A DNA stretch of 64,000 nt. It comes from Cristatella mucedo. Its lineage: Eukaryota > Bryozoa > Phylactolaemata > Cristatellidae. Shown here in pieces: positions 1-64,000 of this stretch (positions within the stretch are counted from its first letter, which is position 1; every line of letters begins with the position of its first letter). The DNA is taken from positions 1 through 64,000 of the forward strand of contig WPIO01000257.1 in assembly GCA_009760855.2 (NCBI GenBank), written 5' to 3'. Both the position numbers and the translations under genes were made by a program. The notes beneath the pieces were generated by a model. That model was not told where the DNA came from. It worked only from the letters and a program-made list of their open reading frames with translations, and did no database searches.

Positions 1-589
1 AGCAATTCACTAAAAAACCACGATGCAATTGAAAGCTGTTGGCGGGCTGCCAGGCTTATGCTAGTCATACTGCACACACTGACGGCTCGACACCTGGCCA
101 CCAAATGAGACAAATCTACATTACATATTGTGACAAATTGACACAGGCTTTGTTGAACTACAGAGGCCGAGAAACCATTCTTCGAGTATTTGTACGATAA
201 GTTCACTCCTACGTTGGGAGCAGTTATCCAATTTTGAGGCAGATCATTCTTCCTTAAATGTAACAAAGAATTCGAGTCCAACTGCTACACAATTTTCCCT
301 ATTAATTCGACAAAAGAAGGACATTTTCCACATGGCCCCCACTTGCACGGCACGCTGCAAAAAGAGCCAGTGGCCAAGCCAGACTGAGCATTCAATACAT
401 GCTCTAGGAACGAGAGCAGAAAAACAATCGTGACGTTAACGCCAGCCATAAAAATGCGTGTTCGGTGCAGCATGGAAAATCTAGATGCTCAAGCAAAATG
501 ACCGAGCACTGCATTAAGCTAGGCTTCACAAATCACTGTGCACGAAGTGCATTTCAAGGTAAATTAATTTAATGGTACATGACATCTCT
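1..589. other. No gene recognised; intron or flank of the kinase gene
   Basis: I see no repeat head, splice-bounded exon or conserved motif here. A minus-strand frame stays open from about position 285 to the window edge (about 95 codons), but its translation matches nothing I know. The next kinase exon (continuing after ..WSLG) is not visible anywhere below position 1781, so this is most likely intron. Confidence 0.4.
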
Positions 590-765
590 GATCGCCACGA
601 TAGCCCAGGAGGTAAGGTGCTCGCTCTTCAGGACCAAGGTCGTGGGTTCGAATCCTGTAGTGGGCGATTCTTTATTGCCAACTGACATCGGTGGTGACAG
701 CCGTTTAAGGCTCTTCTGCTGCTATACACATGAGGCTGTTAAATCAGCTAATATTTAATTAATGG
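590..765 (+). repeat. SINE-A copy 1 (tRNA-derived SINE)
   Basis: The head resembles a tRNA gene: a box-A-like TAGCCCAGGAGGTAAGG and a perfect box-B core GGTTCGAATCC, which are the internal RNA polymerase III promoter. The body has a conserved stretch around GGTGACAGCCG and AAGGCTCTTCTG, then CTATACA(A)ATGAGGCTGTTAAATCAGCTA and an AT-rich tail. The same arrangement recurs about eleven times in the window on both strands, which separates it from a genuine tRNA gene. Confidence 0.85.
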
Positions 766-1004
766 GACAAGCCTCGCCAATCTAAGTTTGCAGCCCGGTT
801 TTACTCTATGAGGGCAAGCCATATTTACATGAAGCACAATACACTATTGCCAAGGAACTACCAATGTTTTCCTGCTGTGCTGTGTAGGTAAAAGCAGATA
901 GATTTGACTTGCTAATCTAATAATGTAGCAAACTAACATTTGGGATCCGGCCCTCCCGCGCCTGTATACAGGCTACAGGGGATATGGTGTCGTGCTAGTT
1001 ACGA

Positions 1005-1165
1005 CCTTAGCCCAGAGGTAAGGTAATTACTCTCTAGGTCTTGGATTCGAGTTCTGCATTAGGCAATTCTTTATTATCTACTGCAAGCGGTTGTGATAGC
1101 AGTAAGGCTCTTCAGCTGCTATACAAATGAGGCTGTTGAATCAGCTAACCTTTTAACAGTCATTT
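1005..1165 (+). repeat. SINE-A copy 2, diverged
   Basis: The body and tail (GCAAGCGGTTGTGATAGCAG, GAGGCTGTTGAATCAGCTA) are clear. The tRNA-like head has decayed: box B reads GATTCGAGTTC. It is probably transcriptionally dead. Confidence 0.7.
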
Positions 1166-1513
1166 TTAGTTCGTATCGTGTGAGGCCGTCAGCAGACCGG
1201 TCATCAGTGGAGTATTTGATATTTTTTGTACGACTTTTCTTTATGCACAATGAGTCAGCTTCATGGGAGAGTCATTTGGGGTCGTGGTGTCGAGTATCAA
1301 TCTATGCCGACGACGTCCAGCTGGACTTATTCAAAACCTCCCAATCAGCTTAGGCTTACTAATAAAGCTAATGCCTGATTCGAAGAAATTTATTTCCGGA
1401 TATCAAGCGATTTCCTTAAACTAAACAGTAATAAAACCAAACGCTTCATAGAATACCAGATTTGATACTTATGACTGGTACAAGTGAATGTGCTCTCCTA
1501 TTCTCTTATAACG

Positions 1514-1690
1514 ATTGGCCGTGATAGCCCAGGAGGTAAGGTGCTTGCTCTTCATGACCAAGGTCATGGAGGTTTGAATCCTTTTGTAGGCTATCAGCAA
1601 GTTATGGTTAACTGAAAGCGGTGGTGACAGCCGTTAAGGCTCTTCTGCCACTATACAAATGAGGCTGTTAAATCAGCAAATATTAGTGAG
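1514..1690 (+). repeat. SINE-A copy 3
   Basis: It starts GGCCGTGATAGCCCAGGAGG and ends GAGGCTGTTAAATCAGC. Box B carries an inserted G (GGAGGTTTGAATCC). It lies just downstream of kinase exon 1781-1886, inside the next intron. Confidence 0.8.
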
Positions 1691-1772
1691 CTACAAAAGT
1701 CGGAAACTTTACCTGACATTGTTGCATATTTATATAATGCATCCACGGCAAGACGTAACAATCGCAAAATTA

Positions 1773-12707
<10,935 letters not shown>

Positions 12708-12709
12708 CT

Positions 12710-13660
12710 GCAATAATAACGACTTATTAGATCATGCAAACAAAAGGCACGTCTGAACACCATGGAGTGAACAACCTCGGAGCATACATGAGATTCTGAA
12801 CGATGTAGACAAATTCAGTTGGTTTCGTCACAGTGAAACAGCGATACAACTAGCTAACTTGAACAATATGCTCGCCGAAGGTGTGACGATATGGCAGGAG
12901 AAGACGAAGGAGAGCTACTCAACACATACGGCATTACCAAAAGTATGTCCCACCGAGGAACCAACTAAGGAGCAGTGGAGAACTTATGAACGGTCGAGTA
13001 CTTTCACTTAACGGCGAATTAATAGGTCCCATTGCAGATGCCTGCTAAATGCTTCATTGAAAGACCGCTAACCGAGGGTGAGGATTTACTACAGGACAAC
13101 CCACACGGAAAACTACTGTTGGTCAACTGGTGTTGCTTAGCAAAGACTGCCGAAGGGGATCAGACTCATTAATCCAATGGGTCTATAGCGCTACCAGCTC
13201 GCACCTCGTTGCAGAAGACATCTTCGTTTTCAATGTGACAGCACTGCAGGAGACTTTACACAGGAAAAATGCAATCCACTACTGGTGCCATCTTCCTGGC
13301 GGAAGTGCTTTCTCACCTCCGGGCAGCGCCCGTCTAGGTCCTACCATTGGGAGGAGTTAAGAAGACGCTAAGCTGACAGTGTCTGTCCGTTTGAAGTACA
13401 AAAGAACCAAAGAAATGAATTAAGAATTTAAAAAAATAACTTAAAAAGTGAATTATGATATCCATCAACGGATTCTCATAGACGGATACCAACCTACTAA
13501 CCGTGGGGGGGGGACAGTGGCTGCTAACAAGAGTAGACGGTACGGCGCCCTACGTCTCTATTAGTAGCCTCAAATGAGCTTATTACAAAAATCCACAGAA
13601 AATTTATCAGAGCTGTTAAATCGCATTCTATTAAGGTGCATTAAGCAACTACTTTTAAGC
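12710..13660. other. Sequence upstream of the first visible kinase exon
   Basis: The first coding exon and promoter of the kinase should lie upstream on the minus strand, here or beyond. I found no ATG-to-GT segment with the right phase that I would defend. Confidence 0.3.
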
Positions 13661-14620
13661 GAGGAATAAGGAAATCAGAAAGTTGTTGGCAGGCGGAAGT
13701 CGAGGGCGACCCTGACTAAGGGATTTATGATGCAACTGGCGTGTCTACGGCGAGTTTTCGACAATGTTGCTAAAAGCTCACAAGATTTAGTGCCCTGCAT
13801 TAATTTTACTGTCCAACATTGACTCACTGCTTGGGGTAGAGCACCATACTTAGCATAGCCGCGGAGAAGGAAGAGATAAAATAGTCTACTCATAAGTGCT
13901 CCTGATAACATAATGGATAAGAGAGCTACATTTCTGACGGCATTATTTCTGCTTGATTGGAAGAAAGCTCTAAATATCAGTCAACCGATTATTACAGTCT
14001 CATCAAGAACCATTTTACGCCGGACAACCGAGTTTTTGCATTCAGATTTGTTTAAGGCACTCTTACAAAAGCTGAACTTAAAACGGCGGCTTTCAGCTAC
14101 TAAGACCCAAAATTCTTTTTCACTTTAACAAATATAGCTAATAAAGAATCTCATACAGATTTTTGCATAACAGCATGGGCGGCCTTAAACTCCGCTGACC
14201 GAACGAGGCTTGCTTGGTTCCTGCATTTTAACGTTATGGTCCATAGCATCCTGCTGAAAGAGAAGGATTTTATCCCTGAAAGGCTGAGAATCCGGTTATA
14301 GCAGCGAGCTATTGCGGCTATTAAGATTACTTTATACTTTATGAAGTATACTTTTTTGAGATTCTCAAACTGTGCATGGGAACAGCTTACTGTAATGCTG
14401 AACCCTCGTGGGAGAGATGGGCGCGCTCCGTCGCCGCTCAAGCCCGAAGCCCACTCCTGAATGCAGGTTCGGGGCTCGCTGGGTGAGCAATCAGTAGAAC
14501 GTCACGCCTAGGGAGTTTTAGGCTCGATTCTAGCTCACTATCACTAGGATCGGAAGTTTGTTTGCATGCGCTAGCTCGAGTTACTAAGCACGAATTGGGG
14601 ATTTTATTGAACTTTATTCG
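13660..14620. pseudogene. Degraded coding-like sequence of unknown element
   Basis: Several moderately long open stretches occur on both strands (for example 13913-14128 plus, 14151-14441 minus), with stops and frameshifts between them. Near 14588-14620 the sequence ATTGGGGATTTTATTGAACTTTATTCG matches the polyadenylation region of the solo-LTR family at 38.6 kb, so this may be part of a decayed LTR element in minus orientation. Confidence 0.35.
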
Positions 14621-15700
14621 CCGAAGCACAATGCCGACGCCCGTCTTATTTAGTCTCGTTACCATGCTCCTGACAGACGCTTTCCAAGAGCATTGCTCAG
14701 ACATGGCCAAATTTACAGGGAACTCTTATGGAGGAAATATCGACACCATACTCAGGTCAACTGCATCTATTGCTGGGACGCAACCCGCATAGACTAAGGC
14801 CCAAGCAGCATGAAGATCGCGACAAGTTTCGCGTCGTTTCAGACCTCTCGTGCCCCGACTGTCGCTTCACCGATGTCTACTTCCCAACAGAAAAATACGC
14901 TTGCTTCTATCTTCTGCCCAGAGATAGGAGCTAGGCCGTTTTCGCTTGCCGAAAACGTTCCTTCTACTCACAAACCTGAGGCAGAGAAATCCAGACTCTG
15001 TGGGCGTGGCCACGTCCACAATGCAGTTAAGCCCCAGCCGAACTCACACCACTCCGCCCGGCCGACGGGCGCGCTGAATACCGCCTCATTAGGCGCTGCA
15101 GTTGGACAGCGTCGGCTAACTAAGCCGGATTTAATTGGAATGGGTCAGCTGTGGTCGCATGACCCGCTAGTCCTGCAGCAAAAAGCTTCCTGCTTATCCA
15201 CCGGCCTGTGTAGAGGCTCTCTCCCTCTCACTCTCTGTCTCTCTCCCTTTTCTCTTACTCCCTTATCTACGGGCGCTACGGAGCTTCTACCACGACGGCT
15301 ACCGCTTCATCCGTATGTACGCTTGCTCGCTTCGCGTTTGCCTGCCTGCGTATGATACAACTCACTTGTGGGTGCAAAGTTCATCTTCGCGTGCAACGTT
15401 CGCCATCATGCGTCGCCATCGTGCGCACTAGCCCCTACAACTCAAAAACACTGTGCTAAGTTCCTAGTCGGGAGCGAACATGCACTCGAGCGAGCTCGCA
15501 TACATACGCTCGCACATACGAGCACCCACACCCACAGAATGCAGGTCGCCGGGCTATATGAATGTATTACGTCGCCGCTCTTCCGTGGTCGTCGATAAGT
15601 GGCGTGAGTGCCGGCCCACCTCACAGGTTTTAACAGAATTGAGTGAAGCAACTGTCGGGCGCTGGCTGCCTTGAGCGAGCGTCGTCTTGGTCTGAAGTAG
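14400..15700. other. CpG-rich block
   Basis: CpG dinucleotides and GC content are visibly higher than in the flanks (TCGCGACAAGTTTCGCGTCG and similar). A plus-strand ORF of 181 codons (14810-15355) has low-complexity Ser/Pro/Leu composition and no domain. It could be a decayed LTR, or the promoter region of the minus-strand kinase gene. The sequence does not decide. Confidence 0.4.
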
Positions 15701-15763
15701 ATAGATTGGACAAAAGTTAAAGAATGCCGAGAAAGAGTTTAAATTATTGGGCTTCAAATTTTA

Positions 15764-16080
15764 ATGGTAAAGCACCACTACAGTAAATCGTCTGTTGAGG
15801 CACGCTCGATTGCCCGTAGGAGGGTCCAGACAATATTCTCAAAGAGATATGATGCTGATGTTGACTGGTCGTCTGCCGACACCAATCGGGTGCTCCTGTT
15901 GAGCACATCGCGACAGGCAGTGAAACTCCCACAGTTGGTTCTCGAGCCTTTCTTACCTGAGCTAAGCTTCCTAAATGATCCTACTGTGACTGCTGCACCC
16001 TGATGGTCTATGTTCAAGGACAGAGGTGTTTTTCTACCTTGCATTTCTTTTGCGACCCAAAATTCAGCCAGCATGGCCAT
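15764..16080. other. Overlapping ORFs on both strands, unassigned
   Basis: A plus-strand frame of 79 codons and a minus-strand frame of 100 codons overlap here. The plus frame contains KSSVEARSIARRRVQTIFSK. Neither carries a motif I recognise, and overlap on both strands suggests at most one is real. Confidence 0.25.
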
Positions 16081-16189
16081 AAGCTAAGATTAATTTTAGT
16101 CATAATGCCAACGAGAAGCAGCGTATAACAATGCTGCATCAAAATAATAATAATGTCAATAGTTATAAAAAAATGTGCACTGTAACAGA

Positions 16190-16625
16190 TCTAAAATATT
16201 CTGCTAGGGCACTCCACATTGGCTGGAAAGGAACCAAAGTAACTGATAAGTAACTGTGGCAGGAACAATTGTATCACGTGGAAGCATGGAAAGTAAACAT
16301 AGTGCGAACCAAGCAGATGAGTGAACAGATTGTTTTTATTTTACTTTTAAATGTTATCAAGTCAGGGTATGTAAGCCGACGGTGATTCCAGGCTTTAGGG
16401 GCATAGGAACTAAATGCACTGTTTCGGAGAGATTTGAGGCACACTTCAACGAATCAAGTCAGACGAGTGGATTGTAAGAGGGTAAGCTTGAGGGAGTAAG
16501 TAATTCAGATGGCTGAGTTGGATAAAGATAAATAAAGGGCATATAAGTGATTTATAGGACCGTGACGCCGATACAACGCTTGATGGGAAGCCAGTGCAGG
16601 TCAGAGAGAAGTGGTGTAATGTGAA
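16190..16625 (-). mobile_element. Diverged LINE-related 3' fragment (third family)
   Basis: GGAAGCCAGTGCAGGTCAGAGAG followed by AAGTGGTGTAATGTG, and TTCCAGGCTTTAGGGGCATA, correspond to LINE1 minus-strand positions encoding DLHWLP and APKAW. Identity is lower and the remaining sequence differs, so this is a related but distinct family. Confidence 0.6.
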
Positions 16626-17329
16626 GTTGCAACTCTTACTATAGACAAACCTGGTTGCCTAGCTTTGCACTATCTGTAAGTATTTTGTATAGTTGGTAGA
16701 ATAAACTACAACTATAGTTGTGAAATAGTCAAGAAGATGCATAGAATAACTTTACTGTTGTATCCTTTTTTAATCTAACCCGAGTTTGCAATGTTACAAA
16801 ATTGAAAGAAAGTTGACTTGCCTGTCAAGCTGACGTGATCAACTAGACAAAGGCAATTTTAGAACAGCGAATACCTGGGGTATGGTGACCTAGGGTTTTT
16901 GAGGGTTTAACAGCCTTGTTTTTGTACATTATTAAAGAGCGATCCATGTAAGAGGTATGGCATCGCAGTGAGGTAAGTGGTTTATTGCTCCCGAGGTTTT
17001 AGTATTGATAGTGGCACTCTTATATACAGCACCCAAGAGAACTCTTATCTATTTGGGCAATTTCCAACTCACTGCAAGAGAAACAATAACCATGATTTAA
17101 TGAAAATCGAAGTATCCTGGTTAGGTAAGCATGCAAAATCACATACTTATCATGCCAAGACACGTATGAAAAAAACCCTAAAGACTCACGAGTCGCAATC
17201 GATGGTTTTAGTAAGACCCTTCCCGTTTAGTAGCACGAACAGCAAAACCTACCGGAAAAAACAGCTACACTTGGATGCTGGAAAAACATGTTGTTATCCT
17301 TGGTCACGATGTGCACAATGTCATCAGGA

Positions 17330-17702
17330 ACAACCAGTTAGAAAAACGGTGTGCCCAACCCAAAAATACTGCCGTCTACGATCAATCGTCTCCTTAACCA
17401 CTCCCAGAATAGTTCATTACCTCGATCCTTGTGGCGATTTAGCTGGTCGCTTTTCTGGCTTTTTTGGCAGCACAATAGACAAGATCAAAGGTCATCCATA
17501 AGGTAGCAGAATTCATTCTGGACCCGTCACTCAATAATAACCCCACAAGACTCCTCTCCCTCAATTTGGTGCAGAACTTTATTGTCTCCTAAAGAATGCC
17601 ACGAGTGACATCGTCCGGAAATTCACCTCCCAGTCAAATGAGGCTCCTAGTATTCTAGACCCTATACCTGCTGTCCTAATTCTACTATACATAGATCCGC
17701 TG
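17330..17702 (+). mobile_element. LINE1 linker-region fragment
   Basis: With frameshifts it reads STINRLLNHSQNSSLP then DLAGRFSGFF.STIDKIK, matching the LINE1 segment [28 protein letters not shown] at 49.7 kb. It stops abruptly at 17702, where a LINE2 copy of opposite orientation begins. Confidence 0.75.
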
Positions 17703-18600
17703 CTGCCATATGTAATGTAATGTATCTCCATCTGTAACTCCACAAAATCATATAAACCATGTGGGTGTTTTGTATAGCCCACTCACAGCCTAAGCGGCTT
17801 TCGGTACGCATTCGGTAGCCAACAGACTTCGTCTCACGAAACAAAGAGAAAGTGGGAAGCATAGCAGAGTCAGGAGAGCAGTTGAGGTAGCGAGTAGCAT
17901 GGAAGCAGCAGCTCAGGATCGCTGAAAAAGATGAGCCATAGTCGGCAGCAGGGGAGTAGTAGTCGTTGCCTAAGAATTGTGTAAGCGAGCTCCACAGTCT
18001 AGGACCTGCAGAGCTACAGCTTCTGTCGCCAACGGTCTTTAAGCGGAGGAATGGAACAGCTAATTTATTGTCCACACAGGACCCGAGGGTGCAAACAGGC
18101 TAAAACTGGTGCAGCAGTTCAGCTAGGTACGAAGGAGCCAAGCCGTGGCGGACCTTGTGGGTCAGCATAGGAACTTTGCTCTGAATCCTTTGCTCAACCA
18201 GCATCCATCCTAGCTCTTTTAGCAAAGGAGACACGTGCTCAAACCTCTGGGACTTGAAGACCAGCCTTGCAGCCATATTCATAGTCAGCTGCAGTGGCCT
18301 AATCATTTTTTTTTGGTAGCCCAGCCAAAAGGGAATTGCAATAATCAAGCCGAGACAGAACTAAGGAGCTAGTTAAATGTTTTGCAGCCGCTGTGGAAGA
18401 CAGCTCCTAATCTTGGATAGGGATAGGACGTGATGGCTAGCTGCAGAAGCAGTCTTCGAATGAAGCTTTTAAAATTGAGGCAGTTGTCGAAAACGAAAAA
18501 TACATTTCGAGAGAGCAGTGATGGTCACACAACAGCATCACCTATAAGAAGAGCAAAGTCCTTTAATCCAGCCATACGCTTAGGGTGTGTTTCGATGTTG
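17703..18600 (-). mobile_element. LINE2 copy, minus strand, 5'-truncated
   Basis: Its 3' end is the ACATT-type tail (TAATGTAATGTATCTCC on the plus strand). It encodes, read from the minus strand, QLTMNMAARLVFKSQRFEHV, SPLLKELGWMLVEQRIQSKV and MDNKLAVPFLRLKTVGDRSC in pieces. The insertion directly abuts the LINE1 fragment at 17702, consistent with insertion into that older copy. Confidence 0.8.
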
Positions 18601-19160
18601 TATGGCGACAAATATAGTAACCATCTTGTTATTCGTCACCTACATGCTTTGGCACCTTAAGTTGGCTTCTCTGAGTGCTGTCACAGCAGTAGTACATGGT
18701 ACCTGGTAAATTGTACAACTTGGTCGATACTGGGCCGATCTGTGTGAAACTTGGAATATAGGTGGAGCTCACCTGCCTCGACACTCTCCCCCTGTGCATC
18801 TACGCATGATGGGTGTGTATGCATATAATGTGCCTGTGACAAAGTGTCCGTGGGCTGTGTTCGTGATGACAGTCAACAGTTTAAGATGTCAAGTTTTTTT
18901 TTAAAGTTTTTTGTGGGAGGAGAGTCTCCAGTCGAGTGTCTTGCATTTTTTGAGTGGTTTGCCATATTTCTAGAATGACGTTTTTATAATCGAAAAAATT
19001 TGGAGCTGCCTTTTACCAGCAGTGCTATACGTGACCTTGGACTTTTAAAGGTCACCAGAAGGTAAAAACAGCAGCTATATCACATCAAACAATAGCTAAT
19101 GCTACCAGTGTTCTTCGTGCCAATTTTCATGCCAATCAGTTTACTGGTCTTCGTACAATA
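18601..19160. other. Nothing recognised
   Basis: AT-rich sequence without clear ORFs or known repeat ends. Confidence 0.4.
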
Positions 19161-19162
19161 TT

Positions 19163-19600
19163 TTATAAACATGCTTTTGGAGGGACAACTCCCCCAATTG
19201 GCGGCCATTTTGGCGGATAACTCCCACTACTGCCGGACATACCCCCTTTCAGGAAGTTTTCCGACATCCAGGATCGAATATCGGCAATGCAAGCATTCAA
19301 TTTTTCAGTTGCTGCAGCATATTCCGACGGTTTGAATGAATAATACAACTGAGTATCGTCATCATAAAAGTGATATCCTATTCCATGGGCCTTAATCACT
19401 TTTCCCAGAGGTTGTGTATAAATGGAGAACAGCAAGGGACCGAGTACAGACCCTTGAGGGACTCCACAGGTGACCTTTCTCGTGTGTGAGACCTGACCCC
19501 CACACAATACGGATTGAACACGATCGGAAAAGTACGATTTAAACCACGCCAGTGCTTCGTCCGCCAGACCAATCGTTGTTCTCAATCGTAACATCATAAA
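19163..19600 (-). mobile_element. LINE2 reverse-transcriptase fragment
   Basis: The frame encodes a reverse-transcriptase core: LADEALAWFKSYFSDRVQSV, CGVPQGSVLGPLLFSIYTQP and the catalytic box YDDDTQLY (usually YADD). It then reads ACIADIRSWMSENFLK. It is the best-preserved LINE2 protein segment here, but both ends are truncated. It abuts LINE1 in the opposite orientation. Confidence 0.85.
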
Positions 19601-19604
19601 TATC

Positions 19605-21185
19605 CTTAGTTTCAGAAAATATCCCTACCCCTTTCAAAAAGGCAGTAGTTAGGCCAATAATTAACAAAGAAACACTAAACCAAGAAAACTTAAGCAGTTC
19701 TCCCAATCTCCCTTCTATCAAAGACCCCGGAACGAGTTGTGGCAGACCAGCTGAACTCTCAAATCGAAAATTCGAACCTAGCAAGTAGGTTCTAGTGTGG
19801 ATTTAGAGCTAAAAGATCATTAGATTCAGCATTGCATAGGGTGTATTATAAACTTCTCAGAAATGCAGACTTGGATGAAGTCTCTCTGCTCATTTTGCTT
19901 GATATTTCGGCAGCGTTTGATGCGATTGATTATCAAGTACTTCTCGAACGCCTCTCATTTCGCCTTCGGATGAGTGGCACTGCACTGCAATTGTTTACGT
20001 CCTATCTCAGTGGGAGACTCCAGAGTATCGTCGTCAACGGAAAAAGATCATCCGAGGAACCACTGAAGTATACGGGACCTCAAGGCTCTGCGCTTGGTCC
20101 GCTTCTTTTCACAAAGTATATTCTCCCTCTTGCCGATATGATCACCAAGCACAGTCAGGGTTTCACTTATGTGCAGATGAGTTCACAGTTCGTACCTTTG
20201 CTTTGACCTCTCCCAGCCATCCAGCACGAGAAGCTCTCTGAATTTCTCGTGCGGCGTGTATTTCTGACATCCACAAATACATGGCAGAACACTTTTTTAA
20301 ATTAAGTTATGGTAAAAAGATCTTACTAGTTTTAGGCAAACCAAGTGGGACTCAGAAATTCGAAAGATTAACGTTCAAAACCAGCTCTGCCAGCATTTCT
20401 CCTGTTGCATCTGCATGAAACCTAGTTGCCCTGCTTCAAAGCGATATCTTGCACTCGACGACCACATCAGCTCCATAGCCAAGTCTGCCTACTTTCAGCT
20501 ACATTGCTGAAATTCTGGCTTGCTTAGACAGGGATACTACATCCAAATTGATCCATGCTCTTCTGAAATCCCGTCTCGATCTCTGCAACTTGCTGATCCA
20601 CCGGCTTGAGCAATCAGATGCTTACATACAGCTTATGCAAAACTCTGCAGCTAGGGGTCAGTCTATCGTGAGCGTCGCAGTTACCATATCACACACCACT
20701 TCTTGATGATCTGCACTGGCTCTCAATCCGGCTGCGCATCGACTTCAAGGTCTCGTCACTCACTTGTAGGTCCCTTCATTCTCTGACTCCAGCCTACCTA
20801 TCTGAACTACTCCACCACAAGGCTAGGCATCGTTTCACCCGCTTTTCTGAATCAAATTGTTTATCTGTACCTTGTACAAACCTCAAATCATTTGAAGGCC
20901 GTTCCTTTAGATCGCATGCTCCTAGAGCCTGGAACTTACTCCCGACTGACGTCACGGTATCCCTAGACTTGATGATATTTAAAAAGACACCAAAATGCAC
21001 CTGTCTTTGACAGAATTTACTAGGTCTTTATGATTTGTCATGTATGTGCTTATGCGTGACATCGTGCATGCTGCCATTAACAGTTTGATCATTGCTGCCG
21101 TTACGGCACATATAAAGTGCCTGGGAACATTAAGTTCTCTGTGGACACTATGCACATGTATTATTATTATTATCATAAAGGGCTG
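19605..21185 (+). mobile_element. LINE1 copy, reverse transcriptase to 3' end
   Basis: Starts in the segment FKKAVVRPxxxK..LNQENLS, continues with LLILLDISAAFDAIDYQVLL, RLQSIVVNGKRSSEEPLKY and QGSALGPLLFTKYILPLADMI, then the C-terminal region and the 3' tail with AAGTTCTCTGTGGACACTATG and an (ATT)n run at about 21158-21174. Several frameshifts and stops (for example TGPQG for YGVPQG) make it inactive. It is a CR1/L2-type non-LTR retrotransposon without poly(A). Confidence 0.88.
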
Positions 21186-21189
21186 TTCT

Positions 21190-22090
21190 CTCGAACAGAG
21201 CTACGACTTTGTTGAACATTTATGTTTTCAGCTTATTTGAATGTCATTAAATCAGGAGATTAAGCCATGTTGCTCTGCAATGAACTCCGAGCTTTTTGAG
21301 CTGGAAGATGGATAGTTAAGTATTTTTGGCCATTTAAATTGTGGCCCGCTGATTCACAGAAACAGCATAAAAAACACTGCTTTTACGAGGGCTGATGACA
21401 CAGCAAAGAAAAAAGTCATTCCGCGAAATGACCATACCTTAATAACAACTATTTGTCGTCGGTGTCACGCTGCTGGTCACAGAACCAAGCCACTGAGGAT
21501 TCCAGTGCGTGGCATTAGTAATGCTTTAGTTTAAATACGTGCTAAATATGGTTTGTCTAAAATCAAATTTGTTAGGTCTATCTTGTTGTCAGTCAGTAAT
21601 TACTCCAGAACTAAAAAACAGTTAGATATTATTTATAAGATTTCTAGCAACTGCATTCAGATGAGCCTGCGCCGAATTTTCTTTACTCCCGAGGGAGTTA
21701 TCATATGCGTGGAATAGCAAAGCTCTTCATCAGTACGATTACCGTAGTCGCTAAGAAGGCAAATATGCAATATGCATAATATGCATACGCTTGGGCAACA
21801 GTGAATGCTGCTCTCTCGCGTACAGCTATAGGTGTGAGTGTGCATATTGATTGTCTTACGTATTTGCTGGCGCGTGCTTTAATGTGCGTGAGTATGCGTG
21901 TGTGTGTGTGTTTTTTGCCTTGGTGCACGCCTGTGTAAATAGTACTCTCCTTCTGCAGATTAAGAATGACTTGTCTATGCGAAATCGTTTTTCGGAATTC
22001 TTTACTACGGCAGATGGCCAGTATTTTGAAATTACTGCTCGACTTGTATTAGCAGCTAAAGGCCACACATACGTACATACAAGCTCAGCT
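21190..22090. other. No gene recognised; GT/AC-rich patches
   Basis: Short purine/pyrimidine alternating runs near 21895-21912. A plus-strand ORF (21851-22162) includes YFEITARLVLAAKGHTYVHT but matches nothing known to me. Confidence 0.35.
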
Positions 22091-22165
22091 ATTAATGAGC
22101 GGCCGGCCAAGGACGCAGTGGCAGGCCGATCCGAGCGTGCGGACCTTCCCCTACTTGCCTGAATC

Positions 22166-22173
22166 TATATAAG
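22166..22173 (+). promoter_or_regulatory. TATA-like box in a CpG-rich stretch
   Basis: TATATAAG lies within about 350 bp of CpG-rich sequence (22100-22450) and is followed by GCAGCGCACAGCGGG. It could be the core promoter of a gene or of an old LTR. No coding exon is evident downstream. Confidence 0.3.
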
Positions 22174-22671
22174 TCGTGCAGCGCACAGCGGGTCCCCGGT
22201 TGCCGACCACAGCGGGCGTAATGGTTGCGGCTTGGAGTTGAATTTGAAATTATAATCACGCGCATTTATTCACGCTATGCAAAGATAGTCGCCGCGTCCG
22301 ACACTGTTTAATCGTCCGCCGCCGTTCGTCGCATGTTACGCCAAGGTTTCGCGAGCTCTGGCAGTTCTTTTCCAATACGACTTGAAGTGGCAGATCTGTC
22401 CTCATCTCCCGGGCCGACTCAATTTGAAGCCGCTTTTCTCCTGATTTATTAGAAACCATTCTCGGGCCGTTGGCTACTGGTCTTGCTGACTCGAATACCT
22501 TCGGTTTTAATTATCGTGCATATGGCTGAGCCCGACGCCTCCTGTCGCGCGAAGGCTTCGATAGGTAGGTCACCCTTCAAGATCACGGACTGAACCATCT
22601 TTCTAGGCTTGAATCCCACCACTGCTTCATTCCGTGCGGTCGATACTTTTCAGTGCTTCCATTGCAACCGG

Positions 22672-22805
22672 TTTTGCCCAGGGGTGAGGTGCTCGCCTTT
22701 CGCGGCCGGGTTCGTGGGCTTGAGCTCAGCGGTATAAGTAAAGCGCCTGAATAGACATTACGTTTTCTTAGGGCGATGTATAAAAAAATATTAGATTTAT
22801 TTATA
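22672..22805 (+). repeat. SINE-B copy 3
   Basis: GGTGAGGTGCTCGCCTTTCG head, GTTCGTGGGCTTGAGCT box B, and the AAAGCGCCTGAATAGACATTA tail ending in an AT-rich run. Confidence 0.75.
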
Positions 22806-22989
22806 TTTGTGTCGGCAATCAAGAGGAAAGTGGGGTTGTGTTATGAAGCACTATTCGCAGCATTTGCTCGTCTTCCCTTGACAGGTTATTGAGCGGCTGT
22901 TCGACATTCCAAGCAGTCGAAATCCTATCGCAACAGGTCTCGACGGCTCTACTTAAGTTGCTTCGTGGAGGCAAAATACGCTCGCGTTA

Positions 22990-23478
22990 AGCCTGGTGTT
23001 TAGACGGCGAGTCTTGCTTCCTACCGGGCAGCCAAACAGGTTGCTACTTTTCCAGCCGAGACTTAGCAAGTGACCAATCGTATACGCCGTTCAGGCCACG
23101 CCCACTGCTTCTTCGATAGGAATGCTGGTGGGGGGGGGGGGCAACTTGACCGGTGAACTTGTCGATGCGTTCGGCGCAAGTCCCTGTTGATGGAACACCT
23201 TGAGTTCAGAGTTGAAAAAAATCATATTTTGAGGCGGTGAGCGGTAAAGGCTGTAGCAGACAGGTTTTGTACTACCGGTAATTGCATTAGCGGAGCGTGG
23301 CCGTGGAGAAATGATGCAGCTATCCCACGGACGCTCAGTGGGCAGAACGAGTAGGAAGCAAGACTTGGAGCAAGACAGCAAGACTGCCGTCTAATACGCC
23401 TACAAACCGGAAAATCCCAGTAAGACTCAAGTAAGTAGGAAGCAGGTAGGAAGCAAGACTCGCCATCTAAACCAGGCT
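22990..23478. mobile_element. MITE with about 35-bp terminal inverted repeats and TTA duplication
   Basis: The left end AGCCTGGTGTTTAGACGGCG continues AGTCTTGCTTCCTAC. The right end is its near-perfect reverse complement (AGCCTGG-TTTAGATGGCGA...). Both ends are flanked by TTA (22987-22989 and 23479-23481). A 3-bp TWA duplication is the signature of PIF/Harbinger elements. The 489-bp interior has no transposase, so it is a non-autonomous derivative. Further GTAGGAAGCA copies lie just inside the right terminus. Confidence 0.8.
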
Positions 23479-23569
23479 TTATAGTATCTTACCTAGAGCA
23501 TACTTGGCTGTTTTGAAATGCGTTGGTGGATAGAATCTATATCTCAGCTAGAAGTCTGAACGTTTACTA

Positions 23570-23915
23570 CTATAATAATGATAATGCACTTAATAAAGCG
23601 CCCTCGGAGAACTCAATCTCTTTCTAGGCGCTTAACATTTGCTGCAAAGGAAAACGCGATTAAAAGGTGAGTAATATCCTACTCGATAAACAACACGAAT
23701 AACATGGTTAGGGGTGACGTGCACAGGGTCAGCATGCACGTGTGGTTAGTGGCAGCATGCACAATGTCAGCATGCATAAGCACATGAAGGACGAATCAGA
23801 GAGACCCACAAAATGCTGTCCCAAATAGGTGTGTTTATAAGCTCTTTTTAAATGTGGTCAAATCAAGGGATGTTCTGACGCAAGTCGGGAGTGAGTTCCA
23901 GGCTCCAGGAGAAAT
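23570..23915 (-). mobile_element. LINE1 3' fragment
   Basis: Starts near an ATAATGATAATG run, then GCACTTAATAAAGCGCCCTC, and carries the family 3' region (GGTTAGGGGTGACGTGCACA, GTGGTTAGTGGCAGCATGCA) to CAAGTCGGGAGTGAGTTCCA. Confidence 0.85.
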
Positions 23916-24082
23916 TCGCAGGAGCACTATATATTCGAGCACACCTTCGCTCGAATCATTACAATAAATTACAATTATTACACGAGCTGCGTAGATATTT
24001 CTGTCTGTCTGTCTCTATGTCGCTCTCTCACGGCACATGGCCGTTCCTGGCTTATGCGTGCGGAACATGCTGCCTCGCAGCC

Positions 24083-24264
24083 TAAATAAATGAATAAATC
24101 CTAGCTGTTTAAGCAGCCTCTTTTGTATAGCAACAGAAGAGCCTTGACGGCTATTACCACCGCTTGCAGTGGCAATACAGGATCGCCCACCACAGGAATC
24201 GAACCCACGACCTCGGGACCGGGGTCATAAAAGCAACCATCTTACCAAGTGTGCCATCACGGCT
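24083..24264 (-). repeat. SINE-A copy 5
   Basis: The tail reads AATAAATGAATAAATCCTAG on the plus strand. Box B is intact as GAATCGAACCC. The head ends near GTGCCATCACGGC. Confidence 0.85.
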
Positions 24265-24469
24265 CAGGCAGTGCGGATATTCTGGCGATAGCTGAAAGGG
24301 CCAAACGGAATGCTGGCCGCCCTTGGCCCGGTAGTACTGCTATTAATTAAGCAGCAACCTGCTCCGACGCATTGATACACCTTAATTCGCATAGGCTAGA
24401 TATTTCAGGCCAGCCGCTGTGTCATGTTGACCGGGTGCTATTGCTTGGCGCCATTTGTTCTGCTCCATT

Positions 24470-24602
24470 AGTTTGGTTCAGAGGTAAGGTGCTCGCTCGC
24501 CTTTGACTGCTGAGATTGTGTGTGCCATCTCTGCGGTATATTTAATGCACGAGATATAATCCACGGTTTTCTAAGAGCGCTGTACAAATGAATTATATTA
24601 AA
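24470..24602 (+). repeat. SINE-B copy 4, diverged
   Basis: CAGAGGTAAGGTGCTCGCTC head and a GCGCTGTACAAATGAATTAT end. Box B is decayed. Confidence 0.6.
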
Positions 24603-24904
24603 CAGTGTTAGTCGAAGCGAATGTGTCTGCTTAGCAGCCTTACGCCCAAAGAATACAACACCTTGTGATTAACAGAGTTCGTCGACAGCTGAGCCAGGTG
24701 CCCTCCGATCCGAATCTGATGGTGAAAGACGGCCGACTTCCGTCAAAGTTTGACCAGCAGTCGTGCTGTAACCCCAGCATACATCGTGTAACATGCTCGT
24801 GTAACCCCAGCATACATCGAAACTGCCCCCTTTGACTACGTTCTCGGGCGCTTCGTGTATACTGTACATGTACGCCGAGAGGCAACTTATGAGCTTACTA
24901 TCTC

Positions 24905-25014
24905 ACTCTCAATCTCTCTCTCTCTCTCTCTCCCTCTCTCTCCGCTGGGTGCCGGTTTGGGTTTTCGCTTTTCCTGAGACGTGCATGCCGCCGTAGCCAC
25001 AGCCGCACTACAAC
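24905..25014 (+). mobile_element. LTR 3' end (CT-rich) preceding a primer-binding site
   Basis: A (CT)n-rich stretch leads into GGGTGCCGGTTTGGG..CGCTTTTCCTGAGACGTGC and ends GCACTACAA immediately before the primer-binding site. A related sequence occurs at 33030-33125, so this is an LTR terminus of a second LTR family. Confidence 0.5.
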
Positions 25015-25030
25015 TGGTAGCAGAGAATGG
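25015..25030 (+). promoter_or_regulatory. Primer-binding site, initiator Met-tRNA type
   Basis: TGGTAGCAGAGAATGG is complementary to the 3' end of the animal initiator Met-tRNA (known complement TGGTAGCAGAGGATGG) with one mismatch. The same 16 bases occur at 29954. Confidence 0.75.
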
Positions 25031-25653
25031 CCTATTCACGCCGAAAAAAGAATCCCAGATCTTCTACAGTCCAGATTGACTTCCAGCGCTCGGGTACGAA
25101 GCGTTTAATTGCATTTCGGAACCAACGTCTTACGTTGGCTACTGATAATAGAAAAGGCAGTAACGTGGTTGAATATCGTGTTGCCGTAAAGTAAATATCG
25201 TGTTGCCTAAAGCATGCCGTACCTACGGGTCTTGGTGAAAATCCTATATGCTATTATGCCGAGCAGCAGGCAGATAGAAAACAAGATTGTGGCAGGCTGA
25301 GTGAGCCTAGAGTTAATATTGCTTCTCACAATGCTGACTGACGAGGAGGCCGAGCTAGAGGCACAGAGAATTCGGCTGGAGCAGAAGCGGCTTACCGGAG
25401 GAGAGGCAGCTACGGCGGTAAGCGCGCGGGACAGTTTGGCCACCGGTAGAGGCCACAGTCAAAACCTCCCTAGGATCGCCGAGCCGAGCTTGCAGCTGCC
25501 CTCGCAAGCCAATTTCAAAGCTTGCGCAGGAAGCGGGTATTAGACAGATGCGGCACAGGACTACCTGTGGTTTCGTTTAATTGATGACACTGCATTGTAC
25601 GAGTGGGCTGTGACACTCGATGTGGTATGCGGTCGGGACGTGCTATTGGTGAT
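25031..25653 (+). pseudogene. Remnant of LTR element: gag start and 3' internal end
   Basis: 25321-25440 encodes LTDEEAELEAQRIRLEQKRL, clearly homologous to the gag-like ORF of the element at 29.7-31.8 kb (LTDEEAELEAERFRLEQEQL). From 25565 the sequence switches to GTGGTTTCGTTTAATTGATG, homologous to 29422-29520, the pre-LTR part of the gypsy element. The middle is therefore deleted or recombined. Confidence 0.65.
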
Positions 25654-25805
25654 TGTTGTGACGAGAGAGTCGGGAGGGGGGGGGGAGACGCCGGTGGTGA
25701 GAGCAGTGAAGAGAGTCGTGCTTCGCCCTGCTCCCGTGCGTTGGGAAATAAACTGGCGGCGTTGCTAGTCGGCTAGCGTTCTGTGCTGTTCGCGACGACA
25801 ACTCA
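25654..25805 (+). mobile_element. LTR of the gypsy element (TGTTGTGACGAG...AACTCA)
   Basis: Starts TG and ends CA, contains a G-run and AATAAA (GGGAAATAAACTGGCGGCG). A second copy lies at 32428-32549. It is followed directly by a SINE and then gag, so the original primer-binding site is displaced or lost. Confidence 0.65.
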
Positions 25806-25986
25806 AGCTGTGATGGCTCACTAGGTAAGGCGGTTGCTTTCACGATCTCGGTCCCGGGGTCGTGGGTTCGATTCATGCGGTGGGCAATTCTTTATCGCCG
25901 CTGCAAGCGGTGGTGATAGCCTAAAAGGCTCTTCTGTCGCTATACAAAAAGAGGCTGTTTAATCAGCTAGGATTTATTTATTTATT
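25806..25986 (+). repeat. SINE-A copy 6, between LTR and gag
   Basis: A well-preserved copy: GCTGTGATGGCTCACTAGGT start, GGTTCGATTCATGCGG, and a (TTTA)n end. It inserted into the leader of the gypsy element. Confidence 0.88.
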
Positions 25987-25989
25987 AAG

Positions 25990-26530
25990 CTACAAGCTAC
26001 TTCGGCGGCCATAGAGAACGTAAAATTCAGCCACATCGTCACTCAATTCGACGGCAGTGAAGACTTTTCGGGCTTGGTTGTAAAGTTTGATCTGGTGGCA
26101 GAGATTCAAGGTACTGTCGTTGCCGACCGCCACAAGCTCCTGCCCTTTTTTCTAACCGGTGGAGCGTTAGCCGTGTACCAGAGCGTCGATGGATATACCA
26201 TCGTAAAAGAGGCTCTCCGAGCTGTATTTTCGGGGGGTAAATTTAAAGCGTTTATGGAGCTCACGACACGGTGGCTCCAAGCTGGGGAAACAGTGGAGAT
26301 ATATGCAACGGTTTTGGCCCGGCTGGCCGGACTGGTGAGTTTGGCTGCGGAGAATGACTTGCTAAAATTCGCTTTCGTCACTGGTCTTCCCGAGGATATC
26401 CGCAAGCAACTACGCGCGGCGTGTGCACTCGACGAGATAGCGATTTTCGAGGTGGCTGAGAATGCTCGAGCGCTTACAAGTTGCCAGGAGCCGAGCTACG
26501 CTGCTGCCGCTGGGGGCACTAGGAGCTAGA
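25990..26530 (+). pseudogene. gag: Ty3/gypsy gag capsid region
   Basis: An open frame without stops from about 25990 encodes IVTQFDGSEDFSGLVVKFDL, KLLPFFLTGGALAVYQSV, LTTRWLQAGETVEIYATVLA and LLKFAFVTGLPEDIRKQLRA. This order (FDGs.D..W..K, lLPlFL.G.A...Y, RRW.pGE.v..Y...L..La, F..GLP..i...L) is the gag capsid signature of one metazoan gypsy lineage. No start codon is obvious because a SINE replaced the leader. Confidence 0.85.
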
Positions 26531-26539
26531 GGCTCTCGC

Positions 26540-26705
26540 CCGGCTCCACGGAAGCGCTTTGATTTCGCCTGCAAAATTGAAGGGCACATTCGTCGCGACT
26601 GCCGTTCGTTGCAAAGGCAACGAATGCTGTGCTTTGTATGTGGGTACGATTTGCACCTAGCAGCGATATGTCTGGAGCGTCGCACCGATTCGAAGTCAAA
26701 AACGA
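26540..26705 (+). pseudogene. gag: Gag nucleocapsid zinc knuckles, degenerate
   Basis: The +2 frame gives FDFACKIEGHIRRDCR and then CFVCGYDLHLAAICL. These are two CCHC knuckles; the first has lost one cysteine. The shift relative to the capsid frame near 26500 is a frameshift. Confidence 0.75.
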
Positions 26706-26779
26706 GTTAGGGTGAAGCGGGTGTTATAGCGCTGGCGCATTCCCCTGCTTGTCAACTCGACTGCCTACAATAAATGTTC

Positions 26780-27165
26780 TCAACGGCGGTCGTATTATGA
26801 AGGCGCTCCTTCATACTAGCTGCTCTCGGTCGATTGTGATTAAATCGGCCGTACTGCGCCGCCACCTCGGCACAGTCTTATCCGGTAAACGAGCCTGTAA
26901 TTGCGTTTAATGGAGCAGTCGCTCGTTGCCGGTCGGCGTGCCGCATGGCGTGCTCTGTGCAGGGCATCGAAATAGAGCTGGGCTGCCTTGTATCTGATAT
27001 CGTACCGGGCTATGAAATGCTCCTTGGCATGGATGCTGTTCGGCAGCGTGGCGATAGGCCTCAAAGGTGATTCAGTAACCTTCAATAGAACGCTAAGTGA
27101 AATCGGGGCTCTGTCGAGCGACGTCAGTGTTTCCGATAGAGACTTCTCGGCGATGTATCGTGACG
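26780..27165 (+). pseudogene. pol: Retroelement protease and spacer, inactive
   Basis: At about 26800-26850 the frame reads KALLHTSCSRSIVIKS, where family members have LVDTGCSRSIV. The catalytic Asp-Thr-Gly has become His-Thr-Ser. The following segment includes DIVPGYEMLLGMDAVRQRGD-like codons across frames (YEMLLGMD), typical for this protease. Confidence 0.7.
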
Positions 27166-27169
27166 GAAA

Positions 27170-27935
27170 ATGGGTCGTAAAGTGGCATTAGGCCGATGGC
27201 GTTACTTCTGCCTCATTGGTAAACCGTGTCGAAGCTTACAGCGTGCCGCTGACTTGCAGGCCGACTACGATACGGAGATCCAAGAGTGGATCCAACTCGG
27301 CTGGCTGAAGCCCTACGAAGGGGAGTGTGAAGGCCTTGTGCCGCTAATGGCAGTGTTCCAGAGTAATAAAGACAAAGTTCGACCCTCTTTAGACTACTGA
27401 GAGCTGAACCAATACGTTTCCAGCCACGCTGCCAACGGTGACGTTAGCAGCGAGAAACTTCGGGCAAGGCGCGGCGTGGGAAGTAACGTCAGCATCATCG
27501 ACTTTTGAAAGACGTATTTACAGCTTCATGTCGACCCTACCCTTTGGAAATACCAGGTTGTCGCCTACCAGGAGAGACGGTACCGCCTTACTCGGCGAGG
27601 TTTCGGACTAAATGTAGCGCCTAAGATAATGTAGCGCCTAAGATAATAAACGCCGTGTTAAATAAGGTGCTTTCTATGGACCCACGGGTGCGCGAAGGCA
27701 CCGACTCATACTTGGACGATATAATCGCCAACAATGACATTGTCACGAATAAGCATGTTATATCTCTCCATAACGACAGTTCGGGCTTGAAGCTAAGCCC
27801 CCCCGAGATGTTGGTCGGAGGTCACGTGCTAGGGCTTCCCATCAATGACCGTGAAGGGGAGCTTAAGTGGGGCAGATATTACGATGTTGAGCCGCTACCT
27901 CAGTGTGCGACCCGGAGGTAGCTTTTCTCGTGGTG
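27170..27935 (+). pseudogene. pol: Ty3/gypsy reverse transcriptase, frameshifted
   Basis: EIQEWIQLGWLKPYEGECEG, PLMAVFQSNKDKVRPSLDY, a stop, then ELNQYVSSHAA, and LWKYQVVAYQERRYRLTRRG with FGLNVAPKI. It then reads NKVLSMDPRVREGTDSYLDD at 27661-27720, where YLDD is the catalytic box. At least two stops or frameshifts occur, plus an 18-bp tandem duplication at 27611-27645 (TGTAGCGCCTAAGATAA twice). It was once a complete enzyme. Confidence 0.88.
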
Positions 27936-28205
27936 TGGACAGTTAACGGGTCATTTCCCGTTACCAGATGGCTCCGACCGGCCTGTAGCTACGTTAAGAG
28001 AGCCACAAAAGACCTATTGTGGGATGCCGAGGTTACGGAAGACATCCTTCGGATGGCAGACGAGATCAGCCGTCGAGTGATAAAAGTAGATCCAGTATCC
28101 GGAGTGTGGAGTTTGCCGTCGTCACCTAGCGGACAGGTATGGTTCGACGGAAGCAGCTTAGCGATAGGCCCCTGCTTGCGATTTGGAGGGCAGACTGTCG
28201 AGGAT
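27936..28205 (+). pseudogene. pol: RNase H domain, first half
   Basis: Encodes GVWSLPSSPSGQVWFDGSSL and FGGQTVEDA before the SINE. The first catalytic aspartate (W-F/C-D-x-S-S) is present. The domain resumes after the SINE at 28377. Confidence 0.75.
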
Positions 28206-28376
28206 GCCTAGTAATGGCTCGCAAGCTCCGGCGGTTGCTTTTCACGACCTCGGCCCCGAGGTCATGGGTTCGAATTCTGTGGTGGGCGATCCGTTATCGC
28301 CACTGCAAGCGGTGGTGATAGCCGTCAAGGCTCTTCAGTCGCTATACAAAAATAGGCTGTTAAATCAGCTAGTAGT
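28206..28376 (+). repeat. SINE-A copy 7, inserted in RNase H
   Basis: Contains GGTTCGAATTCTGTGGTGGG and the tail TTAAATCAGC. It is flanked by TAGTAATGGCT on the left and TAGTAGTGGCT on the right, an 11-bp target duplication with one difference. Confidence 0.88.
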
Positions 28377-28725
28377 GGCTTAGAAAGCCAGATGATGTAG
28401 AGCATATAAATCTGGCCAACTCGAGGCTGTCGTTAAGAGCCTAAACTTATCCCCGGCCTGGGGCCTTCGCGAGATCGAGTGGTTTACTAATTCGGCCTCT
28501 GTGCATTCGTGGCTTCGATTGCTGGTCGAAGGCTATATGCCTATCCGTACTCGAGGTCTGGGCGAGGCATTAGAGCGATGGCGGACAGAAATAATACGCG
28601 ATGTAGTTAAGGAGTATGACCTTCGGGTGAGAATAAAGCGTGTGCGTTCGGCTGACAACAAAGAATACCACTTAACGAGTACCGCGTTAGCTCAAGCCAA
28701 TCGCGATTCTTGAAGCTGCTACTCC
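28377..28725 (+). pseudogene. pol: RNase H domain, second half
   Basis: Frames encode RKPDDVEHINLANS, SLNLSPAWGLREIEWFTNSA and SVHSWLRLLVEGYMPIRTRG, continuing to VRIKRVRSADNKEYHLT. This matches the C-terminal RNase H and connection of gypsy pol. A frameshift separates the first part. Confidence 0.78.
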
Positions 28726-28734
28726 AGCACAAGA

Positions 28735-29310
28735 AGTAGACCTGTGAGCGTTCTACGACTGGCATCCCCTAGGGGTTGATCTACGTTGTACCATTGTACT
28801 TGTACCAGGCTCTGCATTTCAGTAATGCGGGAGATGGCTGAAGGCGTTGTTAAATCGTGCATGCATTGCCGGTCTGTGGATCCAGCGCCAGTGTCTTTGA
28901 GTCATGGACATCTGGACGTAGATGCCAACTGGCGCCACCTGGCCATTGATGTTACCTTCTTCCACTGGGCGATCTGCTCCTTATCTGATCTCCTGTATCT
29001 GACCCTTGTCGATAGCGGCCCCAGCAGGTTTGCCATCGGGCGGCGTATAACCGACGTCAGCAGGTTTTCGTAAAACCCCCTAGAGCCCGTTGCACCACTC
29101 ACTGGCCTCAGGGGACAGTTACTGCTCCGGCGGAAGGAGTCGGCATTGAAATTGATGGAATCCCCCGCTACCTATCGGACATCAGACCAGTGCCGATCGC
29201 CAACGAACTCCTCGACGCACACTTCGATGCTGGCCCTGATAGTTCGGCCAGAGCCGACGAACAAGGCAGACAGCTCAGGCCAAGATGGCCTGTGACCACC
29301 AGCGTGCTAT
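28735..29310 (+). pseudogene. pol: Integrase region
   Basis: VVKSCMHCRSVDPAPVSLSH gives the CxxC half of the HHCC zinc finger, followed by NWRHLAIDVTFFHW (first D of the DDE core) and YLTLVDSGPSRFAIGRRI. The region after 29075 is frameshifted. Confidence 0.8.
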
Positions 29311-29419
29311 GAGGACTATGTGCTTACTGTTTAGCCTTCTCGTTGCCAAAGCAGTGGAGAAGAACAGCTGCTTGCTGCTCTGGCTACGCCATGGATTGAT
29401 ATCCAGATCAGGCGGGTAT

Positions 29420-29530
29420 GTGGTTTCGTTAAAATTGATGACACTGCCCCTGATCGTTGTACGAGTGAGCTGTGACACTCGATGTGGTATTCGGTCGGGG
29501 CGGGCTATTGGTGATTGCGTTGTCACGAAG
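29420..29530 (+). mobile_element. Pre-LTR segment of the gypsy element
   Basis: TGGTTTCGTTAAAATTGATG and GCTGTGACACTCGATGTGGT parallel 25568-25650. The LTR start that should follow is only partly recognisable (GCGTTGTCACGAAG). Confidence 0.65.
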
Positions 29531-29688
29531 AAGAAGCTCGTCCCCCGGTTCTCTACAGGTGGACTGTGTGATGCAGTGCTGCAGTGCGGTTAAAACACAA
29601 GCGGCCACAACTGGGTGGCGAAGCGACAGTTTATTATGGGCCTGTTAGTAGTGGCTATGCGCCAGCAAAAGCGCTTTACGCGGCTTTG

Positions 29689-29952
29689 TGTGAGCCTGGA
29701 GCTTCTCGGCCGCTAGCTAGTATATGCCCACCTGCGGCGGGTGGTTGAACCAAGCAGCCTTTGACGTCAGCATGTGGCCCACCACAGATGCACTCACTTA
29801 TCTGTGGTGAGTCAGCCCCTAGCTCCCATATGTACCCGCTAGGGAATAAAGAAGGATAGTCTCGTTCACCACTCACGTTCGCCCGCTCGTGTCTTCGTGT
29901 CTCCGTGAGACTCCGCTAGTCCTGCTGCAGCCGGAGACACAGTAACGTAACA
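29689..29952 (+). mobile_element. 5' LTR of the gag-only element
   Basis: TGTGAGCCTGG to ...AACGTAACA, 264 bp. It aligns with 31609-31825 over its full length apart from an internal segment. It carries AATAAAG at about 29846. The 5' boundary is uncertain by about 4 bp. Confidence 0.85.
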
Positions 29953-29953
29953 T

Positions 29954-29969
29954 TGGTAGCAGAGAATGG
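29954..29969 (+). promoter_or_regulatory. Primer-binding site of the gag-only element
   Basis: TGGTAGCAGAGAATGG, one base after the 5' LTR, identical to the site at 25015. Confidence 0.8.
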
Positions 29970-30178
29970 TTTACTCGAGCCAAAAAGAGTACCAGACTTT
30001 CTACGGTCTAGATGGAACGACCATATTAAGGTACGAAATGTTTGACGGCGGACCGGACTTTATGCCTTGGCTTCTAACGCTTGAGAAGGCTGTAGCAAGG
30101 CTAAAGATTCCGATGCCGCTAAAGCATGTTGTGCCAGTGTGTCTGAGCGATAACGCGATACACGGTTGGGGTGATTAG
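29966..30178 (+). CDS. Gag-like ORF, N-terminal part
   Basis: A 70-codon frame starting inside the primer-binding site region reads EYQTFYGLDGTTILRYEMFD, GGPDFMPWLLTLEKAVARLK and ends with a stop at HGWGD. The W..L..A.A.L.. pattern fits a retroelement capsid N-terminus. A single stop separates it from the next ORF, which may mean a mutation or read-through. Confidence 0.5.
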   Translation: MVYSSQKEYQTFYGLDGTTILRYEMFDGGPDFMPWLLTLEKAVARLKIPMPLKHVVPVCLSDNAIHGWGD

Positions 30179-30241
30179 CCGGCCGACGTAAAGCAAGATT
30201 ACCACAAGCTGCGAAATGAATTAATCCTGATCTTCTCGTGG

Positions 30242-30673
30242 TTGACGGATGAGGAGGCCGAGCTTGAGGCCGAGAGGTTTCGGCTGGAGCAGGAGCAGCT
30301 CGCCGGAGCCGAGACCGGAACAAAGGTGAGCGACGTGCCAGCTGCATTACCGATCAACTCCACTGTCAACTGCCCGAAAGATTCAGACAAGCGAGCGGAA
30401 CTCATTCGGATGCCGCAGCTATCCGATGGCAATACCGGTGGAGGAAGCGGGCATGGGACCGCTTCCAACATAGTAGCCATAACCGCCGAAGAGCGCCAGA
30501 ACAACGTAAGTGCGCAGCTGGAGAATAAGGAGGTGGAGCGTGCGACGGCTTTCAGCGGCGAGGCGGTAGTTGCCTGTGAAAAGGCGCAGGCGGCCCAAGC
30601 GAGCGACATCTTGGCGGTGAAGCGCAGCAGTGAGAGCTTCGTAGCAGCGAGAGCATCTCGGCGGCAAAGAGTG

Positions 30674-30744
<71 letters not shown>

Positions 30745-30922
30745 CGTCATGGCCGCAGAACTCAGCGACTACAGCTTCTTCGAAGTGGAGAGCATCCGCA
30801 CAAGCATCTCGGCCCAGAGTGCTGAGGAGCACCGCGAGATTTCGGTAAGCGGCGAGGCGACAGTAGCCGGTGATCAGGCCCAGGCAGCCCACAAGAGTGA
30901 CGTCATGGCTGCTGCAGCATGA
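30242..30922 (+). CDS. Gag-like repeat ORF with Arg-Glu run
   Basis: 226 codons without stop: LTDEEAELEAERFRLEQEQL (charged, coiled-coil-like), then imperfect repeats of the type SAQ.AEEHREISVSGEATVA and an (RE)n run encoded by a GA microsatellite. Further repeat units continue after the stop to 31218 in other frames. No enzymatic motif is seen. I infer a structural gag product; the function is not established. Confidence 0.5.
30676..30741 (+). repeat. (GA)n microsatellite inside the gag-like ORF
   Basis: About 33 GA units, translated as alternating Arg-Glu, keep the reading frame open. Confidence 0.95.
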
Positions 30923-31593
30923 GCGTCGCAGCAGCAGCGATATGCATCCGTGAGACCGACGTCTTGGCCGCCAAGCGCTGCAGCGCAAGCGTCGTAGCGG
31001 CGGAGAGCATCTCAGCGGCCGCGGAGAGCAGAGCCAAGAGCGTCTCGGTGGTGAAGAGCAACCACACGAGCGTTTCTGCCCAGAGCGCTGAGGAGCACCG
31101 CGAAATAGCAGTCAACAGCAAGGCGATATGGCCTACGATGAGGTGCAGGTTTCCTGCGAGCGAAGCAGCGGGAGCTTCGCTGCGGCGAAACACAACAGCG
31201 TGGGCAATGCGGCGGTGAAGAGTTCCTGCGAGAGCGTCTCGGTGCTGACCTCAGAGCAACACGACCGCAAGATCGACTCGGCGGAGTGGAACTCCGAGAA
31301 CGGTTAGGCAATCATAAGCAGCAGTGGTGTTCGAAGTGCGGGATCGGCCGGCGACGAGCGCATGCGACCGGCCATCGGGGCTCCCACGGAGGTGACAACC
31401 GGGAACCATCTGACAGTGGGGGCGGTGCCCCACCCTTGCCTAAAGGTGGGCAGTATCTACGACCGGCTGCTCGTGAGGGGTAGAGCTGACGTGAGCCTCC
31501 TGCGAGTGGCAGTCACGTAGCTTGCACGAGTTTCGGGCCGCGAGCGCCGCCCCCTGTCAGGATGGCGGACTATGTGGTTTTTTGACATTCAAT

Positions 31594-31603
31594 GGGGGAG
31601 GGA
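31594..31603 (+). promoter_or_regulatory. Polypurine tract
   Basis: GGGGGAGGGA lies 5 bp before the 3' LTR, the expected primer for plus-strand synthesis. Confidence 0.75.
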
Positions 31604-31608
31604 TGTCG

Positions 31609-31825
31609 TGTGAGCCTGCTGCTTCTCGGCCGCTAGTATATGCCCACCTGCGACGGGTGGTTGAACCAAGCAGCCTTTGACGTCAGCATGTGGCCCACCA
31701 CAGATGCGCGAGTGCAAGTGCGCTGGGGATAGTCTCGTTCACAGCTCACGTTCGCCCGCTCGTGTCTTCGTGTCTCCGTGAGACTCCACTAGCGCTGCTG
31801 CAGCCGGAGACGCATTAACGTAACA
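31609..31825 (+). mobile_element. 3' LTR of the gag-only element
   Basis: 217 bp, TGTGAGCC...AACGTAACA. It lacks the block with AATAAAG that the 5' LTR has, replaced by GCGAGTGCAAGTGCGCTG. The pair has therefore diverged or been converted since insertion. Confidence 0.85.
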
Positions 31826-32149
31826 GTACCGGACCGACGGAGTTAACTGCACGAGCTCCCGGAGCAAGCGTATAATAAACTATCCTATGCGCACGTCGCA
31901 AGCCATGGTCCCAAACCCGAAGGCGGGCCGACACAGCACCGCAAGGTACGAGCAGCTAACTGAGTAGCCGGCAGAACACAACTGTGCAGTCTAAGTTGCA
32001 CTTAGTTGTTCGTCGCCGTAGGTTCGTCTCTCGTGCTCTCGAAGCGTAGTCTCGCATCGACTACCGTGCTGCAGCTCTGTCAGTCGTCGATTATATTCTC
32101 TCTCATCTAAACTCCTGACCTCGCTAACGTAGCTGCTATTTCTACTTAA

Positions 32150-32395
32150 GCACATTCGTCGGTGCACATCATGATCGCATCGTCTGCACCGGGCTTCATT
32201 CTAACTTTAGCTGGTGGACAGGAGCCGGGCCTGTACTAGGTGTCCTAGTCGAACCCGCTAAGACAAGCACATTAGTCGCTCCATCTCCTAACCGCATCGC
32301 CTGCATAAAGCTCCATTCTAACCTGAGCTAAGTGGATTAGGATATGGGTCTGTACTAGGTGCCCTAGTCGAACCCACTAAGGCAAGGGCTACCAT
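32150..32395. repeat. Tandem repeat, about 119-bp unit, two copies
   Basis: Both units contain CTGTACTAGGTG(T/C)CCTAGTCG then AACCC(G/A)CTAAG(A/G)CAAG, 119 bp apart, and a GC(T)TCATTCTAAC block. Confidence 0.75.
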
Positions 32396-32427
32396 CGCGG
32401 CTAAGCTGAGAGCTTCCCCAGTGCAAT

Positions 32428-32549
32428 TGTTGTGACGAGGGAGTTGGGGAACTCCCGTGGGCGAGAGGGTGAAGAGAGTCGTACGTAGGGAAATAAACTG
32501 GTGGTGTTGCTAGTCGGCTAGCTTCTGTGCTGTTCGCGAGGGTAACTCA
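32428..32549 (+). mobile_element. Solo LTR of the gypsy family
   Basis: TGTTGTGACGAGGGAG...TAACTCA, homologous to 25654-25805, including GGGAAATAAACTGG and TTGCTAGTCGGCTAGC. No internal region follows. Confidence 0.7.
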
Positions 32550-33029
32550 AACTAAACCACCTCCAGCCCAGTGGCTGAGCCAGCCGGAGTGCTTACGAGC
32601 AGGGCCAAGGCCAAGCAGCCGGCGGCGGCCAGCGAATGACGGCATAGGGCGGCAGCAAGAGCGACTTCAGCCGCAGATGGTGGAGGAAAGACAGCAGCCG
32701 ACGATGGCGGTGCATGAGGTGAGAGCGTCCTGCGTGACGACGGCAGTTTGAGCCTAAGCTTCGAACGAGTGTGGAACATTTTTTTACTGGGAAGGAATGC
32801 TGTGTGTGGATGATTTTTATTGTTTAACGGAACTAGTCGTCAGCTGAACTCCATGCGGTGCCATTTCACATCTGCAGGTGGATGACGGCTGGCCTCTGGG
32901 CAGGGTTCGGCCTGCAGCAGTCGTTTAAACTGCAGTACAACCTGAAGCTGCATGTTGACGACTCATATGCGCTCTCGAACGCTTTGTGTACCTACCCGTA
33001 CGTATTCTGAGAATCAATATTTCTCTTTC

Positions 33030-33125
33030 CATCCCCCCTCTCTCTCTTTCACTTGGTGCCGCTAAGGTTCGTGCCTTTCGTGAGACCTGCTAAACCTGTG
33101 TGAGGCCGGAGACATAGCCACACCA
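33030..33125 (+). mobile_element. LTR-end fragment related to 24905-25014
   Basis: CT-rich run, then GGTGCCGCTAAGGTTCGTGC and TTTCGTGAGACCTGC, ending GCCACACCACA. Not followed by a primer-binding site. Confidence 0.45.
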
Positions 33126-33575
33126 CAGACTCCAAATGTAAACGGGTACCGGCTTTCTTCAGTAAGCAGCATTACTAAATGAACAAAAAAGTTGATTAAA
33201 ACATTTAATCAAGAACTTTTTCAATGCCCTTCGTAAGCAGAAGTGGTAAGCACGTGCAGCATATTCGATTTATTAATGCTGAAGCACTGAGCAGTTATGA
33301 AGTCCACAGTATTCCTTTTTCAAAAGGACAGAACAAAAATCCAATCACTTTGCGGCTAAATCGCGCATTTAAAAGATTTATCTTCACTACTATGTGTAGC
33401 CAGGTGACAGTGGAAACTTAGTTCCATAGGACAGAGTGGCTTTCATTCGGTCAAGTGCCCTAAATTATCAGCATCACGATCAATACTCTATACGAGGAAA
33501 CACTGATTGAGGTACGTGAGTCTTCATTTACTGTCACCGTAAAACAACTACTGTAATCCATCAGTTTATAATATA

Positions 33576-33917
33576 TTGAAGATTTTGTGGTTTGTGGTCC
33601 TCTGTGCATGGCTCAGATCGCTGGGCTCGCCGGCACACTGCAAGTTAGGCAGACTGGTAGTGGCCTCGGGACAGACCAGTGCACGGCTGTGCTCTCACGG
33701 CTGTGGTTTATCCACAGGCCGGCTTTGTCCAACCGCCGACTCGCGGGATAAGTTGTGGCTGGGAGGGAGTGGGGGGAGGAGGGAACGCCAAACTGGCAGA
33801 GGGCCGTTGTGTGTGGGGGAGTGCTGCAGGCGCACGCGACAATACACGTTCCTGCGAACCCGCGTTGGTGGTCTGCCTGCGCCCGCGTACGTAAGCATTT
33901 GGAAGAGCACAGTTTAA
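33576..33917 (+). other. GC-rich block with overlapping ORFs, unassigned
   Basis: Three overlapping frames (up to 113 codons) arise from a GC-rich segment, including runs such as GGGAGGGAGTGGGGGGAGGA. No conserved motif. The first frame begins MKILWFVVLCAWL, which resembles a signal peptide but is unsupported. Confidence 0.25.
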
Positions 33918-34139
33918 TCTACAGATTTATTGCCTTCCGGGCGGTGAGGAATAAGACCACTCAAATGTACTTCGGTCCGTGCCGTGCGTCACTAGTGGAA
34001 TTCCGCTACCGTTTAACCCAGGAGGATACATCGCCGGTATGATAAATCCACTTCACTGGATTGGCAACAAAGGCGACCTTTCAAAATGCTGCGAAAAAGA
34101 ACTGTGTGATAATGCAGACTCAATAAATATTGAATATAA

Positions 34140-34760
34140 TTATCACTCGCTTAAGACGTCCTGCCCAGCCCTCCAGCACCTCGAATTTATAATTTCAACT
34201 CCCTTGCTGCATGTATTGATGACATCCGCACATGGATGGCAGCAAACTTTTTTAATTTGAATGACGGCAAAACCAACTTACTAGTTATGGGCAACCGAGT
34301 ATGATTCAGATATGGGAAAGCCTAACTCTCAAAATTGGCTCTGCCATCATATTATCTCTGCTTGCATCTCCACGAAATCTAGGTTTCATGTCCCAAAATG
34401 ACCTTTCATTAGATGACAACATCAGCTCCATAGCCAAGTCTGCCTACTTTGAGCTACATAGCATAGCTAAAATTCGAGCTTTTTTTAGACAGGTATAACA
34501 CATGAAATTGGTCCATGCATTTGTGACATCACGTCTCGGCTTCTGTAACTCACTGCTTTCTGGTCTACCGGCCTGTGCAATTAGGGGCTTACAGTTGGTG
34601 CAAAACTCTGAAGCTAGGCGTGTCTGTCATGAGCGTCGCAGTTGTCATATCGCACCACATTTAGCCGACCTGCACTGGCTCCTAATCAAGCAGTGCATCG
34701 TCTTCAAGGTTCTGTCACTCACTTTTAGGTCGCTTCATTCTTTTACTCCGCTGTCAGATC
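34140..34760 (+). mobile_element. LINE1 C-terminal fragment
   Basis: Frames include DDNISSIAKSAYFELHSIAK, then [20 protein letters not shown] and [11 protein letters not shown]. It stops abruptly at about 34756 where TGTCAGATCGGTG begins, suggesting another insertion or deletion there. Confidence 0.8.
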
Positions 34761-35400
34761 GGTGTCTTGGGAATAGGGTCTGAGGCACGGTTGTTTGATT
34801 CATCAACTCTTTATATCAGTAGCAATCGCAAAAAACAACAACATTAGAACTAAACGATGCTATGGGAGAACGCTAAGTGCATTAATTAGAACGGACACCG
34901 AATCCTCGATCTGTCAGCAGCTGCCTATGTTTCACAGGAAAGTCACTGCACCGGCGTTTGAGATGCGATAGGCTGTAGGTCAGAGCAAGGGCAGCACCGG
35001 TACGGAAGTACCGGTATTAGTAAAAAAACCTGTCCGGGGGCCATTTAAAAAGCACGACTATGGGGGTTCTCGGAATGCCGTGTCGCTTAGACATCCTAGT
35101 AGCTGGTATCTCCGGTTCGTTGGTGGCCGGCTGTAATCTTCAGGAACGGCGGGACTTCATAGCTGGGAAGCCAGTCTTAAGAAATGAAGACCAATCACTT
35201 CCGTAATTCACGTTCGGATGTTACTAGAATTCTTTACTGATTGCCTCGACCTACAACTCATCATGCCCGCAAGTCAAAGGGCAGGCTTGGATCACCTTGG
35301 TGACCCCTAGCTAGCCACATTGTATCTCACATGCTCACGGATATGATCAATACTACTGTTAAATCTTAAAGGTAGGGACACTTGGCAGACACTAATAGAG
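34761..35400. other. Unassigned sequence following broken LINE1
   Basis: Starts TGTCAGATCGGTGTCTTGGG. The LINE1 continuation is not found in the next kilobase. No ORF or motif is recognised. Confidence 0.35.
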
Positions 35401-35404
35401 ATCC

Positions 35405-35540
35405 GTGACGGGGTTAAGGTGCTCAACTTTGACGACTGAGGTCGTGGCTCCAGTCCTTCGGTACATAAAAAGCGCCGCAATAGAGATTAAGTTCTCTTAG
35501 AGCACTATACAAACAATTACAGTATTCATTTATATTTAAT
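35405..35540 (+). repeat. SINE-B copy 5
   Basis: TTAAGGTGCTCAACTTTGAC head, then GAGGTCGTGGCTCCAGTCC, and the tail GCAATAGAGATTAAGTTCTC with a GCACTATACAAACAATTACA end. Confidence 0.75.
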
Positions 35541-36907
35541 TGATAATACCGAAGATGGTATTGACAACGACCGATGTAATTTGCTGGCATGTGCAATCAA
35601 TATTTATGGGCTACTTCACTAATAGCGTAGCCAAGTTAGACACAGAGAACATACATAATTCCCAAAGTAGGTACGAACGATACAGGTCCTTATTGCATTT
35701 CGATAAATAAAGAAGACTTATTTTCACAATACAAAAGCGGTATTTAGAATGCAATTATGGCCTGCTTGCTGCAAGAGCGACAATTTGCTTTTCCCATTGA
35801 GAAGCAAAATCAAATGCTGTTGAAGAACACGAAGCCAAATAGCTTCAGCGACACTTGATGTCCTTAGGAATTAACCGCATAACCAAGCACAGCAGTAATT
35901 TCAATAGCTACAACAATATTTTCCAGAGAGAACTGTCTAGCCACTGCAAAAAGTGCTAGTCCACTAAACATGACCGTCCCATACCCATGCTCCACAGTAG
36001 GGCCTGGGTGATGGTGCAAGCCCACATGAGGAAGAAGCCCCCGTAAGAGTTGCTAGGTGATGCGGATTAACGCAGGCGAACGAGCGGCATAGCATTATCT
36101 GATAGGTGCTCGCTGGCGGTGGGTAGGCAGCTCTCAATTAGAAGAGGAAGAGAGGACAGGGAATAGCTTCCGTACAAGTGGACGGACAGGCAGAAAATGA
36201 GGAGCAAGCGATGATGAGGTCCTCATGACCCAGGCAGTAACTGCTGTAGTTTGGTTCACACATCAGAGAGCCAGCCGATGAACAATGCCAACAATTTATT
36301 CTACTACTCACAGAGCAGAGGGAGCACGACTGCACTCGCCCCTCTCTCCCACTCAAGTCTCCTCTCCTTGACTCCGGCTGTGCCTTGGCCGACCCCGATG
36401 GCGAATCCACCATCTTTTCACCAGTACGTTATCGGCCTGTGTCACCGCATTATTAGAAGTGGACCACACCTGTGCACAGGCCCCTCTCGAGGATGCTCCC
36501 ACCGGATGTTGAGGAAAGGAGCGGTACCAGCCGGCATGCTATCGAACTACAATTGCCACACCCAGCTATCGGTACGCTTAAGCTGACAGCCGTCCAGTGG
36601 CGAAGGGTGAAATTGCCAACCCCTGCGGTTGACCTTGATTGGGAAAGGGACCGACATCAACCTGAACAGTCTGAACGAGTCACCTGGGCGCCCGATTCCA
36701 CGAAGCCAGCTGGAAAGCCTGCGCCAGGCCGAATCATTTGTCTCCAATAACCCGATTCAACAAGAAACACACCCAGCTAGAAAACTGAGAATTTGAAATC
36801 AGTGGATTGGGCTGCAGAACCATTTTCACGAAACTGGAGCACCACAAACGAACTTGAATCGGAAGCTGATTTGCTGTGCTCAAATCAGGCATGCACACCA
36901 ATGCATG
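35541..36907. other. No gene recognised
   Basis: Short ORFs on both strands between 36138 and 36970 have no motif. The target site of the left solo LTR lies at its right border. Confidence 0.4.
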
Positions 36908-38168
36908 TGTAGCGCCTTGCTGGCATTGGCCGAATTTGAGCACGAACAAGAGCTGTTCGGTGGCGGGCAAGAACTCCTTTGTCCTGGAGCAGTGAGCCAG
37001 AGAGGAGCGTCAGTGCGGTTAGAGAGCAAGAGCTTAGGAGCAAGCCAGGAAGCTCTGAGACTAGCGGTGCCGATTTGGCCTTTAGAATTGGTCCGATACC
37101 CGCGGGAGCTGCAGATTGATGTTGGCTGGCCTGTCAACCTCAGCCATCACTCTGTCCAAAAAGAATCGTCTGGAACCCATTCGCCATTCAAGCTGGACAG
37201 AGGGGCCATTCCAGTGGCCTAGTGGCGGTAATTATTCCTTACCGTAATAGGCCCTGGTGTCGGGCCCAATACCACTAAGCTCTTGCCCCATTGTCTCAGC
37301 TAAGTATTTAAGAGTCGAGCGATGCTCGCTCTTGGTCTTTTGGTCTTCTGGTCTTTTTCCGGCTCCGCGCTTCGACGCCGTCGGACTCGTTTCTCTGAAA
37401 GCGAGGGAGGAGGGCGGGCTGCTCGCCGGCGATGGACGGAACAGGACGAGCCAGCGCTAGGAGGATTCGGTGGACTCCACCGAATACGGTCGTATCGCGC
37501 CCGAGCTGGCATTTTGCGTTTCTTTTGTGTTTTGTGTGTGGGCGCTCTCACGTGGTCTCGGCATAAGGATTAGCCGGTGCGAGCTAGACGTAGTTGGCGT
37601 GTGTGGAGTCCTAGTTCTCCGGTTAGGGTTTAGGCTCCGGTTTGGGCTCTGTCTATTTGGGTCGTTCCCCATTATACATGTAAGTAGCTTAAGTGTGGAG
37701 AAGCGTTTCCTCCGCAAGAGTGCTTCAGTTGGCGTGTGGGGTATTCCTGCCGCACTGGTGGAAATGGAGTCCTAGCTCTCCGGTTAGGGTTTAGGCTCCG
37801 GTTCGGGCTCTGTCTATTTGGGTCGTTCCTAATTATAGACGTAAGCAGCCTCAGTGTGGAGAAGTGTTCCCTCCGCAAGAGTGTTGGCGCTGTTGAGAGC
37901 GTGCGATGAGTGGAGAGATAAAACTGAGCTAGACGCGCAGCGACTTTGTGCGCTTGCGAATAAAGCTCAGTAAAATCCCCACTTTGTGTGTCTCGCATTC
38001 CAAATCACGCCGCGGACTCACGACCCCCTTTAGTAATGGTAAGCAGGTCAGCGCCAGTAACGCTCGTTTCGTGGCGGCCAACTTATTGCGGTAGGCGCGC
38101 ACCGAACGGCATTAGGCGCTAGGTTACGCCGCAGGTCAAGCCCACTCCGCCGAGCCTTCGGCGTTACA
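36908..38168 (+). mobile_element. Solo LTR, plus orientation, 1261 bp
   Basis: Begins TGTAGCGCC, ends GGCGTTACA, and is flanked by a perfect 4-bp duplication CATG (36904-36907 and 38169-38172). Inside are a TATA-like TATTTAAG (37305) and an AATAAA signal (37959-37964), plus about two copies of a roughly 160-bp internal repeat containing CCTCCGCAAGAGTG. No internal region follows, which is the product of recombination between two LTRs. The ORFs predicted within it are not genes. Confidence 0.88.
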
Positions 38169-38244
38169 CATGTAATTACCAGTTCTATAAATATTGCCGA
38201 TGAAATGACACTAATATTCACCACATATTCGTTGGTATATTCGA

Positions 38245-38363
38245 CTGTAATCCTTCCAAGCCATACGTGTGGAACTTGCACAACTCTTACGCAACAACTA
38301 CTCTCCTGCTGCTGACTATGGCTCACCCTTTTCAGCAGTCCTGAGCTGCTAATTCCATGCTAC
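38245..38363 (+). mobile_element. LINE2 3' fragment, left part
   Basis: GTGGAACTTGCACAACTCTT to CCATGCTAC matches 8190-8295. It continues at 40011 after the solo LTR. Confidence 0.85.
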
Positions 38364-40010
38364 TGTAACGCCGAAGGCTCGGCGGGGTAAGCTTGACCTG
38401 CCGCTTACCTAGCGGCGTAGCCTATCGCCTAATGCCGTTCGGTGCGCGCCTACGCGCAATAAGCTGGCCGCCACGAAACGAGCGTTTCTGGCGCTGACCT
38501 GCTTACCGTTACTAAAGGGGGTCGTGAGTCCGCGGCGTGAATTGGAAAGCGAGACACACAGATTGGGGATTTTACTGAACTTTATTCGCAAGCGCACAAA
38601 GTCGCTGCGTGTCTAGTTCAGCTTTATCTCCACACTCCTCGCACGTTCTCAACTGCACCAACACTCTTGCGGAGGGAATACTCCTCCACACTAAGCGCGA
38701 CCCGGACCCTAAACCCTAACCGGTGAACTAGGAATCCGTTCCCACCTGTGCCGAGGGAATACCCCAAACACGCCAACGTAAACACTCTTGCGGAGGGAAT
38801 ACTCCTCCGCACTGAAGCGCATACCGGAGTCTAAACCCTGACCGGTGAACTAGAACTCGGTTTCCACCAGTGCGACCGGAATACTCCACACACGCCAACT
38901 CAAGCACTCTTGCGGAGGAAATACTTCTTCCCACTGGGGCTGCTTACGTGTATAATGGGAAACGACCCAAATAGACGGAGCCCGAACCAGAGTCTAAACC
39001 CTGACCGGTGAACTAGAACTCGGTTTCCAACAGTGTGGCAGGAATACTTCACACACGCCACCTCGAGCACTCTTGCGGAGGGAATACTTCTCCACACTGG
39101 GGCTGCTTACGAGTATAATGGGAAACGACCCAAATAGACGGAGCCTGAACCAGAGTCTAAACCCTAACCGGGAACTAGAACTCGGTTTCCACCAGTGCGG
39201 CAGGAATACTCCACACACGCCAACTCAAGCACTCCTGTGGAGAAAATACTTCTCCACACTGAAGCGCGAACCGGAGCCCAAACCCTACCCGGAGAACTAG
39301 GGCTCCACAGACGCCAACTACGCCTAGGTCGCACCGGCAAACCCTATGCCGAGACCACGTCCTAGCGCGAACACACAAAACACGAAAGAACACAAAATGC
39401 CAGCCCGGGCGCGATACGACCGTTTTCGGTGGAGTTCCACCGAATCCTCTTAGAGCTGTCTCGTCCTGTCCCGCCCATCGTCGGCGGACAGCCCGCCCTC
39501 CACCCTCGCTTTTAGAGAAACGAGTGCCCGACGGCGTCGAGGCGCAGAGCCGGACCAAACACAAAAGACACGTGGCAAAAGACCTAGAGCGAGCGTCGCT
39601 CGACTCTTAAATACTTAGCTGAGACAATGGGGCAAGAGCTTAGTGGTATTGGGCCCGACACCAGGGCCCATCACGGTAAGGAATTAATGCCGGCACTAGG
39701 CCACTGGAATGTCCCCTCTGTCCAGCTTGAATGGCGAATGGGTTCCAGACGATTCTTTTTGGACAGAGTGATGGCGAAGGTTGACAGGCCAGCCAACATC
39801 AATCAGCCGCTCCCGCGGGTATCGGACCAATTCTAAAGGCCGACTCGCCACCGCTGGTCAGAGAGCTTCCTGGCTTGCTCCTAAGCGCTTCCTCTCTAAC
39901 CGCACTGACGCTCCTCTCTGGCTCACTGCTCCAGGACAAAGGAGTTCTTGCCCGCCTCCGAACAGCTCTTGTTCGTGCTAAAATTCAGCCAAGGCCAGCA
40001 GGGCGCTACA
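38364..40010 (-). mobile_element. Solo LTR, minus orientation, 1647 bp, inserted in LINE2
   Basis: On the plus strand it reads TGTAACGCC...GGGCGCTACA, the reverse complement of the left LTR, flanked by a perfect 4-bp duplication CTAC (38360-38363 and 40011-40014). The flanks join into continuous LINE2 3' sequence (..TTCCATGCTAC / CTACTCACTACCTC..). It carries about five internal repeat units (starts near 38662, 38783, 38904, 39067 and 39228), with periods of about 121 or 162 bp, explaining its greater length. Confidence 0.9.
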
Positions 40011-40225
40011 CTACTCACTACCTCAACTGTTCTCCTGACTCTGCTATGCTTCCCAATTTCTCTTTGTTGCGTAAGACGAAGTCTGTTGGCTAACGAATGC
40101 GTACCGAAAGCCGCTTAGGCTGTGAGTGGGCTATACAAAACTCTCCTGCGTAACACCCACATAGTCTTTATGGCTCTGTGGAGTCACATACGTAGATAGA
40201 TTAAATTACATTCCATTACGTTTAT
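40011..40225 (+). mobile_element. LINE2 3' fragment, right part
   Basis: ACTCACTACCTCAACTGTTC through CCGAAAGCCGCTTAGGCTG and the AACACCCACAT tail, ending TTACATTCCATTACG. Confidence 0.88.
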
Positions 40226-41460
40226 TCCACTGCATTAAAGCATACAGATGGGAAGCGAGGACGCGACTTAGATCTACCGGAAACCGGCTACGCCAAAGCG
40301 TCTGGCTTGAGGAAGTATAGGTACCAGGTACAGATGGGTGCCGACCAGCATCTGCAAAGAGTGTATCTATGATAGTTAATCTATTTATGTCTATGGGTCC
40401 GAAGGGTGTGATGCCATGTTATTACGTCACAGCCCACATTTCCGGCAGCGCCGTCGGCCGAGGAATCTCCCTTCCTGGTTGTATGTATATCTTGGTTACG
40501 TCTGTCTACCTGGTTGGTGCATTGTCCTAAACATCACTTCAAGAGTTGGAGATTTAGATACGTGAGTTAATCTATGAATCGTCCCAGCATATCTGCATTG
40601 TTCGGTAGGCTTCGAAGCGGTTTGACTTTTCGGCGGTCAGGCGTAGTTGCCATTCAACGTAGATCTACCTGAGTAATACTATTATTTGAATTCTACGAGG
40701 CAATGCTTTAGCATGAGATGAGCCTACTGCAATTAGTGACCTTGGTGCTTACTGAGTGGTTGGATAAAGTACTTACCCCGAAGAACCCCTCAGCATGAGT
40801 GTCTTGCCTTTTCTGAGTCTGTGTATTAGCACGGGTATCAAAACAGAGATTTATGAACATATTATGGTTTTCACGTATGGTCTTAGCTGCACTTAGCTAA
40901 TTTATACCCAGCGGCTTAGGGCAAGTTGATCCAGCTCCCTTTTGCTTGACGGTGTGCGTCGATTTCGCGTCAAGACCTCTTCTAGTTGTAAACTAGCTAC
41001 GTGTGGTTCAGACCGCACACTTATTAATTATTTATGCTATGCTCACAAAGCACTGTTTTGATACCACTGCTGTTATGCGTACTCACATTAAATGCAGAGG
41101 GGGGTCTTTCTTCTTGGTGGGTATTTTTGCTGCACACGACCTGTTACTTGGTGCCATACTTGCCCTTTCGCGGCGAGTTGCGGCTCAGCGTGTTGATCAT
41201 CTACGGATTCCTTTCTTACAGGTCTGAGAATTCCTATGTGCGAGGTTATGTGGGTCGAAGTTATTTGGGTCGTGGCAAAGTAAATGCCTGACCTAATTGT
41301 AAAGGCTGATCCCCCATTACAGCCGATTGTAAGCCTAACCTGGTCGACCCACCGCCGTCGTAATTGATTGGCTTGATTGTGGTTCCCTCTCTGAATGATC
41401 CTAGCTCCAGGATACCTATTGTAATGGGTAGTAATGAAACAAGCAACATTGCTGGCAATC
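40226..41460. other. No gene supported
   Basis: One plus-strand ORF at 41034-41291 (85 codons) begins MLCSQSTVLIPLLLCVLTLN, which looks like a signal peptide, but no cysteine pattern, splice site or homology supports it. The rest holds nothing I recognise. Confidence 0.3.
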
Positions 41461-41625
41461 AGTATAATAATAATAATACATTTGTATAGCACCCTCATAG
41501 AACTTAGTCCCCCTAGGCACTTACATGTGCTATAAAGAAAGAATGATCATATAGTTTGTGGTAACATGCCCATTGTCAATAAGCATAATATGGTTAGAGG
41601 TGACATGTACAGTGTCAACATGTAA
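41461..41625 (-). mobile_element. LINE1 3' fragment
   Basis: ATAATAATAATAATACATTT tail, then GTATAGCACCCTCATAGAAC and TATGGTTAGAGGTGACATGT. Confidence 0.7.
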
Positions 41626-41772
41626 ATAGTTGTAAACTGTTGTCTTTTCATCGTGACCACTTGCGTGCAGTTATTAAACCACAGTGTCAGTCTGTGAAAA
41701 AACACGGCACAACCCTTTTAATCCCAGTCCGTGGGTGCGGCTTAACCAGTTTGATCTTTTTGGTTTGAGGCC

Positions 41773-41906
41773 TTGACAAGTGCCTTAAAAAAAGCAAAGA
41801 GGTCTCGGCCAACTCAGCAGCATCGGTCGGCGGACACAGCCGTGACAAGCTCGCGAGTCAGCGGTCCATCGAGGCTTGCTTGCTATCCAATGTGGGTCTC
41901 AACTGC

Positions 41907-41978
<72 letters not shown>

Positions 41979-42146
41979 GAGCTTCACACACCAGCTGCCG
42001 ACACAGCCAGACGCTCGGTATTAACATGCATTCCTTGGTCCATTAAATTGGATAGGCTGGTCCGATTGCAAGCCAGACAAATGAAGAGTAAGCACGACCG
42101 GCCTCCCTATGTGCCTGTCGTTGATCTTTCCGATGTCGTAGTTTAG
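41773..42146 (+). CDS. Possible coding exon with polyglutamine run
   Basis: Two overlapping frames span a CAG repeat. The frame from 41880 reads about 23 glutamines, then ELHTPAADTARRSVLTCIPW and LVRLQARQMKSKHDRPPY, ending VVDLSDVVV. The other frame gives polyserine. Neither is proven. The sequence after the repeat has normal codon variety and no domain. It could be an exon of an unknown gene or element ORF. Confidence 0.3.
41910..41977 (+). repeat. (CAG)n microsatellite, about 23 units
   Basis: An uninterrupted CAG run preceded by AACTGCAAG and followed by CAAGAGCTTC. Confidence 0.97.
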
Positions 42147-42324
42147 GCAATTAGCTGGGTCTTTTGAACAGATCAGCATGTAAGTAAACTGAACTAAGTC
42201 AATTTCATATTATAGCGTTGAGTAATTCATCAAAGACATCCAGAAAAACTCAGCCATGGCTTTTCAACCCCACAATGTGAATATTTTAATAGCTATCATT
42301 TAAAGGCTTGTGAAGTGCATTACT

Positions 42325-42360
42325 TAAGTAATTTAATTATAATTATAATTAAATTACTTA
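42325..42360. repeat. Perfect 36-bp AT-rich palindrome
   Basis: TAAGTAATTTAATTATAA and its exact reverse complement with no spacer. No flanking duplication was recognised. Confidence 0.95.
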
Positions 42361-42654
42361 CTATTCAGATCACAATTTTTTCGGCTGTACTGTGCAGAAT
42401 GATGGCTGCTTGTATTAACCAATAAACTCCACTGGGTAAACCATTTGCATGATGGGACCCATGTCATTAATTAATTGAATGGTGTCTCAAAACCATGTCC
42501 TCCCTGTGACGGTTAGACCAACAGTGGCCAAATGTGATCTGGTATGGTTATTTCTCAGAGAAGTAGCATCTCCACTTAATGGCTGTAAATCACAACCTGA
42601 GCTAATTATTTTTGTGACTCCAAGTTGAGCAATAATGATCTTAATATTGGCTAA

Positions 42655-43682
42655 GCTGTTGAAGCTTGATGTGCTGATTTTAATAGTCTCTGCCTAAAGC
42701 GTTTGATACCATTGATTACCAAGTCTTTCTTGGGCACATGCCATCTTGTCAATGCATCTCTTGCACTAGACTGCTCTACTGCAATGGTTTAGGTCCTATC
42801 TCAGTTGAAGATTTCCGAGCATTTGTCTACTGGCAACGATCATTCGTGGAGCCTCTAAAGTATGGGGTATTTCAGAGATCTGCGCTTAGTCCACTTCTTT
42901 TTGCAATGAATACTCTACCTCTTACCTATGTAATTGCCAAGCACAATCGAGGCTTTCATTTTTATTCAGGTGACAAACAACTTCTATCTTTTGATCCATC
43001 CCTGCTTTCAAGCATGTCCAGCTCTCTCAACTCCCTTTCTGCACGTATTGCTGACATTCTTTCCTGGATCGTAGCAAACTTTCTTAAATTGAATGACGAA
43101 ACCAACTTAATATTTACAGGCAAACCTAGTGTTACAAATAAATAGGAAAATCTGGCCCTCATATGGTCCAGCTAATATATCTCTTCCAGCATCTTCACGA
43201 AATCTGGTTGTCAAGTTCCACAGTGACCCCTTATCGATGACCACATCAGCTCTACAGTCGTTTGCCTATTTTAAGCTATGTACATTTGCAAAAATGTGAG
43301 CTTGCTCAGGTAAGGATTCCTCAACCAGTCTCATCCATGCATTTGTGATAGCCCAATTTGACTTAAAAAATTTGCTTCTTGCAGGTAACCTGTTGGTGCA
43401 ATAGAACATAATAACGATTTCTAGGTTCTGTCACTCACTTTAGGCCCTTTCACTCTCTTGCTTCCGTCTACTTTTTGGTAATACTTCCTCTTCAGGCTTT
43501 GCATTATACCACCTGCTCATTTGACGTATATCATTGAGCTGTGGCTCACCGCCCTCCAATTCCCGGAGACCCGTACTGTAGTTCGTATGCTCCCCAAGCG
43601 TGGAACTCATTAGCAACTAGCGGCACGACAGCCCCCGACTTGGCGATATATAATATGAAAATAAGCTAAATATCTATTTTCT
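42655..43682 (+). mobile_element. LINE1 copy, reverse transcriptase to near 3' end
   Basis: Frames give KAFDTIDYQVFLG, then the segment PLKYGVFQRSALSPLLFAMN, HNRGFHFYSGDKQLLSFDPS (the YADD box altered to YSGD) and RIADILSWIVANFLKLND. The C-terminal part is heavily degraded. Confidence 0.82.
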
Positions 43683-43685
43683 TCA

Positions 43686-43790
43686 TGAAATATAATACAT
43701 TTGGTATGAACCTGAGAGAACTTTTAGGCACTTTACATTTGCTGCAAAGAAAGCACGATCGAGTGGTTATTGGATAGTTACTTTTACAAT
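43686..43790 (-). mobile_element. LINE1 tail fragment
   Basis: ATACATTTGGTATGAACCTG, then GGCACTTTACATTTGCTGCA. Orientation is opposite to the adjoining copy. Confidence 0.6.
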
Positions 43791-43904
43791 CAACCTTCAT
43801 ATACCAGTGTGGACAAAAGGAAAAAACGATACAATGCACAAAAAGAACGATACAATGCATCTTCGACCCCTTAAGTATTTAAAAACAGCAATTTTTACAT
43901 TTTA

Positions 43905-44325
43905 TAGCAAATTGAAAACTACTGGATGGCTTGCTTTGCGAGGTTCTTGGATATGTGCCACAATACGAAAGCAACAGCGCACCGAGGATAGCTTTCTATC
44001 CTTAAGCTATCTCCTGTTGACATGCATAAGACAGGCTAGGCGTCTTGCATAGGATCCTGGCATCATGACTAAAGATATTTATGTAGAGCTACTCCAGAGT
44101 GGTGCAATACAAGGTGATAGGAGGCAAATCGGAGATAATTTTGTTTTCCAACAGGACGACAGCCTTAACCACATGGCTAAGGATGTAAAATATTTTTTTA
44201 GAGGCATTTTTGAGTTTGGTTTATGCCCTATTGGAATGGCCTTGGCAATCTTGGATCTGAATCTCATTAAGCATCTCCAGGATAAAGTGAATAGAAGGCT
44301 CAGAGCACAGTAGGGTCATGTCACG
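43905..44325 (+). mobile_element. Tc1/mariner transposase fragment
   Basis: The frame 44065-44313 encodes MTKDIYVELLQSG, IGDNFVFQQDDSLNHMAKDV, then LDLNLIKHLQDKVNRRLRAQ. This matches the Tc1 pattern (QQDNDPKHTAK..., SPDLNPIEHLWD). The second catalytic aspartate is kept. HTAK is changed to HMAK and the third motif is garbled, so it is inactive. Confidence 0.85.
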
Positions 44326-44391
44326 GCTCAAGACCCGCTATTCTCCAGTTTATAAGACTTTAAGATGCTGGTGAACTCGTCGTTAGCCGGT

Positions 44392-44552
44392 TTGGCCCAG
44401 CTGTTAAGAGGCTTGCCTCAACCAAGGTCAAGGCCATTGTATTTTAGACCGAGGTCGTGGGTCTGAGCCCCGTGGCCCATGTGAAGCACCTGAATAGAGG
44501 TTAAGTTCTCATAGAGCACTATAAAAAATGAATTACATTTATTTGTACTAAT
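44392..44552 (+). repeat. SINE-B copy 6
   Basis: GACCGAGGTCGTGGGTCTGA, then GCCCCGTGGCCCATGTGAAG, and the tail ATAGAGGTTAAGTTCTCATA with a GAATTACATTTATTTG end. Confidence 0.8.
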
Positions 44553-44751
44553 AACTTCATTAGCTCTATGCCCAAGTGGCTAAGGTAGATGGTTACTAAT
44601 CTTGGTGGTGCTGCTTCATTTTGTATTAGAGATTGATTAAGGTGTACTGAAACCCTCCTTACATGTTCATAAGCTTATTATATATATCATGCCCTGATTA
44701 CAGCATCTTGCAGCAACGTTTTTTTTTAGCAGAATAGAGTCTTTTATAATA

Positions 44752-45420
44752 AAAATAATAATGCACTTGATGAAGCGCCCTCAGAGAACTCAATCTCTTT
44801 CTCGGCGCTTTACATTTGCTGCAAGGGAAATGCAATTGAATGAATGGTGAGTAATATCATGTTTGATAAACGAACAACATGAATAACATGGTTAGGGGTG
44901 ACATGCACAGGGTCAGCATGCAAATGTGGTTAGTGGCAGCTTGCACAGTGTCAGCATGCATAAGCACATCAAGGACGAATCGCAGGGACCCACTAAATGC
45001 TGTCCTAAATAGGTGTGTTTTTAAGTTCTTTTTAAATGTGGTCAAGTCAGGGGATGTTCTGACGCAAGTCGGGAGGGAGTTCCAGGCTTTGGGAGCATAC
45101 GAACTAAATGCAGGGTCTCCAAAGGATTTGAGGTTTGTACGAGGTATTGGTAGACTGTTGAATTCCGAAAAGCGGGTGGTACGATGCTTGGCCTGGTGGG
45201 GGTGCAGATCTGAGAGATAGGCTGGAGCCAAAGAATGAAGTGACCTAAAAGTGAGTGACAAAACGTCGAAGTCGATCCGTTGCTTGACTGGCAGCCAGTG
45301 CAGGTCGGTGAAAAGTGGTGTGATGTGGCAACTGTGTCGCTCACGACAAGCAAGCCTAGCTGAGGAGTTTTGCACCAGCTGTAGTCGCCTGATTGCACAT
45401 GCCGGTAGGCCAGCAAGCAT
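44752..45420 (-). mobile_element. LINE1 copy, 5'-truncated
   Basis: A minus-strand frame of about 187 codons from 45420 encodes [59 protein letters not shown] and [20 protein letters not shown]. It ends in the 3' region and an (AAT)n-like tail. The open frame and similarity to 48031-48474 suggest a young insertion. Confidence 0.9.
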
Positions 45421-45484
45421 TTAAGGCTTCAGTGGCCATTTTGAACAGCCTCGCTGATACTTCTACGCTCGAGTGTATCTGTAA

Positions 45485-45545
45485 CAATAATACATTTTAT
45501 ATTGCTCCCTCAGAGAACTCAATCTCTTTCTAGGCACTAGTAATG
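45485..45545 (-). mobile_element. LINE1 tail remnant
   Basis: CAATAATACATTTTATATTG, then TCAGAGAACTCAATCTCTTT and CTAGGCAC. Confidence 0.6.
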
Positions 45546-45977
45546 TGGCATGAGCACTTGGCTGACAGCTATTTCTGCTAAGTAAACTAGCAAGTCCGAG
45601 TCAGCGAAGCACAAGACGGATCACCATCAGTCTCTGCACCTATTAACAAAGAGCTGCACAGCTAGCCATCACACCCGTATTACCAAAGAGAAACACAGAA
45701 GGCTATCACGTCGTGCCCAGAGTAGTGCAATACCTCACTGCACATCTCTACACAATGACTTCGAATAGCCAAAAGCCGTCTTTTGTCAGCATTTAGTAAA
45801 GCCTGCTGGGAAGCTCATGTGCATGAGCACTTCTTTGGTGAAGTAGAAAAACTCCTTGTATTATCCTATAGACCATCAGGACCAAGAAGGCTCATCTCCC
45901 TGGTAATATCTGCTGAGGCGACATAAAGTTGTAGAATCATATTGACCAGGTGCTACTTGAGTGGGGAGTTGCTGATT

Positions 45978-46075
45978 AATGATAATAATAATAATAATTC
46001 ACTTGATAAAGCGCCCTCAGAGAACTTAATCTCTCTCTAGGCGCTTTACATTTGCTGTAAAGTGAAATGCATCAA
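45978..46075 (-). mobile_element. LINE1 tail fragment with (AAT)n
   Basis: GATAATAATAATAATAATTC, then ACTTGATAAAGCGCCCTCAG and AGGCGCTTTACATTTGCTG. Only the last 100 bp of the element are present. Confidence 0.8.
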
Positions 46076-46359
46076 AGGATAGCAGCTGTAGGGTCAAGAG
46101 CTGGTGTCATTTTAAGTTTGTTGTCCTTGTTTGTGCTGTCAATTTTGCCTGTACTGGCAGTCTTCACAATCGCACTGTTCTGGACAATCAGATTGCGCGT
46201 TTGAGAGGCAGGCATAGACCAAAAGGCTGATTCTCGAGTGGGAAGTGCCTCCCACTGCCCCCAGCAGAATGGCTACACTTGATGGAAACTGCCAACCGTT
46301 CTAGAGATTGTGTCAGGTCTAAAATATATACGAATTCTGCAAGTACATTGCCGGTTGGA

Positions 46360-46510
46360 AGGTAATGCAGCCAAGCGGTAAGGTGCTTGCACATAACTCA
46401 GATTGTGGGTTTAAGTTCTGCAGGCAATTCATTATTATGCACTGCAAGTGGAGTTAAAAGCCGCCAAGACAGTCCTGCTGCTACTGACATTAGGAAGTGA
46501 ATCAGCCGAA
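46360..46510 (+). repeat. SINE-A copy 8, degenerate
   Basis: AGCGGTAAGGTGCTTGCACA head and GCACTGCAAGTGG body. Box B is lost (GGGTTTAAGTTC). Confidence 0.5.
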
Positions 46511-46740
46511 ATGCATTTGTCTACTGGTATGTTTATGTCAAATTCCTAGCAAGAGTCAAACTTTTCTATTTGGACCTTAAGCTGCTTATTCCACTGACAG
46601 TTCCTCAATGATTGTACCTCCCAGCAGACAGTATTGGGCTGGGTGCTCACATAAGTTACTTATCGTTGACAGTTTCGGCAAAGAATTTACGGTGTCGTGG
46701 AAGTGGAGGCTACCTTCGATAGATATCGACCTCTTTCCTG

Positions 46741-47104
46741 ATGTCTCCAGCGGACATTTGCATCCTAAGCTTACACTTGAGCTTACTGCTGATAAATAAC
46801 TATGCAGCAGCAGCTGATGTAGTCGTCTACGACAAGCCTTCTGGAGTGCCGCTCGTGTTCACTTGCCGAAGTGGCCCTACTCAAGGATCCGAGACCAATG
46901 CAGTCTGGACGTTTGGAACCGCAGCAGTGGCTGTCGGTGTTCAAGTGAACTGTACTTCAAAGTATTGTATAAACAGCACGTCCTTATACGACCTAGTTAT
47001 TGCAAATGTGTCACGGGCCGACACGGGAGAATACGGATGTAATCTCGTCTACAGTGGCAGCAATTCACCAACACAAGTCAGAAAATTTACTTTGACGGTG
47101 AGAG
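46741..47104 (+). CDS. Ig gene exon 1: signal peptide and Ig domain 1
   Basis: ATG at 46741 opens [20 protein letters not shown] then YAAAADVVV, a hydrophobic leader with likely cleavage after the alanines. The Ig fold follows, with cysteines in VFTCRSG and EYGCNL. The domain is V/I-like, with ADTGEYGC before the last strand. The donor is AGAG|GTAAGT, phase 1. Confidence 0.85.
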
Positions 47105-47623
47105 GTAAGTTGGCTATATATGGAGACCGAGTATACATATGCATTTCATGCTAAAAGCTGTATCGCAACGTTTTAAAAAATTTCCGCAACCGTATGACCA
47201 CTGACTGAGGCATAATGTCTAAATGTGTATTGTTGTCGCCTGTTTAGTGCAAATACGACCGTAATTTTCACTCCCAATTTTGAGTCCAAAACCATAAAGA
47301 TTTTTGTTAGTTTAGCTCGAGATTTGAGTATGGTTTATCGTGTCATCTACCACAGACTGCTGGGATGAGCTAATCCTATGTTACTTTGATGGTTCAGCTC
47401 TCATGGATTATGAATTGTGGCACATGTAGCATACTGCAGGTTTTACATTTGACCCCTATACATCCCCTGTGATACTATGCATCCCCTAAATAGGTGGCTG
47501 TCTAAACAAGTTTGGCTGTATTTGTCAAGTAGGGTGCTGTTGAAGTTTGTCAATCGGAATTTTGGATTTGAAAGTGCAGTCTTTGACAATGTTTTGCCCC
47601 TAATAAATAAGCATAAGGCACAC

Positions 47624-47715
<92 letters not shown>

Positions 47716-50196
47716 ATGCATGCCTCTATATACACGACATGAGTGTGCACGTGCGTGCATGTATACAGCCAGACCCCTTACACTTGATAAAGCGCCCTCA
47801 GAGAACTCAATCTCTCTCTAGGCGCTTTACATTTGCTGCAAAGGGAAATGCAATTGAATGGTGAGTAATATCATGCTTGATAAACAAAATGAATAACATA
47901 GTTAGGGGTGACATGCACAGGGTCAGCATGCAAATGTGGTTAGTGGCAGCATGCACAGTGTCAGCATGCATAAGCACATGAAGGACGAATCACAGGGACC
48001 CACTAAATGCTGTCCTGAATAGGTATGTTTTTAAGTTCTTTTAAATGTGGTTAAGTCAGGTGATGTTCTGACGCAAGTCAGGAGTGAGTTCCAGGCTTTG
48101 GGAGCATACGAACTAAATGCACGGTCTCCAAAGGATTTGAGGTTTGTACCAGGTATTGGTAAACTGTTGGATTCCAAAAAGCGGGTGGTAGGGTGCTTGG
48201 CCTGATGGGGGAGTAGATCTGAGAGATAGGCTGGAGCCAAAGAATGAAGTGACCTAAAAGTGAGTGACAAAACGTTGAAGTCGATTCGTTGCTTGACTGG
48301 CAGCCAGTGCAGGTCCGCGAGAAGTGGTGTGATGTGGCAACTGCGACGCTCACGACAGACAAGCCTAGCTGAGGAGTTTTGCACTAGCTGTAGTCGCCTG
48401 ATTGCACATGCCGGTAGGCCAGCAAGAAGTGAGTTACAGAAGTCAAGATGGGATGTCACAAATGCATGGACCAACTTAGACGTGGTATCCTTTTCTTAAC
48501 AAGCCCGAATTTTAGCAATGTTATGTAGCTGGACGTAGGCAGACTTGATTGTGGAGGCTGATGTGGTCGTCTAACGAGAGCTCACTTTGGAAAATGACAC
48601 CTAGATTTTGTGCTGATTCAACAGGAGATATGCTGGCAGAGCCAATTTTTAGCATCAGCCTTTCCAATTTCTGAATCCCACTGGTTTTGCCCATAACTAG
48701 TCAGTTAATTTTAGCCTTGCTTAGTTTAAGAAAATTTGCTGCCATCCATGTGCGGATGTCATGAATACATGCAGCAAGTGAGTTGAGAGAATTCGAGGTG
48801 CTCGACGTTTGGGAGGGATCAAAGCAAAGGTACAACTGAGTGTCCTCCGCATAGAAGTGAAAGCCTAGAGTGTGCTTGGCAATCACATCAGCAAGAGGGA
48901 GAGTGTAAACCGTGAAAAGAACCGGACCTAGCATGGAGCCCTGAGGTACCCCATATTTCAGAGGTACCTCCGGTGATCTTGGTCGATTCATGTCAATACT
49001 CTAGAGTCTCCCACTGAGATAGGACCTGAACCATTGCAGAGCAGTGCCAGTGATGCCCAGGCAAGATGAGAGGCGCTCTAGAAGAACTTTGTGATCGATG
49101 GTGTCAAAAGCTGCCGAAAGATCGAGCAAAACAAGCAGAGACACTCTACCCATGTCTGCATTCCTAAATAGGTCGTTTTATACCCTAAGCAATGCTGACT
49201 CTGTGGAGTGATTAGCTCTAAAGCCAGACTGGAACTTACTAGCAAGGTGTGAGGTTTCGATATATGAGTTCAGCTGGTCTGCCACGACCCGTTCCAGTGT
49301 CATCGATAGGAATGGTAGAAGGGAGACTGGGTGGTAGTTGCTCAAATTCTCTTGGTCTAGTGTCGCTTTCTTGAGAAGTGGCCTGGCTACAGCTTTTCCG
49401 AAAGATGCTGGGACATGACCTGTGGCTAATGACATATTAATGATGTTACTTATGCATGGCAGCAGCAGATCAATGCTATGTAAGACCAGGACAATGGGAA
49501 TAGGGTCCAGAGGGCTTGTGTTCTTTGATTGGGATACGTACTTCAGGACTAGATCACTAGTGACCTACTTAAATGTTGACATTGAGGTGCAGCCAGGAAT
49601 CGGGAACAGCATTCTAGTGGGGATGTTGTCATCGCAGGGATGGACTCCCTGATCTTGTCTATCTTCTGCACAAAGAATCGGGAGAAGCGATCGGCTAGAT
49701 CATCACAATGATCATCAGGTAAGGAGCTAATCTGGGAGCGGTTGAGGAGATGGTTGATCGTCGACATCAGCATTTTTGGATTGTGCATCTGTGATTCAAC
49801 AATGTTTCTATAGAAGCTAGACTTGGCCTTTGCTAGGATCGATTGGTACGACCTACAGTAGTCTTCATATGCCTGTCGACGGACAGTCAGTCCTGATCTT
49901 TTGTATGCTTTTTCAAGTTTGCGCTTAGTAGACCTGGCTAGTTTAATGTCTGTGGTAAACCATAGGCCGTCAGGGCGAGGGCGCACAGTGCGCTTTATCA
50001 GAGGTGCAAACTCGTCGAGTGTGTCAGCTAGTGTCGTGTTGTAGCTATCTACCAACGATGACAGATCGGAGGGAGGACTGAGTAGCAGAGGTGAAGCAGA
50101 TATTCTTGCACGGACAGCATCAATCTCAAGGGTCTTGAGGTTTTGTGATTCACAGGTTATTTTGGAGGAGGAGGTGGGCACACACTGTAGATTGAA

Positions 50197-50237
<41 letters not shown>

Positions 50238-50311
50238 TATATACATACATATATATATATATATACATATATATAGATGTATATATATATATATGTATAT
50301 ATATATAGATG

Positions 50312-50355
<44 letters not shown>

Positions 50356-53300
50356 ACCATGTAGCATATGTAAAGTGCCTAGAAAGAAATTTAAGTTTGT
50401 GAGGGTACAAAGGTAGGTATTATTATTATGGTTGTTGTTTCCATTCAACTGTTACCTACCATAAAGGCGGTTCACATCGCGAATGCCAGTGTGTTATGTG
50501 GGTAAGGCTGAAATCCAAACTGCTCCAAAAATGCGATTTCGCTCCACTGGGTAGGTGCAATGCATGTTTGCTTGTGAATAAAACCGCAAAAATCGTCAAG
50601 TGGGCTAGATCTAAGGGGCATCATTGAACAATAAATGTAAATCATCTAAAGTTGTGAGAAAGAAGAAAGAGAACGGTCTGTTCTCTCAGGAGAAGTGTTA
50701 AGGTAAGGAACCAGCAGTCAATTAATCAGCCAAACAATGCCTATGCTGGAAGTGTGACCGAGCTGGGGCTAATGCCAATCACCGACCTCTGCTCGTGCCG
50801 GCTGGTTGATTACATTTTACTCAGAAATGGAAAAACATCCCTCAATATGGTCTTTCCCAACCACATCTGTAGCATCTGCACACAATCTGGATGTCCTGTT
50901 CCACATTGATCTTTTACTAGACGACCGCATCAACTCCACATTGAAGTCAACCTTCTTTGGGCTACGTAGCAATGTAAAAATTGAGGCATGCTTAGACAAG
51001 TATACCACATCCAAGCTGATCCATATATGCGGGGCATTTCTTCTAGACTTTTGTAGCACACCACAAGAGTGTCATCCTTGATGTGCACGTAGGCACTCTT
51101 AGTTGGTGCAACACTCTGTAGCTAGGCCTGTCTGTCATGAGCATAGCTACCACATTACACCACTTGTCACCATCCTGCACTGGCTCTTAATCAAGCAGGG
51201 TATCGACTTCTTCAAGATTTTGTCACTCACCTTTAGGTTCCTTTGTTCTTTTGCTCCATCTTACCTTACCAAACTACTTCCCAATCATGCTAGGCAACGT
51301 ACCACCTACTGTTCTGACTCCACTCGTATAGCTCTGCCCCTAATTAACCTCACACCCTTTGGAGACCGTGCCATTAGTTCGTATGCTCTCAGAACTCAGA
51401 ATTCACTTCCGACTGACGTCATGATATCCCACTGACTTGACATTTAAAAAGAAGCTAAAAATGCGCCTGTCCCTCTCAGCATTTTGTGGGTCCTGAAGAG
51501 TTTTTCTTTGTGTGCATGCTGATTCTGTGCATAATATCACTTACCAATAAACACGCTTCATCTCCAGCATATAGAAAGTATCTAGATTTTTTTTTATTGC
51601 TTTTAGGGTGAAAACCAACATCTTATTTGTACTGGTATTATTATTAATTAGTGTTGCTCAGTTCGTATGAATTGTCCTTTGAGTGCTTGTGAATGCCGAC
51701 ATTGATGGTTTTATCACTAACCTATTGACATACTTCTTTTCCAGCATACACAAACTGCCTAGAAAGAGATTTGGTTCTCGTTTGGTTCTATACAAATCTT
51801 ATTATCATTATTTTTATGAACAGCTAGCAAGTGCATGCTGCTGAAGGCTGAGAAAGCATCCAAAAAGATAGGCATTCACTTCAGCTGCACAAAATGTAGA
51901 CGTCCAAGTTTAGCCGCCAGTGCTACTACATATCCACCAGCTGGCAAGTAAGCAAGTGGGCACGGCTCATGTTCTACCTAAGATACTTGAGCACAAGGGA
52001 CCTACAACTGTCGATAGGCATGTGACGTATGCACCCGAGTCAGCATTTGTCAGTTTTGCTGTTTAATAGGCTTGTTGCATTCTGACGGAGTTGGTGTTTG
52101 TGTGTTTGAGTAGCCTAGTTGTCCTGTGTGGGGCTCCTTCCTCTCTGTTACCCTTTGTTTTTCAATTGATGGTAGAAATTCTTTGATGTATTGTTTCCCG
52201 TCATCAAGTGATTCATCGACTCGCAATCTCTAGTTCTCAAAGTAAGAAAAGTATCCACAATCAGGACTTCAGCAAACATCTTGAGTGCTGATCATGAGTT
52301 AGGGAACATGTTAAGGGGTCTAAATCTTATGCTGCTTAACCTTGGCCCTGGCCCCCTAATTATAGTACGTGGCACTGTCCCAACCGGTGGGCGTATCACA
52401 GAGGTCAAGGGTCTTCCGCCTTCACGAGCTATGCCCTAGGCGCTGATCTTTACAATTTAGGCAACTTCCCGGGGAGCCTAATTTATCAATGGACGTGAGT
52501 GCATCTCACTTTTACATGGCTATTAGGATGGATGTGCTTTTTGCATTTCAAAATAGCTGGTTTTTGGTTATAAACTAAAAACAGCACCCAATGCCAGGTC
52601 TTCTGCACCTCGATTACAGAACCGAAGTGTCAGCTTCATGAGTTTTAGAAATTCTAGATTTTAAAACTGCAATGTATCATTAATTTTGAATCAATACTTG
52701 GATGGAAACTATTGTGTGTAGTTTCGGGTTTGGCTATTCCTCAGATATGTGTGTTCTGCTTCTGTTCTATAATGACAGCCTTCCACAAAACTGTGAAGCC
52801 GTTTTTCCAAGTTTTTTATTCTACTGCTTATTGTTTTCCTAAATATGCCGACTTAAAAATTGCAAAACTATGCAGCATTTTTATGGTATTATTATATCGG
52901 TTTCTCAATATAGTTGCAAGTGTTGTAAAAGGACTACCAAGCTTTTGCACCTATCTATGTAATCCAGAAACAGACTCTCACACTGCTGCAACCTCTATAG
53001 AGCTTTTTTTGAAGTCTGGTTTGCACTCTGCCTATTTACACTGAAATCAGCAGTTTCTTAATGGAACGTCTTGCTTGATTTGTTTGCAAATGTATTGATT
53101 GTTGTAAAGTTACCATCAACCATGATGCTGACTGCATACGTATTTTTGCACCTTTTCTGTGTGTCAAATATGGAAATATCAGTAAGCCAGCTTGGCTTGC
53201 TAAATGTCGTCACGAACAAAAAATGTAGCCCTCTACAGTGTGGATGTATAATGCAAGCTTGCTTCTTATGCTTCTTATGCTTTTTTTTCTTGCATTTTTA

Positions 53301-56300
53301 TTTTGGTAGACCCTATCTATTAACTCGCTAGCTGGTTCTTCCAGTCTTTCATTCTTATTTATTTCCTTTTATCTGTCTGAACGGTCAGTCTTGAGAGGCT
53401 TGCTTTTGGTTCCCGAGGTTCAGGTCAAACCCAAGAGACCAACAAAAGCTGTATCTTTGTTCTCGGAAAAACGTGTTGATAACAGGAGAGTTTCTTTTTT
53501 GAGACTCAAGCCTTACTGCAGCATTAGCCTTATTTTGAGTTTTGATCTTTTCTTGTTTGCTGTCTCAATGCTTCAATTATTGTATGCTGGATCGTCATGT
53601 TATCGTCTTTACACAACTTTCAAAGATTAGAGCTTCTATTTCAGATTTGCCAGGACTGCCTACAATATTACCATCTGCCTTGGATATGATTGAGGGTCGT
53701 GTATCCACGGTAACATGTCAGTCGCTCGGTGGCTACCCTGCTCCGAATATTACCTGGTACAATGGTGGTCTTCTGCTGCAATCCAACGTACCTGTGACGT
53801 CCGGTAGTAGTGGAGATGTGAACAGTACCATCAGCTTCGTCCCCAACTATTCAGACGATGGAGCGTCACTAACATGTGTTGCCAAAAATGTTCTCGGCAG
53901 TAACAATTCAACCGCTTTGCTCAATGTCAGTTGTAAGTAGATTTTCTTTCTGTAGTGACAAATGATGAGCAGCCCATGCATGTATAGCATTGTGCAATGA
54001 CTGCTGCTTTGTTGATGCTGCCGATTCGGCAATTGCTATTCCCAGCATATGTCATTCCCTCATTTATATTTGATTCCATGGACTATAGTAGATTTTATTT
54101 TTTGTCTTCATTTGTCTGAAAGTCACGATGGACTGGGATACTTAAAATCTGGTGGTTGGGTTCATTTAAATATAAAAATGTGATGTATATTTAATTATGC
54201 TTTACCTGAGCTCACTGTTGCTAACGTTTCTTACATTTCACTAAAATATTTTGCATTATTTGTAAAGTTTTGTAATTTCAGGGAAATTAACCGTTTCAAT
54301 ATTAGAAAAGCTGTTGATGTATGTACAATTTGCAGATGGTTCTAGGAATGTCGTACTAAGATCATCTGCAGCTTCAATTGTGGAAGGTGGTTCTGTTATG
54401 CTAACGTGCTCTGCTCAGGGAAAGCCGCTACCCTCCATATCATGGACAACGCCTAACACAAGTAAGCAGCTATTTTCTTCCTTGCTTGTGTCCATTGATG
54501 TCGATCACATTGATCACGAAATGCTCATACTTGATGCTTTAAAAGAAGATAGAAGTGCACCTATTTGTCACTACATTTGCTGGGTTCATATGAATAGTCT
54601 TTTGTGTACTGAAGCATGTGGACACTGTGCATGTTATCTCAAACCAATTGCTACGATTCCTTTGCAGCATATTTTGAGTGTCTAGAACAAGATTAATTTC
54701 TCTTTGGATGCTACATAAATGTCATTATTGTTGTTACTATTGATCAAGCCGATGGCTGATTTTTACCTGTAGTTCTTTGCAAATGCAGGTGGGAGCAACA
54801 TCCAGTTGAACAACTCCATAGGAGTATCATACTTGTATGTGGGTCACATACAGAGGCAAGCAGCTGGCATATATATTTGCACCACTTCGAACTTTGTCAA
54901 CCAAATGAACAACTTGAGCATTTCTAGCAACATCACTCTGGATGTTCAGTGTAAGCCATTTTATACGCTTTTGTCGTTTTCATATTTGAGGTAATCTCTG
55001 AGTAGGTTTTTTCCATAATCACTTAAATATTTGATTCACCATTTACGATCTCGCTAATGTGAGCTGTTGTCGAGTAGGCGGTGAAATCGACTATTTATTT
55101 TATTCTGTATCCGATTCATGATTTGTAGATGTACCAAGCAAGCCAATCATATACCCAAGCTCGGTTAACTTATCTTCTGGAGATAATATTAGTCTGACAT
55201 GCAATGTCACTGACCCAGGTAATAAATATGCCTTTTATTCTCTCACTTATGTTGTCTGTAGGCCATGCAATGCACTATGGCATTGCGAATATTTTTTGTG
55301 ATCATATGCTTATTTACTTGGCACGTTGTGGTAGACCATCAGCATAGCCTTCTCATTTTAATGATATCTGGTTAGTGACAGTGTTTGTAGGTAGTGGGAT
55401 GCATGACTATTGACTGCATTTGTGGTGACTAGCTTAATTGTCTTCCTGAGTAGAGTTGGTTGTTTTTAGTGTGCTATGTGTGCACAGTGGCCAGTTACCG
55501 ACATGCAAGTTCTGTATCTGTGCTACCATTATCTGTTTCACTCTGAGGTAACTAATATTTTCGTATAACTACTTTCTTCGATTGTGACTTTAGCATGAAA
55601 TGCTTGGCCTATCCCCTGCATTTCCTGCTGGAACAGATAGCATGAACACATAAATGTGGTGGAATCAGTACTAATACAGCTCTCTTGGGTGACAGTCTTT
55701 ACTCCTGCCTACCTATCCCAACTGTTTCTCAATCAGGCTAGGCTCGTACAACTAGCTCTTCTAATTCAGGTCGTTAAGCTACTAACCTGAAATCTTTTTG
55801 AGACATTTCATTGAGTTCGCATGCTCCTAATGCCCTGAACTAACTCCCGAATGATTTCGTGACATCCCTGGACTTGACAGCATTTATAAAAAAAGAAAAA
55901 ACATTGTTCCTCACAGCATTTGCTGGGTTCGTGTTAATTGTTCTTAGTTTGCTTGTATTTGCTGACACGGTTTATGTCATCACCAACCAGTTGGCAAGCT
56001 TCTTTCCCCAGCATATATGTAAAGTGCCTACAAAGAGATTTATTAGTACTCTTAATTTCTAATCATTATTATTTTCTTAACCTTCTTATTTTCAAGACTG
56101 ATAGTCTAGGTGCGGTCAATTTCAGATGCTTTCCTTGAATGAGACTCCTGTGTCATTTCTTGACAGTTCTCTGATTAGTTTTGCTGCTGCACCAAATATA
56201 CGGAAATAATTCTATTAGTGTCATCCGGAGACTGACCAAAAGTGGATCTCATGCATATATTGATGTCTCTATATCAGAATAGTTTAATGTCAAGTTAATG

Positions 56301-57249
56301 AGTGGAATACAGATTAGCCAGAGATCTCTCTCCTGCTAGAGTCGTTGGGTGTCAGCCCCAGACTCCTGATGCTGGAAGAGGGATCGCATGGCTTCCGACC
56401 TGATCATAAAGGCAAAGCCACTGCATAGCTGTTGACTGTGGCTCTGGGATGCCCAATTCAGCATGGCCTGGTTGTCTGCGACTAGTTTCCAAGAGCTGAC
56501 CATGAACAGCCTTGCCACTGCCTATCGGTACCTGGCGTCCAGAAGGGGAGTGATTCCCTAATAGTAGTAGACCCTCCGTGTCACCACTAGGTCATCAGTG
56601 CTTCCGGTGAACCGGACCGTGACGTTAACCATCAGTAAGTCAATCGTGTTGTCGACGATGGCTGGCCCACGGAGTAGAAGCTCCACAAGTGTTCCAAAAG
56701 ATCTCTGATAACGTGACCAATAATCAGGTTCTTCCATAATGGATTGTAGCAATAGCCTTCGGTGGCTTATCATGTGTCATGTGGTCTCTTGTCTCTGAAC
56801 AGCTTTGGAAGCAGCTGGTCACTGTTTGTGGCCCTAATTGCTCTTGCCTGCAATACCCATCAGCATGTCAAGGCGAGCAGGGCCGACTAACCGCCAGGCC
56901 AGGAACGATAGGCCAAGACCCAAGGTTTGATATTGGCCCCGGGTTGAGAACTTGTTCATATACAGGCAACGGCTGACCTGACCCTGGACAGGTTGGTCAG
57001 CCCTCGCCTGACCTTCCTCCTTCCTGGCATACTCACCAGCATACTAGCTCAGTTTTAATATCATTGTAAACTCATGATAACCATCGTAGAAGTGTAGCCG
57101 GTCAATAGGTTCAGCATTCACAACTTCATACTGAATTTTAGCATACTAAAATAAGCTGAACGAGAGTAATGATAAGTAATGTTGACTAGAAACACACACA
57201 CATATATATATTTAGAGTAATTAAATTCCCATAGTGATATTTACATAAG

Positions 57250-57290
<41 letters not shown>

Positions 57291-60200
57291 TCGCGCACAC
57301 ACACACAACCAGTTTTGAGCCACATAGTATAGCCCTTATCCAAGCTTGAGTTGTTTTACAGCCATTTTTTATTCCCTCACTTCTTTTTCCATGCAGACAT
57401 TTAAACTATAACCCAAAGATGGCCTAAAAGCAGTTGAAAGATAAGCAGCCTACGTTAGTTGCCATAAATGATCATTGTGACCACAGCCTCGGTGACTCAA
57501 CGTATGAGCCCGATGGCGGTAACCCGGGTTACCGTGGGAACCCTGGTGCGCACGGGGTGCAATAACTACCTGAATATTGGTCCAAATTATATGCAAATAG
57601 GCTAAAAATGTGGGGCTTGTCGAGTTCTATTCGTCAGCAGAAAGCGATTTCGAAAGCTATGGTTTTTATTGTGCAAGTGTGCAGCAGCTGACCAGATTCA
57701 GGGCAAGGATCCAGGGTTCGATCACGAAAATTGAGCCTATTTTTTCGAGAAATAGCTCAAGATTGATGGCTGATTTGGGACAACCGCGGGTGCCTTCTTC
57801 TGGCGCCCCACAGAGCGTATCTGCAGGCTCTGAGCAGCCTTCTGCGCCGATGCTCTTTTTTCTCTGCCACGAGTCTTTGCCATATCGGATGCTGCCGCCA
57901 ATGGCGCGCCGATATTGTCATGATCTTTGTTCTCACTATCAGCGATACTACCTAGGCGAGCACTGGCGTCGAAATTCCGGACGTCCTGCATAATCTTTTC
58001 ATACCAGCGGGTGGTAACGAAGTTCCCGGGAAATTTTTCCAAGAACTTGCACACCAGTTCCATTTCGTTGTTAAGAACATAATTTCTAACATCTTTTATA
58101 TCGTCATTATAGCCAACCGTTGTGTGCTTCATTTCATGGAGCCCTTGCGCAGATAGTTCTTCAGATTGCTTCGACACGATTCTGACGGTGCTGCTCCTGA
58201 ATCAGGTCAACCGGGTTTTCGACTTCGAAATGCTACTGGCTCCTCTCAAAATGATCATTTACATGTGCCGAAGACCAAGCCCAAATCTTGTAGGCCCTGC
58301 ATTTCTGCGCAGCTAAAGGATAGATTTACCGCCACAACACTATCACTAGTATCTCTAATCACTGACTTTTATCATCCCTGGCTTGCAGGTGCGACCAATT
58401 ACTTCTATCAAGTGCACATCCACGCGAAATCGACTATGCAAAGCTCCAATTTCGATTGCGTTTAATAGTACGTGATATTTCATGGATATCAACATGATTT
58501 TGACCGTTGTGCCGGATGTTCTTGTGAACATGAACTGAAAAGACCCAGATCAATCCCGGGCCTTTGCTGGCCATTGCATGAGAATGTACTCGTTCAATAG
58601 GATGAAGTTTTGTTTGTGCACTCACAGTGCAGTGTAACTTCTTCAGTTAAAACTAGTTTTTTTAAGCCTCTCATTGCTATGGTTGTAGCATCCCACTGCA
58701 CCCCTGATTTGCAGACATTTAAATTTAAGCTAAAAGCACACACATGTGCCTTACGGCATTGGCTCTGTCTGTTTGTATTGTCCTTGGTGTACTTATGCAT
58801 GCTGCAATCGTACACGGCATCTTATCGGTAACCAGTGAATGTGTACAATTGATCGCCTATATTGAATACCAAGAGAGATATTGCAAGCTCTCAGGGTGCT
58901 GTTTAAACTCTTTGTTTTCATTATTGTGAAGTTGTGGTTGAATCAGTGCATGCTATTACAAAGGGGAACAGTGCAATTGTAAACGAGGCAGTGCAGATAT
59001 TGGTGTCGTTTGGCTTCAGCCCTGCAGCCAAAGCCGCATTGGTATGGCCCAGTGGTGTTAGTGGTGCTTAGATTTTTAATTTGTTTTAAAACAAACATTT
59101 TCAAATGTTTTGAACTGCACCCATATTTCCAGGGTATTTTTAATATTGTTAATTTAAAAAAGTAATTAAAAGACGACGGGTGACATCAAAGCAGTGCATG
59201 CGTCTTAGGCAAGGAAAATGTGAGAAGCAAGTCGCCATCGCGTTTAACTCGGCTCAGCTCAAGCGAGTTCTTTCCAAGAAGTGCATGTTCACATAATCTG
59301 ACCTTTTGGCTGCCACCGGTTCCATCGAATACGAAAACGTCCATGAGAAACTGCTGCAGCAAGAAGAGGAGAAATGGAGGGGTGAGGGGAAGGAAATGAC
59401 GTGGAAGAACATTATGGTGCCGGCGATATTCAGGATCAATTCCAACTCGCTGACAAGCCGAGGAGCATTCTGGTCAATATTTGGGGGCGAGGAGTTGGAG
59501 GAAATTGTCATAAGAGAAGCAACATTTCACTTTAATATAATTTGTTTAAATATTTTAAAACATTTACAATTTATTTTACAATGCCAGTAATGCTTTTCAA
59601 ATATTAACGAAATACTAGTTAAGGTGCTTGCTCTGACCGAGGTCAAGGTGAATGCATTTGATGGCAATGTCGTGGGCTCGAGCCCCGTGGCATATGTCAA
59701 ACACCTGAATAGAGATAAAGTTACAATGAAATAAATAAATAAATAAATATATATATATGTATATTTCAACATAGGGGCTGGAAGTCGGCAGCCGTGAAGT
59801 GTTTTCCATGAATGCTAGTCGGACCTTTTTTTTGTATGACTGACGCTTGCGAATTCCCGTTGCAAAAGTGACATTAATATATGGTTTTGAGGAACATGTC
59901 TTATAGGTGTATCTTTAAACCATGTAGGCCTGTACCGATGCTTGCTTGTGCAAGAAATCTATCTTCTTAAGCTGCTCGAAAATGATTTCCTTTTGGTTGA
60001 TGTATAAGTAATGCCTGATGGTAACTGACTATCTTTGCACTTTTAGGAAATCCTGCTGCTCAGTATAATTGGACTCAGAATGGTCTGACAATTCGTGCTG
60101 GTTCGTCAACAGGTGCACTGATATTGCCATTTGTTAACCTGACCTCTAATGGAGCATATGTCTGTACAGCGTACAACAGTGCAGGGCGTACAGCATCAGA

Positions 60201-60558
60201 AATGTGCAACATATCCGTGTTTGGTAAGATAAGTGGAATTTTAATTGCATAAAATTTGTAATATAACTAGAATTTTAATTGCATAATATTTTCTTTCCTT
60301 CGTGTAGGACATCGAAGTAGAAATTTAGCTGTCATCTCACACTCAATGTTCATAGTGTTAGTGGTTTTTCATGTTCTGATTTTGCCATGCCTTGCATACC
60401 AGATTATTCACCAGTCGCATGCCTCATCTGAATATGCTTTTAAACATCTTATAGTTCATACTGCTTGCAGCCTGGTAGTCAGTGTTATGATTAATTCCTG
60501 CTGTCAGCTAGTTTGCTGCTTGGTGAATCTATGCACAGTACATATGCTCTCCATTTAG
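46741..60558 (+). CDS. Immunoglobulin-domain cell-surface or secreted protein, seven exons
   Basis: Exons 46741-47104, 53645-53932, 54336-54461, 54789-54950, 55130-55218, 60047-60223 and probably 60308-60558. A signal peptide is followed by four Ig domains: D1 (exon 1) with FTCRSG..VWTFG and ADTGEYGC; D2 (exon 2) with [17 protein letters not shown] and [13 protein letters not shown]3 (exons 3 and 4) with [15 protein letters not shown] and [12 protein letters not shown]4 (exons 5 and 6) with [15 protein letters not shown] and [10 protein letters not shown]. Each domain keeps the Cys, Trp and Cys. All introns are phase 1, typical of Ig genes. Many N-x-S/T sites suit an extracellular protein. 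Known role of such C2/I-set proteins: adhesion or recognition; the ligand is unknown. Exon 5 has a frame inconsistency. More exons may lie outside the window. Confidence 0.85.
47621..47713. repeat. (TA)n/(TG)n microsatellite
   Basis: About 75 bp of TA with occasional CA, then (TG)n. ORFs of Tyr/Ile repeats read here are artefacts. Confidence 0.97.
47775..50155 (-). mobile_element. LINE1, longest copy (about 2.4 kb), antisense in Ig intron 1
   Basis: Read from 50155 down: a linker region ([60 protein letters not shown]), then RT motifs ([74 protein letters not shown]), the C-terminal segment and the 3' tail at 47775. The catalytic YADD box reads YAED. No apurinic endonuclease domain is present, so the 5' end is missing. 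Stops separate the pieces. The type is CR1/L2-like. Confidence 0.9.
50200..50355. repeat. (TA)n-rich region
   Basis: About 150 bp of TA/CATA repeats between the truncated LINE1 end and another LINE1 tail fragment. Confidence 0.95.
50356..50440 (+). mobile_element. LINE1 tail fragment, plus strand
   Basis: GCATATGTAAAGTGCCTAGA, AAGAAATTTAAGTTTGTGAG and an ATTATTATTATGG end. The adjoining TA repeat may be an expanded part of it. Confidence 0.65.
50815..51590 (+). mobile_element. LINE1 C-terminal and 3' fragment
   Basis: Frames give [53 protein letters not shown] and [15 protein letters not shown]. It is strongly diverged and old. Confidence 0.78.
51650..51815 (+). mobile_element. LINE1 tail, second fragment
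   Basis: TTCCAGCATACACAAACTGC, CTAGAAAGAGATTTGGTTCT, ending TTATTATCATTATTTTT. Confidence 0.65.
51816..53644 (+). other. Intron 1 remainder, no repeat or exon recognised
   Basis: An ORF at 52712-53044 (110 codons, Cys/Phe-rich) and others have no motif. T-rich segments precede the exon 2 acceptor. Confidence 0.4.
53645..53932 (+). CDS. Ig gene exon 2: Ig domain 2
   Basis: The acceptor CTTCTATTTCAG completes GAT and gives [20 protein letters not shown], then [20 protein letters not shown] and [20 protein letters not shown]. 288 bp, phase 1 at both ends, donor T|GTAAGT. It is C2/I-set like, with the conserved Cys, Trp and Cys and several N-glycosylation sites. A single symmetric exon per domain can be skipped or duplicated without frame loss. 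Confidence 0.93.
54336..54461 (+). CDS. Ig gene exon 3: first half of Ig domain 3
   Basis: After [27 protein letters not shown], then [20 protein letters not shown]. 126 bp, phase 1 to phase 1, donor A|GTAAGC. The intron cuts the domain just after the tryptophan strand. Confidence 0.9.
54490..54740 (+). mobile_element. LINE1 tail in Ig intron 3
   Basis: Diverged 3' part: AGATAGAAGTGCACCTATTT, GCATATTTTGAGTGTCTAGA and an ATTATTGTTGTTACTATT end. It nearly fills the 327-bp intron. Confidence 0.6.
54789..54950 (+). CDS. Ig gene exon 4: second half of Ig domain 3
   Basis: After [46 protein letters not shown] and [10 protein letters not shown]. 162 bp, phase 1 to phase 1. The donor region CAGTGTAAGCC contains two overlapping GT sites two bases apart, GTGTAAG and GTAAGCC; the second is the stronger. 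Confidence 0.9.
55130..55218 (+). CDS. Ig gene exon 5: start of Ig domain 4, frame inconsistent
   Basis: Acceptor ATTTGTAG, then a segment that reads [20 protein letters not shown] then NVTDP in the frame that matches the exit phase 1 donor G|GTAATA. From the entry phase expected after exon 4 the frame is off by one and hits a stop. All other internal exons are multiples of three; this one is 89 bp. Either a one-base indel near 55137-55145, an assembly error, or use of the alternative exon 4 donor. Confidence 0.75.
55690..56080 (+). mobile_element. LINE1 3' fragment in Ig intron 5
   Basis: TTTACTCCTGCCTACCTATC, CTTGACAGCATTTATAAAAA and the tail GCATATATGTAAAGTGCCTA with ATTATTATTTTC. Confidence 0.8.
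56336..56773 (-). pseudogene. Unidentified ORF remnant with two in-frame stops
   Basis: One minus-strand frame from 56773 to 56336 has only two stop codons (TAG near 56559 and 56525). It includes [51 protein letters not shown] and [20 protein letters not shown]. Composition and GC content differ from the surrounding intron. I do not recognise the family; a transposon or processed-gene remnant is possible. Confidence 0.45.
57250..57308. repeat. (CA)n microsatellite
   Basis: CACACACA runs interrupted by TCGCACAC and TCGCGCACAC. An imperfect shorter run lies at 57190-57205. Confidence 0.95.
57737..58195 (-). CDS. Unknown ORF ending in a PIP-box-like motif
   Basis: The minus-strand frame stays open from a TGA at about 58207 to the TAG at 57737. 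A CTGATTCAG acceptor-like site lies just upstream of GAGCAGCACC, so it may be a terminal exon. It encodes [40 protein letters not shown], a basic stretch [16 protein letters not shown] and [20 protein letters not shown] at the C-terminus. QPSILSYF fits the PCNA-interacting peptide Q-x-x-I/L/M-x-x-F/Y-F/Y. Pogo-type transposases and many replication proteins carry such C-terminal motifs. The identity is open. It lies antisense in Ig intron 5. Confidence 0.45.
   Translation of the reverse strand, partial: SSTVRIVSKQSEELSAQGLHEMKHTTVGYNDDIKDVRNYVLNNEMELVCKFLEKFPGNFVTTRWYEKIMQDVRNFDASARLGSIADSENKDHDNIGAPLAAASDMAKTRGREKRASAQKAAQSLQIRSVGRQKKAPAVVPNQPSILSYFSKK
58640..58925 (+). mobile_element. Diverged LINE1 3' fragment
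   Basis: Contains CACTGCACCCCTGATTTGCA (compare GACTGACGTCACGACATCCC in better copies), TTTAAATTTAAGCTAAAAGC and GGTGTACTTATGCATGCTGC. Confidence 0.55.
59200..59590. other. Unassigned ORFs on both strands
   Basis: The plus frame 59306-59590 reads [37 protein letters not shown] and [15 protein letters not shown], acidic and Glu-rich with one upstream stop. The minus frame is Ser/Pro-rich. No known domain. Confidence 0.3.
59615..59760 (+). repeat. SINE-B copy 7
   Basis: GTTAAGGTGCTTGCTCTGAC head, GTCGTGGGCTCGAGCCCCGT, and the tail ACACCTGAATAGAGATAAAG ending in (AATA)n and (TA)n. Confidence 0.82.
60047..60223 (+). CDS. Ig gene exon 6: rest of Ig domain 4
   Basis: After [49 protein letters not shown] and [16 protein letters not shown]. 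177 bp, phase 1 to phase 1, donor G|GTAAGA. It supplies the tryptophan and second cysteine of domain 4. Confidence 0.9.
60308..60558 (+). CDS. Candidate Ig gene terminal exon with membrane segment
   Basis: A strong acceptor (TTTCTTTCCTTCGTGTAG) follows an 84-bp intron, and the phase-1 frame stays open for 83 codons to a TAG. After [14 protein letters not shown] comes [17 protein letters not shown], a plausible transmembrane helix, then a second hydrophobic Cys/Val-rich stretch ([20 protein letters not shown]). It could anchor the protein in the membrane. It could also be an intron read by chance, as no domain confirms it. Confidence 0.4.
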
Positions 60559-60904
60559 GGCACGTCTTGGAATTCGCTAAGCAGGGCTAAACCTTCATAG
60601 AGAGAGGCCTAAGCTGGACCCTGCTTGAGTCGGCAAATCGTAGTAACCAGCGTGCCCCATTTGGGATTTGCCACTGTGATTTAGGGTGTCAGCAGCCCCT
60701 TTCTTTGCTACACCTCCGCACACGGTCCATAAAATCATGCCTACCGAGAATTAGCGCTTCCCACAAAACTTCGAGAAACTAAGGGCAAAACTGTGCTGTG
60801 AGGGTGATATACACATAGTCCTCAAAACCGGCTAATGATTGATGTTTTGCAATTCCTGTCCTCACTGTGTAATATTTAAATGTGTAGAGACCTTGACAAA
60901 AACC
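60559..60904. other. Nothing recognised
   Basis: Downstream of the candidate terminal exon. No clear polyadenylation signal cluster or repeat is seen. Confidence 0.35.
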
Positions 60905-61060
60905 CCAGAAGGTAAGGTGCTTGCCCTTAACGACCGAGGTCGTACGTTCGAATCCTGCAGTGGGCGACTCTTTATTGCCAACTGCAAGCAGTGGTGATAC
61001 CAATCACGGCTCTTCGGCCTCTGTACAAATAAGGCTGTTAAATAAGCTAATGTTTATTTT
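60905..61060 (+). repeat. SINE-A copy 9
   Basis: GAAGGTAAGGTGCTTGCCCT, box B CGTTCGAATCC, CTGCAAGCAGTGGTGATACC, tail AGGCTGTTAAATAAGCTAAT. Confidence 0.85.
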
Positions 61061-61970
61061 ATTCATCCCAGTGCTTACATACCTAAAACACTGCAAGTTT
61101 AGGACTAGGGCTGCTTTGAAAATCAAGTCATATTCCTGGGTTACTAAGGTGATGTCGAATGGCAAAAAATGAGCTAGTTCTGAAAAATTAAGGATTTGAG
61201 TTTTTTATGACTTTATGCCTATATGGCTGCTACAACATTTACATTATACCGGAAAAGACGAGTAATTTAGATAGCTGCAATCTGACCAGTTCCAAGCCCT
61301 GAGAAATGCTTCTAATAGTAATCAAGATCCACTCGAATTTGGATCTCAGTGTATGGTGACATTTATATTGCATGCGATTTATTCTTTTTAATGGCAGCAG
61401 CTCGTTTTACTGGAAATTAAATGTGCACTTACTTGCCCAGCTTGTCTGGTTGGATCTTTTTGTAGTACATGTGTTGTTGCATCTGTAAACGCTTGTGGAG
61501 TTCTTGCATTTATGTACTCTATTAAAATCACACGGGAATTAAGATGGTGGTAATTGCTTAGTTACCAGTGTTTGCTTTTTTAAACATGCACAGCAAAGAA
61601 GTAATTCTCCAGTAATCATCAAATTAATTTACTGCTGTTATTCTCTCTATAATCGAGGCAAACGACCCTATAAGATGCACTTCCGATGTGGAAACGTTTT
61701 TAAAATGAAGTTGGGTAGTTAGCATTATGAGTTCCTCATTCAAACCATGGAATTTATAGTCAGTACTGTTGTCTCTGTTCTCTAATTAATGATGTAGGGG
61801 AACAGCCACTTTCTAGTCTCCAGTTGAATCTTATGAGAAAGCAAGTGGTGCGATTCCAGCAAACATGGGCATCGTTTCATTATGTAGCCTTGCTCATGCA
61901 TGACATTAATTGTGGTCTCCAGCCCGAGTGTAACAAGCAGCAAGTTATTCCTCAGTAGCTAGATAGAAAG
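61061..61970. other. Nothing recognised
   Basis: AT-rich sequence with no ORF above background and no repeat end I can assign. Confidence 0.4.
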
Positions 61971-61974
61971 ATTA

Positions 61975-62110
61975 GCTGAATTAGCACCCTAATTTATATA
62001 GTATAAAAAGAGCCTCAAAGGTTATCACGACCACTAGCAGTGGGCAATAAAGGATAGCCCATGGGCATGACTTGAACCCATGGTCGTGAAGAGCACAAAC
62101 ACAACCCCTA
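61975..62110 (-). repeat. SINE-A copy 10, diverged
   Basis: AGCTGAATTAGCACCCTAAT tail side, CACTAGCAGTGGGCAATAAA and box B GACTTGAACCC on the plus strand. Confidence 0.65.
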
Positions 62111-63800
62111 GCTTCTTGCCATTATTCATTTTAATTGAAGTGGAACAATATCAGCCTTAAGCCTCCGGTGAAAATCTCGGAATTTCTTGAAAAGGAAAAC
62201 GTCTAATTGCACTAGCCGATGATTCCTTGCAGTACTGGATGTATATCGTTAAGGCTGCCTTCAGTTCGTGCCCCCTTGTTCTTGAACATTGTGTGTAAAA
62301 AAATGTACCCAGTATCCAAAAATTCGGCTTGCATACTGTGGATTCCCAAATGACTTTTCACGTGAAGTATTTCGCATCGCTATACTTCTTAAAATAAGGT
62401 AAGATACGCTATAAGCTGTCGTGATTATCCTTTCAAGCCACAGGATCTTGAAATTCGATCAAAGTCGAGGTAATGCTACATGTGGCCAAGGGTAGGCGTT
62501 TATTGCAAGGACTGAGTGGCCTTGGGCACACGTGCATGTTGATTGGCCTTGCCGGTGCGTGCTGGGTTGTAGCAGCTGTCGTTGCAGCAGCTAGCCTTGG
62601 CTTCGGTAGACCCCCATGAATGAAAGCTTGCTTGCTAAATGTTTTCTTGCAGCATACATAGTTAAAACACATTGAATCTCCAAAACTCAAACATATGTGT
62701 GAATAAGGCAGCTAGAACTCTGTCGACAGATCCTCAGTCGAGTCGACCCCATCCTGCCAAGACTGGAAGGACAGCCTAGTCAGTAGCTTAGGTATGTGGG
62801 CGGTGTTCAGGTGAGGTTATGCAAGTTCTGCATTGAAAGTGTCGATTTAAATGTAATAGTTATGTCGTAGACTGTGGACTAGTTATATCGTAGACTGTGG
62901 GGGGGACATTTGAAGTCACAATGCAACCTGTTGCTATGTAGGAATGCAAAGGCCGCAGTAGCGGCTGGCTAAGGTGCTACTGCAGTGACGCATCCCAGCG
63001 AATTGTTGGTGCTGCAGTCCTTTGGTGTGATCTCGCTACTGGTCTCCTGCAGCCTTCGCACTTGACTTACACTACCAACCCACCAATGACTATGCGCTTC
63101 AGTCGAAACAGCCTGTGGCACATGTGAAGTACGAATGTATTTCTTTAATGATGTGGTTTGATGCCAGCTTTGATCTAGCAGTGGCCCTTTTTCTGTAGTC
63201 CGTTTTCTAGGCAGTCTCACTCTAGCCAAGGGGAGGCTGAAGTGTATTAGTCAAGCTATAGCACAATAATGTCGGACATTGTGTTGGTCAAGTTACCCAA
63301 AGTATCTTCTTGTTCCAAATGGAAAACAAGGCAGATGGTGGACCATCCGACCTACTAGTGGCCAATGTTGCTCTTACAGGGGTAATTGCTGTGGTTAGTA
63401 GGGCTAGCACCAGAAACATGTGGCTAGACGCGAAGGCTATGTCGCGAATTCTTGTGGTTGCACTTTTGAACAAAAGACTTCTTTTTAGTGAAAGTAAGTT
63501 AGTTACTCATTTTCAGGGCGAGTGCACATGCTGCTCTCTTTGATGCCTTATTATTAACACACTCCTATGTGATCAAATCTGTCAGGTTTTAGCACACTGG
63601 TTAATGCAGCTTCCTGTATAACATGGGTATAGACCCGTGGACCCTGTTGAGTGACAATATGCAACTCTCTGCTCCCTTTTGACTAAAGCTATTGTATGAA
63701 CGCTTCTCCAATCTCTGAGCTCTTTCCTGCCCATTGCTCCATCAAGCTAAGTTGGATGCTTTGCTTTTTGTTAACTGTTGATATTGCTTCTCTTGAGTTG
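62111..63800. other. No gene supported
   Basis: A plus-strand stretch at 62470-62610 would encode a hydrophobic segment (MLIGLAGACWVVAAVVAAAS), and 63381-63492 is an open phase-1 segment between CTCTTACAG and GTAAGT. Neither joins convincingly to the Ig gene. A tandem duplication TCGTAGACTGTGG occurs twice near 62867-62900. Confidence 0.3.
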
Positions 63801-63804
63801 TGAT

Positions 63805-63962
63805 GACTAGGTAAGGCGGTTACATTTCACGACCTCAGGGCCGAGGTCATGGGCTCGAATCCTTTGGTGGGCAATCGTTTATTAGTGCTGCAAGCGGTGA
63901 TGATAGCCATAAAGGCTCTCCTGTCGCTATGCAAAAGAGGCTGTTAAATCAGCTAGTAGTTT
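63805..63962 (+). repeat. SINE-A copy 11
   Basis: GATGACTAGGTAAGGCGGTT head, box B GGCTCGAATCC, tail GAGGCTGTTAAATCAGCTAG. It resembles copies 6 and 7 most. Confidence 0.88.
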
Positions 63963-63964
63963 AG

Positions 63965-64000
63965 TGTGAGCTGTAAAGCACCTGAATAGAGATTAATTAG
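63965..64000 (+). repeat. SINE-B tail at window edge
   Basis: GTAAAGCACCTGAATAGAGA then TTAATTAG is the SINE-B tail; the head is missing. Confidence 0.55.

Follow-up and report, generated by a model that had tools for sequence, protein, structure and literature searches.

A 3.1-kb palindrome in the Cristatella mucedo genome read as two neighbouring solo LTRs of one Ty3/gypsy family

A 3.1-kb palindrome in the genome of the bryozoan Cristatella mucedo represents, with a probability that we put at about 96%, two independent solo LTRs of one Ty3/gypsy family, a by-product of retrotransposon insertions 195 bp apart. It lies within a window of 64,000 nucleotides, the whole stretch of DNA analysed here (contig WPIO01000257.1, positions 1 to 64,000). 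The two LTRs, A and B, are old remnants of a common retrotransposon family. We posit that a host repeat received a 5′-truncated L2-type LINE copy, that one retrotransposon of the family (A) inserted into the host repeat and a second (B) into the LINE copy in the opposite orientation, and that each would have lost its interior when its paired LTRs recombined, so that a single LTR stayed behind within its own 4-bp duplication. The intact duplications around A and B suggest this mode of loss, their separate duplications and empty sites show the independence of the insertions, and the position of LTR B within the LINE copy makes it younger than that copy. Target duplications and empty sites thus resolve the giant palindrome into nested insertions, and there is no need to list it as a fold-back element; the pair is otherwise unremarkable genomic debris whose history is clear.

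The two LTRs and their ends

The initial annotation had described a long inverted repeat with arms of over 1.2 kb, formed by LTRs of one family in opposite orientation, and comparison base by base upholds this description (Table 1). Global alignment of LTR A with the reverse complement of LTR B leaves 1140 of 1259 gap-free columns identical (90.5%), with 69 transitions, 50 transversions and a longest exact run of 73 bp, and BLAST returns the inverted repeat as one alignment (E=0) that spans 987 columns, 55 of them with gaps, at 85.8% identity; the similarity is far above chance. In both LTRs, TATTTAAG lies at an equal offset and AATAAA occurs once. Their difference in length mostly reflects the number of 122-163-bp tandem repeats: LTR A has two repeat copies, 161 bp apart, and LTR B has more units (122 and 163 bp).

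Read in LTR orientation, both elements start with TG and end with CA, and the CATG copies around A and the CTAC copies around B are exact on direct reading, just as annotated. Each thus has the hallmark of a solo LTR, TG...CA ends within an exact 4-bp duplication; the chance of finding two such duplications at the predicted ends is ~(1/256)^2 by an arithmetic estimate. With Ty3/gypsy (Metaviridae) solo LTRs, A and B share the TG...CA termini, a TATA-like box, AATAAA, the 4-bp duplication and the lack of an internal region; nothing essential differs, although A and B are long (1.26 and 1.65 kb) and contain a variable tandem-repeat block.

Table 1. Features of the palindrome and its surroundings (window positions)
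Feature	Position	Strand	Remarks
Left target-site duplication of LTR A	36904..36907		CATG
Solo LTR A, 1261 bp	36908..38168	+	ends TGTAGCGCC...GGCGTTACA
LTR A signals	TATTTAAG 37305-37312; AATAAA 37959-37964	+	
Right target-site duplication of LTR A	38169..38172		CATG
Host repeat broken by LTR A, right part	38173..38268		collinear with L040 at 73%
LINE (L2-type) copy, 5′-truncated, portion left of LTR B	38269..38363	+	ends CTAC
Solo LTR B, 1647 bp, family of LTR A	38364..40010	-	+ strand reads TGTAACGCC...GGCGCTACA
LTR B signals	TATTTAAG 39606-39613; AATAAA 38581-38586	-	
Right target-site duplication of LTR B	40011..40014		CTAC; left copy 38360-38363
Rest of LINE copy, to ~3′ end	40015..40212	+	matches to window LINE copies
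Host repeat continues	40213..41258		79% to L040

Host sequences and empty sites

LTR B was said to interrupt LINE2 sequence that rejoins exactly around it, and it does: once joined, its flanks align across the junction to three other LINE copies of the window, at ~8.2 kb (255/290), 17.9 kb (243/289) and 4.9 kb (158/196), and at the corresponding position all three have a single CTAC, the empty site. The portion left of LTR B matches 8193-8296, 4893-4986 and 17893-17985, and that to its right 8292-8489 (89%), 17710-17897 (85%) and 4982-5088 plus 5260-5355 (79-80%). We take these copies to be LINE2 (L2-type) from their motifs; a Pfam RVT_1 match at 19163-19624, upstream of the 17.9-kb copy and on the same strand, supports a LINE-type reverse transcriptase (RT). 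Of the spacer between the LTRs, only the right half (from ~38269) is LINE; the left half belongs to a different repeat, the one broken by LTR A. A SINE-sized dispersed repeat of ~165 bp is found at 5089-5259, 25806-25979, 28206-28376, 24082-24266, 63794-63966, 599-763, 1523-1684 and 60904-61062 of the window, and one of its copies interrupts the LINE at 4.9-5.4 kb.

The host repeat broken by LTR A has a counterpart elsewhere. A genome search with window positions 36700-36907 found two places, the window itself and C332:14736613-14736813 (75%; locus L040), a diverged collinear paralogue that contains neither LTR A nor the LINE copy nor LTR B, and no similarity to either LTR was found within it. 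In reverse complement, L040 corresponds to the window from 1348 to 1706 (36551-36908, 75%), from 1704 to 1794 (38171-38268, 73%) and from 1787 to 2850 (40213-41258, 79%); target duplications of LTR A and the LINE copy would account for the short overlaps at 1704-1706 and 1787-1794. That of the LINE copy is probably represented by CCATTACGT at 40213-40221 and CCATACGT at 38261-38268. Across the target, the alignment of the joined LTR A flanks to L040 is gap-free. The four bases of the target itself have diverged in L040, however, and the empty site of LTR A is therefore a matter of collinearity and not of an intact CATG. Aligned to L040 on its own, the right flank scores 79, against at most 39 in 300 shuffles. 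Together with the empty sites, the collinear paralogue indicates that the host repeat gained the LINE copy, LTR A and, within the LINE, LTR B separately. About 300 bp of the window at 36244-36550 are absent from L040, which reflects either a further insertion here or a loss from L040.

The LTR family in the genome

A genome DNA search with LTR A yielded at least 78 matching pieces; it scored 40 candidates out of the 2171 from the first look, so that the resulting copy counts are lower bounds. Merged by hand, these represent LTR A, LTR B and 39 other places, 20 of which were read with ~4 kb on each side. Thirteen of the 20 have an exact 4-bp duplication around one LTR, and the copies read are for the most part solo. 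The other seven lack an exact duplication: L028 adjoins Ns, L029 and L030 give truncated matches, a dinucleotide repeat surrounds L023, the flanks of L021 and L032 agree at three of four bases, and those of L024 show no resemblance.

Further LTR fragments lie within ~4 kb of six of the 20 copies (L018, L020, L024, L026, L030 and L033), against ~0.6 of 20 expected, by an arithmetic estimate, if 2171 copies were placed at random; either the copies cluster or they outnumber those counted. At L018, where a separate GTAT duplication flanks the main LTR, the extra fragment reaches the edge of the stretch read and may be a paired LTR. L026 has a 185-bp plus-strand fragment (2576-2760) tail to tail with, and 1225 bp from, a minus-strand LTR (3986-5226), and L033 a 67-bp minus-strand fragment (3589-3655) head to head with, and 358 bp from, a plus-strand LTR (4014-5735). 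Two more loci were picked among the first 100 matches listed for the exact 17-base LTR 5′ terminus, which occurs 560 times in the genome (control, 0): L037, a direct pair 3.3 kb apart with separate duplications (ATAT/ATAT and CATT/CATT), and L038 (C50:378200-382500), a head-to-head inverted pair whose 5′ ends lie 778 bp apart, with different flanks around its LTRs (ATAT/ATAT and AATG/AATA, the latter agreeing at three of four bases). The separate flanking duplications count against either locus as a single element. Inverted neighbours thus recur in the family, with varied spacing and truncation and with no fixed unit. Under random placement in 572 Mb, the expected number of inverted pairs separated by 195 bp or less is 0.05 for 560 copies, 0.17 for 1000 and 0.80 for 2171; since clustering raises this number, the A/B pair needs no special cause. 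A 17-base LTR pattern also turned up in six viral contigs, which we take as chance, as the exact stretches shared extend over only 17-21 bases; a 30-base pattern among genome contigs and a 27-base pattern among viral contigs gave no match.

Affiliation with Ty3/gypsy comes from sequence adjoining the LTRs. Among 46 LTR 3′ ends followed by TGG within 5 nt, seven begin TTTTGG; six of these lead into sequence resembling a primer-binding site (GCGCCC or AGCCCG) of the form TGGCGCCCGAACGGGGAC, over varying match lengths, and the seventh is the inverted LTR of a locus described below, L041. There, an LTR is followed by TTT and TGGCGCCCGAACGGGGAC and then by RVT_1 matches (Pfam; one piece reaches E 3.3e-20, the other 5e-5, which falls short of the curated cut-off). 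Both RT pieces are closest, among solved structures, to the Ty3 RT 4ol8 (E 2.7e-20 and 1.2e-21), which places the LTR family in Ty3/gypsy; the pol of L041 is cut off by the inverted LTR shortly after RT. A genome search with 250 bases of this pol found 20 places, 12 of them, L041 included, at 81% or more, and in the three of these read as loci besides L041 (L044-L046, 3.2 kb each) no A/B-type LTR was found within that span. Tracts of nine purines preceding an LTR, as expected of a 3′ LTR, were found three times, where chance alone predicts 3.3 for 560 termini, and this test thus gives no sign of attached internal regions. L042, read as a possible full-length element, was rejected: past its LTR only 19 bases match the L041 internal region, and the relatives of its RT piece (2597-3457) are LINE-1 RTs and further RT chains other than Ty3.

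A FastTree phylogeny was built from 29 U3 sequences, the short matches of L026 (query positions 475-600), L038 (436-600) and L028 (109-600) being left out. LTR B groups with both LTRs of L037 and the minus-strand copy of L038 (local support 0.904), and LTR A stands on its own branch; because many deeper nodes are weakly supported, only the separation of LTR A from the group of LTR B is used here. In U3, the best match of either LTR is L031 (92.7% for A, 95.0% for B), and A and B are 92.3% identical to each other.

Alternative origins, hairpin formation and other features

Fold-back elements such as Tm1 Mutator/Foldback are mobile units, and with their long inverted arms around a centre they resemble the A/B pair in outline. 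In a single 3.1-kb terminal-inverted-repeat transposon of this kind, with a 195-bp centre, arms and centre would form one mobile unit within one outer duplication; the outer flanks of the pair instead differ (CATG and CTAC), each arm has its own duplication, and the centre consists of LINE and host repeat with no element sequence, so that the pair is not one unit. A query of 38169-38280, made up of CATG, the non-LINE part of the spacer and 12 LINE bases, matched only itself in the 572-Mb genome (this search sees close copies only, and the 73% relative in L040 went unreported), and two exact 12-base LTR 3′ ends that point towards each other over 182-210 bp are present at a single place, the window (control, 0), compared with the 560 exact 5′ termini; this pattern, being palindromic, matches the window on both strands. 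A family in which both arms always occur together with the 195-bp spacer, named by the initial annotation as the sign of a single fold-back element, was not found among close copies of the spacer half or exact facing ends, and its view of the arms as independent solo LTRs is sustained. We regard a fold-back origin as extremely improbable.

The family itself provides the model for another origin, a single aberrant insertion of retrotransposon cDNA with inverted LTRs. L041 (453-5950; C332:9056452-9061949) has two LTRs of the family in inverted orientation, with their U5 ends inward, which are 99.8% identical over 1035 bp and flanked on the outside by CGGC on both sides; one of them contains a 178-bp insertion that resembles a tRNA-derived SINE. 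Its interior runs from a primer-binding site through a 421-aa frame and the RT pieces, with one stop in the RT region, and then jumps into the inverted LTR, which goes on with TTTTGGCG, the first bases of the leader and the primer-binding site. At the jump, where pol of three other copies reads CGCCAACGTC, L041 reads CGCCAAAATG, and at the inversion point the primer-binding site and pol overlap by six bases (CGCCAA/TTGGCG). L041 is apparently a single insertion of a family retrotransposon with inverted LTRs. Plus-strand strong-stop DNA may have mis-annealed to pol by the six bases and, if extended as the minus strand, would have placed an LTR at each end with the U3 ends outward. A narrow literature search found no description of a locus like L041, which we do not claim to be unreported. 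L041 has matching outer flanks, near-identical LTRs and retrotransposon sequence between them, and the window pair has none of these: its duplications differ, its arms have diverged (9.5% of aligned columns) and contain different numbers of repeats, and they enclose host DNA, leaving an origin like that of L041 with hardly any probability here. Nor do we favour a copying of one arm to produce the second, since LTR B groups with other copies in the tree. Counted against the reading as two insertions are the seven of 20 copies that lack an exact duplication, the diverged L040 target, the scoring of 40 of 2171 candidates, and L041 as an indication that the family can yield inverted LTRs in apparently one insertion; two independent solo LTRs nonetheless remain the preferred account.

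The arrangement had been annotated as capable of forming a hairpin, and computation agrees. The predicted RNA fold of the whole stretch has a minimum free energy of -2498 kcal/mol, with 93.5% of LTR A paired to LTR B. Four controls in which LTR B was shuffled base by base reach -1106 to -1117 kcal/mol, with 9-24% of LTR A paired. It is conceivable that a neighbouring promoter transcribes the pair and that the predicted hairpin would yield small RNAs silencing this family of several hundred copies in trans, but we consider such a pathway very unlikely. A transcript of the full stretch should fold, and be far more paired than the shuffled controls. The LTRs, however, lie tail to tail, each with its AATAAA between its own TATA-like box and the opposing arm; their own transcripts should thus end before the hairpin, and hairpin RNA would require read-through or an outside promoter. 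Chance placement (0.05-0.8 pairs) and the clustering of copies suffice to explain the pair, and we give only a slight chance to the idea that the host exploits it to silence the family through hairpin RNA.

At the DNA level, the initial annotation suggested that the pair could be a hotspot for inversion, a role that is not needed to explain it. The pair resembles the close inverted Alu pairs that are studied as sites of chromosome instability, in that repeats of one family lie in opposite orientation and can fold; the A/B arms differ in being longer (1.26 and 1.65 kb), with a 195-bp spacer and 9.5% divergence. Their outermost 436 bases are 94% complementary. According to one study, the instability of inverted repeats is normally lowered by distance and divergence, whereas in long single-stranded DNA it is suppressed only by heterology above 25% (PMC10164571).

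Elsewhere in the window, 14391-15439 could be a distant LTR relative (TGTAATGC...CCCTACA), with similarity to the poly(A) region at 14589-14646; no matching flanking duplication was seen around it. Frames at 25963-26707 appear gag-like by eye, one having a CCHC knuckle; 25963-26529 has no Pfam match, and no similarity to the A/B LTRs was found beside these frames. Exon-like frames include one with a protein-kinase match on the minus strand (2062-2457) and, on the plus strand, those with immunoglobulin domains at 53539-53940 and 54266-54685.
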